49,738 bases of DNA from Opitutaceae bacterium (GTDB lineage: Bacteria > Verrucomicrobiota > Verrucomicrobiia > Opitutales > Opitutaceae): contig CANJNJ010000018.1 of assembly GCA_947474995.1 (NCBI GenBank), forward strand, positions 1 to 49,738, read 5' to 3'. Positions within the stretch are counted from its first letter, which is position 1, and each line of letters opens with the position of its first letter. Under the pieces are notes generated by a model. It was not told the DNA's origin. It ran no database searches and saw nothing but the letters and a program-made list of their open reading frames with translations. Shown here one piece after another: positions 1-49,738 of the stretch. The position numbers and the translations under genes are program-made.

Positions 1-248
1 CATGTTGGGTTTCTTTTGCGTCGGCGGTCGGGGGTTGGTCGGCCGGACGCCGGCATGCATTGGTAAATTCGAATCGGTCGCGAGGAAATTCCTCTCCGCG
101 GTCGAGGGTTGATCCTCTTGCGCTGGGTCTGAGGCCGGGCGGAGACAGGCGAGTTTTGAAGCGCCCCTCCCGACTTGCGCGCCACGAACTTCCGGCCCAC
201 TTGTCACTCTGCTTTGAAAAACCCCGGACCCCGAGCCCTTTTCCCATC

Positions 249-965
249 GTGAATTTCTATTCCAGCCGCCAGCGAACCGCCACCGTCGCGAGCATGTTTC
301 TGTGGGCCACGCTGACGGGGCCGGCGGCCGCGGGCGAAAAAGAAGAAGAGCCGCTCCACACCATTCGGGCCCAGAACAAAGTCCTGCTTCAAGCCGGCAC
401 CACCAATCTGACGCTGACCGAAACCATCGTGGTCAGCCCGATTGAGTTGAAGAAGGAGAACGATCGCCCGGGAGCCGCCAACCTCGTCAATCTGCTGATT
501 TCCCCGCTGTGGTTGCAGGACGGAAATTATGCGGGTTCGGCCTTCACCGCGGTGAAACCCTATCTCAATCTTTCCCACGGCCGGATCCGGCGCTTTGCCT
601 TGACGCGCCCCGATGGCGAACCGGTGCGGACGATGGATCAGATGACTCCGGATTGCCGCTACGTGCTGAGCGTGGAATTGGGCCACGTGATGCCGGAGCG
701 CCTCACCGTCACGGTCACCATGGCGCAACCGAGCGGGATTCGGCCCGGGATGGAATTGTTCTACACGCCCAGCAATGACGGCCACGCGTTCCGCTCCGGC
801 CCGCCGGAAACCGTCTACACGCAATTGCGGATCCGGGCGGATGGACAACTGGAGCCCTGGCAGGTTTGGCAGGGCGATAAGCTGCTACCCCGGGCGGACT
901 CCACCGCCGTCAACCTGGAGCGCGATGTCAGCCACACGATTCGGTTCGGAGTGAAAGCGGAGTAA
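249..965 (+). CDS. exported protein of unknown function
   Basis: The frame stays open from position 60, but the GTG at 249 is preferred. It gives a basic N-terminus (YSSRQR), a hydrophobic stretch (TVASMFLWATLTG) and an AAA-G cleavage site, a normal Sec signal peptide. An ATG at 294 would cut the signal in half. The mature part of about 205 residues is soluble and has no motif I recognise. It contains repeated valine/threonine-rich strands, so a beta-rich periplasmic fold is plausible. No cysteines or obvious catalytic signature are seen. It stands alone, with the next gene convergent at 1220-2155. The coding call is secure from length and codon use; the function is unknown. Confidence 0.7.
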   Translation: MNFYSSRQRTATVASMFLWATLTGPAAAGEKEEEPLHTIRAQNKVLLQAGTTNLTLTETIVVSPIELKKENDRPGAANLVNLLISPLWLQDGNYAGSAFTAVKPYLNLSHGRIRRFALTRPDGEPVRTMDQMTPDCRYVLSVELGHVMPERLTVTVTMAQPSGIRPGMELFYTPSNDGHAFRSGPPETVYTQLRIRADGQLEPWQVWQGDKLLPRADSTAVNLERDVSHTIRFGVKAE

Positions 966-1219
966 ACGTCAATCCACGGTCAAGGGCCCGCGTGACTTCC
1001 GCAAAGCTCCCATGGCTTGTCATTCTGTGACAGGTCACGAAGGCGCTGAAAGGTGGACCGTGCGCTCCGCGCGCGGTCAGCGTTGGGTTCGATCGCAGCT
1101 TCGATGGCCGCCACGGAGTGCACGGCCCACCCGGTACGCCTTCGGCGGGTTTTTAAATGACTTATTCCGAGGCGTCATCAGCAGCGCAGCGAAGAATGAC
1201 GGACAACTTTAAACCGCCG

Positions 1220-2155
1220 CTAGCGCAGCGGGGCCATCACGCCGTTGCGTTCGTCGTGCAGGACGGAGACATCCAGTCCGTCCAACACGAGCACGCCTTG
1301 CAGCGACGAAATGAGTTTGGCCTCGCTCCACTGCCAGACGACCGCACCCGCGCGATCGAATTCCAACAACTGCACGCCCGACTCCCCGTGCCCCGGGCCA
1401 TGCCCCTGCCAGTTGGCGACGACAATATCGCCGTTCGCCAGGAGCTGGAACATCGCGTAGAAGTTCGGATTCGCGAAGGCCAGGGCCGCGGACTTCGCGC
1501 CGATTTTGCGCACGATGCCACCGCGGTCGTCGAGTTCCACCAGGAACGGGGTGTAGCCAGCCGAAGCGAGCGTGTGCCCGTCGGGCAGCCGGACGGCCTT
1601 CCAGGCGTGGCGAAAGTCGGGCACGGTCCACTCGTGCACGGCCGCGCCCTCGCGCGTCACTTCGCGGATCATGGTGTCGTTCATCAGCAGGAACGTTCCC
1701 GCACTGGTCTCGCGCGCCAGCCGCACGTAGTTGCCCGGCAAAACCGTCTTGTGCACCACGCCGGAATCACCGAGTTCCAACAGCACCACCCCTTTCGCCT
1801 TATCGAGGTTCACGCCCACGAGGAGGGTGTGCCCGTTCGCCAACCGCCGGGCGGATGTCACGCCCTTGTAACGGGCGACTTCTTTCAGGAGTTTCCCGGT
1901 CGTCAGCTCAAATTCCGAGTAGCCGGTATCGTGGCCGACCAGAATCCTCCCGCCGCCGATAAGCTGCAGATCGCGGGGCACCGGCTGACCCGCGGGGACG
2001 ATCCAGTTATTCGCCGGATTGTTCTCGTCGATATGCAGCAGGTTGCCGAGGCCCTCATCAATCGCAACGAACTCGTGCTTCGGCGGCGTGGCCCCGAAAC
2101 TCAGGACGGCCCAGCCACCGAAAAGAACCGTGCTCAGGCAGGCGGTGACATTCAT
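1220..2155 (-). CDS. exported beta-propeller-like protein
   Basis: This encodes about 311 residues. The start is the ATG at 2155 because it opens a signal peptide (MNVTACLSTVLFGGWAVLSFGA). The open frame runs 24 nt further upstream but that adds only a hydrophilic tail. The rest is made of blade-like repeats of the form 'G-hydrophobic-LPDGHTLASAG' and 'LANGHTLLVG', ending with aspartate-rich turns such as ELDDRGG and EFDRAGAVVWQW. This is the pattern of six- to seven-bladed propellers of the PQQ-like or arylsulfotransferase-like type. Similar proteins in planctomycetes and verrucomicrobia are annotated only as propellers. No catalytic histidine motif is evident. The role is unknown; it is probably periplasmic. 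Confidence 0.75.
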   Translation of the reverse strand: MNVTACLSTVLFGGWAVLSFGATPPKHEFVAIDEGLGNLLHIDENNPANNWIVPAGQPVPRDLQLIGGGRILVGHDTGYSEFELTTGKLLKEVARYKGVTSARRLANGHTLLVGVNLDKAKGVVLLELGDSGVVHKTVLPGNYVRLARETSAGTFLLMNDTMIREVTREGAAVHEWTVPDFRHAWKAVRLPDGHTLASAGYTPFLVELDDRGGIVRKIGAKSAALAFANPNFYAMFQLLANGDIVVANWQGHGPGHGESGVQLLEFDRAGAVVWQWSEAKLISSLQGVLVLDGLDVSVLHDERNGVMAPLR

Positions 2156-2278
2156 CCCGTCAGGCTGAGGCGAAGACAAATAGCTGCCAATCTTTACTGC
2201 GACGGTCCATCCGCCGCGCTTTCACCTCGCCAGCCGTGGGGACGTTTGCCGTCATGAAAGGCTCCGCTCCGCCCCCGC

Positions 2279-2737
2279 ATGCCCCGTCTGACTCCCGTGC
2301 CAACCCTCGCCGCGTTCGGTCTCATCGGGCTGTTCCTCCTCCCTTCGGCCCTCCGCGCCGCGGAGCCCATCGAACAGGAATCGCGGTCCGGCGAGTACGT
2401 GGCGCGCGTGACGGCGACGGAAAAAAGTGACGGACCCGGCGTGGCGTACCCCTTGACGATCGCAATCACCACCCGGAGCACCAAACGGACCGTCGTGTTT
2501 CCCACCGAGGTCAGCGCCGTGACCAAGTGGATCGCGCGCTGGGATCCAAAGGTGGACTGCTTCATTTTTTTCGCCCCGCAGGCCGAAGGCTGGAGCGCCG
2601 CATATGTCCCCGAGAGCAAATACGGACCGTTCATCTCTCGGCCGCTCACGGACGACGAAAAGGCTTTCGGGGAAAAGATGCTGGACGAAAAATACGGAAC
2701 GCGAAAGCCCGAGCGCCGACTGCCGATTCCACGGTAG
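2279..2737 (+). CDS. small exported protein of unknown function
   Basis: This is a 152-residue protein with a clear Sec signal peptide (MPRLTPVPTLAAFGLIGLFLLPSALRA, cleavage after ALRA). The mature part of about 125 residues has a central hydrophobic strand region (KVDCFIFFAP) with a single cysteine, then a charged C-terminus (DDEKAFGEKMLDEKYG). It resembles small periplasmic proteins of unknown function. It is divergent from the propeller gene at 1220-2155 and followed by a long non-coding stretch. The start is an ATG with no strong ribosome-binding site. The frame is credible; the function is unknown. Confidence 0.6.
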   Translation: MPRLTPVPTLAAFGLIGLFLLPSALRAAEPIEQESRSGEYVARVTATEKSDGPGVAYPLTIAITTRSTKRTVVFPTEVSAVTKWIARWDPKVDCFIFFAPQAEGWSAAYVPESKYGPFISRPLTDDEKAFGEKMLDEKYGTRKPERRLPIPR

Positions 2738-2884
2738 GGGCCAAATTTTCCCCGGGGAATTTCAGCCACTTTGGAGTCCGGCGACCTGGCGCCGTTTTCC
2801 GCTTCGCACGAAAAACGCGCTGCGCCAGAACCGATCGACAAACGCGGCGTCAAGCCGGCCGCACGCCATCGCGCCGGCTAGTCG

Positions 2885-3049
2885 CTAAAATTTACCCTGC
2901 ACCTTGCCGCAGAATACTTGGGCGTTGAAATCATTCCTCCCGGCAAACAGGCCGTCGCGATTGGTCACGTAGCCGTACTTGGCGGGGTAGCTCAGCCGAT
3001 CGCTTTGGCCGCGCAGATCGTCGTCCATCCGACGCTGGAGCGCGGACAT
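2885..3049 (-). CDS. possible short ORF or remnant (54 codons)
   Basis: The frame runs from the ATG at 3049 to the TAG at 2885. The translation has natural-looking composition, including SYPAKYGYVTNRDGLFAGRN and a C-terminal GKVQGKF. It has no convincing upstream ribosome-binding site and no recognisable family. It could be the 3' end of a lost gene or a small secreted-protein fragment. It lies in a repeat-bearing gap, which favours decay. Confidence is low. Confidence 0.25.
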   Translation of the reverse strand: MSALQRRMDDDLRGQSDRLSYPAKYGYVTNRDGLFAGRNDFNAQVFCGKVQGKF

Positions 3050-3088
3050 TTCACCCCGCGGAAGCCGGCGCCAAAGGTTCCTTCGTAA

Positions 3089-3108
3089 CCCGCCTCGCGC
3101 GAGGCGGG
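3089..3108. repeat. 20-bp perfect palindrome, CCCGCCTC family
   Basis: CCCGCCTCGC/GCGAGGCGGG is a perfect inverted repeat without a loop. It is related to the CCCGCCTC-TCCC-GAGGCGGG hairpin at 17320-17339. It lies 46 bp beyond the 3' end of the hydroxyacid dehydrogenase gene. No T-run follows on that gene's strand, so it is not an intrinsic terminator for it. Confidence 0.7.
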
Positions 3109-3153
3109 ACCGAAAAAAATGCCAACGCCATCAGCCCTGCCCTCTCGGCCGGG

Positions 3154-4107
3154 TTAGTTGACCAGATTGATCGGTTTCCCCGCCTGAAACGCCGCGACGT
3201 TTTCGGCGGTTACTTTCGTCAACCGCCGCCGCGCCTCGACCGCCGCCCACGCGATGTGCGGCGTGAGCGTGAGATTCGGGGCCTTCAACAGCGCGCTGTC
3301 GGCGGGGAGCGGTTCCACTGTCACCACGTCGAGCGCGGCGCCCGCAATCCATCCGGCCTGGAGCGCCTCGGCGATGTCCGCATCCCGCACGAGCGGACCA
3401 CGGGACGTGTTGATCAGATAGGCGCTCTTCTTCATCGAGCGAAGCAGTTCGTTCCGGACCATTCCGGTGTTTTCCGGCGTCAGATTGCAATGCAGGGTAA
3501 CCACGTCCGCCTCGGCGAACAGTTCAGGAATCCCGCGCCAGGCGAAGGGATAGGTCGGCGGATTCCCCTGGTAAACGTCATTGGCGAGCACGTTCATTTT
3601 GAAGGCCGCCGCCAACTCACCCACCCTTCGACCAATGCGGCCGAATCCGACGATGCCGATCGTTTTCCCGGCCAGTTCGGCCAGCGGCCGGCGCCAGAAA
3701 CTCCATTCGTTCACCCGGGTCCACTCGCCCTGGTGCACGAGATCGCTGTGCAGCTGGGGTTGGCGAAAATGATTCAGCAGCAGGGCAAAAACGTATTCCG
3801 CCACGGCGTCCGTGCCATAGATGGGCACATTGGAGACCGCGATGCCCTTCGCTCGCGCCGCCTTGACGTCGACGACGTTGTAGCCCGTGGCGAGGACGCC
3901 GACGAACTTCAGCTTTGGCAGCTTGGCCATGGTCTCGGCCGTGAGCGGCGTCTTGTTGGTCAGCAGAACCTCGGCATCACGCGACCGCTCCAGGATCTGG
4001 TCGGGTGCCGTGCGGTCGTGGCAGACAAATTCGCCGAGCTTCGACACCTCTTCCCACGGATTGTCGCCGGGGTTCAACGCGTAGCCATCAAGAACAACTA
4101 TTTTCAT
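3154..4107 (-). CDS. D-2-hydroxyacid dehydrogenase (glycerate dehydrogenase-like)
   Basis: This is a 317-residue NAD(P)-dependent D-2-hydroxyacid dehydrogenase, cytoplasmic, likely reducing hydroxypyruvate or a related 2-oxoacid. The ATG at 4107 (MKIVVLDGY) is the family start; the frame reads a little further upstream without conservation. The nucleotide-binding glycine motif GFGRIG is at residues 154-159. The catalytic triad of the family is present: Arg236 in NTSRGPLV, Glu265 in DVVTVEP and His284 in LTPHIAW. The ATGYNVVD and RGPLVRDADI signatures fit the glycerate dehydrogenase/HprA branch. The length is normal. The gene is divergent from the AsmA-like gene and appears monocistronic. Confidence 0.92.
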   Translation of the reverse strand: MKIVVLDGYALNPGDNPWEEVSKLGEFVCHDRTAPDQILERSRDAEVLLTNKTPLTAETMAKLPKLKFVGVLATGYNVVDVKAARAKGIAVSNVPIYGTDAVAEYVFALLLNHFRQPQLHSDLVHQGEWTRVNEWSFWRRPLAELAGKTIGIVGFGRIGRRVGELAAAFKMNVLANDVYQGNPPTYPFAWRGIPELFAEADVVTLHCNLTPENTGMVRNELLRSMKKSAYLINTSRGPLVRDADIAEALQAGWIAGAALDVVTVEPLPADSALLKAPNLTLTPHIAWAAVEARRRLTKVTAENVAAFQAGKPINLVN

Positions 4108-4328
4108 GAGTGAGAACAGTCTAGTGGTCCCGGCCCCCTCCGTGGCCATCCTGAACTTACGAATTCCTTGGCCGGCGCCCTAGCCGGAAGACACCCACCG
4201 CGCGGGCACCACGGTCCCGGTCCTAAAATCGCGTCGTGCCGCGGCTGGTGCGGCCTCGCGGAGACTTGCGCCTCCGCTTCGTCGGCACCTTGTTGACAGC
4301 GCGCGGTCTGACTGGCCGCGTCCAACCT

Positions 4329-7292
4329 TTGAAAGCGATTCGACTACTCTTGATTTGTCTGGCGGTGGCGGTCGCGCTGGTCGCATTGCTCGGCCTGGCG
4401 ACCTTGGATTCGCGGGTGCAGACGTTGATCGCGCAAGCGATGCTCGAGCGACAGCCCGGGGTGCGCGGCAACCTGGGCTCGGTTTCTGCCGGATTGAACC
4501 AGGTCGAATTCACCGACGTGCACCTGGAGGTCGACGGCGCCCTGCTCAAGTTGCCTTCCCTCCAGGTCGGACTTCCGGTCAAGGACGCCGTCTGGCACCA
4601 AAATTTTCTCATCCGCAACCTCGTGGCCAAAGGCTGGACCCTGGACTTAAGCAGCGCCCATGCGCCCCCCGCCCCCGGGCCGCGGACCGCCGTGCCGCCG
4701 AAAGCGGACGACCAGGGAAGCGCCGCACCCTCCGCCGGCGTAATCGCCGCGCAGCAAGCCGTGCTGCTTTTTCACTCGCTCTCCAAAGGTTGGGCTTTTC
4801 CGTGTGACGTCTCGCTCGATGGCGTCGACTTGGACGGTGAAATTATTCTCGCCGCGCCCGCGGGCGAACCTCCGCCCCGACTGCACGTGGCGATCAAAGG
4901 CGGCGGCCTGACCGCGGGGCGCGAAGCCACGTTCACCTACGACGCCGCGATCGCCCAGCCCTTTTCCCGTCCGCCAAAGAACGCCGCCGCCGCCAGCGGC
5001 CGCCTGCTCGTCACCATGGATTCGCCGCGCCAGATCGACCACCTGCGCATCGAGGGCCATGCCACCGAGGGCACGCTTCCGCCCGACCTCACGTTTGCGG
5101 CCAATCTCGCGCGCGCCCGCGTGGCCGATGACGAAGCGGGCACGCTGGAGTTGAGCCGCGGTGACCGCTCGCTCGCGACCCTGCGGGCCCGTTTCGTACC
5201 CACCGAGCAAAAATTTGCCGGCACCTGGAAGATCGATTTTCGCGAATCCGAACTGGCCCGACTTTCCTCGGACCGAAGCCTCGACCCCTTGGCCGTTTCC
5301 GGGGAAGGCGAATTTGAAATCGAAGCCGCGCTCGGTGGGGTCCAGGCCGTCGGCCACCTGCAAGCCGTCGCCAGCAATTTGGGCCTGGGCGCAAAGCCTT
5401 TGGCACACACCGGACCCATCACGCTGGCCGCGGCATTTGCGGTCGCCCATCGCGGGAAAATGCTGCGCTTTTCCCGACTCGATGTCACCGTCGACGGCTC
5501 GAAACCGATTGGCGCCGTGCGCTCGCTGCAACCGTTCGACGTCGACGAAAAGACTGGCGCCCTGGCCCTTTCCGCTCCGGCCGGCAACTGGATGGAAGGC
5601 GAATTGCGCGGACTGCCCCTCGCGTGGCTCTCCGGACTTTCGTCCGGGCTCACCGTGACGGGAAGCGACGCGAGCGGTGAATTCATCCTCCGAAGCACCA
5701 AGGGCGAGATTTCCGTGCGCTCGAAGACACCGCTAACCGCCGCGAAGGTTGCGCTCGCCAATGCCCGCGGCCCACTCGCGGAGGACCTCGACATTTCGGT
5801 CATGGTGGAGGCCGACTCGACCGGCCGGAGATGGGACGTGCGCTGGACTCCCTTGCTCATCAGCAGCGCAGGCCGCCCACTGGCGAAAATCGAGGGCTCG
5901 GCGACAACCCCATCCGGCTTCGACAAGGGCGTCGCGCTCGCCGGAACGTGGGAGAGCGATCTGGAGGCTCTGGCCCTGCAGCCGGCCTTTCGCTCCGTCG
6001 ACTGGATCAAGGGACGCTCGGCCAAGGGGGAATTTTCCGCTCACGCTGGATCGTGGTTCGAACTGAAAGGCAAAGTAGACGCGATCGGCCTCGAACCCGG
6101 TCACGCGCTCACAGCCAGTTTGAGTGCGGACGTCGACAGCGGCGGCCGGCTGTCCTTTCTCGTTCCCCTGAAAATTTCCTTCGGGGCGAACGTCTCCGAC
6201 TTTTCGATCGAAGGCAAACGAACCGGGCGCGGCGCCACTGCGCAGCTTTATGTCGACCTTAAGGGTGAAAATGTGGCGTTGGAACATCTCCAACTCCTGG
6301 TCGCGCCTTTGGCCGCGAATCAAAATCCGGGACCGGGGCCAGATGCATTGCCGTTTTGGGGTGACTCGACGGGACGGTTAACCCTGGCCTTCACCAAACT
6401 TCGTGCGGAGGAGAAAGCGTACCAAGACGTCGGCGGAACATTTTTCGTCGCTCCCGGCTTCTTCCGTCTCGAAGGCGGCCACGGCACTTTGCCGCCCTAC
6501 AATACGACCAAGTTCGCCGGAGAAATTCGCTTCCAGGCCGATGGCGCGCGACCCTATACGCTCAAGGGCAACGCGAGTCTCGCGGGTCTTGACGCCAAGA
6601 CGCTGTTCACCGCCAAACCGCCCCACGTGGTCGAGGGCAAATTCGCGGTGGCGGCGTCGGTGTTCGGCGCGGGCAGAACGCTCCGGGAACTACTGGATAG
6701 CCAGCAGACGGATTTCACATTCACGAGCAGCGCCGGAATCGTCCGGTTACTGAAGACCTCCGTCGCGGAATCGGTCCCCCAGAACGTCTCGAAGGTGAAG
6801 GACACGCTCGGGGCCTTGGGCTCGGCCTTGGGCGCGCTGCTGAAGGTCAAGCGCGACACCATCGATCTCAGCCCGAGCATCGTCAGCCCGAGCGCCGAGG
6901 CGGCCCTGAACGTCTCCTACGGTCTTGCGGAAATCGCGTACACGAATCTGGAAGTGACGGCGACGCGCGGCGCCGATCGCAATCTTCGTCTGGCCAACAT
7001 CGCCCTGACCGCCGCGAACGCGAAGTTGACCGGCACCGGCGAGATTACGTACGCCAAGGATCTCCCCGTGGCCGCGCGGCCCCTCAGTCTGGATTTACAG
7101 TTCAACGTGCGCAACGCGTTCGTCGCGCTGGTGGCGCCCACCGGATTGCTCGCCGCCCAAAATGACAAGGGCGGCTACACCCCCCTCAAACAACTCCTCC
7201 ATTTTGGCGGCACCTTGGAAAAAATCGACGCCAGCCAGTGGCACGATCTGCTGGCCGAGGTGGCGAACAGAAAACTGGAAGGGCCGAAATAG
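4329..7292 (+). CDS. large AsmA-like envelope protein
   Basis: The protein has about 987 residues from a TTG at 4329 (MKAIRLLLICLAVAVALVALLGL), which places the single N-terminal membrane anchor at the start. The frame stays open to a GTG at 4236, adding about 31 basic residues, so the true start is uncertain. After the anchor comes a very long beta-rich region with repeated 'GxLxxxLxG' and 'LKGxAxLAG' strands, typical of the AsmA/TamB/YhdP superfamily of inner-membrane-anchored periplasmic proteins linked to lipid transport and outer-membrane homeostasis. The C-terminal segment (LDLQFNVRNAFVAL through KQLLHFGGTLEK) resembles the end of AsmA-type repeats. The assignment rests on architecture. 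The substrate is unknown. The 3' end converges on the HD-domain gene. Confidence 0.75.
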   Translation: MKAIRLLLICLAVAVALVALLGLATLDSRVQTLIAQAMLERQPGVRGNLGSVSAGLNQVEFTDVHLEVDGALLKLPSLQVGLPVKDAVWHQNFLIRNLVAKGWTLDLSSAHAPPAPGPRTAVPPKADDQGSAAPSAGVIAAQQAVLLFHSLSKGWAFPCDVSLDGVDLDGEIILAAPAGEPPPRLHVAIKGGGLTAGREATFTYDAAIAQPFSRPPKNAAAASGRLLVTMDSPRQIDHLRIEGHATEGTLPPDLTFAANLARARVADDEAGTLELSRGDRSLATLRARFVPTEQKFAGTWKIDFRESELARLSSDRSLDPLAVSGEGEFEIEAALGGVQAVGHLQAVASNLGLGAKPLAHTGPITLAAAFAVAHRGKMLRFSRLDVTVDGSKPIGAVRSLQPFDVDEKTGALALSAPAGNWMEGELRGLPLAWLSGLSSGLTVTGSDASGEFILRSTKGEISVRSKTPLTAAKVALANARGPLAEDLDISVMVEADSTGRRWDVRWTPLLISSAGRPLAKIEGSATTPSGFDKGVALAGTWESDLEALALQPAFRSVDWIKGRSAKGEFSAHAGSWFELKGKVDAIGLEPGHALTASLSADVDSGGRLSFLVPLKISFGANVSDFSIEGKRTGRGATAQLYVDLKGENVALEHLQLLVAPLAANQNPGPGPDALPFWGDSTGRLTLAFTKLRAEEKAYQDVGGTFFVAPGFFRLEGGHGTLPPYNTTKFAGEIRFQADGARPYTLKGNASLAGLDAKTLFTAKPPHVVEGKFAVAASVFGAGRTLRELLDSQQTDFTFTSSAGIVRLLKTSVAESVPQNVSKVKDTLGALGSALGALLKVKRDTIDLSPSIVSPSAEAALNVSYGLAEIAYTNLEVTATRGADRNLRLANIALTAANAKLTGTGEITYAKDLPVAARPLSLDLQFNVRNAFVALVAPTGLLAAQNDKGGYTPLKQLLHFGGTLEKIDASQWHDLLAEVANRKLEGPK

Positions 7293-7324
7293 GACTGCGG
7301 GGATTGAGAAATCCGACTGAGTGC

Positions 7325-7415
7325 GATGTGACGTGTGACTTGTGAAGTGTGACAATGGCCGAACTGCCTCGCACCAGTTTACCGGCCGCGCCTGTCACAC
7401 GCCACACGTCACACC
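7325..7415. repeat. inverted GTGACGTGTGAC-type repeat between convergent genes
   Basis: The left arm is at 7325-7353 (GATGTGACGTGTGAC, continuing with TGTGAAGTGTGAC). The right arm is at 7394-7415 (GTCACACGCCACACGTCACA). They are imperfect inverted copies of a GTGTGAC-rich motif. They lie exactly between the 3' ends of the AsmA-like and HD-domain genes and could act as a two-way transcript end, although no T-run is present. Confidence 0.55.
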
Positions 7416-7960
7416 TACGGCAACGCCGCGAAAAACTTAATCAGGTTGTCGACGTGCGCGTCGAGCGTGACCCCGAGGTGTTCGCAGCCGACATCGATGG
7501 TGTTGCGATCCACTTTCGCGGCGAAGGCGGGTTCCTTCACCTTCTTCTTAATCGAACTCGCCTTCATCTCGCCGTAGCGAACTGGGTTCAGTTTCCGGTA
7601 GGCGTAAAAAATCCCGCTGATCTCGTCACAAGCCAGCAGCGCCGCCGCAAGTTTCGTTTGGGGCAGTGTCGCGTAGCCATGGTAGCCGTAGGCGTGCGCC
7701 TCGACGGCGTGAATAAATTCCTCGGGATAATTCCAGTCCTTGAACCACCGCAATGATTCGCGCGGATGCGTATCCGGGTGTTGCTCGAAATCGAGATCGT
7801 GCAGCAGGCCGGCCAAGTGCCAGAGCAGTGGGTCGCCTTGAAAGACATTCGCGTAGCCGTCCATCGCCGTGGCGACCATCAGGGCATGATAGCGTTGGTA
7901 GGGATCCTGCACGTGCTTTTCGAGGAGTGCATTGGCTTCAATCTTGTTGGGCAGGCTCAT
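7415..7960 (-). CDS. HD-domain protein
   Basis: The 181-residue protein starts at the ATG at 7960 (MSLPNKIEANALLEKHV). The open frame extends upstream through the palindromic repeats at 8161-8272, but that part is not protein-like. Residues about 46-58 carry HLAGLLHDLDFEQH, the metal-binding His-Asp pair of HD phosphohydrolases. Further histidines lie in DTHPRESLRWF and HAVEAHAYGYHGY, and an Asp in LLACDEISG. This arrangement matches the small stand-alone HDIG-like proteins annotated as hydrolases or predicted phosphohydrolases. It is likely cytoplasmic, acting on a nucleotide or small phosphoester. No partner gene indicates a substrate. Confidence 0.85.
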   Translation of the reverse strand: MSLPNKIEANALLEKHVQDPYQRYHALMVATAMDGYANVFQGDPLLWHLAGLLHDLDFEQHPDTHPRESLRWFKDWNYPEEFIHAVEAHAYGYHGYATLPQTKLAAALLACDEISGIFYAYRKLNPVRYGEMKASSIKKKVKEPAFAAKVDRNTIDVGCEHLGVTLDAHVDNLIKFFAALP

Positions 7961-8160
7961 GGCAGAAGACCTCGACGGTGGGACACGAAAGTTCGAACGC
8001 AAAGGCCAAAACCGAAACCGTTCTGATTGCGGGTCGCTCACATGGGGCGCGCGGCCCGCTTTGACGCTTCTCGCTTTTATCGGGCGCCGTGGCCGGGAGC
8101 ACGCCCTGCTGCGGGAAAGTGTGCGCCCCACCCTGGTCACGCGAGATCCGCCCCTTTCCT

Positions 8161-8206
8161 GCACGACCAATTCCATGTCACGGCCGCGACATGGAATCGG
8201 CACCCC
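8161..8206. promoter_or_regulatory. 46-bp palindromic repeat, copy 1 (operator candidate)
   Basis: The core 8167-8200 is a 34-bp inverted repeat: the left arm CCAATTCCATGTCACGG pairs with the right arm with two mismatches. It is flanked by GCACGA and GCACCC. A second copy with the same flanks lies 66 bp downstream. The symmetry and tandem arrangement upstream of a gene suggest paired operator sites for a dimeric regulator. A dispersed palindromic repeat is the alternative. Confidence 0.6.
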
Positions 8207-8226
8207 GAATGACCCCGGGCCCGTAG

Positions 8227-8272
8227 GCACGACCAATTTCATGTCACGGCCGTGACATCGAATTGGCACCCG
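8227..8272. promoter_or_regulatory. 46-bp palindromic repeat, copy 2 (operator candidate)
   Basis: The core 8233-8266 is a 34-bp inverted repeat with two mismatches and a perfect centre, TGTCACGGCCGTGACA. It differs from copy 1 at only a few bases. Each change in one arm is not always matched in the other, so both copies keep near-perfect symmetry. The centre-to-centre distance is 66 bp. Confidence 0.6.
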
Positions 8273-8448
8273 AGCCGGACCGCGTGGTTTGACCGGGAGC
8301 GCGGATTGGCGGAAATTGAGCTGCGCCCGGCTCGATATTGCACCGCACGGCGACCTTGCCAGCGGGTCGTTGCTTCACACGATAACACCATCCCGCCGCC
8401 CCGTTGGGCGGTTCGATTCGCTCCGCCCCACTCCATCGAGAATCCAAC

Positions 8449-9804
8449 ATGAAATTCACCCGCAGACAGTTCATCGGCGCCAGTTCCGCCGCCGTCATCG
8501 TGGCCGGCATGAAGGCCCAGGGAAAAGTATTCGGCGCGAACAACCGCGTCCGCGTTGGCACCATCGGCTTCAACGGCCGCGGCGCTGATCACCTCAAAGA
8601 GATTCTCGCGCTGAAAGGCGACGTGGAGTACGCCGCCCTCTGCGACGTCGATGCCAATGTGCTGGCCCGCGGCGCCAAGACCGTCGCGGCCGCGCAGGGA
8701 ACCGCGCCCAAGCTCTACAAGGACATGCGCGAGGTCTTCGCCGACAAGGAAATCGATGCCGTGACCATCGCGACCCCCAACCACTGGCACACCTTGGCGA
8801 CGATTTGGGGCTGCCAGGCCGGCAAGGACGTCTATGTGGAGAAACCGATGTCCCATGACATCAACGAGGGCCGCCAAGTAGTCATCGCCGCGCAAAAATA
8901 CGGCCGGATCGTGCAACACGGCACCCAGACCCGCGCCGACGCCAAACTGACGCGCGACATGAAACTGATTCACTCCGGCTTCATCGGCAAAATCGTCGAG
9001 TCGCGTGGCTGGGTCTACAAGAACGGCAACCGCACGCCCATTGGCCGCGGCCAGCCCGGCCCCGTGCCGAATTATCTCGATTGGTCCCTGTGGCAGGGCC
9101 CGGCGCCGGAGCAGCCCTTTCAGGTGAACACGAGCCGCAACAAGCCGGGCCTCCACGTGCACTATGACTGGCACTATTTCTGGGAATACGGCAACGGCGA
9201 GATCGGCAACCAGGGCGTCCACCAGATGGACATCGCGTGCTGGGGCCACAATCGCGGTTTGCCCGTTCGCGTGCACAGCGCCGGCGGCCGGTTCGGCATG
9301 GATGACGCCGGCCAGACGCCGAATACGCAGGCCACGACGTTCGCGTATGCCGACGATTCCATCCTGACGTTCGAGGTCCGCAATCTCGGCTCCTACCAGG
9401 AATTTGACGGCGGCGACTGCAGTAACAGCTTTTTTGGGACGAAGGGTTTCTACGTCGTGAACAAGGGCTTCTTCACCTACAAGCAGGGCCGGATGAGCGA
9501 ACGCGAGGCGATTCCGATTCCGGCCGATGCGCCGCTCCTGGATCAAGGCAGCGCGTTCAAGCGCTTCTTCGCCGCGGTCCGCTCGCGGAAAACGGCAGAC
9601 CTCCCCGTGTCGGTCCTCGACGCCCACGTCTCGTGCGCCCATTGCCATCTCGCCAACACCGCCTATCGGGTCGGCCGCTCGCTGGAATTCGATCCCGCCA
9701 CGGAACGATTCAAGGACCACAGCCTGAATCAGCATCTCACGCGCGAGTATCGCAAAGGGTTCGAGGTTCCCACCCTGGGCGGTCCGTTGGTTACGGCGGT
9801 GTGA
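8449..9804 (+). CDS. Tat-exported Gfo/Idh/MocA-family oxidoreductase
   Basis: This is a 451-residue protein. The ATG at 8449 gives the twin-arginine signal MKFTRRQFIGASSAAVIVAGM, indicating folded export with bound NAD(P). A Rossmann segment follows (VRVGTIGFNGRGADHLKE). The Gfo/Idh/MocA signature VYVEKPMSHDINEGRQVV contains the EKP lysine. Later HVHYDWHYFWEYGNGEIGNQGVH has the G-x-x-x-D/H-type active-site region of the family. These enzymes oxidise or epimerise sugar or polyol hydroxyls, and Tat-exported members are abundant in verrucomicrobia and planctomycetes. Two palindromic operator candidates lie about 180 bp upstream. The stop codon overlaps the start of the decayed PEP-CTERM gene. 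The substrate is unknown. Confidence 0.9.
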   Translation: MKFTRRQFIGASSAAVIVAGMKAQGKVFGANNRVRVGTIGFNGRGADHLKEILALKGDVEYAALCDVDANVLARGAKTVAAAQGTAPKLYKDMREVFADKEIDAVTIATPNHWHTLATIWGCQAGKDVYVEKPMSHDINEGRQVVIAAQKYGRIVQHGTQTRADAKLTRDMKLIHSGFIGKIVESRGWVYKNGNRTPIGRGQPGPVPNYLDWSLWQGPAPEQPFQVNTSRNKPGLHVHYDWHYFWEYGNGEIGNQGVHQMDIACWGHNRGLPVRVHSAGGRFGMDDAGQTPNTQATTFAYADDSILTFEVRNLGSYQEFDGGDCSNSFFGTKGFYVVNKGFFTYKQGRMSEREAIPIPADAPLLDQGSAFKRFFAAVRSRKTADLPVSVLDAHVSCAHCHLANTAYRVGRSLEFDPATERFKDHSLNQHLTREYRKGFEVPTLGGPLVTAV

Positions 9805-10503
9805 GCGGTCCCCCCGTGCGCCGGACCACGCTTAGGCCGATCGTCGGCGCCGCGATCACGATCGTTGCGCTGGGGCTGAATCTGCGGTCCCAAACGCTCC
9901 TCGGCCCTACGCCTTATCTGTCGTTCGTCGACAGTCCTTTCAACGCGCTCCAAACGAGTGGCGGCTTTACCTATTTTTACTTGGAGACGTTTGAGGACGG
10001 ACTGCTGAATACGCCGGGAGTAAGCGCCAATACGGGTTCGGTGCTGGGCCCGGGCGGATTGACGGATTCGGTCGATGCCGACGACGGGGTGATCGATGGC
10101 TCGGGCCTCACGGGACACACTTGGGTTTTCGGCTCGTCTCCGGTTATTTTTACCTTCAGCGCCGCCACGCTCGGAGCTCTGCCGACGCATGCCGGCCTCG
10201 TCTGGACGGACGGACCCCATCCCACCTACGAAGCGTTTGATGCCCTCGGAAATTCGCTGGGTGGACGCTCGTCGGAACGAGCGCGGACGGCTCCTTCTCG
10301 GGCACGACCGGCGAGGACCGCTTTTTTGGGGTAATCAACGTAGGCGGCATCTCAAAAATTTCCATCATCGCGGGTAGTTGGAAGTGGATCATCTGCAGTA
10401 TGGCCTCGCGATCCCGGAAGCCCACTCCGCGGCCGCGCTGGCTGGTGCAGCGGCGCTGGTGTTTACGGGTTGGCGCCGCCGCCGGGCCCGGGTAGTAAAA
10501 TAG
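9801..10503 (+). pseudogene. PEP-CTERM sorting-domain protein with two frameshifts
   Basis: The reading starts at a GTG at 9801 (overlapping the preceding TGA) or at 9816, with a signal peptide (RRTTLRPIVGAAITIVALGLN). The first frame carries TFEDGLLNTPGVS and VFGSSPVIFTFSA and breaks near 10258. The second frame continues as WTLVGTSADGSFSGTTGEDR and FFGVINVGGISKISIIAGS. Near 10375 a third frame reads EVDHLQYGLAIPEAH, then SAAALAGAAALVF and TGWRRRRARVVK before the TAG at 10501. That last part is a PEP-CTERM anchor: PE-type motif, hydrophobic helix, arginine cluster. Each break equals the loss of one base. The gene is therefore inactivated, or the sequence carries two base-call errors. Intact relatives are exopolysaccharide-associated surface proteins. 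Confidence 0.75.
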
Positions 10504-10890
10504 GAGATCGGCGCGCGTTCCGACACATCGCGACGGCGAAACCGCCCTGTCCTTCGCGTTGAAGAATGGTCCCGCCAGCCCGCTCGTCAGTTTCCTCCGG
10601 AAGAAAGCGGCGAAGGCCCCCGTCGTCGCGCGGCCCAAGGTCATCGCGGCCAACAACGTCCCGGCCTCGCCCGCGGCGCGCGAGGTCTAGGTGCGCGATC
10701 GCGTCCAGCGCTCACTCGCTCTGTTGCAGCACGGTTCAACCGCTTTTCTCGACAACGGATTCGTCCGCAACTCCAAGTGCATCTCGTGCCACCAGCAAAC
10801 GCTGCCCGGCGTCGTCTTGGGCTGGGCGAGAGACCGCGGCTGGCACGTGGCTCGATGCCGGAGCGGATTGGACCAAGGCGGAGTGACTCA
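10504..10890 (+). pseudogene. ankyrin/cytochrome-type protein remnant
   Basis: Two frames join to give one protein-like sequence. The first reads RDGETALSFALKNGPASPLVSFLRKKA, the end of an ankyrin-type repeat, through NNVPASPAAREV to a TAG at 10688. The next reads from about 10691: RSLALLQHGSTAFLDNGFVRN, then SKCISCHQQTLPGVVLGWARDRGWHV. CISCH is a c-type haem attachment motif. Proteins joining ankyrin repeats to a CxxCH-containing segment occur in verrucomicrobia and acidobacteria. Both ends are missing and at least one frameshift is present, so this is a decayed internal fragment lying directly after the decayed PEP-CTERM gene. Confidence 0.6.
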
Positions 10891-10971
10891 ATCCCATTCC
10901 TGCATCCTGTCTGCATCGAGCCATCGTGCTCCACCTCAAAGCGACATTGCACAGAGGCCAGAGACCGCCCG

Positions 10972-11238
10972 TTAAAATAGATCGCTGTGCGTACCGGTGC
11001 GGCTGAAAACTACTTCCGTCGCAGTCAATTTATAGATCAAAATCCAATCCGGTTCGACATGGCAATCGCGCCAGCCGATCACACTCCCTTTCAGTGGATG
11101 GTCGCGATATTTCGGTTCCAGCACGTCCTCGTTGAGCAGCTTCGCCGCCAACGCCACGAACTTTGCTTCATTCTTCCCACGTCGAATCATCAGCGCGATT
11201 TCACGCTTGAAACGGGTCGTGTAGACCGGCGTCTTCAC
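10972..11238 (-). CDS. yafQ: YafQ-family mRNA interferase toxin (RelE/ParE superfamily)
   Basis: The 88-residue protein has a GTG start at 11238. It matches the YafQ branch of RelE-fold ribosome-dependent mRNA endonucleases. RDHPLKGSVIGWRDCHVEPDW contains the family histidines and aspartate, and the C-terminus ends TGTHSDLF, with the catalytic His near the end as in YafQ. The N-terminal YTTRFKREI... helix is also typical. It lies 6 nt after a small gene that is presumably its antitoxin, forming a type II module. Length and motifs are intact, so the toxin is probably functional. The position beside decayed genes fits the usual location of such modules in variable DNA. Confidence 0.88.
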   Translation of the reverse strand: MKTPVYTTRFKREIALMIRRGKNEAKFVALAAKLLNEDVLEPKYRDHPLKGSVIGWRDCHVEPDWILIYKLTATEVVFSRTGTHSDLF

Positions 11239-11244
11239 CGCCCT

Positions 11245-11436
11245 TCAGGACCTTAAGCTGGACATCATCTCATCCAGATTCCTGCAACGCACCAATCCCC
11301 GGCCCGTCTCTGCTGCCGCAAGCACTTTTCGCGTGGTCGCGTTAGGGACGTGGTTCAAATAGACGTAGCGATTAACCTTGGCGCGCTCACGCGGCGGCAG
11401 AGCCTTGATTTGCTTGATGACTTGGACGGCAGTCAT
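11245..11436 (-). CDS. putative antitoxin paired with the YafQ-type toxin
   Basis: The 63-residue protein has an ATG start at 11436 and a stop 6 nt before the toxin start, the usual antitoxin-first order. The N-terminal helix VIKQIKALPPRERAKVNRYV resembles small antitoxins with an 'I-x-x-LPPxExxxV' segment rather than classic DinJ/RelB ribbon-helix-helix proteins. The C-terminal half (ETGRGLVRCRNLDEMMSSL) would be the toxin-binding part. Identification rests mainly on position and size. Such antitoxins normally repress their own promoter; no clear operator is seen upstream. Confidence 0.7.
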   Translation of the reverse strand: MTAVQVIKQIKALPPRERAKVNRYVYLNHVPNATTRKVLAAAETGRGLVRCRNLDEMMSSLRS

Positions 11437-11487
11437 AGGAGAAAAATCGACCGGGCAGTGTGTCCTGTCAATTCGGAGCTTCGGCCA

Positions 11488-13077
11488 TCACCCGATCAAA
11501 CTCTCCCCCGTCATCTCCGCCGGCGTCGGCAGGCCCATCAGCGCCAGCACCGTCGGCGCCACGTCCGCCAGCCGGCCGCCGTCCCGCAAGTGGGTTTTGC
11601 CTGCGGCAAAACCTTCACCGACCACAAAGGTCTCCACGCGATTGAGCGTGTGCGAGGTGTGCGGCGAATTATTTTCGGCGTCCCACATCTGTTCACAGTT
11701 ACCGTGGTCCGCGAGAATGACGGCCCGGCCGCCAACCTGCTCCAAGGCGCCAAGCAACTCGCCCAGCCCGCGGTCCGTGGCCTCGACTGCTTTGACGGCC
11801 GCCGGCAGCGAACCGGTGTGGCCGACCATGTCCGGGTTCGCAAAATTCACCACGATGAGACCGTACTTGCCCGAGAGGATCGCGGCCTTGGCCGCCGCGG
11901 TCACTTCGACCGCGGACATTTCCGGCTGCATATCATACGTCGGCACCTTGGGGCTCGGCGGGCAGGCGCGTTCCTCGCCGGGAAAAGGCGTCGCGCGGTA
12001 ATTATTGAAGAAGAAGGTCACGTGCGGATTCTTTTCCGTCTCCGCACAGCGGAACTGGGCGAGGCCCGCGTCCGCAACCACCTGGCCGAGGATATTTTTC
12101 AACGACGCCGGCTTGGGGGAGATGACGTTCACCGGCAGGCCGGCTTCGTATTCCGTCATCGTCGCGTAATAGAGATCGATTTTCGCTCCACGGTCGAAGC
12201 CCTTGAAATCGTCCATCACGAACGCCCTGGTGATCTCCCGCGGCCGATCGCCGCGATAATTATAGAACAGCACGGCGTCGCCGTCCTGGATGGTGGCGAG
12301 CGCCTTGCCATCGGCGCCAACGATCGCGGTGGCGGCGACAAACTCGTCACCCTTCTGCGTTTCACTTAGCGGCTTGTCGTAATAAAACTGCACCGCGGCG
12401 ACGGCGTTCGGCGCGGTCGCCATCGCTTTCCGACCCGTGAGCATGTCATAGGCCTGCTGCACGCGCTCCCAGCGATTGTCCCGGTCCATCGCCCAAAAAC
12501 GTCCGCACACGGACGCGATCTGGCCGAGACCGATCTTCCGACACTGCTCATCAACTTCCCGAACGTAGCGAATCCCGCTCGCCGGCGGCGTATCGCGACC
12601 ATCGGTGAAGGCATGGATAAACACCTGTCCGGCACCGAGACCTTCGTCCTTCGCCACGCGCAGGATGCCATAAAGGTGCTCCAACATCCCATGGACTCCC
12701 GCGTCGCTGACGATGCCCATCAGGTGCAGCTTCGCCCCGGGCCGGGTCTTCACCCGGTTGACGATCGCGCGCCACACCGGATTCGTGACGAGTCGTTTCT
12801 CCGAAAAGAGCTTGTTCAGCCGGACGAGTTCCTGGTCGACGATCCGGCCGGCGCCGATGTTCTCGTGGCCGACTTCGCTGTTGCCCATGACGCCGTCGGG
12901 CAAGCCGACATCGAGTCCCGAGGCCTTGATCAACGTGAACGGATATTTCGCGTGCAGTTGGTCGTCACACGGCTTCTTGGCGAGGAAGACGGCGTTGGTC
13001 GGATTCTGGGCGGGATCGGGGTTCTTGCCCCAGCCATCACGGATCACGAGGAGAACGGGCTTGCGCGGATTGGTCAT
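11488..13077 (-). CDS. gpmI: 2,3-bisphosphoglycerate-independent phosphoglycerate mutase
   Basis: The 529-residue protein starts at the ATG at 13077 (MTNPRKPVLLVIRDGWG). It interconverts 3- and 2-phosphoglycerate in glycolysis and gluconeogenesis in the cytoplasm. Asp14 in IRDGWG is a metal ligand and Ser67 in GVMGNSEVGHENIGAGR is the phosphorylated nucleophile. Further metal ligands lie in ADHGNCEQM near the C-terminus. The length is normal for the alkaline-phosphatase-superfamily mutase. A perfect 11-bp hairpin ends 2 nt before the start codon, and a related 9-bp hairpin lies inside the C-terminal coding region at 11593-11613. It appears monocistronic. Confidence 0.96.
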   Translation of the reverse strand: MTNPRKPVLLVIRDGWGKNPDPAQNPTNAVFLAKKPCDDQLHAKYPFTLIKASGLDVGLPDGVMGNSEVGHENIGAGRIVDQELVRLNKLFSEKRLVTNPVWRAIVNRVKTRPGAKLHLMGIVSDAGVHGMLEHLYGILRVAKDEGLGAGQVFIHAFTDGRDTPPASGIRYVREVDEQCRKIGLGQIASVCGRFWAMDRDNRWERVQQAYDMLTGRKAMATAPNAVAAVQFYYDKPLSETQKGDEFVAATAIVGADGKALATIQDGDAVLFYNYRGDRPREITRAFVMDDFKGFDRGAKIDLYYATMTEYEAGLPVNVISPKPASLKNILGQVVADAGLAQFRCAETEKNPHVTFFFNNYRATPFPGEERACPPSPKVPTYDMQPEMSAVEVTAAAKAAILSGKYGLIVVNFANPDMVGHTGSLPAAVKAVEATDRGLGELLGALEQVGGRAVILADHGNCEQMWDAENNSPHTSHTLNRVETFVVGEGFAAGKTHLRDGGRLADVAPTVLALMGLPTPAEMTGESLIG

Positions 13078-13079
13078 GG

Positions 13080-13104
13080 AAGGTTTTTGCTGCGCAAAAA
13101 CCTT
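13080..13104 (-). promoter_or_regulatory. perfect hairpin abutting the gpmI start codon
   Basis: On the minus strand AAGGTTTTTGC and GCAAAAACCTT pair perfectly around a three-base loop (GCA). The 3' arm ends two bases before the ATG at 13077. No separate Shine-Dalgarno sequence lies between the hairpin and the start, so the structure occupies the ribosome-binding region. The same layout is seen at hemH. Confidence 0.6.
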
Positions 13105-13282
13105 GGGGAATTCAGCCGCAAGGCCACAACTATTCACGCCAGCGAATCGGAGTTTGTGTTGCCGTTCCGAGTCGGCTTTGCTGCTTCGCACGCTGAGCGC
13201 CCGGTCGTTTCCCCTCGTGAGCCAGCAACCGCCCCTTACCCCCGGCCGGACTCCAGTCTCTCAATTCGTGGAGAATATTCTT

Positions 13283-15367
13283 ATGCGCACCTCGATAATC
13301 GTTCCCTCTGCCCTGGCATGTCTGCTCACGGTTCTTGGCCTCGTTGCCTGCAGTCGTACCCGACCCATCGACGACGACCGGCTCAAGTCCGCCGACCGCG
13401 ATGCCGGAAACTGGCTCATGTACGGAAGGACCTACGATGATCAGCGGTTCAGTCCCTTGAACCAGATCAACGAACAAACGATCGGGAAGCTCGGCCTGGT
13501 CTGGAGCCGGGAACTCGGCACCACCCGGGGTTTGGAGGGCACGCCTCTCGTGGAGGACGGCGTGCTCTACCTCACGAGTGCCTGGAGTGTCGTGCACGCG
13601 ATCGATGCGAAGACCGGCGTGGTCCGCTGGACCTATGATCCCAGCGTTCCCCGCTCCCGCGCCTTCTTCATTTGCTGCGACGTCGTCAACCGCGGGGTCG
13701 CACTCTACCAGGGCAAAGTTTATTTTGGCACGCTCGACGGGCGCCTGATCGCCCTCGACATGCGCACGGGAAAACCGGTCTGGAGCGTGGACACGGTAGA
13801 AAAAACCAGGCCCTACGCCATCACCGGTTATCCGCGCGTCGCCAAGGGGCTCGTGCTCATCGGCAACGCCGGCGCGGAGTTCGGTGTCCGGGGATATGTA
13901 TCCGCCTACGATGCGGAAACCGGAAAACTCGCGTGGCGCACCTACACCGTTCCCGGCGATCCTGCGGCCGGCTTCGAGTCGAAGGCCATGGAGCAGGCTG
14001 CGCAGACGTGGCATGGCGAGTGGTGGACCGTGGGTGGCGGCGGCACGGTGTGGGAAGGAATCGTCTACGATCCCGCGCTCGACCTCGTCTACTTTGGGAC
14101 GGGCAACGCCACCGCCTGGTATCGCGCCCTCCGCGGCCCCGAAGGCGACAACCTATATGTCGCGTCCATCCTCGCCGTGCACGCCAGCACCGGCGAAGTG
14201 GCCTGGCACTTCCAAATCACACCCGGCGACAACTGGGACTACGATGCCACGCAGCCCTTGCTGCAGGCCGACCTCACCATTGGCGGACGACCGCGCAAGG
14301 TCATCATGCAAGCCTCGAAGAACGGATTTTTCTACGTCCTCGATCGCGCGACGGGGGAGTTCATTTCGGCCGGTCCGTTCGTGAAGGGCATCAGTTGGGC
14401 CACCGGCATCGACCCGAAGACGGGCCGCCCCATCGAATCGCCCAGTGCGTATGCGGGCGCCCAACCGGTGATCGTCTCACCGGCCCCCGGTGGCGCGCAC
14501 AACTGGAATCCGATGGCCTTCAATCCGACCACTGGACTCGTCTATCTGCCAGCGAAGGTTGCCACGCAATCCCTGCACGCGCCCGACCCGAATTGGAAAT
14601 ACAATCCCAAGCGCGACAATGTCGGTTTCGACGAACGCTATGACGGTCCGCTCAATGACACGCTGAAAAAGTTGCCCGCCCCCACCGGCGAGTTGCTCGC
14701 GTGGGATCCGGTGCAGCAACGCGCTGCGTGGCGGGCGCCCTACCCGGTCGTCGAGGGCGCCGGGGTCCTCACCACCGCCGGAAACCTCGTGGTGCAGGGC
14801 CGGGCCGACGGCGTGCTGGCGGCGTATCGCGCCTCGGACGGCAAAGTATTGTGGGAATTCGACGCCGGCACCGGAATCATGGCGCCACCTGTCACCTACC
14901 TCGTCGACGGTGTACAGTTCGTGACGGTCATGGCCGGATGGGGCGGACCGGACGGTCTCTTCAACGCACCGGATCTCGGCAAAGTCAGGCCGGGCCACGG
15001 GAGAATTCTCACGTTCGCGCTCGGGGCGAAGGCCAAACTCACTCCGCCCCCGTTTGGACACTCGGAGCCGCCCAAGCCCGCCATCACCCTGAACGCGACG
15101 CCGCAAACGGTGAAGGAGGGAAGTATTCTTTACAGCACCAACTGCCAATACTGTCACGGTATGGACGCGGTGGCCGGCCCGCTGCCCGATCTCCGCTACG
15201 CCACGAAGGAGGTGCACGAGCAGTTCATCAACATCGTGCTCGAAGGAGCGCGGGCCCCGCTGGGCATGCCTTCGTTCAAAGATCTTTTGCAAGCCGAGCA
15301 GGCGACCGCGATCCAAGCCTACCTCCTCTCCCGGGCCAGCGAGCCCGCCAAGCCGCCGGGCAACTAG
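13283..15367 (+). CDS. PQQ-dependent alcohol dehydrogenase with C-terminal cytochrome c (quinohaemoprotein lipoprotein)
   Basis: The protein has 694 residues. The ATG at 13283 follows a GGAG ribosome-binding site and gives a lipoprotein signal with lipobox LVAC (Cys23). An eight-bladed quinoprotein propeller follows, with repeats such as AIDAKTGVVRWTYD and ALDMRTGKPVW. The adjacent-cysteine pair Cys131-Cys132 in FFICCDVV and the GDNWDYDATQ motif (Asp319/Asp321 region) are hallmarks of PQQ alcohol dehydrogenases. The C-terminus has one haem site, CQYCH at 621-625. The enzyme would oxidise primary or secondary alcohols or diols in the periplasm and pass electrons to its own haem. The exported epoxide-hydrolase-like gene follows after 16 nt, so they are probably co-transcribed. 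PQQ synthesis genes are not in the window. Confidence 0.93.
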   Translation: MRTSIIVPSALACLLTVLGLVACSRTRPIDDDRLKSADRDAGNWLMYGRTYDDQRFSPLNQINEQTIGKLGLVWSRELGTTRGLEGTPLVEDGVLYLTSAWSVVHAIDAKTGVVRWTYDPSVPRSRAFFICCDVVNRGVALYQGKVYFGTLDGRLIALDMRTGKPVWSVDTVEKTRPYAITGYPRVAKGLVLIGNAGAEFGVRGYVSAYDAETGKLAWRTYTVPGDPAAGFESKAMEQAAQTWHGEWWTVGGGGTVWEGIVYDPALDLVYFGTGNATAWYRALRGPEGDNLYVASILAVHASTGEVAWHFQITPGDNWDYDATQPLLQADLTIGGRPRKVIMQASKNGFFYVLDRATGEFISAGPFVKGISWATGIDPKTGRPIESPSAYAGAQPVIVSPAPGGAHNWNPMAFNPTTGLVYLPAKVATQSLHAPDPNWKYNPKRDNVGFDERYDGPLNDTLKKLPAPTGELLAWDPVQQRAAWRAPYPVVEGAGVLTTAGNLVVQGRADGVLAAYRASDGKVLWEFDAGTGIMAPPVTYLVDGVQFVTVMAGWGGPDGLFNAPDLGKVRPGHGRILTFALGAKAKLTPPPFGHSEPPKPAITLNATPQTVKEGSILYSTNCQYCHGMDAVAGPLPDLRYATKEVHEQFINIVLEGARAPLGMPSFKDLLQAEQATAIQAYLLSRASEPAKPPGN

Positions 15368-15383
15368 GAACGTTTTCGCATAC

Positions 15384-16658
15384 GTGGACGAAATAACCCG
15401 CCGTCAGCTAATCCAAGGTATCGTCGCGACACTGGCCCCCGCGGTGTTGTCCACGGAAGCTCCTGCCGGCGAGCCGACAGCAGCGCTGAATAAAACCGGA
15501 GCGTACGAACCCGCGCTGCTTCCCCGCGGCATCCGCTCGCGGTTCGTCGCCAACGTCAACGGACTGAGAATGCACGTTCTCGAGGCAGGGTTCGAGACGC
15601 CCAATCGGCCGGCCGTGCTGCTCCTCCACGGATTTCCGGAACTCGCGTACAGTTGGCGGCACGTGATGGTCCCACTTGCCTCAGCCGGGTTTCATGTCAT
15701 CGCGCCTGACCGCCGCGGTTATGGCCGCACAACCGGCCTTGCGGTGGGCTTTGACGATGACATCGCGCCGTTCGGCGCGCACAACCAAGTCCGGGACGCG
15801 CTCGGTCTTGTTGCCGCTTTCGGCTATCGCTCAGTGGCGGCGGTGATCGGCCACGATCAGGGTTCGCCGATCGCCGGCTGGTGTGCGCTGGCGCGGCCGG
15901 ACGTCTTTCGCTCCGTCGTGATGATGAGTTCCCCGTTTGGCGGCCCACCGGCGCTACCTTTCAAAACCGCCGACGTCGCGCCGTCGGCGCCGGTCACCAT
16001 GGGACCCGCCGATCGCATCGACGAGGAACTGGCGGCCCTGACGCCGCCGCGCAAACACTACCAGCGGTACTACTCGACCCGCGAAGCCAACGAGAACCTG
16101 TGGCACCCGCCGCAGGGAGTCCACGCGTTCCTCCGGGCCTACTACCACATGAAGAGCGCCGACTGGAAACAGAATGCGCCAACACCACTCGCGGCCCGCA
16201 CCGCGCGGGAGTGGGCGAAGCTGCCGCGCTATTACATCATGGATCTCGACCGCGGCATGGCCCAGACCGTCGCACCGGAGATGCCATCTCCCGCCGAGAT
16301 CGCCGCCTGTAAGTGGCTGCCGGACGAGGCGCTCAAAGTCTATAGCGCGGAGTATGCGCGGACCGGATTTCAGGGCGGCCTGCAAGGCTATCGCGTCGCC
16401 TTTGAGGCCGCGTTGAACGCGGAACTCACGCTGTTTTCCGGCCGCACCATCGACCAGCCGTCGCTTTTTATCGGCGGACGGAGCGACTGGGGCGTCTATC
16501 AGAACCCCGGCGCGATCGAGCGGCTGCAGCAGACGCTTTGCCCCCGCCCCCTCGGCCTGCACCTGGTCGACGGCGCCGGCCACTGGGTGCAGCAGGAACA
16601 GCCCGCGGAGGTCAGCCGGCTCCTCGTGCAATTCCTGCGGGAAGCGGCTTCACGCTGA
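15384..16658 (+). CDS. Tat-exported alpha/beta hydrolase, epoxide hydrolase-like
   Basis: The 424-residue protein starts at a GTG at 15384, 16 nt after the quinoprotein stop. The N-terminus DEITRRQLIQGIVATLAPAVL is a twin-arginine signal. The hydrolase core carries the oxyanion-hole motif HGFPE, the nucleophile elbow GHDQGS with Asp158, and the catalytic histidine His400 in GAGHWVQQEQP. An aspartate nucleophile in this context marks the epoxide hydrolase/haloalkane dehalogenase branch, and HGFPE favours epoxide hydrolase. A cap domain lies between (LTPPRKHYQRYYSTREA). The likely reaction is epoxide to vicinal diol in the periplasm, feeding the upstream alcohol dehydrogenase. Haloalkane dehalogenase activity cannot be excluded from sequence alone. 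Confidence 0.87.
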   Translation: MDEITRRQLIQGIVATLAPAVLSTEAPAGEPTAALNKTGAYEPALLPRGIRSRFVANVNGLRMHVLEAGFETPNRPAVLLLHGFPELAYSWRHVMVPLASAGFHVIAPDRRGYGRTTGLAVGFDDDIAPFGAHNQVRDALGLVAAFGYRSVAAVIGHDQGSPIAGWCALARPDVFRSVVMMSSPFGGPPALPFKTADVAPSAPVTMGPADRIDEELAALTPPRKHYQRYYSTREANENLWHPPQGVHAFLRAYYHMKSADWKQNAPTPLAARTAREWAKLPRYYIMDLDRGMAQTVAPEMPSPAEIAACKWLPDEALKVYSAEYARTGFQGGLQGYRVAFEAALNAELTLFSGRTIDQPSLFIGGRSDWGVYQNPGAIERLQQTLCPRPLGLHLVDGAGHWVQQEQPAEVSRLLVQFLREAASR

Positions 16659-16674
16659 AAATCCGATCGGTCCG

Positions 16675-16718
16675 GTCGCTCAACTTTCAACCCGCAACGC
16701 TCAACTGAATTTTTTCCG
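16675..16718 (-). repeat. stop-codon-abutting repeat (AATTCAGTTGAGCGTTG family), copy 1
   Basis: Directly after the TAG of the lipocalin-like gene the minus strand reads CGGAAAAAATTCAGTTGAG, then CGTTGCGGGTTGAAAGTTGA. The same sequence with small changes follows the TAA of the RsmB-like gene at 46015-46058. Both copies start one to three bases after a stop codon. Confidence 0.65.
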
Positions 16719-17210
16719 CTACGGTATTCTCTCCCAAATCAGACTCACAACTCCCGGCCGGCCGTCGTTCTGATTGGGCTGAATATTGCTCGTAATCGCG
16801 AGCCGCCGACCTTCGAGCGTGAGATTGCGAATCAGATCGGTCCCGGTGCGGGTTCCATTCCAGGAAATGTCCACGTGATGAACCGCGACCTTGCCGTCGA
16901 AGGTAAAGGTGCCGGCATAGGCGACCATGGTCTTGAAAAGGTCGACCCGTTCCTGGTCGGTCACCTTGGCCAAGTCCGCCGGCTTGGGCCGTGTCTCCCC
17001 GACGATGACGGCATACACCCGCCCATCCCGACTGTAACCAAGCACGCCGCTCGGTTTCGCGCCCAGGGGTTCCTCCTTCTTCCCCGTGGCTGCCTCCGTC
17101 CAAGTGTAACTGACCAGCCGCCACGTGCCGTAAATATCTTCGGGCCCGATGGCGCGGGCCTCCACGACGGTCAGGAGGAAAAGGGTGATGAGGAGTTTCA
17201 GGATTTTCAT
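16719..17210 (-). CDS. exported lipocalin-like domain protein
   Basis: The 163-residue protein has an ATG at 17210 and signal peptide MKILKLLITLFLLTVVEARA. The mature part begins IGPEDIYGTWRLVSYTW, the start signature of the lipocalin-like domain family (PF13924): 'GTWRL' followed by beta strands. GYSRDGRVYAVIVGETRPK and DLFKTMVAYAGTFTF are also typical of that family, where the protein is a single beta-barrel domain of unknown ligand. It is probably periplasmic. The gene stands alone, convergent with the epoxide hydrolase gene. Confidence 0.8.
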   Translation of the reverse strand: MKILKLLITLFLLTVVEARAIGPEDIYGTWRLVSYTWTEAATGKKEEPLGAKPSGVLGYSRDGRVYAVIVGETRPKPADLAKVTDQERVDLFKTMVAYAGTFTFDGKVAVHHVDISWNGTRTGTDLIRNLTLEGRRLAITSNIQPNQNDGRPGVVSLIWERIP

Positions 17211-17530
17211 GTTTTATTGGGATGCTTCAAAAATCTATTTCACCGGGTCGGATGCCGCGAAATTGGGGTCAGTTTGGTCGGGCGGCCGCCGCGGACGGCT
17301 CCATCTCGGGTTGCTCGGTCCCGCCTCTCCCGAGGCGGGCTACAAAGCTCGAGCGCCTTCTTGTAGCCCGCTTCGAGAGAAGCGGGATGAGATTCCAGAT
17401 CACCGCCAACCGGCCGATACGCCCCTCGGGACAGGCCAGACTCGAAAGGATAAAAATCATGGAATGTTCGCAATGTTCCGAAGGTGTTTTCTCTCGGCGG
17501 CGCCACCGACCGCTCCAACGCTCCCGTCGC
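17211..17530. other. 320-bp intergenic stretch with an inverted repeat pair
   Basis: It contains no credible gene. The inverted element at 17314-17391 is the only feature. It lies between the lipocalin-like gene start and the 3' end of the phosphatase gene. Confidence 0.6.
17314..17391. repeat. inverted pair of CCCGCYTC-GARGCGGG-CTACAA elements
   Basis: Two copies of a ~32-bp element face each other. The first, 17314-17345, contains the hairpin CCCGCCTC-TCCC-GAGGCGGG followed by CTACAA. The second, 17361-17391, reads TTGTAG and then CCCGCTTC-GAGA-GAAGCGGG. Arm differences between copies are compensated within each hairpin (CCTC/GAGG versus CTTC/GAAG). This indicates structure is kept, or that two repeat subtypes are paired. 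Confidence 0.7.
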
Positions 17531-19129
17531 TCACGCCGGCCGCGGCAGTTCAGCGGTGTGAAACGGGCTGAGTTGATCGATGTCCTCGGGCGACTGGGAC
17601 TTCAAATCCCACTTGAAAAAGCGCAGTCCGATCCGGTCCAGGTGAAAGTCCGCGATGGTGAACCCGTGCTGCTCGATCGGTTTGATCTCTTCCCGCAGAT
17701 CCAGATGCGTCGGCGGAGTCGCGCCGATGCCGCGGACAGCCGAAGGCCAGCCGCTCAGGTTCGTGCCGATGGGGCCGGCGAGGACGGTCGTGATCGGTTT
17801 GGCCGCGAAATCATGGGTCCCCGCGCGCAGCATCTGGCCGAGGCCAATCGCGTGGAGGTCACCGCTCACGATGAGCGGGCTCCGCCGCTTCATGGCCGCG
17901 AGCGACTGCATCAGCCGATCGTGCTGTCGCAGCCAGCCGGCCTGCCAGTAGGGTTTCGCGATCGCCGTGGTCAGCTTGCCGTCGGCTCCGAGCAGATCCG
18001 GATACCACTCCCCCCATTTGCCCGCGCTCCAGCCGGGAGGATTCGACGGAGCGTGGACCAAATGGGCGACGTCGGTCGACGCGGCGCGGGCGACCAGCCA
18101 TTTCTCGACCTGCGGATCGACGAACACCGCGCTCGGTCCCGCCAGGGTCTGAGTGCGCCGGACATCGTAGAGGTTGATCTCGGCGAGGCGCCCATACCGG
18201 ATGGTCCCGAAGCTCTCGGACAAGCCCTCCGCGCCGCCAGTGGACCACGGAAGTCCCGCGGGCCGGGCCCCGTCGGGCAGAAATTCCGGATAGTAGAGCC
18301 GCTGCGTGGCGCGGGCCAGTCGCAGCATGAACGCCGACGGGGGAAACGTGACGACCTCGTCGGTGGCCTCGTCGTTGTCGAAATAGTCGTGATCGTCCTG
18401 CAGGAAGAAAACCGGCGTCGAACGGAAGTCAGTTCCATACACCGGCACAATCTGCGGGCCCGCGGCGAGCTTGAGCACGGTCTCGTTGGTTTCGCCAAAG
18501 ACGAGGGCGGAGCGGTCGAACTTGCCGGCGAGCCGCACGCCGTCGGGCGAGGCGCCGAGCGTGAGGCTGCCCCGGGGCGCCAGTAGATCCCAATACACGT
18601 GGTCGCCATTGGCCACGACCGCCTGCGGGGCGAACGACAGCGCCCGGCGCAGCAGCCGGTTGCGCACCGCCGTCGGCAGGAACTGGCGCGGAAGTTTTTC
18701 ATGGCCACCGGCGCAGCTGAAAAACAACACGCGAAAATGATCCGGCCGGGCCTCGGCGGCAGGAAACGTGGCGAGGTCCCAAGGCTGGCAGAGCGCGGTG
18801 CCGTTTGCGGCCACCAACGCCAGCGAATGCGCCCGGCCCGACTCGAGTCCCTCCGCCCGGAACTGCCAGAACTGGCCCGCGGTGTCGTTGCGCCGGCCCG
18901 GGAACGCGCGCGCGCCGATCCGCAACGTTGGCGCCGCGTCGAGCGGAGGTGAGAACGACGCCTTAATGAGAATCGAGGTGGCGCTGACGGTCGGCAAAAG
19001 GTGGGTGACGCGCCCGGGATCCCACGGCGTCTGATCCGGCGGACTACCCGAGGCGGCCAAGAGGTCCGCGGGAAGCGACGCGAGGAGCGTGGCTCCGAAA
19101 CTGCCGGTGAGGAAATGGCGGCGGTCCAT
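17531..19129 (-). CDS. PhoD-like phosphatase/metallophosphoesterase, Tat-exported
   Basis: The 532-residue protein starts at the ATG at 19129 (MDRRHFLTGSFGATLLASLPADLLAA), a twin-arginine signal. The open frame continues upstream to 19690, but that part is the antisense of the 19481 gene. A fibronectin-like N-terminal region leads to the metal centre: FFSCAGG, then VANGDHVYWDLL with the metal-binding Asp, FLQDDHDYFDNDE with further Asp/His ligands, and SGDLHAIGLGQ near the C-terminus. This pattern fits the PhoD-like alkaline phosphatase/phosphodiesterase superfamily, exported folded with Fe/Ca or another metal. The substrate may be phosphate esters or phospholipid diesters. No Pho-box is seen. 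Confidence 0.85.
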   Translation of the reverse strand: MDRRHFLTGSFGATLLASLPADLLAASGSPPDQTPWDPGRVTHLLPTVSATSILIKASFSPPLDAAPTLRIGARAFPGRRNDTAGQFWQFRAEGLESGRAHSLALVAANGTALCQPWDLATFPAAEARPDHFRVLFFSCAGGHEKLPRQFLPTAVRNRLLRRALSFAPQAVVANGDHVYWDLLAPRGSLTLGASPDGVRLAGKFDRSALVFGETNETVLKLAAGPQIVPVYGTDFRSTPVFFLQDDHDYFDNDEATDEVVTFPPSAFMLRLARATQRLYYPEFLPDGARPAGLPWSTGGAEGLSESFGTIRYGRLAEINLYDVRRTQTLAGPSAVFVDPQVEKWLVARAASTDVAHLVHAPSNPPGWSAGKWGEWYPDLLGADGKLTTAIAKPYWQAGWLRQHDRLMQSLAAMKRRSPLIVSGDLHAIGLGQMLRAGTHDFAAKPITTVLAGPIGTNLSGWPSAVRGIGATPPTHLDLREEIKPIEQHGFTIADFHLDRIGLRFFKWDLKSQSPEDIDQLSPFHTAELPRPA

Positions 19130-19480
19130 CACAGGCTTATGTGGGTGCGGCCGGTGATGCGCAAGCGAACCGTGGCGGCCGCTGGTTCGGAACGCATCCC
19201 GGTTTCCTACCGTGGCCGGTCTTGGTCGTTCCGCCCCGCAGCGCGGGACGGGACTACAATCAATGGGTGCCGGGGAACTCGGCAAGAAATCGGGATACCG
19301 CCCACCGGGCGGCTGAATTCGCGGCGGTTCAGGCATCTTTCGCCGTTGGCGAGCCATGGCACAGGCCGTGCTGAAACGTAATCCGCGCACTGGCCCGGCC
19401 ATGTCCCCGCGCCTTCCGTTTTTCCTCAAATACTTGAAACCTGAGTCGTATCTGACAGTAACCCTTAAGCCCCCCGAACG
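19130..19480. other. 351-bp divergent intergenic region
   Basis: No gene is seen. A degenerate relative of the CCCGC...GCGGG-CTACAA element occurs around 19230-19260 (CCCCGCAGCGCGGGACGGG followed by ACTACAA). Promoters for the two flanking divergent genes presumably lie here, but I could not recognise them. Confidence 0.5.
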
Positions 19481-19798
19481 ATGCCCCTCATCATTCGAGA
19501 TCAATTGGTCAATCCGCCAACGTGGTTCACCTCGTTCCGCGACCTGACGCTCTACTGCCATATTTTTCTCCGGGACGAAGTCGTGATCGAGTCCACGGAA
19601 CCCGACCTCTATTGGCGCTGGATGCGTGCCCGGGGCGGAATGGATTTCGTCGAGGATTTCGTCCGCCCCGGCACCGAGGAGGGGGTCCATCTCGACGTGG
19701 AACCAAACTATCCGCGCTCAGTGATCACCGACCGGATTGCACCCGAGAACGTCCACCGGTTGATCGCCCAAATCCGGTTCTGCCGGGGGCTCACCTGA
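19481..19798 (+). CDS. small conserved-looking protein of unknown function
   Basis: The 105-residue soluble protein has an ATG at 19481 and no signal peptide. It is acidic and rich in aromatic residues (YCHIFLRDE, DLYWRWMRARGG), with a VHLDVEPNYPRSVITDRI segment. I do not recognise the family. It lies 63 nt upstream of hemH on the same strand, with two perfect hairpins between them, so it may be co-transcribed with hemH. Composition and codon use match its neighbours, which supports real coding. Confidence 0.6.
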   Translation: MPLIIRDQLVNPPTWFTSFRDLTLYCHIFLRDEVVIESTEPDLYWRWMRARGGMDFVEDFVRPGTEEGVHLDVEPNYPRSVITDRIAPENVHRLIAQIRFCRGLT

Positions 19799-19808
19799 CT
19801 TGTCCGCC

Positions 19809-19832
19809 GCTTTCCGCCTTGCGGCGGAAAGC
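19809..19832 (+). terminator. perfect 10-bp hairpin upstream of hemH (possible attenuator)
   Basis: GCTTTCCGCC (19809-19818) pairs perfectly with GGCGGAAAGC (19823-19832) around TTGC. It is followed by TTATT rather than a full T-run, so it is a weak terminator at best. It is the first of two tandem hairpins in the 63-bp gap before hemH. Confidence 0.45.
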
Positions 19833-19838
19833 TTATTG

Positions 19839-19861
19839 GAGTTCTTGCGGAGCAAGAACTC
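19839..19861 (+). promoter_or_regulatory. perfect hairpin abutting the hemH start codon
   Basis: GAGTTCTTGC pairs perfectly with GCAAGAACTC around the loop GGA, and the ATG at 19862 follows with no gap. The likely Shine-Dalgarno bases (GCGGAG) lie in the loop and at its edges, so folding would directly affect initiation. The layout matches the hairpin at gpmI. Confidence 0.6.
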
Positions 19862-20911
19862 ATGCCCAAACACGCGGTCCTTCTCGTCAACCTCGGCTCT
19901 CCCGATTCCACCTCTGTCCCTGATGTGCGGAAGTATTTGCGCGAATTCCTCGGTGATGAGCGCGTCCTCGACCTGGCCGCGCCCCTGCGCTGGGCGCTCC
20001 TCGAGGGCATCATCCTCCGCACGCGACCCAAAAAATCAGCCCACGCCTATGAGCAGATTTGGACCAAGGAAGGTTCGCCCTTGGTCGTGACCTCGCGGCG
20101 GGTGCGCGAGAAGCTCGCCGCCACGCTCGGCGCGACCACGCCCGTTTACCTCGCGATGCGCTATGGCTCGCCCTCCATTGCTTCCGTGGTCGGGCAAATC
20201 GCGGCCGATGGCATCGATGAAATCCTCCTCTTTCCCCAATACCCGCACTATGCGATGTCGTCGTACGAGACCGTCGTGGTCCGGGTGAAGGAAGAGGTGG
20301 CCCGGCAGGTGCCCCGACTTCGCGTGACCACCGTGCAGCCCTTTTTTGGCGATGCCGATTACATCGAGGCGTTGCGCACCGTCTGCGCCCCGTTCCTCGC
20401 GCAGCCCCACGACCACGTCCTCTTCTCCTATCACGGGCTGCCGGAGCGCCACATGCGCAAGGCCGATTCGTCGCGCGCCCACTGCACCCTCGTGCCAGAC
20501 TGCTGCACGACCTGCGTCCCGGCCCACGCGACCTGCTACAAGGCGCAGTGTCTCGCCACCACGCGCGCGCTCACCGCGGCCGCGGGCATCCCGGCGGAAA
20601 AGCACTCGGTCTCCTTCCAGTCCCGGCTCGTCGGTGAGCCCTGGCTGAAGCCCTTCACCGACGTCGAACTGGCGCAACTCCCCAAGGCGGGCGTGAAGCG
20701 CCTGCTCGTCATCTGCGCCGCCTTTACGACCGATTGCCTTGAGACGCTGGAGGAAATCCAGCAACAGGGCCGCGACACCTTTCTCGAGGCGGGCGGGGAA
20801 TCCTTCACCCAGATACCCTGCCTGAACGACCATCCGGTGTTCATCGATTTTCTCGCCAAACGCACCGAACGCTGGCTTGCTTCCGCAGGCAGCCTGCCTG
20901 CATCGCGATGA
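19862..20911 (+). CDS. hemH: ferrochelatase, probable [2Fe-2S] type
   Basis: The 349-residue protein inserts Fe2+ into protoporphyrin IX in the last step of haem synthesis. The ATG at 19862 gives MPKHAVLLVNLGSPDS, the standard N-terminus. The catalytic His191 is in SYHGLPERH and the conserved Glu294 in DCLETLEEI. An internal cysteine-rich segment (Cys208, 214, 215, 218, 225, 230 in CTLVPDCCTTCVPAHATC and the following YKAQC) fits the subgroup of bacterial ferrochelatases described as binding a [2Fe-2S] cluster through an internal motif. The length is normal. Two tandem hairpins precede the gene, the second reaching the start codon. Haem demand fits the c-type cytochrome encoded nearby. Confidence 0.95.
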   Translation: MPKHAVLLVNLGSPDSTSVPDVRKYLREFLGDERVLDLAAPLRWALLEGIILRTRPKKSAHAYEQIWTKEGSPLVVTSRRVREKLAATLGATTPVYLAMRYGSPSIASVVGQIAADGIDEILLFPQYPHYAMSSYETVVVRVKEEVARQVPRLRVTTVQPFFGDADYIEALRTVCAPFLAQPHDHVLFSYHGLPERHMRKADSSRAHCTLVPDCCTTCVPAHATCYKAQCLATTRALTAAAGIPAEKHSVSFQSRLVGEPWLKPFTDVELAQLPKAGVKRLLVICAAFTTDCLETLEEIQQQGRDTFLEAGGESFTQIPCLNDHPVFIDFLAKRTERWLASAGSLPASR

Positions 20912-21039
20912 ACATGAAGCGAGTGAACCAAATCCCTGGCGCACTCGCAGCCCTTTCTCCCGCCAGGCTGCCTATGCAGCGCTGCACGGCTGCCGATTCA
21001 GGTTCCAACCGCCAAATTTCCGCCGCGTCGCCACTCACT

Positions 21040-21126
21040 GGGGAGTTTGTCGGGGAAAGCCTTCCTCTCGGCGGGTCTTGGGCCAGAATAATGCCAGACT
21101 GGTAAACCCCGGCTGACAAACTCCCC
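21040..21126 (+). promoter_or_regulatory. long-range inverted repeat ending at the histidine kinase start
   Basis: GGGGAGTTTGTC (21040-21051) and GACAAACTCCCC (21115-21126) are perfect 12-bp complements, 63 bp apart. The second arm ends at the base before the GTG at 21127. The adjoining GGGG (21052-21055) and CCCC (21107-21110) can extend the stem across a four-base bulge. No other ribosome-binding site is visible. Confidence 0.5.
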
Positions 21127-23814
21127 GTGAACGACTCGGATTCAAGGTCCCACACTAGTTCCGGTTCGGCCGGCCACCCCGGACCAGCGGGCGCTTGTGC
21201 CGTATTCCTGCTGGATCCCGCCGGCCTGATCACGGCCGCCAACCAAACCGCCCAGCAACTCTGGCGCACCGGCCAAGACACCCTCGTCGGAGAAGCCTTT
21301 GCCTCCCTCTTCGCGTTCGAGGTGGTTTCGAGCGATCCGGAGTTCCTGCAGGCCCAATGGGATGGCCTGCTCATCACCGCCCTGGATCGTCTCACACTCG
21401 TCAGCATTCAGCCACGCGAGGGGGAGCCAAGTCCGAGGCAGGTCCGCCTCGAAAAATCCGGCGGACCCGGCGGCGGGTATTTTGCCACCGTGCAAACGCC
21501 ACCGGCTGCCGCCGCCCTTGGCCCAGCCGGCAGCGAAGGGTCGTCCGATGCCGGGCCGATTCTTACGGAGCAGGGTCCGGCGGGTTTTTTCGATCTCAAC
21601 CTCAAGGGCGCTCAGTTTCGTTTTTCTCCCGCCTGGAAAAAACTCCTCGGCTATACCCCGAATGAACTGCCCGACACCCTTGAGACGTGGCAGCAACTGA
21701 TTCATCCCGACGATTCCGCGGCCGCGCCGCACCGGATCGGCAAAAAGGTGACCGGTCCGTCGCGCGCCTTCAACGTCGAGTTCCGGATGAAGCACCAGCG
21801 CGGACACTGGACCTGGGTTCAATGCATCGGCGTACAACAACTGAGCCCAGCGGGCGAACTCGAGCGCGTGGTCGGCCTGCAACTCGACATTGCCGAGCGC
21901 AAGGAACTCGAGGAGGCGTTGGTGGCGAACGATGCGCGCCTGCAGGACTTGAGCGGCGGCGGTCCGCTCGCGGCCTTTGAATTGGATTTTGCCAACAGCG
22001 CCTTCTGGTTTTCCCCCGCGTGGGAAGCCCTGCTCGGTTACAAGGAGGGCGAATTGGCGGCGGAAGTCGGTTCGTTCGCGGCCGCGCTGCCAGCCGAAGA
22101 GGCGGCCGCCGGGGTCGAAGCCTGGTTGCTGGGGCGGGCGCCGGGGCAAAACAGTTTCCTGGAGCCCGTCCGCCTGCGGGCGAAGGACGGCAAGTCCGTG
22201 CCCGTGCTCTTCGGCGCGCATCGTTCGATCACGCGCAAACGCGAACTCCTAAGGGTCGTCGGCTTTGCCTGCAGCCTGCCCGCGGATGTCGCCGCGCTGG
22301 ACGGCGCGCCCCCAGCCTTGCTCGCCCGTGAGGCGTTCGGCGCGCTCGCCGAGGCGGTCCTGGTCGCGGACCCGCGGGGCAAAATCATTTTCATGAACCC
22401 GAGCGCCGGCCGGCTGCTCCGGGTGGATCCCGACAAGACGCGGGGTCAATCCGTCGGCGACGTGTTTCATCTCGTCAACCGCCAGAGCAATCGCCCCGGC
22501 GACGATCCAGTGGAACGCGCCTTATCGGCGGACCAGCCGCTTCCGTTGATTAGCGCCGACGCCCTGGCGCCCGCCACGGAAGGCGCCGCACCCACGCCGG
22601 TGGTCTGGACGGCGCGCGCCGCGTTTGGACCGGACGGCAAGGCGCGCGGCGTGGTCGTCATCTTCCGCGATCCCGAGGAAATGACGCTCACACCGGAAGA
22701 GCTCGTGAAGGCGAACCGGTTTGAGTCGCTGGGCTTGCTCGCGGGCGGCATTGCGCACGATTTCAACAATCTGCTTACCACGATCCTCGGGGCGGTTTCG
22801 CTCGCGAAGGACAATCGCGACTATACCGCGCTCGGGGACGCGGAACAGGCCTGCATGACGGCGAAGGGTCTGACCAAGCAGCTCCTCTCGTTTGCCAAAG
22901 GCGGTGCGGGCTCGGAAGCGGTCTGTGCGGCCAAGGAAATTCTGCACGACTCGATCAAAATCGCGGCGGCCGCCACCACGGCCGAAATCACCCTCGACGT
23001 CCCCGACGGCACGGAACCGGTGCTCGTCGACCGCGCGCAAATACTGCAGGTTTTCCAAAACCTCATCGTCAACGCACTGCAGGCCATGCCGCCGCCGCCG
23101 CACAAGCCCATCCTGCAGATTCGCGCCGGGACGATCACCCTCGCCGAGAATCAGGTGCCCGCGCTGGCGCCCGGGGACTACGTCGAGTTTGAAGTCCGCG
23201 ACAACGGCAGTGGCATCAAAGCGGAGCACGTCGCGAAAATCTTCGACCCCTTCTTCACCACCAAGAAACACGGCACCGGCCTCGGCCTCGCCACCGTGCT
23301 CTCGATCGCCCGCAAGCACGGTGGACAAATTGCCCTCGACACGCAGGTGGGCGTTGGCACCGCGTTCACCGTTTATCTGCCGAAGGCCGACCAACCGGTG
23401 GAAGTGCAGGCCAGGCGGGCGGCCTCGCTGCGCTTCGGCACCGGGCGCGTCCTGTTCATGGACGACGACCCGAAGATCTCCGCGCTCACCGCGACGATGC
23501 TGCAGAGCCTTGATTACAAATACGACCTGGCCAGGAACGGCGAAGAAGCCATCGCGCTCTACAAGCGGTACCAGAATATTGGCCGGCCCTACGACGCCGT
23601 CATCATGGACCTCACCGTGGTCGGAGGCATGGGGGGCGAAGCGTGTTTTGGCGAGTTGCAGAAACTCGACCCCGAGGTTCGCGCCATCGTGGCCAGCGGC
23701 TACGACAACGACGAAATGGCGCAGCAATTCCTCGCCAAGGGCTTTTGCGGCTACCTGACCAAACCCTATCGCGTCACGGACCTGGGCAAGGTGCTGAAAG
23801 CGGTGCTCGGGTAA
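21127..23814 (+). CDS. hybrid sensor histidine kinase with PAS domains and receiver
   Basis: The 895-residue protein starts at a GTG at 21127 and has no membrane segment, so it is a cytoplasmic sensor. PAS-like domains lie at about 25-125, 150-260 (FRFSPAWKKLLGYTPNEL, WTWVQCIGVQ), 275-385 (FWFSPAWEALLGYKEGEL) and 395-510. The kinase core follows: H-box LGLLAGGIAHDFNNLLTTI with His544, N-box NLIVNALQAMP, G1 DNGSGI, FDPFFTTK and GTGLGLATV. The C-terminal receiver (about 775-895) starts VLFMDDDPKI and carries phospho-acceptor Asp828 in DAVIMDLTV. The NtrB-like HDFNN type often works with sigma-54 activators or further phosphorelay steps. No partner output gene is adjacent. A long-range inverted repeat ends at its start codon. 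Confidence 0.92.
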   Translation: MNDSDSRSHTSSGSAGHPGPAGACAVFLLDPAGLITAANQTAQQLWRTGQDTLVGEAFASLFAFEVVSSDPEFLQAQWDGLLITALDRLTLVSIQPREGEPSPRQVRLEKSGGPGGGYFATVQTPPAAAALGPAGSEGSSDAGPILTEQGPAGFFDLNLKGAQFRFSPAWKKLLGYTPNELPDTLETWQQLIHPDDSAAAPHRIGKKVTGPSRAFNVEFRMKHQRGHWTWVQCIGVQQLSPAGELERVVGLQLDIAERKELEEALVANDARLQDLSGGGPLAAFELDFANSAFWFSPAWEALLGYKEGELAAEVGSFAAALPAEEAAAGVEAWLLGRAPGQNSFLEPVRLRAKDGKSVPVLFGAHRSITRKRELLRVVGFACSLPADVAALDGAPPALLAREAFGALAEAVLVADPRGKIIFMNPSAGRLLRVDPDKTRGQSVGDVFHLVNRQSNRPGDDPVERALSADQPLPLISADALAPATEGAAPTPVVWTARAAFGPDGKARGVVVIFRDPEEMTLTPEELVKANRFESLGLLAGGIAHDFNNLLTTILGAVSLAKDNRDYTALGDAEQACMTAKGLTKQLLSFAKGGAGSEAVCAAKEILHDSIKIAAAATTAEITLDVPDGTEPVLVDRAQILQVFQNLIVNALQAMPPPPHKPILQIRAGTITLAENQVPALAPGDYVEFEVRDNGSGIKAEHVAKIFDPFFTTKKHGTGLGLATVLSIARKHGGQIALDTQVGVGTAFTVYLPKADQPVEVQARRAASLRFGTGRVLFMDDDPKISALTATMLQSLDYKYDLARNGEEAIALYKRYQNIGRPYDAVIMDLTVVGGMGGEACFGELQKLDPEVRAIVASGYDNDEMAQQFLAKGFCGYLTKPYRVTDLGKVLKAVLG

Positions 23815-23886
23815 GCTGGCGGCCCGCGCGCAGAGGCGGTCGGCTCCGTTGGCCGGACCGCCGCACCGCAACGTGCCGGCTGGCTC

Positions 23887-25590
23887 CTAGGCGAACGGCG
23901 CGCGGGTCGGCGGGCTTTTCGTCGCGACCAAGGTCCGGGCGCGCGCCACGGCGGCTTCGAGGTCACCCACGACGTTTGCCGCGCCCACCTTCTCGAGGAA
24001 CCCCGCCTTCTCCATCAGGAAGTACGGTTGGGTATGCGGCCCACTGAGGATGAGATGCTTTTTGTGGTGGAGGAGTTTTTCGTGCAAATTCTCGAGTGCA
24101 TTCAGCGCGGTGCCATCGAGCGCCGTCACCGCCGCCATATGCAGAACCACGACCCGGGCATCGGCGGCCCCGCGGCGGAGTACGTTGTCGACCTTGTCGG
24201 CCGCCCCAAAGAGCAGCGCGCCGAAAACCCGGTAGACGAGCACGCCGGGCGGCAGGTCCTTGACGGCCTCGTGGCCCTGCCCCGGGACGCCGTTGTCGTC
24301 GATCGCCGCCACGTGGGTGGTGTCGTGCACGCGTTTGATAAAAAGGCCTGCGGCGAGAATCATTCCCATCTCCACGGCCACCGTCAGGTCGAAGACCACC
24401 GTCAGAACAAAGGTCACGAGAAAAACCGCCGCGTCGCTCCGGGCCTGCCGCCTTAAGAGTATAAATTCGTCCCATTCGCCCATGCGGAAGGCGACGACGA
24501 CGAGCACTGCGCCGAGCACGGTCAGGGGAATGAATTTCGCCATCGGAGCGGCCACCAACACGATCACCAGCAGGGCAAGCGCATGGACGATGCCGGCGAC
24601 AGGCGAGCCGGCGCCGTTCCGCACATTCGTCGCCGTGCGGGCAATCACCCCAGTCACCGGAATTCCACCGAAAAACGGCACCGTCATGTTGGCAATGCCC
24701 TGCGCCATCAGCTCCTGATTGGAATCGTGCCGATCGTCGATCATGCCGTCTGCAACCACCGCCGACAGCAAGGACTCGATCGAACCGAGCAACGCGATGG
24801 CGACCGCCGGCCGCACCAGATTACCCAGGTTCGCCCAATCAACAATGAGCAGCTTGAACGTGGGCAGCCCATGCGGAAACGCGTCTTCGCCAAACCGGCT
24901 GCGAATCGTCTCGACCGGCAACTTGAGCCACCAGACCACGAAGGCCCCCAAGACCACGGCGACGATGGAACCCGGGACCCGACGCCGCCACGACGCCGGC
25001 CAGAATCCGACGATCGCGAGTGCACCCAGGCCCACCGCGAGCGTGGGCCAACTTGTCGACGGCAACGCCCGGTAAAATGCCAGCATTTTTTCCGGAAAGT
25101 CCGCCGGCACCCTGTCCATCTGCAGGCCCAAAAAATCCTTCACCTGCGTCGTGATGATGGTGATCGCGATTCCGCAGGTAAAACCGGTCGTGACGGGATG
25201 CGGGATGAATTTGATTAGCGTGCCAAGCCGCGCGGCCCCGATCACGAAAAGCAGCAGGCCCGCGAGTGCGGTGCACACGAGCAGATTGGGCAGGCCGTAT
25301 TGGACCACGATCGCGTAAACGAGGCCCACGAACGCGCCCGCCGGGCCGCCGATCTGCACACGCGAGCCACCCAATGCGGATACCAGAAAGCCCCCGATGA
25401 TCGCCGTGTAGATGCCAGCACCGGGCGACACCCCCGAGGCGAGGCCAAAGCCGATGGCAAGCGGCAGCGCCACGATGCCGACCGTGAGTCCGGCCAGCAC
25501 ATCCGCCCAAAACTTAGCCCGCGTATAGGTCCGAAGGCATTCGAGCAGCTTGGGACGAAACGAAAGATAGGACTCGGCCACCACACTCAT
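23887..25590 (-). CDS. SulP-family anion permease with STAS domain
   Basis: The 567-residue protein starts at the ATG at 25590 (MSVVAESYLSFRPKLLECLR). It has ten or more hydrophobic segments. The SulP features are ADVLAGLTVGIVALPLAIGFGLASG at the first helix pair, GGSRVQIGGPAGAFVGLV, and FIPHPVTTGFTCGIA. A cytoplasmic STAS domain occupies about 440-555 (VLVYRVFGALLFGAADKVDN to LDGTALNALENLHEKL). SulP proteins carry sulfate, bicarbonate or dicarboxylates across the inner membrane. No cysteine-synthesis or carbonic anhydrase gene is adjacent, so the substrate is open. The 5' end overlaps nothing; ruvC lies just upstream on the same strand. Confidence 0.93.
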   Translation of the reverse strand: MSVVAESYLSFRPKLLECLRTYTRAKFWADVLAGLTVGIVALPLAIGFGLASGVSPGAGIYTAIIGGFLVSALGGSRVQIGGPAGAFVGLVYAIVVQYGLPNLLVCTALAGLLLFVIGAARLGTLIKFIPHPVTTGFTCGIAITIITTQVKDFLGLQMDRVPADFPEKMLAFYRALPSTSWPTLAVGLGALAIVGFWPASWRRRVPGSIVAVVLGAFVVWWLKLPVETIRSRFGEDAFPHGLPTFKLLIVDWANLGNLVRPAVAIALLGSIESLLSAVVADGMIDDRHDSNQELMAQGIANMTVPFFGGIPVTGVIARTATNVRNGAGSPVAGIVHALALLVIVLVAAPMAKFIPLTVLGAVLVVVAFRMGEWDEFILLRRQARSDAAVFLVTFVLTVVFDLTVAVEMGMILAAGLFIKRVHDTTHVAAIDDNGVPGQGHEAVKDLPPGVLVYRVFGALLFGAADKVDNVLRRGAADARVVVLHMAAVTALDGTALNALENLHEKLLHHKKHLILSGPHTQPYFLMEKAGFLEKVGAANVVGDLEAAVARARTLVATKSPPTRAPFA

Positions 25591-25675
25591 CGCAGTGACA
25601 CTGGCGGACAGAAGGCCCGCACGCAAGTGACGCTTCGCAGCCGGCCACGGCTCGTCCGCATAAACCGCTTCGGCT

Positions 25676-26293
25676 CTAACCCCGCCATGTGAAGGCGTGG
25701 CACAGCGCCACGCCCGCGGCATCCGCTTCGTCCGGCGCCAGCGTCCGACCGTGCCCGAGCAGGGCCATCACCGTGCGCGCCATCTGTTCCTTGCTCGCCC
25801 GGCCCGCGCCGACCACGGCCTGCTTCACGCGCAGCGGGGCATATTCGAAGACCGGCCGCCCGCGCAGCGCCGCCGCAGAAATCGCCGCGCCTCGCGCCGC
25901 TCCCAGAATTTGCGCCGTCTGAAAATTCTGCACAAAGATCGTCTGCTCCAGCGCCACATGCCGCACCTCGGCCCCGTCGAGAAACGCCGCCACCGCTCGG
26001 TGAATTTCGCCCAGCGCGACCGCCATGGGCACCTTCGCGGCCATCCGCACCGTCTGGCAGCGCAGCAACACCGGCTGGCGTCCTGCGGCAAAGTCAACGA
26101 GCACCAAACCGGTGCCGCGCAGCGAAGGGTCAATGCCGAGGACCAGTCCGACAAAAGCCGTACGCGGCCGGAGCACCAGCGCCGCCTGCTCAGAGGCCAT
26201 CGTGCGCGGCGGCGCCGATCCGGCCGGCAGGGGTTTCCCCGCCAGCTTGGCCGCCCACATCTGCCGTACGGTCATTCGTGCCATGCGTTCCAT
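25676..26293 (-). CDS. ruvC: crossover junction endodeoxyribonuclease RuvC
   Basis: The 205-residue protein cleaves Holliday junctions during recombination. The acidic active-site residues are visible: Asp in VLGIDPSLRGTGLV, Glu in VALEQTIF and the Asp pair in APDEADAAG. It carries an N-terminal extension of about 50 residues (MTVRQMWAAKLAGKPL...) before the catalytic core, which most RuvC proteins (about 170 residues) lack. ATGs at 26293, 26284 and 26275 all precede this extension, so the exact start is uncertain. ruvA and ruvB are not adjacent. It lies on the same strand as the SulP gene and may be read through into it. Confidence 0.9.
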   Translation of the reverse strand: MERMARMTVRQMWAAKLAGKPLPAGSAPPRTMASEQAALVLRPRTAFVGLVLGIDPSLRGTGLVLVDFAAGRQPVLLRCQTVRMAAKVPMAVALGEIHRAVAAFLDGAEVRHVALEQTIFVQNFQTAQILGAARGAAISAAALRGRPVFEYAPLRVKQAVVGAGRASKEQMARTVMALLGHGRTLAPDEADAAGVALCHAFTWRG

Positions 26294-26435
26294 TGGTAGC
26301 CGCCTTTGCCCGAAGCGCCATAAAAAGTCTTCGCTGAATCATGCTAAAGTCCGGAAGCCACGGGCTGCTTCTTGCCTTCTGCATTAATCCGCGGATTGAA
26401 ACCTGCGTTGCCGCTCGCGCACGGCCACCTCCCGT

Positions 26436-27170
26436 TTAAAACAACAGCTTCACCCCGGCGCCCGCGCTGACAAACAGCACGATGTTCTCGAACATCCGCT
26501 GATCGACGCGCGTCAGAATGCGTCGCCCGACCATGGTTCCGGCGACCACGGGCAACGCGAGCATGAGGTTAAGCTGGAAACTCGACCACGTGATCAAGCC
26601 GAGGTTCACCATGAAGGGGACCTTGAACAAATTCATCAGCAGGAAGAAAACCGCCCCCGTGCCGACGTAATCCATTTTCGGCAGCCGCATCGCGAGCAGA
26701 TAAATCGCCATGAGTGGGCCCGCCGCATTCGCAATCAACGTCGTGAATCCCGCCAGGATCCCAATCGTCGGCGCGAACCACCAACCATGCTCGCCCTCGC
26801 GCCCCGCCGCCCCGCGCCGACGAATCAAGTGGAGCGTAACCAGCGCCAGCACGATGGCCCCGATCATCTGGCGAGCCTGCTGATCTGTGATTCGTCCGAG
26901 CGTAAAATAGCCCACGACCACGCCCGCCGCCGTCCAGGGAAACAGCCGCCACAGATGAACCCACTTGGCGTGCTGCCGATAGTAAAACGCCGCGATGATG
27001 TCGCCGAAACACAGCAGCGGCAGCACGATCCCGGTCGCCTGCTTCGCGGGCATGAGTTGCGCAAACAGGAGCACCGAAAGCATGCCGAGTCCGCCGAAAC
27101 CGGTTTTCGCGATGCCAATCAAGACGGCGGCCGAGATGGCGATCGCCCATTCCCAAGGGGCCAGCGTCAC
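26436..27170 (-). CDS. TauE/SafE-family permease
   Basis: The 244-residue membrane protein starts at the GTG at 27170, whose GTGA overlaps the TGA of recF, so translation is probably coupled. About eight hydrophobic segments are present. The family signature appears in [20 protein letters not shown] and [16 protein letters not shown], and again in the second half in [21 protein letters not shown], the internal repeat of this fold. Members export sulfite, sulfoacetate or other small organosulfur anions. The substrate cannot be read from context, since recF is unrelated. The frame stays open upstream within recF but that part is antisense-like in composition. Confidence 0.9.
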
Positions 27171-28267
27171 GCGGTCGCCTCCACTTTGGCCGTCTTTTCT
27201 TCCACCGCGCCGCCCACGACGTCGAAGATTTGCCAGGTCCCAAGCTCCGCATCCGGCAGATGCGTTCCCGTCGCGATGACCTGCGACGCCGGATCCAGCG
27301 TCGTCCAAAACCGCCGCCGCCGCTCCGGGTCGAGTTCGCCCAGCACGTCGTCGGCCAGCAGCACCGGACGGATCCCGCTCTTCTCATGAAACCACGCCGC
27401 TTGGGCGAGCCGCAGCGCCAGCACGAGGGAGCGTTGCTGCCCCTCGGACGCAAAGTCCTTGGCGTCCGTGTGCTTGACGGAAAGATGAACGTCGTCGCGG
27501 TGCGGACCGACCAGCGTCGTGCGAAACTGCAAATCCCGCGCCCGGCCCGATTCGAGCCGCGCCCGGAGCGATTCCGCGGACGGTTCGGAAAAATTGGGCT
27601 CATACGTGAGTCCGGCTGGTTCTGATTCCGCGCACAATTGGGAGTAAGCGTGAGTCATGGAGCGGCTGAGTCCCCGCAGACCTTCCATTCGCCGCGCGAT
27701 GAGCTCGGCTCCCGCGGGCGCGAGAATTTCCTCAAACGCCGTCAGTTCCGCCTCCACCGGGCGCCCGGCTTTCAAGAGGGCATTGCGCGCGGCGAGCGCC
27801 CGAGAGTAGATCTGCAAGGTGCGGAGATAACCGACGTCCATCGCCGCCAGGGTCAAATCGAGCCAGCGGCGCCGCACCGCCGGCGAACCCCGGACCAACT
27901 GCAGGTCCAGCGACGAAAAAACCACCGTCGGAAACTTACCCACGTGGTCGGCCAGCCGCGTGACCCGGGCCTGATCGCTCCACAGTTCCTTGCCGTCATG
28001 CCGCAGCTTGATCGTCACGTGCGTCTCACCCATCCGCTCGTGTTCAACCACGAACACCACGGCCGCCGTGTGGTGCCCGTGCCCGACGAGCAGCTTGTTT
28101 TCCGTCGTACGAAATGAACGCAGCGCCGTCAGAAATCCCGCCGCCTCGAGCAAATTCGTCTTCCCCTGGCCGTTGGCGCCAACCAGGAATTGCTGCCGAC
28201 CCGAGAATTCGAACGCGGCAAAGCCGACGTTACGAAAGTGTCGCAGGGAAAGTTTGCGCAGACGCAT
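27167..28267 (-). CDS. recF: DNA replication and repair protein RecF
   Basis: The 366-residue SMC-like ATPase acts in single-strand gap repair with RecO and RecR. The N-terminus [14 protein letters not shown] is typical. The Walker A motif GANGQGKTN is at 30-38, the ABC signature-like [17 protein letters not shown] follows near 300, and Walker [13 protein letters not shown] has the catalytic acidic residue. GPHRDDV is the family D-loop region. The length is standard. The stop codon overlaps the start of the TauE/SafE gene. dnaN and gyrB, the usual neighbours, are absent, as is common outside a few phyla. Confidence 0.96.
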
Positions 28268-28391
28268 GGACAGGGAAAGTAGTGCGGTGCGAATCCCGGG
28301 TAGCGAGCATACTTTGCTGCCGCAACCGGTGTCCTGACGCCTGCGGTCTTGCCACCCTCCCCGCGCTGGCCACTACTCTCGTCCTCCTGCC

Positions 28392-28949
28392 ATGACTTTC
28401 GATGCTTCCCTGGCCGAAACCCTGCGTACGTTCCAAGCGCTCGCCACCCTCCGCCCGGCGATTGATCAGGCGGGCCGGCTAATCATCGGAACGCTCGAAC
28501 GCGGCGGCAAATTGCTCCTCGCGGGCAATGGCGGCAGCGCCGCCGAAGCCGCCCACTTCGCCACTGAACTCGTGGGCCGCTACGCGAAAAATCGGCGCTC
28601 GCTGCCGGCCGTCGCCCTCTCCTCCGACGGCTCGCTCCTTACCTGTGTCGGCAACGATTACGGTTACGAACACGTTTTTGCTCGGCAAATTGCCGGGCTC
28701 GCCAAGCCCGGCGATCTGGTGGTAGTGCTTACGTCTAGCGGCAACTCCGCCAACATCGTTGTCGCGCTCCAGGAAGCCAAGAAACTAGGGCTCGAAAGCC
28801 TCGCCTTTCTCGGCCGCGGTGGCGGCAAAGCCAGGGGCCTCGCCACGTGCGAACTGGTGATCCCGGGCGCGAGCGGCGCGGCGGCCCAAGAGGCCCACCT
28901 GTTTTTAATCCATCATTTCTGCGAGCTCATTGACGCAAAATTTGATTAA
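28392..28949 (+). CDS. gmhA: phosphoheptose isomerase (D-sedoheptulose 7-phosphate isomerase)
   Basis: The 185-residue SIS-domain protein converts sedoheptulose 7-phosphate to D-glycero-D-manno-heptose 7-phosphate, the first step towards lipopolysaccharide core heptose. GNGGSAAEAAHFATELVGRY is the GmhA signature with the phosphate-binding serines. VGNDYGYEHVFARQI and the second loop LTSSGNSANIVVALQEA are also diagnostic. AAAQEAHLFLIHHFCELID ends the protein with the active-site His/Glu region. The length is normal and the ATG at 28392 fits. It is divergent from recF. A dispersed repeat follows immediately after its stop codon. Confidence 0.94.
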   Translation: MTFDASLAETLRTFQALATLRPAIDQAGRLIIGTLERGGKLLLAGNGGSAAEAAHFATELVGRYAKNRRSLPAVALSSDGSLLTCVGNDYGYEHVFARQIAGLAKPGDLVVVLTSSGNSANIVVALQEAKKLGLESLAFLGRGGGKARGLATCELVIPGASGAAAQEAHLFLIHHFCELIDAKFD

Positions 28950-28950
28950 A

Positions 28951-29027
28951 CGTAGCGCCGGTCTCCGACCGGCGTCGGGCGGCCCCGCCGCGGCTCACGA
29001 CGAGAAAGTTCCTCCAGCCTCGTGCAA
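28951..29027 (+). repeat. GTAGCGCCGGTCTCCGACCGGC repeat, copy A
   Basis: It begins 2 bases after the gmhA stop. The core GCCGGTC-TCC-GACCGGC is a perfect hairpin, followed by GTCGGGC and then a tail CACGACGAGAAAGTTC...GCCTCGTG. The tail is shared with copy C at 37495-37585 and partly with copy B at 36415-36468. Confidence 0.75.
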
Positions 29028-29058
29028 AAAAGGCCGCGACGCCCGAGGCGCCGCGGCC
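29025..29058 (-). terminator. intrinsic terminator of the TonB-dependent receptor gene
   Basis: On the minus strand GGCCGCGGCGC pairs with GCGTCGCGGCC (11 bp with one G-T wobble) around CTCGG, followed directly by TTTTTT. It lies 28 bp beyond the receptor stop codon. It may also stop transcripts arriving from gmhA on the other strand. Confidence 0.85.
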
Positions 29059-29086
29059 GGCCAAAAACGGGGTTGCCCGACGCCCC

Positions 29087-31459
29087 TTAGAATTTCCGGG
29101 CGAATTTCACATCGAAGGTCCGGCCCACCGCGGGAATCGCGATGGTGCTGCCAAAGCCGCTCGGTTGAAAATACAGCCGGTCCGTGAGATTGCGTCCCGA
29201 CACCCGGATATCCCAGTTCGGCGTCGTGTAGCCGAACGAGCCCGAGAAGGTCAGCGCCGACGGCAGCGAGATATCCCGCAGGACCGACAGTGGGAATCCC
29301 GCCTGGTAGTTCGAACCGAGCGACACGTCCCAGTGTTGGCCGATGACGAAATTCCCGAAGAGGCTGAACACCTTGTCCGGAGAATAGCGCCGGGCATAGA
29401 GCGGATCCGCCGGCAGCGTCACCGTGATGCGACCGCCATAGGCGGCCATCGGGTCATAGCCGGCCCACAGCGGAGTCACCTGCGTGCTGGCCACCGCCGT
29501 GACCGGATCTGTCATCGAACGCTTCCAGTCCGCGGCGGCGGAAAGGTTGAACTTGGCGTTCGGCACCCAGCGCACTTCCACATCCGTGCCATCACTGGTG
29601 GTGCTCTGATAAAGGTCCAAGGCCACGTTATAGCTCGAGCGGAATTGCTTGAAGCTCGAAACGGAGAGGAACAGGCGGTTGTTGAAGAGATTGGCCTTGA
29701 TGCCCGCCTCTTTGAGGTTCGACGGCTGCAATATTTCCCGCGCCCGCAGAATCGTCGTCGTCAATCCACCGGAACTGCCCGGAATGATCGTCCGTGGTTC
29801 CGCGTAGGTCACGTAGGGGCGGATCCCCTTGAAGACCTCGTGCGACACGCTGACCGACGAAAGCGAGACGCCATGGTCGGCGCCGTAGGCCTGGTCGAAG
29901 GCCGGCCGGATATTCGTCGAAGGAGCCGTCACGTGCGCTTTGATGGCATCGGACCGGACGCCGACGGTGATATTCGTTTTCTCGTGGAGGGTGATATCGA
30001 GCATCACCGCGCCGCCGCTCTCGGTGTGCACACTCTTGGTCGAGCTCTGAATTCCCGCGTCGTTGGGCCCATCCCAACCATTCATGATGCCATAGCGAGC
30101 GTCGGTGTACCTCGTGAGATCCCACCGGGAAAAAATCTGCTGGTCGGAAGTGGTGATATTGAACGTGTCGAGATAGCGGGCATTGAGCGCGCCGACCCCC
30201 GCCACCTTCAGCCAGTCCGGCAACCCATTCGGCGTCCACTCGACCGTCAGTTTCTGCTCGGCGAGAAAGGCCTCGTGAGCCCGAAAGTAGGCGATGTCGG
30301 ACAGTTTATGGTGAGATTGCTTTTCGACGAATGACTTGCTGCGAAAAATCAGCGACGGATTCTGGTCGTTCACGAGGTCGGCAAACGCGATGTAGTCGCG
30401 GCCAAAGCCATCGCGCTCGATCAGAATCTGCCGCGGATTCAGCTTGGTGACACCGACGGTTTTCGAATCCAGCGCGAAGGCCGTCCCGAGCGATGGCCGG
30501 GCCCCCGTGAAGTTGATGTTCTTATTGAGATCACCAACCGCCAAAATTTCCGGCCGGCTGATTAGCCCGTCCTTGTTGGCATCGATATCCCGCGACGGCG
30601 AACCCGTGATATAGTTGCGGTTGTCGATCAAATCCTGGGTGATGCGATTCCAACCCGCCAGCCCGGTGCCGTTGAAATTCTGGTAGTTGAGTCCGGTTTC
30701 CAAGCGCAGGGCGCTCGTCAGGTCCACCGTCAGCGTCGCCTGCACGATCTGCTGGCGGGTCCATGAGCCGATATAGAAGCTCTTCGAATCCTCATCCTGG
30801 CCGTAGATATAGTAGCCGGCGCGTTTGCCCAGGATCGTCGTCGGCCCGCCGACCTCGGCGCTAATCTGTTTCTTGCCATAACTGCCAAGGGTGCTGGTTA
30901 ATTTTCCGGTCTGATGGTCGAGGTAGCGGCCGGTGCTCGCTCGGGCGGACTTCGGCAAATAGTCCATGTACCCGCCGACGCGGCCCGCGCCGTTCACCGC
31001 CGAGGGCGGTCCGCGCACAATGCTCACTCCGTCGCTCGCGCCGATTATCGTCGGCATATTGGAACCGTTCGTGATGCGCTTCACCCCCCGGTAATAGACG
31101 TCCGCGCCGTCCCCGCGCACATCGACCGCTCCCTGGATGCCAAAGGAAAACGCGGTGTAGGTGCTGGGGGCGAAGCGGCCGAGATCGACCAGTTCGTTGA
31201 TGTTGAACTTGTCGATCATCTCCGAGCCGATGATGCTGACCGATCGGGGCGTCTCGAGCACGGGCTTGGCGTAGCCCATGAGGGAATCCGAGTTTCGGGG
31301 AATGATGCCCTTCGGATCATTGCCGTCCTCCGCGACGAATTTTTCCATGACGACGATATTTTCGTCGGTCGGTTTTTCCTTGAGCGCAGTCTGGGCCCAA
31401 CTGGACCCGGCGGCGGCAACGAGTGCGGCGGCGATGATGAAGCGAGGTATGATAGGCAT
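29087..31459 (-). CDS. TonB-dependent outer-membrane receptor
   Basis: The 790-residue protein has an ATG at 31459 and signal peptide MPIIPRFIIAAALVAAAGSSWAQ. A plug domain spans about 45-190 (MGYAKPVLETPRSVSIIG, VDVRGDGADVYYRG, VSIVRGPPSAVNGAGRVGGY). It is followed by a 22-strand-type barrel that ends in a C-terminal Phe (FDVKFARKF), the barrel assembly signal. The plug style is of the siderophore/ferrichrome class, but this group carries many substrates in Opitutaceae. An EF-hand-like loop, DANKDGLISRPE at 293-304, lies in an early extracellular segment. A sigma-54-type promoter (31516-31532) precedes it by about 57 bp and a strong terminator follows. It lies downstream of three exported amidase genes but is separated from them by a terminator. 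Confidence 0.94.
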   Translation of the reverse strand: MPIIPRFIIAAALVAAAGSSWAQTALKEKPTDENIVVMEKFVAEDGNDPKGIIPRNSDSLMGYAKPVLETPRSVSIIGSEMIDKFNINELVDLGRFAPSTYTAFSFGIQGAVDVRGDGADVYYRGVKRITNGSNMPTIIGASDGVSIVRGPPSAVNGAGRVGGYMDYLPKSARASTGRYLDHQTGKLTSTLGSYGKKQISAEVGGPTTILGKRAGYYIYGQDEDSKSFYIGSWTRQQIVQATLTVDLTSALRLETGLNYQNFNGTGLAGWNRITQDLIDNRNYITGSPSRDIDANKDGLISRPEILAVGDLNKNINFTGARPSLGTAFALDSKTVGVTKLNPRQILIERDGFGRDYIAFADLVNDQNPSLIFRSKSFVEKQSHHKLSDIAYFRAHEAFLAEQKLTVEWTPNGLPDWLKVAGVGALNARYLDTFNITTSDQQIFSRWDLTRYTDARYGIMNGWDGPNDAGIQSSTKSVHTESGGAVMLDITLHEKTNITVGVRSDAIKAHVTAPSTNIRPAFDQAYGADHGVSLSSVSVSHEVFKGIRPYVTYAEPRTIIPGSSGGLTTTILRAREILQPSNLKEAGIKANLFNNRLFLSVSSFKQFRSSYNVALDLYQSTTSDGTDVEVRWVPNAKFNLSAAADWKRSMTDPVTAVASTQVTPLWAGYDPMAAYGGRITVTLPADPLYARRYSPDKVFSLFGNFVIGQHWDVSLGSNYQAGFPLSVLRDISLPSALTFSGSFGYTTPNWDIRVSGRNLTDRLYFQPSGFGSTIAIPAVGRTFDVKFARKF

Positions 31460-31515
31460 AGTCCCAGTCAGTTCGTGGTTGCAGTTTGAATTCGTACGAT
31501 TGGCACCGACCATTT

Positions 31516-31532
31516 AGCATCCGAGGTGCCAC
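31516..31532 (-). promoter_or_regulatory. sigma-54-type -24/-12 promoter of the TonB-dependent receptor
   Basis: The minus strand reads GTGGCAC-CTCGG-ATGCT. GG of the -24 box and GC of the -12 box are 10 bp apart, as RpoN requires. Only one base of TTGC differs. Transcription would start near 31506, giving a leader of about 47 nt. The surrounding ~100 bp align nearly without gaps to the region upstream of the DUF3299 gene. Confidence 0.65.
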
Positions 31533-31660
31533 GAACCCGTTTCTCCCCTTCGGATTAATTGATTTCGTGTGACCCTCGGCGGTCAGAAAGGCCGGTCATC
31601 CCCCCGCGGCGGTCGCACGGATCCCGATCGCTGTCGCAGTTGGACTTTCGCTCAGCCACA

Positions 31661-31715
31661 GGTAGGGACGCCTCTCCGCAGGCGTCCGCGGACGGCTCGG
31701 AGAGCCGTCCCTACC
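31661..31715. repeat. composite palindrome with GGTAGGGACG ends
   Basis: The outer arms GGTAGGGACG and CGTCCCTACC are perfect complements. Inside are two hairpins, GGACGCCT-CTCCGC-AGGCGTCC and GGACGGCTC-GGA-GAGCCGTCC, so the element forms a cruciform-like three-way structure. It resembles short non-coding mobile or dispersed palindromic repeats. Confidence 0.7.
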
Positions 31716-31789
31716 GATTCAAGCATCTAATTCCTAACGGCCATTGCTATGAATCATCAGGCTCGCTTTTCACCGGTCCGCGCGGCCAC

Positions 31790-31815
31790 AAAAAAGCGCG
31801 GCCGAACGGCCGCGC
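31790..31815 (-). terminator. intrinsic terminator of the acetamidase/formamidase operon
   Basis: On the minus strand GCGCGGCC pairs perfectly with GGCCGCGC around GTTC, followed by TTTTTT. It lies about 27 bp past the stop of the last amidase gene and separates that operon from the TonB receptor gene. Confidence 0.88.
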
Positions 31816-31842
31816 GGCATTTTGCGAGTTGCTTCAGTGCGC

Positions 31843-33045
31843 TCAGGAGCGCGGCCGATACCAGTAGGTATTCGCGTCGTTCACAAAAAGTTTTTTGGGA
31901 ATCATCGCGTGCACGCCCTGCGTCTTGTCGACCACCTGGGTCACGCGAAAATCCACCGCCGCGCTGCAGAGCGTGTAGGCCTGCATCATGTCATACCCTT
32001 CCTTCTCCTTGAGGAAGTCGAGGGTCGCTACCATGGCATTGTGCATCGCCGTGTCCAAATCGGGATCAAGTCCGTAGATGATGTAATGCGTCGCGGTCTC
32101 CGCCCGCGGACCGGCCAGCGCCTTCCCTTTGTGCAGGATGAATTGGTACGTGCAGCTATTCGCCGTGCCGATGGCGTCACCGGCGATTTCCCCGTCGCCC
32201 TGCGCCGCGTGGCAGTCTCCGGTGTAAAACAGCGCGCCCTTCTGGAAAATCGGCAGGTAGAGCGTGCTGCCCGCCACGAGGTCCTTGCTGTCCAGGTTTC
32301 CGCCAAACATCCCCGGAGGTCCGGAGCGCCGGTTCGGCCCCTCGGAATCAGGCGGGCAAACTCCGTTCACGCCGTTGAACGGCCCGAGTGGAATCTCGAC
32401 CTTCTTGTCGTAGATCGCCGCGTTCCGCTTGAGGTCGAGCAGGTAAACCTTGGTAAACGGCCGCGGCATCAGGTCGGGCAATCCGCCACCGCCCGGGCGC
32501 GCGCTGTTGGAGCCATAGGGCAAGCGCGGCGTGACATCGAGAATCCTCACCTCGAGCGAATCACCGGGTTCCGCTTCTTCGATAAAGATCGGACCGATGA
32601 GAAAATGTCCGCCGAAGCCGGTGCCGGTCGGCGCGCCGGGAGGCGGCGGCAGTTTGTTCGGCGACTCCTTCATCGCCTTCGCGATCTCTTTCACCACGGG
32701 ATCTTCTTCGGTCAGTGGGATATTATTTTCCTTGTACCATTTGTTGCGATCCACCGACTCACCCCCGCGGCCACCGGCACCGGTGCTGCCGCCACCGCCT
32801 TCAATTTTCACGGTGGCACCTGACTTGACGGTCAGGACCGGCTTTTTGGTCGCAGAGAAATGTCCGAAAATCGCGTTCTCCGGCGTGCACGGCACGACAT
32901 AGTCATAGGGCACTTCGAGTCCCATCGCCCGCAGGGCCAGCAGGCCGCCCGCCGCGGCCAGGGCCAGGCGCACAATGGCCAGACGGCCGGCGCTTCGGAC
33001 CGACGGTGAATTTTTGGGTGAAACCAGCAATTGGAGTGAATTCAT
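31843..33045 (-). CDS. exported acetamidase/formamidase paralog 1
   Basis: The 400-residue protein belongs to the FmdA/AmdA acetamidase/formamidase family, which hydrolyses short amides to ammonia and the acid. An N-terminal signal (RLAIVRLALAAAGGLLALRAMG) precedes LEVPYDY, so it is periplasmic; classical members are cytoplasmic. Family motifs are visible: HFSATKKPVLTVKSGATV, GPIFIEEAEPGDSLEVRI, and FYTGDCHAAQGDGEIAGDAI with the metal-binding His/Asp/Glu cluster. The C-terminus ends VHAMIPKKLF. It is the last gene of a three-paralog operon and very similar to paralog 2, including ATHYI(I/T)(Y/F)GLDPDLD. A strong terminator follows. Confidence 0.9.
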   Translation of the reverse strand: MNSLQLLVSPKNSPSVRSAGRLAIVRLALAAAGGLLALRAMGLEVPYDYVVPCTPENAIFGHFSATKKPVLTVKSGATVKIEGGGGSTGAGGRGGESVDRNKWYKENNIPLTEEDPVVKEIAKAMKESPNKLPPPPGAPTGTGFGGHFLIGPIFIEEAEPGDSLEVRILDVTPRLPYGSNSARPGGGGLPDLMPRPFTKVYLLDLKRNAAIYDKKVEIPLGPFNGVNGVCPPDSEGPNRRSGPPGMFGGNLDSKDLVAGSTLYLPIFQKGALFYTGDCHAAQGDGEIAGDAIGTANSCTYQFILHKGKALAGPRAETATHYIIYGLDPDLDTAMHNAMVATLDFLKEKEGYDMMQAYTLCSAAVDFRVTQVVDKTQGVHAMIPKKLFVNDANTYWYRPRS

Positions 33046-33132
33046 GAGTTGTTAAGTTTTTTGAGCTCTCCGGCTCGCGGGCGACTGCCCATCGAGTCCG
33101 GTTTGCAGATGGTGGATTTCTCTCGTTTGTCC

Positions 33133-34290
33133 TCAGCGCGGGCGAAACCAGTACGGATTGCCGTCCTTCACGAAGAGCTTCTTTGGAATCATCCCGTGAA
33201 TCCCCAACGTCTTATCGACGACCTGGGTCACCCGGAAATCCACCGCGATGCTCGCCAGCGTGTAGGCGTGGAAAAAATCGTAGCCCTACTTTTCCTCGAG
33301 AAAGGTGAGCGTCTGGAGCATCGCCATGCGCATGGCTTTGTCCAAATCGGGATCGAGGCCAAACGTGATGTAGTGCGTGGCGTTTTCCGCGCGCGGCGCG
33401 CTCAGTTTTTTCCCTTTGTGTAGGATGAACTGCAAGGTGCTCGTGTTCGCCGTTTCGATCGCGTTCACCGTGATTTCGCCGTCGCCCTGCGCCGCGTGGC
33501 AGTCGCCCGTGTAGTACAGCGCGCCTTTTTGAAACACCGGGAGATATAACGTCGCGCCGGCGACCAGCTCCTTGCAATCGAGGTTGCCGCCAAACACGCC
33601 CGGCGGACCGGACCGGCGGTTGGGACCTTCGCTGTCGTCAGGGCACGTGGCCATCACGCCATTGAAAGGCCCGAGCGGCACCTCCACGTTTTCGTCGTAG
33701 ATGCCGGCGTTACGCTTCAAGTCCAGCAGCACGACTTTGAGAAACGGCCTTGGCACCAGATCCGGCAAGGCTCCGCCGCCGGGATTCGCCCCGACGGTCC
33801 CGTAGGGAATGCGCGGCGTGACGTCGAGGATGCGCACCTCGAGCGTGTCGCCCGGTTCGGCGTCCTCGATGTAAATCGGCCCGACCAGGACGTGGCCACC
33901 GGCTCCTCCGGCCGCAGCCGCCGTCGGCGCGGTGCCGGCCGCGGCCACGGCGGGATTTTCTGCCGGCGGCAGCCGGTTGGTGGTCTCCTTCAGCACGCGA
34001 ACCGTTTCCGCGAGCGCCGGACACGACTCCAGCGTCGCCGGGATACCATTTTCCTTCAGCCACCTGTTGGGATCGTCATCGCGCCAGCGCGCGCCGCCGC
34101 CGCAGTCGATCCGCACGGTCGCGCCGGACTTTACCGTCAGCACCGGTTTCTTCGTGGCGGAGAAATGCCCGAGGATGGCCGTCTCGGGATTGAAGGAGAC
34201 GTGATAATCGTAGGGCACCTCCAGCGCCGCAGCGGTCGTCGCCGCCACCAGACCGAAGACGCCGAAAAAAAGATTAGCGTACCAGCGCAT
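33133..34290 (-). pseudogene. exported acetamidase/formamidase paralog 2, interrupted by an in-frame amber codon
   Basis: From the ATG at 34290 (MRWYANLFFGVFGLVAATTAAALEVPYDY, signal peptide) the frame reads 334 codons and meets TAG at 33288-33286. The same frame then continues for 50 more codons (GYDFFHAYTLASIAVDF, RVTQVVDKTLGIHGMIPKKLF, NPYWFRPR) to a TGA at 33133. Paralog 1 has EKEGYD and paralog 3 has EKKGLE where this copy has EK-stop-GYD, so one base change from GAG or AAG explains it. All catalytic motifs lie before the stop (YYTGDCHAAQGDGEIT). The truncated product lacks the C-terminal 50 residues. It may be inactive, partly active or read through. It overlaps the preceding paralog 3 by 17 nt. 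Confidence 0.85.
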
Positions 34291-35398
34291 AGCTCGTGCC
34301 CTCCGGTTGAGACCAGTAGCTGGTCATGGGTTCGTCTTTGAAAATGGATTTCGGAATCATCGCGTGGATTCCCTTCGTCGAGTCGACCACCTGGGTGACT
34401 TCGAAATCCACGCCGACGCTGCCGAGCGCGAGCGCATCAAAGAACTCGAGGCCCTTCTTTTCCTTCAAAAACTCTATCGTCTGCGTGATGGCCATGCGCA
34501 TCGCGAGGTTCAGCTCCACGTCGAGCCCCATGCAGATGTAGTGGGTCGGCGTTTCCGCCCGGGCGATTTTGATCGGCATATCCTTTCGCACGATGAACTG
34601 CACGGTGACCGTGTTACTGCTTTCAATCGCCGTGATGCTGATTTCCCCGTTGCCCTGGGCCGCGTGCGGATCGCCGGTCTGGAAGAGCGCGCCTTCGACC
34701 TGAACCGGAAGGTAGAGCGTGGCCCCTTTGCCCAGGTATTTGTTGTCGAAGTTTCCGCCAATGTCGCTGTACGGCGGCATCGACGTCAGCCGGCCGCGCG
34801 CGGCCGCCGGGGCGATCCCCATCGTGCCTTGGAATTGCCGCAGGGGAATTTCGATCTTGTCGGAAAACTTTGCGACCTGCCGTTCCAGATCGAACTTGAT
34901 GACCTTGGAATAAGGCCGCGGCACCAAGTCGGGAATTCCGCCGGAACCCGGCCGGCCGGAATTTATGCCATAGGGCGCCCGTGATTTCACGTCGAGGATG
35001 CGAATTTCCAGCGTGTCCCCCGGCATGGCGTCCTCGACGAAGATCGGTCCCGTCATCATATGGCCCCGGATTCCGGACGGCTTAACTTCCTTTCGAATCG
35101 CGAGGATGTCCTTCACGACCTCCAACTCGAGCGGGATGCCGTTATCGAGGAAGAACTTTTCCGGGTCTTCGCTGCTGGCGGTGAAACCGCCTCCACTGAT
35201 CGTATCGATCGCGACCGTCTCGCCGGACTTCACCCGCAGCACGGGCGGAGTGTCGGCGGAGAAATATCCGGAAACCATGTTCGCGGGAATCGAACGCAGA
35301 TGATGATCCGGTTTGGTCGGGACAGCGGTCAGGGTGACCGCGAAGGCGGACAGCGCGACCGCCAGGGCGGCGGCGCGCGAAGGGCGAACAACATTCAT
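34274..35398 (-). CDS. exported acetamidase/formamidase paralog 3 (first gene of operon)
   Basis: This 374-residue protein has an ATG at 35398 with signal peptide MNVVRPSRAAALAVALSAFA. It is the most divergent of the three paralogs: PPVLRVKSGETVAIDTISGG, HMMTGPIFVEDAMPGDTLEI, and FQTGDPHAAQGNGEISI, where Pro replaces the Cys of GDCHAAQGDGE. The metal-ligand region is otherwise kept. Sequence differences suggest a different amide substrate. Its stop codon overlaps the start of paralog 2, so translation is coupled. A possible sigma-54 promoter lies about 70 bp upstream at 35469-35485. The operon order is paralog 3, 2, 1, then terminator. Confidence 0.9.
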   Translation of the reverse strand: MNVVRPSRAAALAVALSAFAVTLTAVPTKPDHHLRSIPANMVSGYFSADTPPVLRVKSGETVAIDTISGGGFTASSEDPEKFFLDNGIPLELEVVKDILAIRKEVKPSGIRGHMMTGPIFVEDAMPGDTLEIRILDVKSRAPYGINSGRPGSGGIPDLVPRPYSKVIKFDLERQVAKFSDKIEIPLRQFQGTMGIAPAAARGRLTSMPPYSDIGGNFDNKYLGKGATLYLPVQVEGALFQTGDPHAAQGNGEISITAIESSNTVTVQFIVRKDMPIKIARAETPTHYICMGLDVELNLAMRMAITQTIEFLKEKKGLEFFDALALGSVGVDFEVTQVVDSTKGIHAMIPKSIFKDEPMTSYWSQPEGTSYALVR

Positions 35399-35468
35399 GA
35401 CAGGCGTAGTTGATTAAATCCGACGCGGACGTGCCGCGCGGACCGATTGATTGGCGTCGCGCCGCGAA

Positions 35469-35485
35469 AGCTGGAAACATGCCAC
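35469..35485 (-). promoter_or_regulatory. possible sigma-54-type promoter of the amidase operon
   Basis: The minus strand reads GTGGCAT-GTTTC-CAGCT: the GG and GC dinucleotides have correct spacing, but the -12 box is CAGC rather than TTGC. Twelve bases further on it has ACGCCAATC, the same block found after the two stronger boxes. This shared downstream block supports a common origin. Confidence 0.4.
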
Positions 35486-35661
35486 GACTTTTTTCGGCGC
35501 CTTCTCGCCACCTGGAGTCGATCGACTTTGGCCCACCCGGCGCGATCGCTGGCGCTCGAAAATCCCCCTGTCGAGGAGCGCGGGCGAAAATCGCATGACG
35601 ACGGTTCGTGCCCACCGCTGCTCACACAAAATCAATTCATAACGTGAGACCCGGGCGGTCC

Positions 35662-35678
35662 GTGGCACCTCGTTTGCT
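35662..35678 (+). promoter_or_regulatory. consensus sigma-54 promoter upstream of the DUF3299 gene
   Basis: GTGGCAC-CTCGT-TTGCT is an exact TGGCAC-N5-TTGC match. Transcription would start near 35689, giving a leader of about 140 nt before the ATG at 35827. The flanks align nearly gaplessly with those of the TonB receptor promoter, including AAATCAATT 33 bp upstream of CGTGGCACC and GCCAATCGT downstream. Confidence 0.72.
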
Positions 35679-35826
35679 TGTCCGACAACGCCAATCGTCT
35701 GACTTCAACCGCCACCACGAACCCACCCGGGCTGTCACGAATCAAGTTCCGGCTCCGCCACCGCAACGAAAAAACGGCCGCGTCAACTCCGCGGCGAGGA
35801 ATCTTTCGCTCCGTCTCCACGCCAAC

Positions 35827-36399
35827 ATGAAATTACCCGGACCTCGACCGCTCACCTCCATTCGCCGCGCCTCGCGGTCAACGTTCCTCCTGCTCTGCGG
35901 CGTGGTGCTGTCCTCCACCCTTCCCGGCTCACCGCCCGAGCCCGCCAGGGAACGCACCACTTCCGTCCGCGGCGAGAAGCTGCCCGAGTTGGGCTTCGAT
36001 CGCTTGTCCGCCTTTCCTTACATCATCATCGACGCCGGCACGGGCGCCACCCCGGCGCAAATCGACGAGGCCAGAAAACGTGGTCAAATCCCCCCCTGGC
36101 TCCAGACGTATAATGGGCGCCGCGTCGTGCTCACCGGTTATTTGCTGCCCCTCCAGATGGAAAACGGCCGGGCGAAGAAATTCATCCTGATGCGCGACGT
36201 CACCACGTGCTGCTACGGCGCTACGCCGAACATGAATGATTACGTGATCGTTTCCATGAAGGGCGAAGGAGCGAAGGCTGATCAGGACATCCCCGTCATG
36301 GTCGCCGGCGTTTTTCACGTCGAGGAAACCTACGACAACGGTTACGTTGTTTCGCTCTTTCACATGGACGGCGAGGTTTTCCTCGGCCCGCGCACTTAG
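35827..36399 (+). CDS. exported DUF3299 protein
   Basis: The 190-residue protein has an ATG at 35827. The N-terminus (SIRRASRSTFLLLCGVVLSSTLPGSP) is a signal peptide or anchor. The domain of unknown function DUF3299 follows: LTGYLLPLQMENGRAKKFILMR, then DVTTCCYGATPNMNDYVIV with the paired cysteines that define the family, and a C-terminal YVVSLFHMDGE. In other bacteria this family is exported and often linked to metal or lipoprotein-type transport genes, but its function is not established. The vicinal Cys-Cys could bind a metal. It is preceded by a consensus sigma-54 promoter that matches the one of the TonB receptor. Confidence 0.85.
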   Translation: MKLPGPRPLTSIRRASRSTFLLLCGVVLSSTLPGSPPEPARERTTSVRGEKLPELGFDRLSAFPYIIIDAGTGATPAQIDEARKRGQIPPWLQTYNGRRVVLTGYLLPLQMENGRAKKFILMRDVTTCCYGATPNMNDYVIVSMKGEGAKADQDIPVMVAGVFHVEETYDNGYVVSLFHMDGEVFLGPRT

Positions 36400-36753
36400 C
36401 GGCGCGCTGATTTTCTAGTCGTGCGCCACTGTAGGTCCAGCCGACGCCGGTCGGAGACCGGCGCTACGTAGCGTCAGTCTCTGACTGGCGTCGGGCGAAA
36501 CTGCGGACCGCGTCCAATTCTCGACCTCGAAACGGGCATACAGTCTGTCGAGGGCAGAGGACAGGAAGCTCGCCTCGATCGAAGCACGTTCCGGCGTTGT
36601 CGCAGCCGACGAATCGAGCCGGTTCCCGCGATGAAAACGTTTCATTTACCTCACGCTTTACGGCGTCGTATTACCGGCCAGCGTTGTTGGTCGACGCGAC
36701 AGTAGAAACTCTTTTGCCGAGGGCTCACTGTCCGCCAACACCCCCGAACCCCG
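36400..36753. other. 354-bp gap with a head-to-head repeat pair
   Basis: Copy B of the GTAGCGCCGG repeat family occupies about 36415-36496. The rest shows no gene. A 76-codon minus-strand frame through the repeat is explained by the repeat. Confidence 0.6.
36415..36496. repeat. GTAGCGCCGGTCTCCGACCGGC repeat, copy B (inverted plus direct)
   Basis: A reverse-oriented copy (core GCCGGTC-GGA-GACCGGC at 36446-36462) is joined at CTACGTAG to a second, diverged direct copy (GTAGCGTCAGTCTCTGACTGGC, ending GTCGGGC). In the second copy CAGTC-TCT-GACTG keeps perfect pairing despite changed bases. The CACGACTAGAAA tail of the family precedes it on the minus strand. Confidence 0.75.
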
Positions 36754-37443
36754 ATGAAACTCCTCCTCCGCTCCCTACTCGTTGCTCTCGCCTTCCCCTT
36801 TGCCGCCACGCTGCGCGCCGAAATCTCCGCGGAAGGCTGGCTCGAAACGTATTATCTCAATCCGAAGCCGGACGAACTGCCGCAAGCCATCCGCCAGCTA
36901 AGTCACGACGGCTACTTCGATGGCCCGGGCCACATCGCCGTGTCCATTGGATTTATGAGCACCGTCTTCGTGCAAAATGCCGACCGGGTCGACGGGTGGC
37001 TGCTTCAGCTCCATGGCCTGGACAGCAAAGCCAACCGCCTGATCGCCTCGGCGCTGTGGCAGGCCGGCCATCCGCTTGGTTCCGAACTCTTGCGCCGGCT
37101 GGGCCAGTCCTCCGGTCTCCGCACGGAAATTGAAAAAATCGCCAACACGCCGGTCCTACCGGTGGAGGAAACCGCCATCCGCTCCGTCTCGTCCCTGAAT
37201 CTGCACTGGGGCGCCTTTCTCGCGAGCGGCAGCGACCGCTACATTCTCAGCATCCTCGACGCCGTCGGGCTCGACGAACCCGCGCTGACTTCGACGGCGC
37301 TGGCCACGCTCGCTCGCCACGCCGCGGAACACCCGCGCGTCCTGGAAATTTGCCAGGCCCAGTTGGACCGCCAGCCCGAGGATGTCCGCGGTGTGCTCCG
37401 GGCCGTGGTCAACAGCGCGGCGCCCGCCAAGCCAGCGAGCTAA
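36754..37443 (+). CDS. exported protein of unknown function
   Basis: The 229-residue protein has an ATG at 36754 and a clean signal peptide (MKLLLRSLLVALAFPFAATLRA-EIS). The mature part is helical with alternating hydrophobic and charged residues (ADRVDGWLLQLHGLD, SKANRLIASALWQAGHP, TALATLARHAAEHPRVLE), suggesting an alpha-solenoid or TPR-like fold. I do not recognise a named family. It would be periplasmic. It is flanked on both sides by copies of the GTAGCGCCGG repeat. Confidence 0.7.
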   Translation: MKLLLRSLLVALAFPFAATLRAEISAEGWLETYYLNPKPDELPQAIRQLSHDGYFDGPGHIAVSIGFMSTVFVQNADRVDGWLLQLHGLDSKANRLIASALWQAGHPLGSELLRRLGQSSGLRTEIEKIANTPVLPVEETAIRSVSSLNLHWGAFLASGSDRYILSILDAVGLDEPALTSTALATLARHAAEHPRVLEICQAQLDRQPEDVRGVLRAVVNSAAPAKPAS

Positions 37444-37494
37444 AGCCGGCACTTTGGATGTCGCATACCTCGAACGTGGTCCGCGGCATCAGCT

Positions 37495-37585
37495 GACGTC
37501 GGTCGGAGACCGGCGTCGGGTGACCAGCAGCGGCGCACGAGGAGAAAGTTCACGACCGGCTCTCGGTCACGAAGCCTCGTGGCTC
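37495..37585 (+). repeat. GTAGCGCCGGTCTCCGACCGGC repeat, copy C
   Basis: The core (GACGTCGGTCGGAGACCGGC, then GTCGGGTGACC) is followed by the tail CACGAGGAGAAAGTTCACGA and GCCTCGTG, matching the tail of copy A. It lies 52 bp after the stop of the preceding gene. Confidence 0.7.
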
Positions 37586-37676
37586 CAATTCCGTTCACGT
37601 CTGCGGGGTCTCGAACGAATTCTCTTCATCTCTTCCCTTCCCACCCTTCAAGGCACGCCGCCTGCTCGAGTGAGAC

Positions 37677-38222
37677 GTGCCTTCTCCCCTCCTTGTCTCG
37701 TCGGTTTGGCGGGCGTTTGCGCTCCTGAGCGTCATCGCCGTCGGAGTTTCGGCGGCTCCCGACGCGAGCAGCGTCGCCGTGGTGCGAACTGCCGAATGGG
37801 CGCCCGGCGACGCCACACGCGACGGGGCCGGTGAATTTCTTGTCCTGCTCCGCGCCGCGCAAGTCCAGCGCAAGACTTCCGCCGCCGGTTTGGTGGCAGT
37901 CGGCGATCGTGATGGCATGCTTCGCTCCGGCGGCGAGCGCGGTCTGCGCCGGGCCGCGCTGACCGGAGTGGTTGTCGCCAAACTCGCACCGCAGGGAGCC
38001 GTGGCCCCCACGCCCGATGATCTCTTTATCGATGCCGGCAAACTCCCCGCAGAACATGCCGGGCGGGTTCTGGCCCACGGCCTCGACCTCTTTGGCGCGT
38101 CACCGCGCTCGGTCAATCCCGACCAACCGACCCCGACTGAACTCGCGGCGATTCGCCTTCATCTTCGAAAATTCCAGGCCCTCTTTACTCTCGAGGGTGG
38201 CGCGCGGGTCGCCGTCCAGTAG
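37677..38222 (+). CDS. exported protein of unknown function
   Basis: The 181-residue protein starts at a GTG at 37677, with signal peptide PSPLLVSSVWRAFALLSVIAVGVSA. The mature part contains AAGLVAVGDRDGMLRSGGER, then GLRRAALTGVVVAKLAPQG and DDLFIDAGKLPAEHA. Fragments such as RRAALTGVVVAKL faintly resemble asparaginase C-termini, but too little matches for a call. It is probably periplasmic. It is convergent with the NUP-family gene, whose stop lies 18 nt away. Confidence 0.65.
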   Translation: MPSPLLVSSVWRAFALLSVIAVGVSAAPDASSVAVVRTAEWAPGDATRDGAGEFLVLLRAAQVQRKTSAAGLVAVGDRDGMLRSGGERGLRRAALTGVVVAKLAPQGAVAPTPDDLFIDAGKLPAEHAGRVLAHGLDLFGASPRSVNPDQPTPTELAAIRLHLRKFQALFTLEGGARVAVQ

Positions 38223-38240
38223 GGCCCGTCCGACGGGCAA

Positions 38241-39293
38241 CTAACGCCGGGGAGTCTCCTTTTCGAACTTTGACCAGTTGGCCACCAACTCGTGCACCAC
38301 GACGCTGCCGACGCGATACGCCGATTCGAGTGACGGGATGAACGCCGAATAGCTGGCGAGTTTTTCGCCGAAGAGGCTTTCGGCCGCCGTCTGCCCCGGC
38401 TTCGGGCCATCAAAATTACTCGCCGTGCGCAGGACGAGCGCGCGTCGCACATCGACCCGTCCGGCGCGGGCGAGCCAGGTCAGCGCCTGCAGCGTTCCGG
38501 TGTCCTCCATCCCCGTCGTCACATAATTCCCCGCGCCACCCGTGTGGTACTTTACCCATTCGTTGGCCCATTGGTTCAGCAATTGCCCGTGCCAGAACGT
38601 TTCCGACGACAACGTGTCACCCTTGAGCACGAACGGAGCGCGCTGGGCGTTGGGCGTGGCGGTGTATTCCGCCCGACGCTTCGCCATGCCTTCAGGATCG
38701 AGGAGCTTCACCTCCTTGGTCAGTTCGTACGCCCAATTCACCAGCCCAGGTTCGAGTCGAAACACTTGGCTCGAGTCGTCCGTCACGCGCGGTTGTTCGT
38801 AGGGCTTGTTCCGGCGCAAAGGCACATAGCCCGTAGGCCAGTCCTTCGGCATCTCCCGCGGATCAATTTCGTGCCCGAGGTCGCCATTGACGATCCACTC
38901 CGCCCACGCCGCCGACGCGAGCGAGGCGTCGGCGGGGTCGACGCCGGCGATACCTGCGACGAGCCAGTAGCTCTGGGTAAAATCAAAACGCGGATCGAGC
39001 CCAAGCGCCATGATCGTCGCGGCGGCCCGGGTGTTCCCGACACCCGTGAGGATGGCGATGACAGAACCATCCGCGTTGGCTCGCACCGCATGATAGGCCT
39101 GCGGCAGCGGAATGACGCGATCGAGTTTCTCCCGTTCCACCCAATACTGCAGTTCGCCGGGCGTGTCGCCTGTGTCGTTGCCAATCTCGAACATCGTCAC
39201 GACCACGACCTTCGGCTTCAGCACCTCGGTCGTCGTGCCGGCCCCGACGGACCACATCATCGAAAACAATGCCGGCAGAAGTCGAATGCGCAT
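38241..39293 (-). CDS. NUP-family (purine nucleoside permease-type) protein, exported
   Basis: The 350-residue protein has an ATG at 39293 with a short signal (MRIRLLPALFSMMWSVGAGTT). It belongs to the NUP family (PF06516), named after a yeast nucleoside permease. The sequence has no transmembrane bundle and looks enzyme-like: KVVVVTMFEIGND at the start, ILTGVGNTRAAATIMALGLD, YWLVAGIAGVDP, and GMEDTGTLQALTWLARAGR, then LVLRTASNFDGP. The GVG and GMEDTG motifs resemble nucleoside phosphorylase/nucleosidase active sites, so periplasmic nucleoside cleavage or binding is more likely than transport. The family name is kept with that caution. Confidence 0.85.
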   Translation of the reverse strand: MRIRLLPALFSMMWSVGAGTTTEVLKPKVVVVTMFEIGNDTGDTPGELQYWVEREKLDRVIPLPQAYHAVRANADGSVIAILTGVGNTRAAATIMALGLDPRFDFTQSYWLVAGIAGVDPADASLASAAWAEWIVNGDLGHEIDPREMPKDWPTGYVPLRRNKPYEQPRVTDDSSQVFRLEPGLVNWAYELTKEVKLLDPEGMAKRRAEYTATPNAQRAPFVLKGDTLSSETFWHGQLLNQWANEWVKYHTGGAGNYVTTGMEDTGTLQALTWLARAGRVDVRRALVLRTASNFDGPKPGQTAAESLFGEKLASYSAFIPSLESAYRVGSVVVHELVANWSKFEKETPRR

Positions 39294-39375
39294 GGGCCGG
39301 AGCACATCAGGAATTGTGCCACCCGCAAATCGGTTCTTGCGGGAACGCCAGAGGCGGGTTCGCTGTTCCCTTCCT

Positions 39376-39897
39376 ATGAGCACTCCCGCACCCGCCAACG
39401 AAAACGCGATCATCAAGACGAGCTACGGCGAAATGACGCTGGCCTTCTGGCCGGACGTCGCGCCCAAAACCGTCGAGAACTTTAAGAAACTCGCCCGGGC
39501 GGGATTTTACGATGGCACCGCCTTTCACCGCATCATCAGCGGCTTCATGATTCAGGGCGGCTGCCCGAACACCAAGGCCGGCGGCAGCGGCATGCCCGGC
39601 ACCGGTGACCCGGGTTACAAGGTCAAGGCCGAGTTCAACGCCAAGGCCCACGTGCGCGGCGTGATTTCCATGGCCCGCTCCGCCTCCCCGGATTCGGCGG
39701 GCAGCCAGTTCTTCCTTTGCCACGGTGACGCCCGCTTCCTCGACAAGCAGTACACGGCCTTCGGTCAGCTGATCGCCGGCGACGACGTCCTCGAGCGCAT
39801 CGCCAGCGTGCCCACCAAGTCCGGCGGCGGCGGAGAAAAAAGCACGCCAATCGATCGCGTCGAGGTTACGACGGTGACGATCGTCCCCGCCAAGTAG
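39376..39897 (+). CDS. cyclophilin-type peptidyl-prolyl cis-trans isomerase
   Basis: The 173-residue protein has an ATG at 39376 and no signal peptide, so it is cytoplasmic. The cyclophilin signature is complete: FYDGTAFHRIISGFMIQGG with the catalytic Arg, and GVISMARSASPDSAGSQFF with the substrate-binding Gln and Phe. FLDKQYTAFGQLIAGDDVL ends the core. It catalyses proline isomerisation in protein folding. The frame is open far upstream, but only the part from 39376 is family-like. Its TAG stop lies within the first bases of a GTAGCGCCGG repeat (copy D). Confidence 0.95.
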   Translation: MSTPAPANENAIIKTSYGEMTLAFWPDVAPKTVENFKKLARAGFYDGTAFHRIISGFMIQGGCPNTKAGGSGMPGTGDPGYKVKAEFNAKAHVRGVISMARSASPDSAGSQFFLCHGDARFLDKQYTAFGQLIAGDDVLERIASVPTKSGGGGEKSTPIDRVEVTTVTIVPAK

Positions 39898-39923
39898 CGC
39901 CGGTCTCCGGCCGGCGTCGGGCC
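39894..39923 (+). repeat. GTAGCGCCGGTCTCCGACCGGC repeat, copy D
   Basis: GTAGCGCCGGTCTCCGGCCGG followed by CGTCGGGCC. The TAG at the start of the repeat is the stop codon of the cyclophilin gene. The remaining gap to 40168 shows no further feature. Confidence 0.75.
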
Positions 39924-40168
39924 GGCCCAGCCAAGCCCGAAACACCCCATCGTTTCCCACGCCGTCGCTCCGCCGACGGCGTTTTCGTTTTCCCAACCCG
40001 CGCGATTTGCGTCCGGCCGACCACGCCCCATCCGTGGCCCCGCCCTGCCCTGAAAAAATCGCTCCACCCCGGCGCCCGCTCGAAGTGGGTGTCGGCGAAC
40101 CTCGCCAAGGGTATTTCGGGATGGAGGCGCGCGAGGCAAGCCAAGGCCCGCCTTAACGCCCCCTCCGT

Positions 40169-42412
40169 TTAGTTTGCAGAACGAGCAGCGGCCGAACCTC
40201 CATCGGCCGTCCACTTGAAGAGGGTCGTCGTCAGCGGCGGGAGCGTCACGACCATCGACTGGCTGAAGCCGTCGCGCTCGATGTCCTCGGTGGTGCGCCC
40301 GCCGTCGTTCCCCAGGCCGGTGCCCCCGTAATATTCACTGTTCGTGTTGATCACTTCGCGCCAAAAGCCGCGCCGCGGCACGCCGAGGCGATAGTCGCGC
40401 GTGGCCCCGCCGAAGTGACACACGGCGGCCAGCAGCGTCTTGTCCCCAGCGTCGCCACGCACGTAGGCGATCAGGTTCGCATCCGCATCGTGGCAGGTCA
40501 GCCAGCGAAAGCCCTGCGCGTTGAAATCATTTTCACTCAGGACCGGCTCCGTCAGATAAAGCCGGTTGAGATCGCGCACCAACAGCCGCACGCCTTCGTG
40601 GTCCGTGTATTGGCACAGGTGCCAGTCGAGGCTGGTGTCGTGCGCCCATTCGCGGGATTGCGCGAATTCGCTGCCCATGAAGAGCAGTTTCTTCCCCGGC
40701 CACGCCCACATGTGCCCATAGAGCGCGCGCAAATTGGCCGCTTTCTCGGCGATGTGCCAGGCCCCCATCTTGAAGAGCATCGAGCCCTTGCCGTGCACGA
40801 CCTCGTCGTGGGAAAAGACCGTCACGAAGTTCTCCGCATACTGGTAGAGCATGCCGAAGGTCAGATCGTTGTGGTGATGGCGGCGGACGATGGGCTCCTT
40901 CGCGAAGTAGCGGAGGGTGTCGTTCATCCACCCCATGTTCCACTTGTAGTCGAAGCCCAGCCCGCCGTCGCGCGTCGGCTTGCTCACGCCCGCAAACGAG
41001 GTGCTTTCCTCGGCAATCATCCGCCCGCCCGGATGATACTGGTGCACGAGGTCGTTGACCTGGCGGATAAACGTGATCGCCTCGAGATTCTCGCGCCCGC
41101 CGTATTGATTGGGGATCCACTGCCCCTCTTTGCGGGAATAATCGAGGTAGAGCATCGACGCCACGGCATCGACCCGCAGCCCGTCGAGATGGTAGCGGTC
41201 AAACCACGCCAGCGCATTGGCGACCAAAAAGCAGCGCACCTCGTTGCGACCGTAATTGAAGATGAGTGTCCCCCAATCCATGTGCGCCCCCTGCCGCGGG
41301 TCGGCATGTTCGTAGAGGTGGGTGCCGTCGAATTCCGCCAGGGCAAAACTGTCGCGGGGAAAATGCGCGGGCACCCAGTCGAGGATGACGCCGATACCAC
41401 GGCTGTGCAGGTGATCGACAAACCAGGCAAAATCATCCGGCGCGCCGTGCCGGTGGGTCGGCGCGTAAAAACCCGTGACCTGATAACCCCACGAGCCGTC
41501 GAAGGGATGCTCCGCAATCGGCAGCACTTCGATGTGCGTGAAACCCATTTCTACCGCGTAATCGCCGAGCTGCACCGCGAGCTCGCGGTACGTGAGCGGA
41601 CGGTTGGCGTCTTCCGGTTTCCGGCGCCACGAGCCCAGATGAACCTCGTAGACCGACATCGGTCGATCGTGATGCGCCGCCTGCTCGCGCCGGCGCTGCA
41701 GCCAGGCGTCGTCGGTCCACTTGAATTTCCGCGTGTCGCAAACGATCGCCGCATTGTTGGGCGGGCCTTCGAAATAGGTGCCGTAGGGATCGGTCTTGAG
41801 ATGGATGAGACCACGCGGATCGCGAATCTCGAACTTGTAGAGTTCACCCTCCCCCAACCCGGGAATGAACAACTCCCACACGCCCGAAGCGCCGAGCGAG
41901 CGCATCGGATGGGTGCGTCCGTCCCAGCGATTGAAATTGCCCACGACTGAAACCCGGGCCGCCGACGGCGCCCACACCGCAAACGATACGCCCAGCACGC
42001 CGCCGAGGTCGCGCCTGTGGCTGCCGAGTTTTTCGTAGATCTTGTGCTCGTTGCCCTCGTTGAACAGGTAGAGGTCCTGCGCCCCGAGCGTCGGCAGGAA
42101 ACAATACGGATCAAAAAACTGGCGAAATTCGCCGTTCGGGTATCCGGCCCGCAGCTGATAGCGAAATACGCCCGGGCGCTTGGGGATGAACCCCTCGAAG
42201 ATCCCCTCGGGGTCAAGCTGCGTCATCGGAAACGACTGCACCGGCTTTGCCTCGAGTTCGACGACTTCGCAACTCGACGCGCCGTGCACAAACGCCCGGG
42301 TGACCACGCCCTTGTTGCGCTGGTGCGTGGTCGGATGCATCCCGAGCACCGAGTGAGGCGAGGCGTGTTTCGCCTGCAACAAGGCATGAAGATCGGTCTT
42401 GGAAATAATCAC
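40169..42412 (-). CDS. glgB: 1,4-alpha-glucan branching enzyme
   Basis: The 747-residue protein starts at a GTG at 42412 (MIISKTDLHALLQAKHASPH). The open frame extends over the divergent lptD start, but the extension is not family-like. It makes alpha-1,6 branches in glycogen. An N-terminal GlgB-N domain (SVLGMHP..., VSFAVWAPSAARVSVVGNFNRWDG) leads to the GH13 barrel. The catalytic residues are Asp415 in GLRVDAVASM, the Glu in AEESTSFAG, and the Asp in FSHDEVVHGKGS. The C-terminal beta domain ends LPPLTTTLFKW. The length is normal. Glycogen storage is implied, although glgA and glgC are not in the window. It is divergent from lptD. Confidence 0.96.
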   Translation of the reverse strand: MIISKTDLHALLQAKHASPHSVLGMHPTTHQRNKGVVTRAFVHGASSCEVVELEAKPVQSFPMTQLDPEGIFEGFIPKRPGVFRYQLRAGYPNGEFRQFFDPYCFLPTLGAQDLYLFNEGNEHKIYEKLGSHRRDLGGVLGVSFAVWAPSAARVSVVGNFNRWDGRTHPMRSLGASGVWELFIPGLGEGELYKFEIRDPRGLIHLKTDPYGTYFEGPPNNAAIVCDTRKFKWTDDAWLQRRREQAAHHDRPMSVYEVHLGSWRRKPEDANRPLTYRELAVQLGDYAVEMGFTHIEVLPIAEHPFDGSWGYQVTGFYAPTHRHGAPDDFAWFVDHLHSRGIGVILDWVPAHFPRDSFALAEFDGTHLYEHADPRQGAHMDWGTLIFNYGRNEVRCFLVANALAWFDRYHLDGLRVDAVASMLYLDYSRKEGQWIPNQYGGRENLEAITFIRQVNDLVHQYHPGGRMIAEESTSFAGVSKPTRDGGLGFDYKWNMGWMNDTLRYFAKEPIVRRHHHNDLTFGMLYQYAENFVTVFSHDEVVHGKGSMLFKMGAWHIAEKAANLRALYGHMWAWPGKKLLFMGSEFAQSREWAHDTSLDWHLCQYTDHEGVRLLVRDLNRLYLTEPVLSENDFNAQGFRWLTCHDADANLIAYVRGDAGDKTLLAAVCHFGGATRDYRLGVPRRGFWREVINTNSEYYGGTGLGNDGGRTTEDIERDGFSQSMVVTLPPLTTTLFKWTADGGSAAARSAN

Positions 42413-42465
42413 GCGAAGAAATCGGCTGTCCGAAGGTGGTGGAGGCAGGTCCCGGCGTCTAGCCC

Positions 42466-42489
42466 GCATTCGCGCCTTCGCGCGAATGC
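42466..42489. promoter_or_regulatory. hairpin in the glgB-lptD divergent region
   Basis: GCATTCGCGC and GCGCGAATGC pair perfectly around CTTC. It lies in the 120-bp spacer between the two divergent start codons, 44 bp before lptD. It could be an operator, a leader hairpin or a dispersed repeat. Confidence 0.45.
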
Positions 42490-42532
42490 CACCGAGCTTG
42501 CTTGGTCGCCGGTCGGTGACTTCGCTTGTCGG

Positions 42533-44716
42533 GTGATTCGCCGTCTTTTCCTCATCGCCACGCTCGCCGCCACGCGGCTTGCCCTGGGCCAGCCGCCGCC
42601 CTCGCGGTTCGCGATTTCGGGTGATGACACGTCGGTCGATCTCTCCACCGGCGAAACCATTCTCCAGGGGCACGCCCGGATCAGCGACGACGGCCTGCTC
42701 ATCCAGGCCGACGACGTGCGGTACAATGTGCTCACCCGCGTGGCGGTGGCCACGGGCAACATCTCCCTCACTCTGGTACCCGGCAAACTCCTGCCGAGCC
42801 CGGGTTCACCGGGCGCGGGCCGCTCCCCGCGCAGCACGCCGCCGACGGCCCGCCTGCTCACCGATCGGCTCTCCTATAACGGAGCCGACGGTTCCTTCAC
42901 GACGGACAACGTGCGCTTTGGCAGCGACCCGATCTTTGTGGAAGGCCGGGCCGCCTTTGGTACGCCGAAGAAAATCACCATCGAGCAGGCGGTCGGCAAC
43001 TACGGCGAGCCGGGGCCGTGGCAACCGTCCTTCCGGGCCGACCGGATTATTTATGAAACCGGCCAGCGCCTGCGGGCCGAATACACGCTCGTCGGCATCG
43101 GCTCGATTCAGCCGTTGCGCCTCCCCCGGTTTCAACAGGAACTCGACCAACCGCTTTCCTTCGCCGTCGCCGTCGACGGCGGCTTTCGCCAGTCGCTGGG
43201 CGCCTTCGGCGAGGTTGACCTCTACCTGCCAGTCTCGCCGGGGCTGCGCCTCGGCGGGGACTTCAGTTTCTACACGAACCGCGGCGTGATGGCCGGGCCG
43301 GCCGGCCGTTATGCGGATCCGGACGACCCCGAAAAAATCCGGGGCTATTTTCGCAGCGGCTACATCAACGACCATGGCAATCGCCAGACCGACCTTCTCG
43401 GGCGGCCCGTCCCCATCGAGCGCGCGTATATCGAATGGCAGCACTCGCAAAAATTTTCCGAGCGGCTCACGCTCGGGGCGCAGCTGAATTGGTGGCGCGA
43501 CTCCGAGGTGCTGCGGGATTTTCGCCCCCAGGCGTTCTTCCCGGTCCAGGCGCCGGACACGTTCGCCGAGGCCGTTTATACTGGCGACAATTACGTGCTG
43601 TCGGCGTTCGCCCGGTTTCAACCCAACACGTTTCAACGAGTGCAGGAGCGACTGCCCGAGATTCGCTTCGACCTTTTGCCCACCGCCATCGGCGGCGGCT
43701 TTTACGAGCGATTCAACGCGAGCGCGGCCGTCTTGCGCGAGGATCCGCTGGCGAACTTCGTCCCGGCCGGTGGCGTGGCTCCGGCGGTCAAACCCCGCTT
43801 GCGCAGCGATCGCCTTGACGCCTATTACGCGCTGCTGCGCCCGATCGCCCCGCGCGAGTGGCTCGGCCTCACTCCCGTGGTCGGCGGCCGGGTGACGAAT
43901 TACAGCAGCACCGCGGGCGCCTTTCGCACGGGAAATTACACCCGGGTTCTCGGGGAAGTGGGCGCGGACGCCGAGCTGCGATCGAGCGGGGTGTTCGAAT
44001 ACAAGAACGAGCGCTGGAGAATCGATGGACTGCGCCACCTCTTCACCCCACGGCTCAGCTACCGCTACATCCCCGAGGGGGAAAGGGGCCGCGCCTATAT
44101 TCCCCAGATCGATCGTGAGGTGTTTACCACGTACCTGCCCCCGCTCGGGTTGGGTGACGTCCGCAATCTCGACGACCTGCACGCCACCAACACGCTGCGG
44201 CTGTCCCTCGACAATACCCTTCAGACCCGCGATCCCGGACATGGCAGTCGCGACTTGCTCGTGTTCAACGTGGCCGGAGATTTTCGCTTCAAGCAACGGC
44301 CCGGCCAGCGCGACGTTTCGGACGTCCACACCGAACTGGCCCTCCTCCCGGCCCCGTGGGTACAATTGGACATCTACGAAAGTTTCTCGGCCCGCACCCG
44401 GACCCTGAGTGAGTTCAATTCCGGCATTACGCTCCGGGATGGCAGAGCCTGGTCGGTACGCTTCGCCAATAATTTCCTGCGCGACCAAATCCAGGACTAC
44501 CTCGTCGACGGGCGCGTCCGACTCAACGAAGCGATTGAAACGCTGACGCGGCTGCATTACGACGCGCGCCGGCATCGCTTCAACGAGCAGTCCTACGGCA
44601 TCGTCCACAACCTCGCGAACACGTGGGAAATTTCCTACACGGTCAGTTTGTTCGCCGGCCGCAGCCGCGAGAGTTCCTTTGGCTTCAACATCCAAATCAA
44701 CACCGTCCGCTTCTAA
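42533..44716 (+). CDS. lptD: LPS-assembly protein LptD
   Basis: The 727-residue protein starts at a GTG at 42533, with signal peptide IRRLFLIATLAATRLALG. The N-terminal OstA/LptA-like jellyroll (FAISGDDTSVDLSTGETILQ and GHARISDDGLLIQADDVRYN, ISLTLVPGK...LTDRLSYNGADGSF) lies at about 25-170. The rest is the outer-membrane barrel, with LptD-type segments such as GGDFSFYTNRGVMAGPAG and LFTPRLSYRYIPEG, ending in Phe (INTVRF). LptD with LptE inserts lipopolysaccharide at the cell surface. Few cysteines are seen, so disulfide-dependent maturation as in E. coli is unlikely. An RsmB-like methyltransferase gene follows after 56 nt. Confidence 0.9.
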   Translation: MIRRLFLIATLAATRLALGQPPPSRFAISGDDTSVDLSTGETILQGHARISDDGLLIQADDVRYNVLTRVAVATGNISLTLVPGKLLPSPGSPGAGRSPRSTPPTARLLTDRLSYNGADGSFTTDNVRFGSDPIFVEGRAAFGTPKKITIEQAVGNYGEPGPWQPSFRADRIIYETGQRLRAEYTLVGIGSIQPLRLPRFQQELDQPLSFAVAVDGGFRQSLGAFGEVDLYLPVSPGLRLGGDFSFYTNRGVMAGPAGRYADPDDPEKIRGYFRSGYINDHGNRQTDLLGRPVPIERAYIEWQHSQKFSERLTLGAQLNWWRDSEVLRDFRPQAFFPVQAPDTFAEAVYTGDNYVLSAFARFQPNTFQRVQERLPEIRFDLLPTAIGGGFYERFNASAAVLREDPLANFVPAGGVAPAVKPRLRSDRLDAYYALLRPIAPREWLGLTPVVGGRVTNYSSTAGAFRTGNYTRVLGEVGADAELRSSGVFEYKNERWRIDGLRHLFTPRLSYRYIPEGERGRAYIPQIDREVFTTYLPPLGLGDVRNLDDLHATNTLRLSLDNTLQTRDPGHGSRDLLVFNVAGDFRFKQRPGQRDVSDVHTELALLPAPWVQLDIYESFSARTRTLSEFNSGITLRDGRAWSVRFANNFLRDQIQDYLVDGRVRLNEAIETLTRLHYDARRHRFNEQSYGIVHNLANTWEISYTVSLFAGRSRESSFGFNIQINTVRF

Positions 44717-44772
44717 TCCGGATGCCGCATAAAACCATCGCCGCCCGCCGTGCGAACGGTGCAGGCTGACGC

Positions 44773-46014
44773 ATGAGTCTCGTCGGCAGCCAACAAAAGG
44801 TTTTTCTGCGTCTTGTTTCCGCCCTCCGCCCCCACTGGCGGAGCGACGCCAATCTTCCGGCCCGCCTCCAGGCGCTGTTTGCCGCCAACCGCTCCTTTGG
44901 CTCGCGCGACCGGAAGCTTTATCGCGAATTGATTTTTACGTCCCTGCGCTTCCTGCCGTGGATTGAACTCCTGCTGGACCACGATCCGGCGCGCGCGGCG
45001 CAGGTGACCGCCTGGCTCGCGGCCGACATCCCCGCGACGCACGCGTTTCGGGCCGCCCTTTGTGCAGACTGGCCAACCTGTCCGTCGTCGCTGGCGGCCA
45101 AAGCCACGCACCTCGGCGCCGATTCGACCGCACTTCTTCCCGACTGGGCAGGCCGGCATTGTCCGGAGGCGGTGGGGTCGCCGAATTTGGACGCCTTGCA
45201 TACGCGCGCCCCACTCTGGCTGCGCCTGCAGGCGCCGGATGCCGGAACCGTGCTCGATGAATTTACGCGACAAGGCTGGGGCTGGAGGCGATCGGAAATA
45301 TTGCCCAGCGCCGTCGAACTCCTCGCCGAGGGTGACGTGACCAAGACCGAATCCTGGGCCCGGGGTCACGTCGAAGTGCAGGACCTCGGCTCGCAGCTCC
45401 TCCTCGAAACGATCGGCATCGGGCCCGGCGAACAATGGCTCGACGCCTGCGCCGGCGCCGGCGGGAAGACCCTGCAGCTTATCCGCCTGCTTGGTCCGAC
45501 CGGACACGTGGACGCCCACGACATTCGGGCCGGCGCGCTGCGCGAACTCGCCGCCCGCGCCACCCGCGCCGGCCACCCCGTTTGTCATCTATTAGATGAC
45601 AAAACACCCGGCGGCATTGCCGTGCGGGAGACGGCGCCGACCGGCCATTATGACGGCGTGCTGGTGGATGCGCCGTGCAGCGGCAGCGGTACGTGGCGGC
45701 GCGCGCCGCATCTCAAATGGTGCACCAGTGCCGGGGCCGTAAAACACGCGGCGGAAACCCAGCAGACCCTGCTCGCCCAGTTCGCCAGTTCCGTGCGCCC
45801 GGGCGGGCGGCTCGTGTACGCGACCTGCTCGCTGAGCCGGCTGGAAAACGAGGACGTGGTCGCCCAGTTTCTCACGCAGCATCCGGATTTTTCCGCCACG
45901 CCCTTCGCCCGCACCTTCGACAGCACGCCGCGCACGGTCGGCCTGGCTATCCTTCCGGCCCAGCACAATACCGACGGATTTTATGTCGCCTCCCTCCGGC
46001 GCAAAGCCAGCTAA
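44773..46014 (+). CDS. RsmB/NOP-family RNA m5C methyltransferase
   Basis: The 413-residue SAM-dependent enzyme has an ATG at 44773. The N-terminal NusB-like helical region (DRKLYRELIFTSLRFLPWI) and the Rossmann core (LDACAGAGGKTLQLIRLLG) are typical. The two catalytic cysteines of m5C methyltransferases are present: Cys302 in VDAPCSGSGTWRR and Cys352 in YATCSLSRLENE. It most likely methylates rRNA, at the position of 16S C967 or an equivalent. The shortened N-terminal domain leaves open whether it is a true RsmB, so no symbol is given. It follows lptD by 56 nt on the same strand. A repeat begins directly after its stop. Confidence 0.9.
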   Translation: MSLVGSQQKVFLRLVSALRPHWRSDANLPARLQALFAANRSFGSRDRKLYRELIFTSLRFLPWIELLLDHDPARAAQVTAWLAADIPATHAFRAALCADWPTCPSSLAAKATHLGADSTALLPDWAGRHCPEAVGSPNLDALHTRAPLWLRLQAPDAGTVLDEFTRQGWGWRRSEILPSAVELLAEGDVTKTESWARGHVEVQDLGSQLLLETIGIGPGEQWLDACAGAGGKTLQLIRLLGPTGHVDAHDIRAGALRELAARATRAGHPVCHLLDDKTPGGIAVRETAPTGHYDGVLVDAPCSGSGTWRRAPHLKWCTSAGAVKHAAETQQTLLAQFASSVRPGGRLVYATCSLSRLENEDVVAQFLTQHPDFSATPFARTFDSTPRTVGLAILPAQHNTDGFYVASLRRKAS

Positions 46015-46058
46015 GCCGGAAAAATTCAGTTGAGCGTTGAAGGTTGAACGTTGAAAGC
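46015..46058 (+). repeat. stop-codon-abutting repeat (AATTCAGTTGAGCGTTG family), copy 2
   Basis: Directly after the TAA of the RsmB-like gene the strand reads GCCGGAAAAATTCAGTTGAG, then CGTTGAAGGTTGAACGTTGA. The unit GTTGARCGTTGAAR repeats in tandem. It matches copy 1 at 16675-16718 over about 40 bp with few changes. Confidence 0.65.
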
Positions 46059-46270
46059 CAGAGCAGGCAAAAGTTAACGGCGGGGTAGAACGCGAAAGGG
46101 GAGAAACGGATCGGTTTGCCTCGAACCCAGCTCCAACAGAACGATTTCGCCCCGGCGTTCACCGCGTTCAACTTTCCCCGCTCACCTTTCAACGGCACGA
46201 GTCCGGCTGGTCCTATCGCGCTCGAACCGGTCGTGTCGGAGGTCGGTGCTTCAGCCGCACTGCTCTTTTG

Positions 46271-46368
46271 GGAGGGCGGCGACCTGACCCCGCTTTTGAC
46301 GAAGAGTCCGGCTCGTCGCGCTTGCCGCCCCGCGGGCGGCGGAAAGCGGCGCCAGGTCGCCGCCCTCC
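46271..46368. repeat. 98-bp element with 16-bp perfect terminal inverted repeats
   Basis: GGAGGGCGGCGACCTG (46271-46286) and CAGGTCGCCGCCCTCC (46353-46368) are perfect complements. The element is made of two facing copies of the unit GGAGGGCGGCGACCTGGCGC followed by CGCTTTCCG. Single copies occur near 2766-2805 and 47943-47975. The layout resembles a miniature inverted-repeat element. No transposase gene is in the window. Confidence 0.7.
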
Positions 46369-46469
46369 AAGGTTCCTGACCGCTTCCCGACTCCCATGAC
46401 CGGCGCCCCGGCGAAGACCGGCGCCACTTTCCCCTTGCGGCGTCCCGGCCGGCTCCAACCATCGCCTTC

Positions 46470-47249
46470 GTGGTTCCCGATTCTGATTATCGCATCAAGC
46501 TCCAGGTCTTCGAAGGGCCGCTTGATCTGCTGCTGTTCCTCATTCGCAAGAACGAGCTGGATATCTACGATATCCCGATCGAGTCGGTCACGCGCCAGTA
46601 CATCGACGCGCTGCGCACCATGCAGCAGCTCGACCTCGATCTGGCCGGGGAATTCTTCGTCATGGCGGCGACGTTGATGGAGATTAAGAGTCGGCTGCTC
46701 CTGCCGAAGGGCCAGCACGCCATCGACCCCAACGCCACCGACGACGAAGTGGATCCGCGCTGGGAGCTCGTCCACCAGCTCCTCCAGTACAAAAAATTCA
46801 AGGAAGCCGCCGCCCAGCTCGCCCTGCTGGCGGAGACCCGGCAGAATCTGATGGAGCGTCACGTTTCCTCGCTTTCTTCGAGCCTGTTGGAACGTCCGCT
46901 GAAAGGCGTCGATCGCATCGATCTGTGGAACACCTTCAACATCGTGCTCCGCCGGCTCGCGGAAAAACTCATCGTCGGTGAGATTCACGACGAAACGGTC
47001 ACGGTCTCCGACCAAATGGAATGGCTTCTGGACAAGACCAAGACGGAGCGCTCGTTTATTTTTTCGCAGCTTTTCCCCCAGGGGGTGTCGTTGCGCCGGC
47101 TCGTCGCCGCGTTTCTGGCGGTGCTGGAGCTAACGCGGCTGGGCAAAATGCGCGTCCGCCAGGACGAGGCGTTCACGGATATTGTATGCGAGGCCATAAT
47201 CGAAAACCCGCTTGAAACTGCGGAAAACCATTCCACGGTAACCGCGTGA
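46470..47249 (+). CDS. scpA: segregation and condensation protein A
   Basis: The 259-residue kleisin subunit of the SMC-ScpAB condensin complex starts at a GTG at 46470 (VPDSDYRIKLQVFEGPLDLLLFLIR). FEGPLDLLL-LI-NELDIYDIPI is the family N-terminal signature that binds the SMC neck. DLAGEFFVMAATLMEIKSRLLLP follows. The C-terminal winged-helix part (LRRLVAAFLAVLELTRLGKMRVRQDEAFTDI) is present. The stop overlaps the next start in GTGA, so a small basic protein is translationally coupled. scpB is not adjacent in the window. Confidence 0.95.
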   Translation: MVPDSDYRIKLQVFEGPLDLLLFLIRKNELDIYDIPIESVTRQYIDALRTMQQLDLDLAGEFFVMAATLMEIKSRLLLPKGQHAIDPNATDDEVDPRWELVHQLLQYKKFKEAAAQLALLAETRQNLMERHVSSLSSSLLERPLKGVDRIDLWNTFNIVLRRLAEKLIVGEIHDETVTVSDQMEWLLDKTKTERSFIFSQLFPQGVSLRRLVAAFLAVLELTRLGKMRVRQDEAFTDIVCEAIIENPLETAENHSTVTA

Positions 47250-47512
47250 GCAAAGATTCCACCAAACCCACGCGCAAACGCCGCCGCAAGATCAGCGGCC
47301 TCGTCGGGATGGGCTTCGACAACGAGGATGGGCACAAGCGCATCACCACGGGCGAGAAGTTTGTCCTCGTCGGTGGCTCACAGGAAACTCACGAGTACAT
47401 GACAGAGACCGTCATGAAAACTTTTGAGGAGCTAAAGCGCCGTTCCAAGGAGCTCGAACAGGTGGCGCCGGCCGAACTGGGCGAAATCATCGCCAAATCC
47501 CGGCCCCGCTAG
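47246..47512 (+). CDS. small basic protein coupled to scpA, unknown function
   Basis: The 88-residue protein starts at a GTG at 47246 inside the scpA stop (GTGA). The N-terminus is strongly basic (KDSTKPTRKRRRKISGLVG), then GFDNEDGHKRITTGEKFVLV and an acidic, helix-prone second half (HEYMTETVMKTFEELKRRSK). It is not ScpB, which has two winged helices and about 180 residues. The basic tail suggests nucleic-acid binding, and the coupling to scpA suggests a chromosome-related role. That is inference only. Confidence 0.75.
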   Translation: MSKDSTKPTRKRRRKISGLVGMGFDNEDGHKRITTGEKFVLVGGSQETHEYMTETVMKTFEELKRRSKELEQVAPAELGEIIAKSRPR

Positions 47513-47605
47513 GCCGCACCCGGCGGGGCAAAGTGTGTCACCGCCGCTGCGGCATTTGCTTCTGCCCCAATTCTCATTCTCTTCTCATAACCACCGCTAA
47601 CTCCC

Positions 47606-47935
47606 ATGTCCGAAAAGATCGCCGAACTCACCACTGATACCTTCAAGTCCACCGTCACCGGTGCCACGACGCCTGTGCTCGTCGACTTCTGGGCCCCTTG
47701 GTGCGGGCCGTGCAAGGCCATTGCGCCGATCCTCGAGGAACTGGCCACCGAGTTCGACGGGAAGTTGAAGATCGCCAAGGTGAACATCGACGACAACGAA
47801 GCCGTCGCCGCCGAATACGGCGTGCGGGCGATCCCGACGATGATTCTCTTCAAGGGCGGCCAGGTCGCCGAGACGCTCGTCGGCATGATGCCGAAGGCTG
47901 CGCTTCGGGCCAAAATCACGGCGCACGTCGGCTGA
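47606..47935 (+). CDS. trxA: thioredoxin
   Basis: The 109-residue protein has an ATG at 47606. It is a full-length cytoplasmic thioredoxin with active site WCGPC (Trp32, Cys33, Cys36), the FWAPWCGPCKAIAPILEELA helix, and the cis-Pro loop GVRAIPTMILFKGG. It reduces disulfides in cytosolic proteins. It is monocistronic, and a hairpin plus T-run follows 15 nt after the stop. Confidence 0.97.
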   Translation: MSEKIAELTTDTFKSTVTGATTPVLVDFWAPWCGPCKAIAPILEELATEFDGKLKIAKVNIDDNEAVAAEYGVRAIPTMILFKGGQVAETLVGMMPKAALRAKITAHVG

Positions 47936-47950
47936 TTCAGACTTTGGCGT

Positions 47951-47972
47951 GCGGCGACCTGTCGCCGCTTTT
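47951..47972 (+). terminator. intrinsic terminator of trxA (repeat-derived)
   Basis: GCGGCGAC and GTCGCCGC pair perfectly around CT, followed by TTTT. The sequence is a copy of the GCGGCGACCTG repeat family, so a dispersed repeat appears to serve as the terminator. Confidence 0.65.
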
Positions 47973-48001
47973 CCGAACGGCCACGCCGTTTCGCCGCGCT
48001 C

Positions 48002-48883
48002 CTACCGCACCACGCCCGCCGCCAAAAGCACGGCGTAGAGGGCGAGGAATTTCCCGGTATCACCCAGCAGGGCGATGAGCTCGGTCGGTGTGGCCGCCAT
48101 GCGCAAACGCCGCTGATGCGACCACGCCAGCGGTAATAGACCCAGCGGCAGCAGGCACGACAGGCCGAAACCGCGGGCGAGGAAACCCAGCGGGATCACA
48201 AACGCGATGACGTGCGAGGTGACAAACTGGGCCCGCGCGGCCGACCGGCCAAACCGCACGACCAGCGTGCGTTTGCCGGCCACGGCGTCGGTCTCGACGT
48301 CGCGATAATTGTTCACGACCAGAATATTCGCGGCCAGCAAACCGACCGGGATGGCGGCCAAGAAGACGTCGAGGCCCAACCGGCCGACCTGGACGAAATA
48401 CGTGGCGCCGACCGCCACCAGGCCGAAAAAAATAAAAACGAAAACATCGCCCAATCCGTGGTACCCGAGCGGCCAGGGTCCGCCGGTGTAGGCGATTCCA
48501 CCCAGGATACTCGCGACTCCAATCACCAGCAGCCACGGACCGCCCCAGCGGATCAAGCCGAGGCCGACCAGGAACGCGCAGGCAAACACCAGGAACATCG
48601 CGCGCCGCATGGTCGCCGGCGTCACGAGCCCGGCCGCGACCGCGCGCCGAGGGCCGACGCGCGCCGCCGTGTCGGCGCCCTGCGCGTGGTCGTAATAGTC
48701 GTTCGCAAAATTGGTGCCGATTTGGACCAAGAGGGCGAATCCCAGGCAAAGCGTCGCCGCGGCCAGATCAAACGCCCCACTCCGCCACGCCAGCGCCGAT
48801 CCGACGAGCACCGGCGCGACGGCGGCCGGCAACGTTCGCGGTCGCGCCGCGGCGAACCAGATCTGGCACCGGGTCGGGTTCAC
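48002..48883 (-). CDS. menA: 1,4-dihydroxy-2-naphthoate polyprenyltransferase
   Basis: The 293-residue UbiA-superfamily membrane enzyme starts at a GTG at 48883, whose GTGA overlaps the stop of the upstream gene. It attaches the polyprenyl tail to DHNA in menaquinone synthesis. The first Asp-rich motif is GTNFANDYYDHAQGAD and the second is NNYRDVETDAVAGKRTLVVRFG, both diagnostic of MenA. About eight to nine hydrophobic segments are present. Menaquinone as respiratory quinone is implied. No other men gene is identified in the window. Confidence 0.94.
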   Translation of the reverse strand: MNPTRCQIWFAAARPRTLPAAVAPVLVGSALAWRSGAFDLAAATLCLGFALLVQIGTNFANDYYDHAQGADTAARVGPRRAVAAGLVTPATMRRAMFLVFACAFLVGLGLIRWGGPWLLVIGVASILGGIAYTGGPWPLGYHGLGDVFVFIFFGLVAVGATYFVQVGRLGLDVFLAAIPVGLLAANILVVNNYRDVETDAVAGKRTLVVRFGRSAARAQFVTSHVIAFVIPLGFLARGFGLSCLLPLGLLPLAWSHQRRLRMAATPTELIALLGDTGKFLALYAVLLAAGVVR

Positions 48884-49569
48884 GCTCGTTCGCTGGCCGA
48901 ACGCGTGCCCTTGCGCGAGAACACCACCAACGGTCGCCGGGCGAGGAGACTCAGCAGCACGGGCAGGAAACACAGCATGAAGGCACTGATCGAGGCCTCG
49001 GCATCCCAGTCCCGAAAGAAGAGGGCAAACGAAGTCATGACGATCGCGTACATCAGGAGAAACGACTTTGCCCCATTAATCATCGGATTCAGGGCCCAAA
49101 TCAGCGTGAAGCTCAAAAACGCACCCCAGGTTGTGCACAGGCTCAGCGAGAGGCCGCCGAGGTAAAAAATCGGCGCAAAAAAAGTGACGTGATGGCGTTC
49201 GTAGCGCGTCGTCTGGATGGCAAGACCGAGAAAAAGAATCGCCAGCTTGATGGTCTCCACGCCCCAGAGCGGCAGGGCATTGTCCCCCGGAGCCGGGGCA
49301 ATGCTGGGGAAAATATCCATGCCTCCCATGATCGCCAGGCTACCCACGCCACCCCGCAGCAGGTCGAAGTAATTTCGAATCTTCGAAAACTCGCGGGAGA
49401 AACTAATCCGAGGATCACCGGACTCGCGCTGATTGGACGGGTCGTCGATTCCGGGAATCAAGGGAGTCTTGCGTCGACGGCTCCCAATCGTTTTGCCCAA
49501 GCGCATCCATTGGCGGGGAAACCACAGCAGGAGCAGCCCGAAAAGCAGCAGGGGAAGATCGACGGTCAT
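48880..49569 (-). CDS. multi-pass membrane protein of unknown function
   Basis: The 229-residue protein has an ATG at 49569. The N-terminal anchor (DLPLLLFGLLLLWFP) is followed by a charged loop (RRRKTPLIPGIDDPSNQRES) and about five further hydrophobic helices (VETIKLAILFLGLAIQ, FYLGGLSLSLCTTWGAFL, SFLLMYAIVMTSFALFF, ISAFMLCFLPVLLSLLA). I do not recognise the family. Its stop overlaps the menA start by four bases, so the two are translationally coupled. A link to the quinone pathway is possible but not shown. Confidence 0.75.
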   Translation of the reverse strand: MTVDLPLLLFGLLLLWFPRQWMRLGKTIGSRRRKTPLIPGIDDPSNQRESGDPRISFSREFSKIRNYFDLLRGGVGSLAIMGGMDIFPSIAPAPGDNALPLWGVETIKLAILFLGLAIQTTRYERHHVTFFAPIFYLGGLSLSLCTTWGAFLSFTLIWALNPMINGAKSFLLMYAIVMTSFALFFRDWDAEASISAFMLCFLPVLLSLLARRPLVVFSRKGTRSASERA

Positions 49570-49605
49570 GGGGACGCAGTGAGGAAGCAGGCCCGGCCGG
49601 GGCTG

Positions 49606-49738
49606 TCAAAGTTTCGGTGAAGGTTGAAAGCGCCTTGCTTCCGGAACGGCGAGGTCCGCTTCGAGATCACGAATTCGTCCCAAAACCACGTCCGCGCCCG
49701 CCGCTTCATCCTGCGTGGGCAACTGCGGATACAGCCGA
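49606..49738 (-). CDS. C-terminal end of an unidentified gene (partial)
   Basis: The minus strand is open from the window edge to a TGA at 49606-49608. The last residues read RLYPQLPTQDEAAGADVVLG, then RIRDLEADLAVPEARRFQP and SPKL. Charged, helix-like composition and codon use fit coding DNA. It is too short to assign. It lies 36 bp upstream of the membrane-protein gene, so it may belong to the same operon as menA. Confidence 0.5.
   Translation of the reverse strand, partial: RLYPQLPTQDEAAGADVVLGRIRDLEADLAVPEARRFQPSPKL

What the first reader, a model, noticed from the sequence alone, without database searches (positions are those of the whole stretch)
31470..35730. Duplicated sigma-54 promoter and leader module driving a TonB receptor and a DUF3299 gene
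About 100 bp upstream of the TonB receptor (minus strand, about 31572-31470) and of the DUF3299 gene (plus strand, about 35624-35730) align with at most one indel. Both carry TGGCAC-N5-(T/A)TGCT, the RpoN -24/-12 signature. Both also carry AAATCAATT 33 bp before CGTGGCACC, and GCCAATCGT plus CCACGAAC in the leader. Conservation beyond the promoter boxes, in the leader and in the upstream block, suggests a portable regulatory cassette with a bound activator or a structured 5' UTR. I see the sequence similarity directly; the sigma-54 reading rests on the established consensus.
Basis: partly seen in the sequence, partly recalled or inferred. Interest (0 to 1): 0.78.

Follow-up and report, generated by a model that had tools for sequence, protein, structure and literature searches.

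The report
Sigma-54 promoter module for nitrogen scavenging
Two matching stretches of DNA in this bacterium are very probably the same nitrogen-type (sigma-54) gene switch used twice in one gene cluster that seems to scavenge nitrogen, and they carry a conserved start-of-message sequence and a mirrored flanking repeat whose role is still open.

Summary
Confirmed: two ~100-bp modules, window 31457-31586 (-) and 35609-35734 (+), align with one indel, far above chance. They are very probably sigma-54 promoters: the genome has rpoN and two response-regulator activators with GSFTGA; a model built only from module copies also finds flhB, flgB and nitrite/sulfite-reductase promoters in relatives; similar boxes precede 15 of 30 amtB loci (controls 1 and 3). 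The module was found only in the genome's own family (Opitutaceae, by the titles of four relatives). In the window it precedes a TonB receptor and a DUF3299 operon; in relatives also amidases, asparaginase, acetamidase/formamidase and an ABC operon. A nitrogen-scavenging regulon is the best reading, but the nitrogen signal is inferred. Copy 2 matches a promoter in G023 that drives ABC ATPase, permease, DUF3299 and two further genes; the window lacks the first two. Beyond the boxes: AATTMAT 22 bp upstream; GCCAATC(R)(Y) starting 12-13 nt after the -12 box, i.e. at the predicted mRNA 5' end; and, in about a third of promoters, an inverted repeat around promoter and leader whose arms match better within than between promoters. 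Their functions are unknown. No transcript start was measured and no activator site found. "Portable" holds only within this regulon.

The parts
31457..31586 (-). promoter-leader module, copy 1 (before the TonB receptor)
   Evidence: model R1 E 4.6e-24; alignments A2, A4
31516..31531 (-). -24/-12 boxes TGGCACCTCGGATGCT
31554..31560 (-). upstream AATTAAT element, 22 bp before the -24 box
31496..31504 (-). GCCAATCGT start-site element, 12 nt after the -12 box (predicted mRNA 5' end)
31529..31536 (-). left arm GTTCGTGG of the inverted repeat (short in this copy)
   Evidence: sequence; this copy's arms do not pair better than cross pairs: 20 of 54 cross pairs as good
31471..31478 (-). right arm CCACGAAC of the inverted repeat
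   Evidence: sequence
29087..31459 (-). TonB-dependent receptor; start codon directly after the module
   Evidence: Pfam Plug PF07715 E 6e-7; relatives' receptors align
31843..33045 (-). acetamidase/formamidase-like gene
   Evidence: PF03069
33286..34290 (-). acetamidase/formamidase-like gene
   Evidence: PF03069
34274..35398 (-). acetamidase/formamidase-like gene; its own promoter was not identified
   Evidence: PF03069
35609..35734 (+). promoter-leader module, copy 2 (before DUF3299)
   Evidence: model R1 E 5.8e-26
35663..35678 (+). -24/-12 boxes TGGCACCTCGTTTGCT
35634..35640 (+). upstream AATTCAT element, 22 bp before the -24 box
   Evidence: sequence; element pattern in relatives
35690..35698 (+). 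GCCAATCGT start-site element, 12 nt after the -12 box
35650..35665 (+). left arm of the inverted repeat
   Evidence: fold; none of 54 cross pairs as good
35715..35731 (+). right arm of the inverted repeat
35827..36399 (+). DUF3299 gene (start codon chosen by me: ATG at 35827)
   Evidence: PF11736 E 6e-8
36754..37443 (+). gene of unknown family, conserved in this cluster
   Evidence: no Pfam match; homologues in G205, G203, G023, G209
37677..38222 (+). gene of unknown family, conserved in this cluster
   Evidence: no Pfam match; homologues in G205, G203, G023, G209 and a weaker one in G186
38241..39416 (-). purine nucleoside permease-like gene (frame listed from TTG; start uncertain); membership of the unit not shown
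   Evidence: PF06516 E 1.8e-117; homologue beside the cluster in G205, partial in G203

Best explanation
Both blocks are sigma-54 promoters of one nitrogen-scavenging gene cluster, one for each of two transcription units: the TonB receptor, and DUF3299 with the genes after it. Sigma-54 polymerase binds TGGCAC-N5-NTGC and an NtrC-type response regulator opens it, presumably under nitrogen limitation, so that an outer-membrane receptor, amide hydrolases and transporters of the cluster are made when nitrogen is short. Transcription should start 12-13 nt after the -12 box, so that the mRNA begins at or just before GCCAATCGT, a conserved start-site element whose role (promoter escape, operator, or 5'-end RNA element) is open. 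Shown here: sequence, conservation, gene context, presence of rpoN and activators. Inferred: use of sigma-54, the transcript start, the nitrogen signal, which activator acts.
For: Copies far above chance. rpoN in own genome, E 4.8e-57, and in 232 of 252 family genomes. Of 7 PF00158 matches in the own genome two are strong full response-regulator activators with GSFTGA. R1, built from seven module copies, also reaches flhB (G200, G116, G087), flgB (G209) and a nitrite/sulfite reductase (G043). Boxes scoring at least 10 of 13 lie 450-150 bp upstream of the amtB match in 15 of 30 loci, against 1 (reversed) and 3 (reverse complement); at least 11: 7, 0 and 0. In model alignment A5, 29 of 31 rows (3 of them duplicates) have no indel between the two boxes. 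AATTMAT plus boxes: 8 of 252 genomes, backward control 0. Boxes plus GCCAATCRY: 21 places in 13 of 252 genomes, backward control 0. The genes behind those 21: 10 TonB receptors, 5 amidases (4 Pfam-checked), 1 asparaginase, 1 HlyD-type, DUF3299, 1 tandem copy before a TonB copy, 1 uncalled, 1 probable chance. Further module places before acetamidase/formamidase (G209) and an ABC ATPase (G023). G023 keeps module, ABC ATPase, permease, DUF3299 and the two following genes in a row.
Against: No transcript start, no expression data, no activator site. The boxes alone are at chance level. In the window the amidases are not behind either copy: copy 2 points away from them and their promoter was not identified. 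15 of 30 amtB loci do not reach the score, and some of the 30 are neighbouring genes of one genome. The ligand of the receptor is unknown, and G214's tandem genes beside the receptor gave no Pfam match for the one scanned. DUF3299 is known from a zinc system (PMC9817125), which nitrogen does not explain. 224 of 252 family genomes have no R1 match at E 0.01 (stricter filters). Of the 17 weakest R1 places (E from 5e-4 to 0.0094) seven were unassigned or look like chance and one was not fetched.
Confidence: 0.75

Rival explanations
1. Promoter in a hairpin loop: the inverted repeat closes over the ribosome-binding region only in read-through RNA, while the sigma-54 transcript starts inside the loop, lacks the left arm and is translated. 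This would add a translational lock to the same promoter.
For: Arms of one promoter pair better than arms of different promoters: 28 promoters, 0 of 20000 permutations as good, z -4.6; four moved-window controls gave 19459, 4307, 18075 and 605 of 20000. Right arm ends just before the TonB start codon in G203, G205, G214B, G182. Folds z -5.7, -4.6, -3.6 for G203, G205, G214B. Precedents: sigG (PMC5942855, passages), T4 genes (PMC2988022, passages).
Against: Only 8 of 28 promoters have clearly self-matching arms (at most 3 of 54 cross pairs as good). Two of the best (copy 2 and G023b) have a divergent, not a co-directional, gene upstream, whereas copy 1 and G023a have a co-directional gene and weak arms. 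Four of seven folds, both window copies among them, are not clearly better than shuffles. In a chosen nine of the TonB copies 245 of 20000 permutations were as good. Quasi-palindrome correction during replication could keep arms alike without selection.
Confidence: 0.12
2. Not a sigma-54 promoter: the conserved letters are loops of a structured RNA leader transcribed from an upstream promoter.
For: Long hairpins with conserved loop letters in G203, G205, G214B.
Against: No Rfam match in the window; weak consensus structure (-9.2 kcal/mol); copy 1 folds no better than shuffles; fixed box spacing and the flhB/flgB/amtB matches are unexplained.
Confidence: 0.05
3. Sigma-54 promoter, but the signal is not nitrogen: for example metal (zinc) or a particular substrate.
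For: DUF3299 is ZrgE, part of a zinc ABC system in Vibrio (PMC9817125, passages); G023 has ABC ATPase, permease and DUF3299 in one unit.
Against: Targets across genomes are amidases, asparaginase and acetamidase/formamidase; amtB and nitrite/sulfite reductase promoters look alike.
Confidence: 0.15
4. The module is a small mobile element with terminal inverted repeats.
For: The copies are inverted with respect to each other around the amidases, and some copies have inverted ends.
Against: Arm sequences differ between copies while internal boxes are conserved; two copies in this genome; G023 has counterparts of both window copies before the same genes.
Confidence: 0.03

Closest known systems
Sigma-54 (RpoN) -24/-12 promoters of nitrogen genes such as glnK-amtB
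   Same: Box sequence and fixed spacing; rpoN and NtrC-type regulators in the genome; similar boxes before amtB in the own genome and relatives
   Different: Adds a conserved start-site element and, in part, an enclosing inverted repeat; GCCAATC was not seen in the 27 nt printed after the amtB boxes
Computed sigma-54 regulon of Opitutia (PMC12316311; passages found by term)
   Same: Motility genes and ABC ATPase/permease (COG1136, COG0577) as targets
   Different: In the passages that I saw no TonB/amidase cluster and no leader element is described for Opitutia; the ABC genes are read there as antimicrobial defence
sigG leader of Bacillus subtilis (PMC5942855; passages)
   Same: A repeat that can form a hairpin in read-through RNA but not in RNA from the gene's own promoter
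   Different: Here only inferred, in a subset of copies, with contexts partly against it
ZrgABCDE zinc transporter of Vibrio with DUF3299 protein ZrgE (PMC9817125; passages)
   Same: ABC ATPase, permease and DUF3299 in one operon (G023)
   Different: No Zur site or zinc link tested here; the promoter is of sigma-54 type; the window lacks ATPase and permease at this place

Membership tests
Sigma-54 promoter | GG and GC 10 bp apart within TGGCAC-N5-TTGC-like boxes | tested here: met
   Both copies; copy 2 exact, copy 1 one mismatch
Sigma-54 promoter | rpoN and activators with GAFTGA-type motif in the genome | tested here: met
Sigma-54 promoter | Shares boxes with classical sigma-54 genes of the same family | tested here: met
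   flhB, flgB, nitrite/sulfite reductase, amtB
Sigma-54 promoter | Activator binding site upstream | not tested
   No systematic motif search was made; inspection of printed upstream sequence showed no obvious site
Sigma-54 promoter | RpoN-dependent transcript start about 12 nt after the -12 box | not testable with these tools
   needs RNA data
Nitrogen-control (NtrC) regulon | Targets are nitrogen-acquisition genes | tested here: met
   amidases, asparaginase, acetamidase/formamidase in relatives; in the window only by neighbourhood
Nitrogen-control (NtrC) regulon | Induced by nitrogen limitation through NtrC | not testable with these tools
   needs expression data; which activator is NtrC was not determined
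Structured RNA leader / riboswitch | Match to a known RNA family | tested here: not met
   no Rfam match at gathering threshold in the window
Structured RNA leader / riboswitch | Stable conserved fold across members | tested here: not met
   strong in 3 of 7 folds, not in copy 1; weak consensus; arms self-matching in 8 of 28

The most novel reading that the evidence does not exclude
A class of sigma-54 promoters with a conserved mRNA 5'-terminal element (GCCAATCRY) and, in part of its members, a sequence-variable but self-complementary repeat enclosing promoter and start codon: a two-layer switch in which the sigma factor decides transcription and the start-site or hairpin element decides promoter escape or translation.
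Probability: 0.2. Interest if true: 0.7.

Novelty: new variant of a known kind. Interest (0 to 1): 0.5.

Why it matters
It defines a small, searchable regulon for amide-nitrogen scavenging in a little-studied family of Verrucomicrobiota, gives a hint of function for its TonB receptor and for DUF3299 operons there, and offers a case of apparent selection on the first transcribed bases of sigma-54 mRNAs that simple reporters could test.

Tried and rejected
Boxes alone as evidence: rejected, because counts equal the controls.

Structured RNA as the main reading: favoured after the first folds, given up after the flagellar and amtB results. RNAalifold on six copies gave a weak structure.

Viral collection scan for a 16-base word: 82 stretches, about what chance would give by my own rough estimate; not followed.

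The first dyad statistic used a wrong site for G139 and is replaced. An ORF-based choice of downstream gene failed for G032 and took an implausible frame for G175.

Of the 17 weakest R1 places, these were not used as support: G037, G154, G099, G064, G271 and G141 (unassigned, box spacing not met or chance-like) and G238 (inside a fliK-like frame). The second G140 place was not fetched. One of 21 places (G201) looks like chance and one (G129, L193) has no called gene behind it.

Papers: searches (15 of 1,306 listed; 12 of 14; 10 of 33; 8 of 29) were seen as listings; passages were read in PMC12316311, PMC5942855, PMC2988022 and PMC9817125. No listing showed a paper on this cluster or leader element.
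Full report
Observation. They align over about 100 bp with one indel. The local alignment score of 62 exceeds 2000 dinucleotide shuffles (maximum 28) and 1943 other segments of the window (maximum 29); BLAST over the own genome gives E 2e-6 for the second copy. A sequence model that includes them finds just these two in the genome. The -24/-12 boxes alone would not be evidence (6 places against 9 in the control).

Where else it occurs. Model R1 gave 36 places in 28 of 252 family genomes at E up to 0.01.

Gene context of copy 1. The TonB receptor behind copy 1 has homologues beside the same SIS and RecF-like genes in G205, G203, G214, G023 and G202, with the module before them. Beside the receptor lie three tandem hydrolase-like genes of different families: acetamidase/formamidase in the window (Pfam) and G023 (tblastn), amidase-signature type in G205 (one of three Pfam-checked), G203 and G209 (judged from sequence), and genes of unknown family in G214 (one scanned, no Pfam match). 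In the window these genes lie upstream of copy 1 on the same strand, and copy 2 points away from them; which promoter drives them was not found. In relatives the module does stand before amidases (G186, G129) and an acetamidase/formamidase (G209).

Gene context of copy 2. In G023 a third copy of the module precedes an ABC ATPase (Pfam), a permease-like gene, a DUF3299 gene and homologues of the two genes that follow DUF3299 in the window. The window has module, DUF3299 and those two genes, without ATPase and permease. The ATPase start codon of G023 aligns with ACG in copy 2. Copy 2 therefore looks like the promoter of an operon that lost its first genes; this is inference. So the two copies serve two transcription units of one kind of cluster, rather than being a freely moving cassette.

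Why sigma-54. rpoN is present here and in 232 of 252 family genomes. Two activators with receiver domain, GSFTGA and Fis-type HTH are present. R1, built only from seven module copies, also reached flhB in three genomes (G200, G116, G087), flgB in one (G209) and a nitrite/sulfite reductase (G043) (FlhB Pfam-checked for G116). Upstream of amtB, 15 of 30 loci have a site scoring at least 10 of 13, against 1 and 3 in two controls; the own genome's site is TTGGCACTGAGGCTGCTAA. The 30 loci include neighbouring amtB genes of one genome and genomes of other families of the order, so they are not all independent.

Beyond the boxes. First, AATTMAT, 22 bp upstream in both window copies and 21-23 bp in six of the seven others that match: with the boxes it occurs in 8 of 252 genomes, once each, and never backwards; G032, with 18 bp, looks like chance. 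An IHF-type bend would suit position and composition but was not tested. Some module promoters lack it (G186b, G129b, G209b). Second, GCCAATC followed by R and Y, 12-13 nt after the -12 box: with the boxes 21 places in 13 of 252 family genomes, backward control 0; in 322 genomes of the order, 52 of the family and 270 of others, it was found in three, of which only G517 is outside the family and that place looks like chance. Behind the 21 places lie 10 TonB receptors, 5 amidases, 1 asparaginase, 1 HlyD-type protein, DUF3299, 1 tandem copy before a TonB copy, 1 uncalled, 1 probable chance. The flgB and flhB promoters lack the element. By the usual geometry of sigma-54 promoters (recalled) it lies at the very 5' end of the mRNA. 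Third, an inverted repeat: left arm just upstream of the -24 box, right arm in the leader, before the start codon in the TonB copies. Arms of the same promoter pair better than arms of different promoters (28 promoters, 0 of 20000 permutations; moved-window controls 19459, 4307, 18075 and 605 of 20000; a chosen nine TonB copies 245 of 20000). The effect comes from 8 of the 28. Relatedness is not modelled, although related arms should improve cross pairs rather than own pairs.

How it most likely works. Under nitrogen limitation an NtrC-type regulator activates sigma-54 polymerase at both promoters, and receptor and transport or processing genes are made together; amide nitrogen is taken up or released. 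The nitrogen signal is inferred from the targets. The start-site element may act on promoter escape, as an operator, or as RNA; nothing here decides. The repeat could lock read-through RNA, as proposed for sigG (PMC5942855) and as ribosome-site sequestration is reported for T4 genes (PMC2988022), but copy 2 and G023b have strong arms and no co-directional gene upstream, while copy 1 and G023a have one and weak arms.

Known or new. Sigma-54 control in Opitutia has been computed before, with motility and ABC ATPase/permease genes among the targets (PMC12316311, passages). My library searches (listings, partly capped) showed no paper on this cluster or leader element; subscription papers are not held. 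DUF3299 is ZrgE in a zinc ABC system of Vibrio (PMC9817125, passages), which keeps a metal signal open as a rival.

Noticed in passing
L140 near 1501 (G209 flgB), L136 (G200 flhB), L146 1428-1470 (G087 flhB), L157 (G160 amidohydrolase): The start codon lies within a few bases of the predicted sigma-54 transcript start, so these mRNAs may be leaderless.
   Followed up: no
Leaders of G203, G205, G214B, G182 (L123, L122, L124, L127) and of amidase promoters G186, G129 (L131, L132): An ATG in the leader (ATGAAC or ATGGA) out of frame with, or far before, the gene could start a short upstream frame (e.g. ATG GAC CAA CCA TAG in G186); absent in both window copies (ACG) and in G258 and G257.
   Followed up: partly
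L029 9735 and 10126 (G214): Two module copies about 390 bp apart in tandem before one TonB receptor.
   Followed up: partly
L029 12925-17322 (G214): Three tandem related genes of unknown family behind the receptor, where relatives have amide hydrolases; no Pfam match for the one scanned.
   Followed up: partly
window 28392-31459: The TonB receptor is inverted relative to the SIS gene compared with G205, G203, G214 and G023, where both point the same way.
   Followed up: no
G000:C57:11168-16138: Three neighbouring amtB-like genes in this genome, one match with an in-frame TGA.
   Followed up: no
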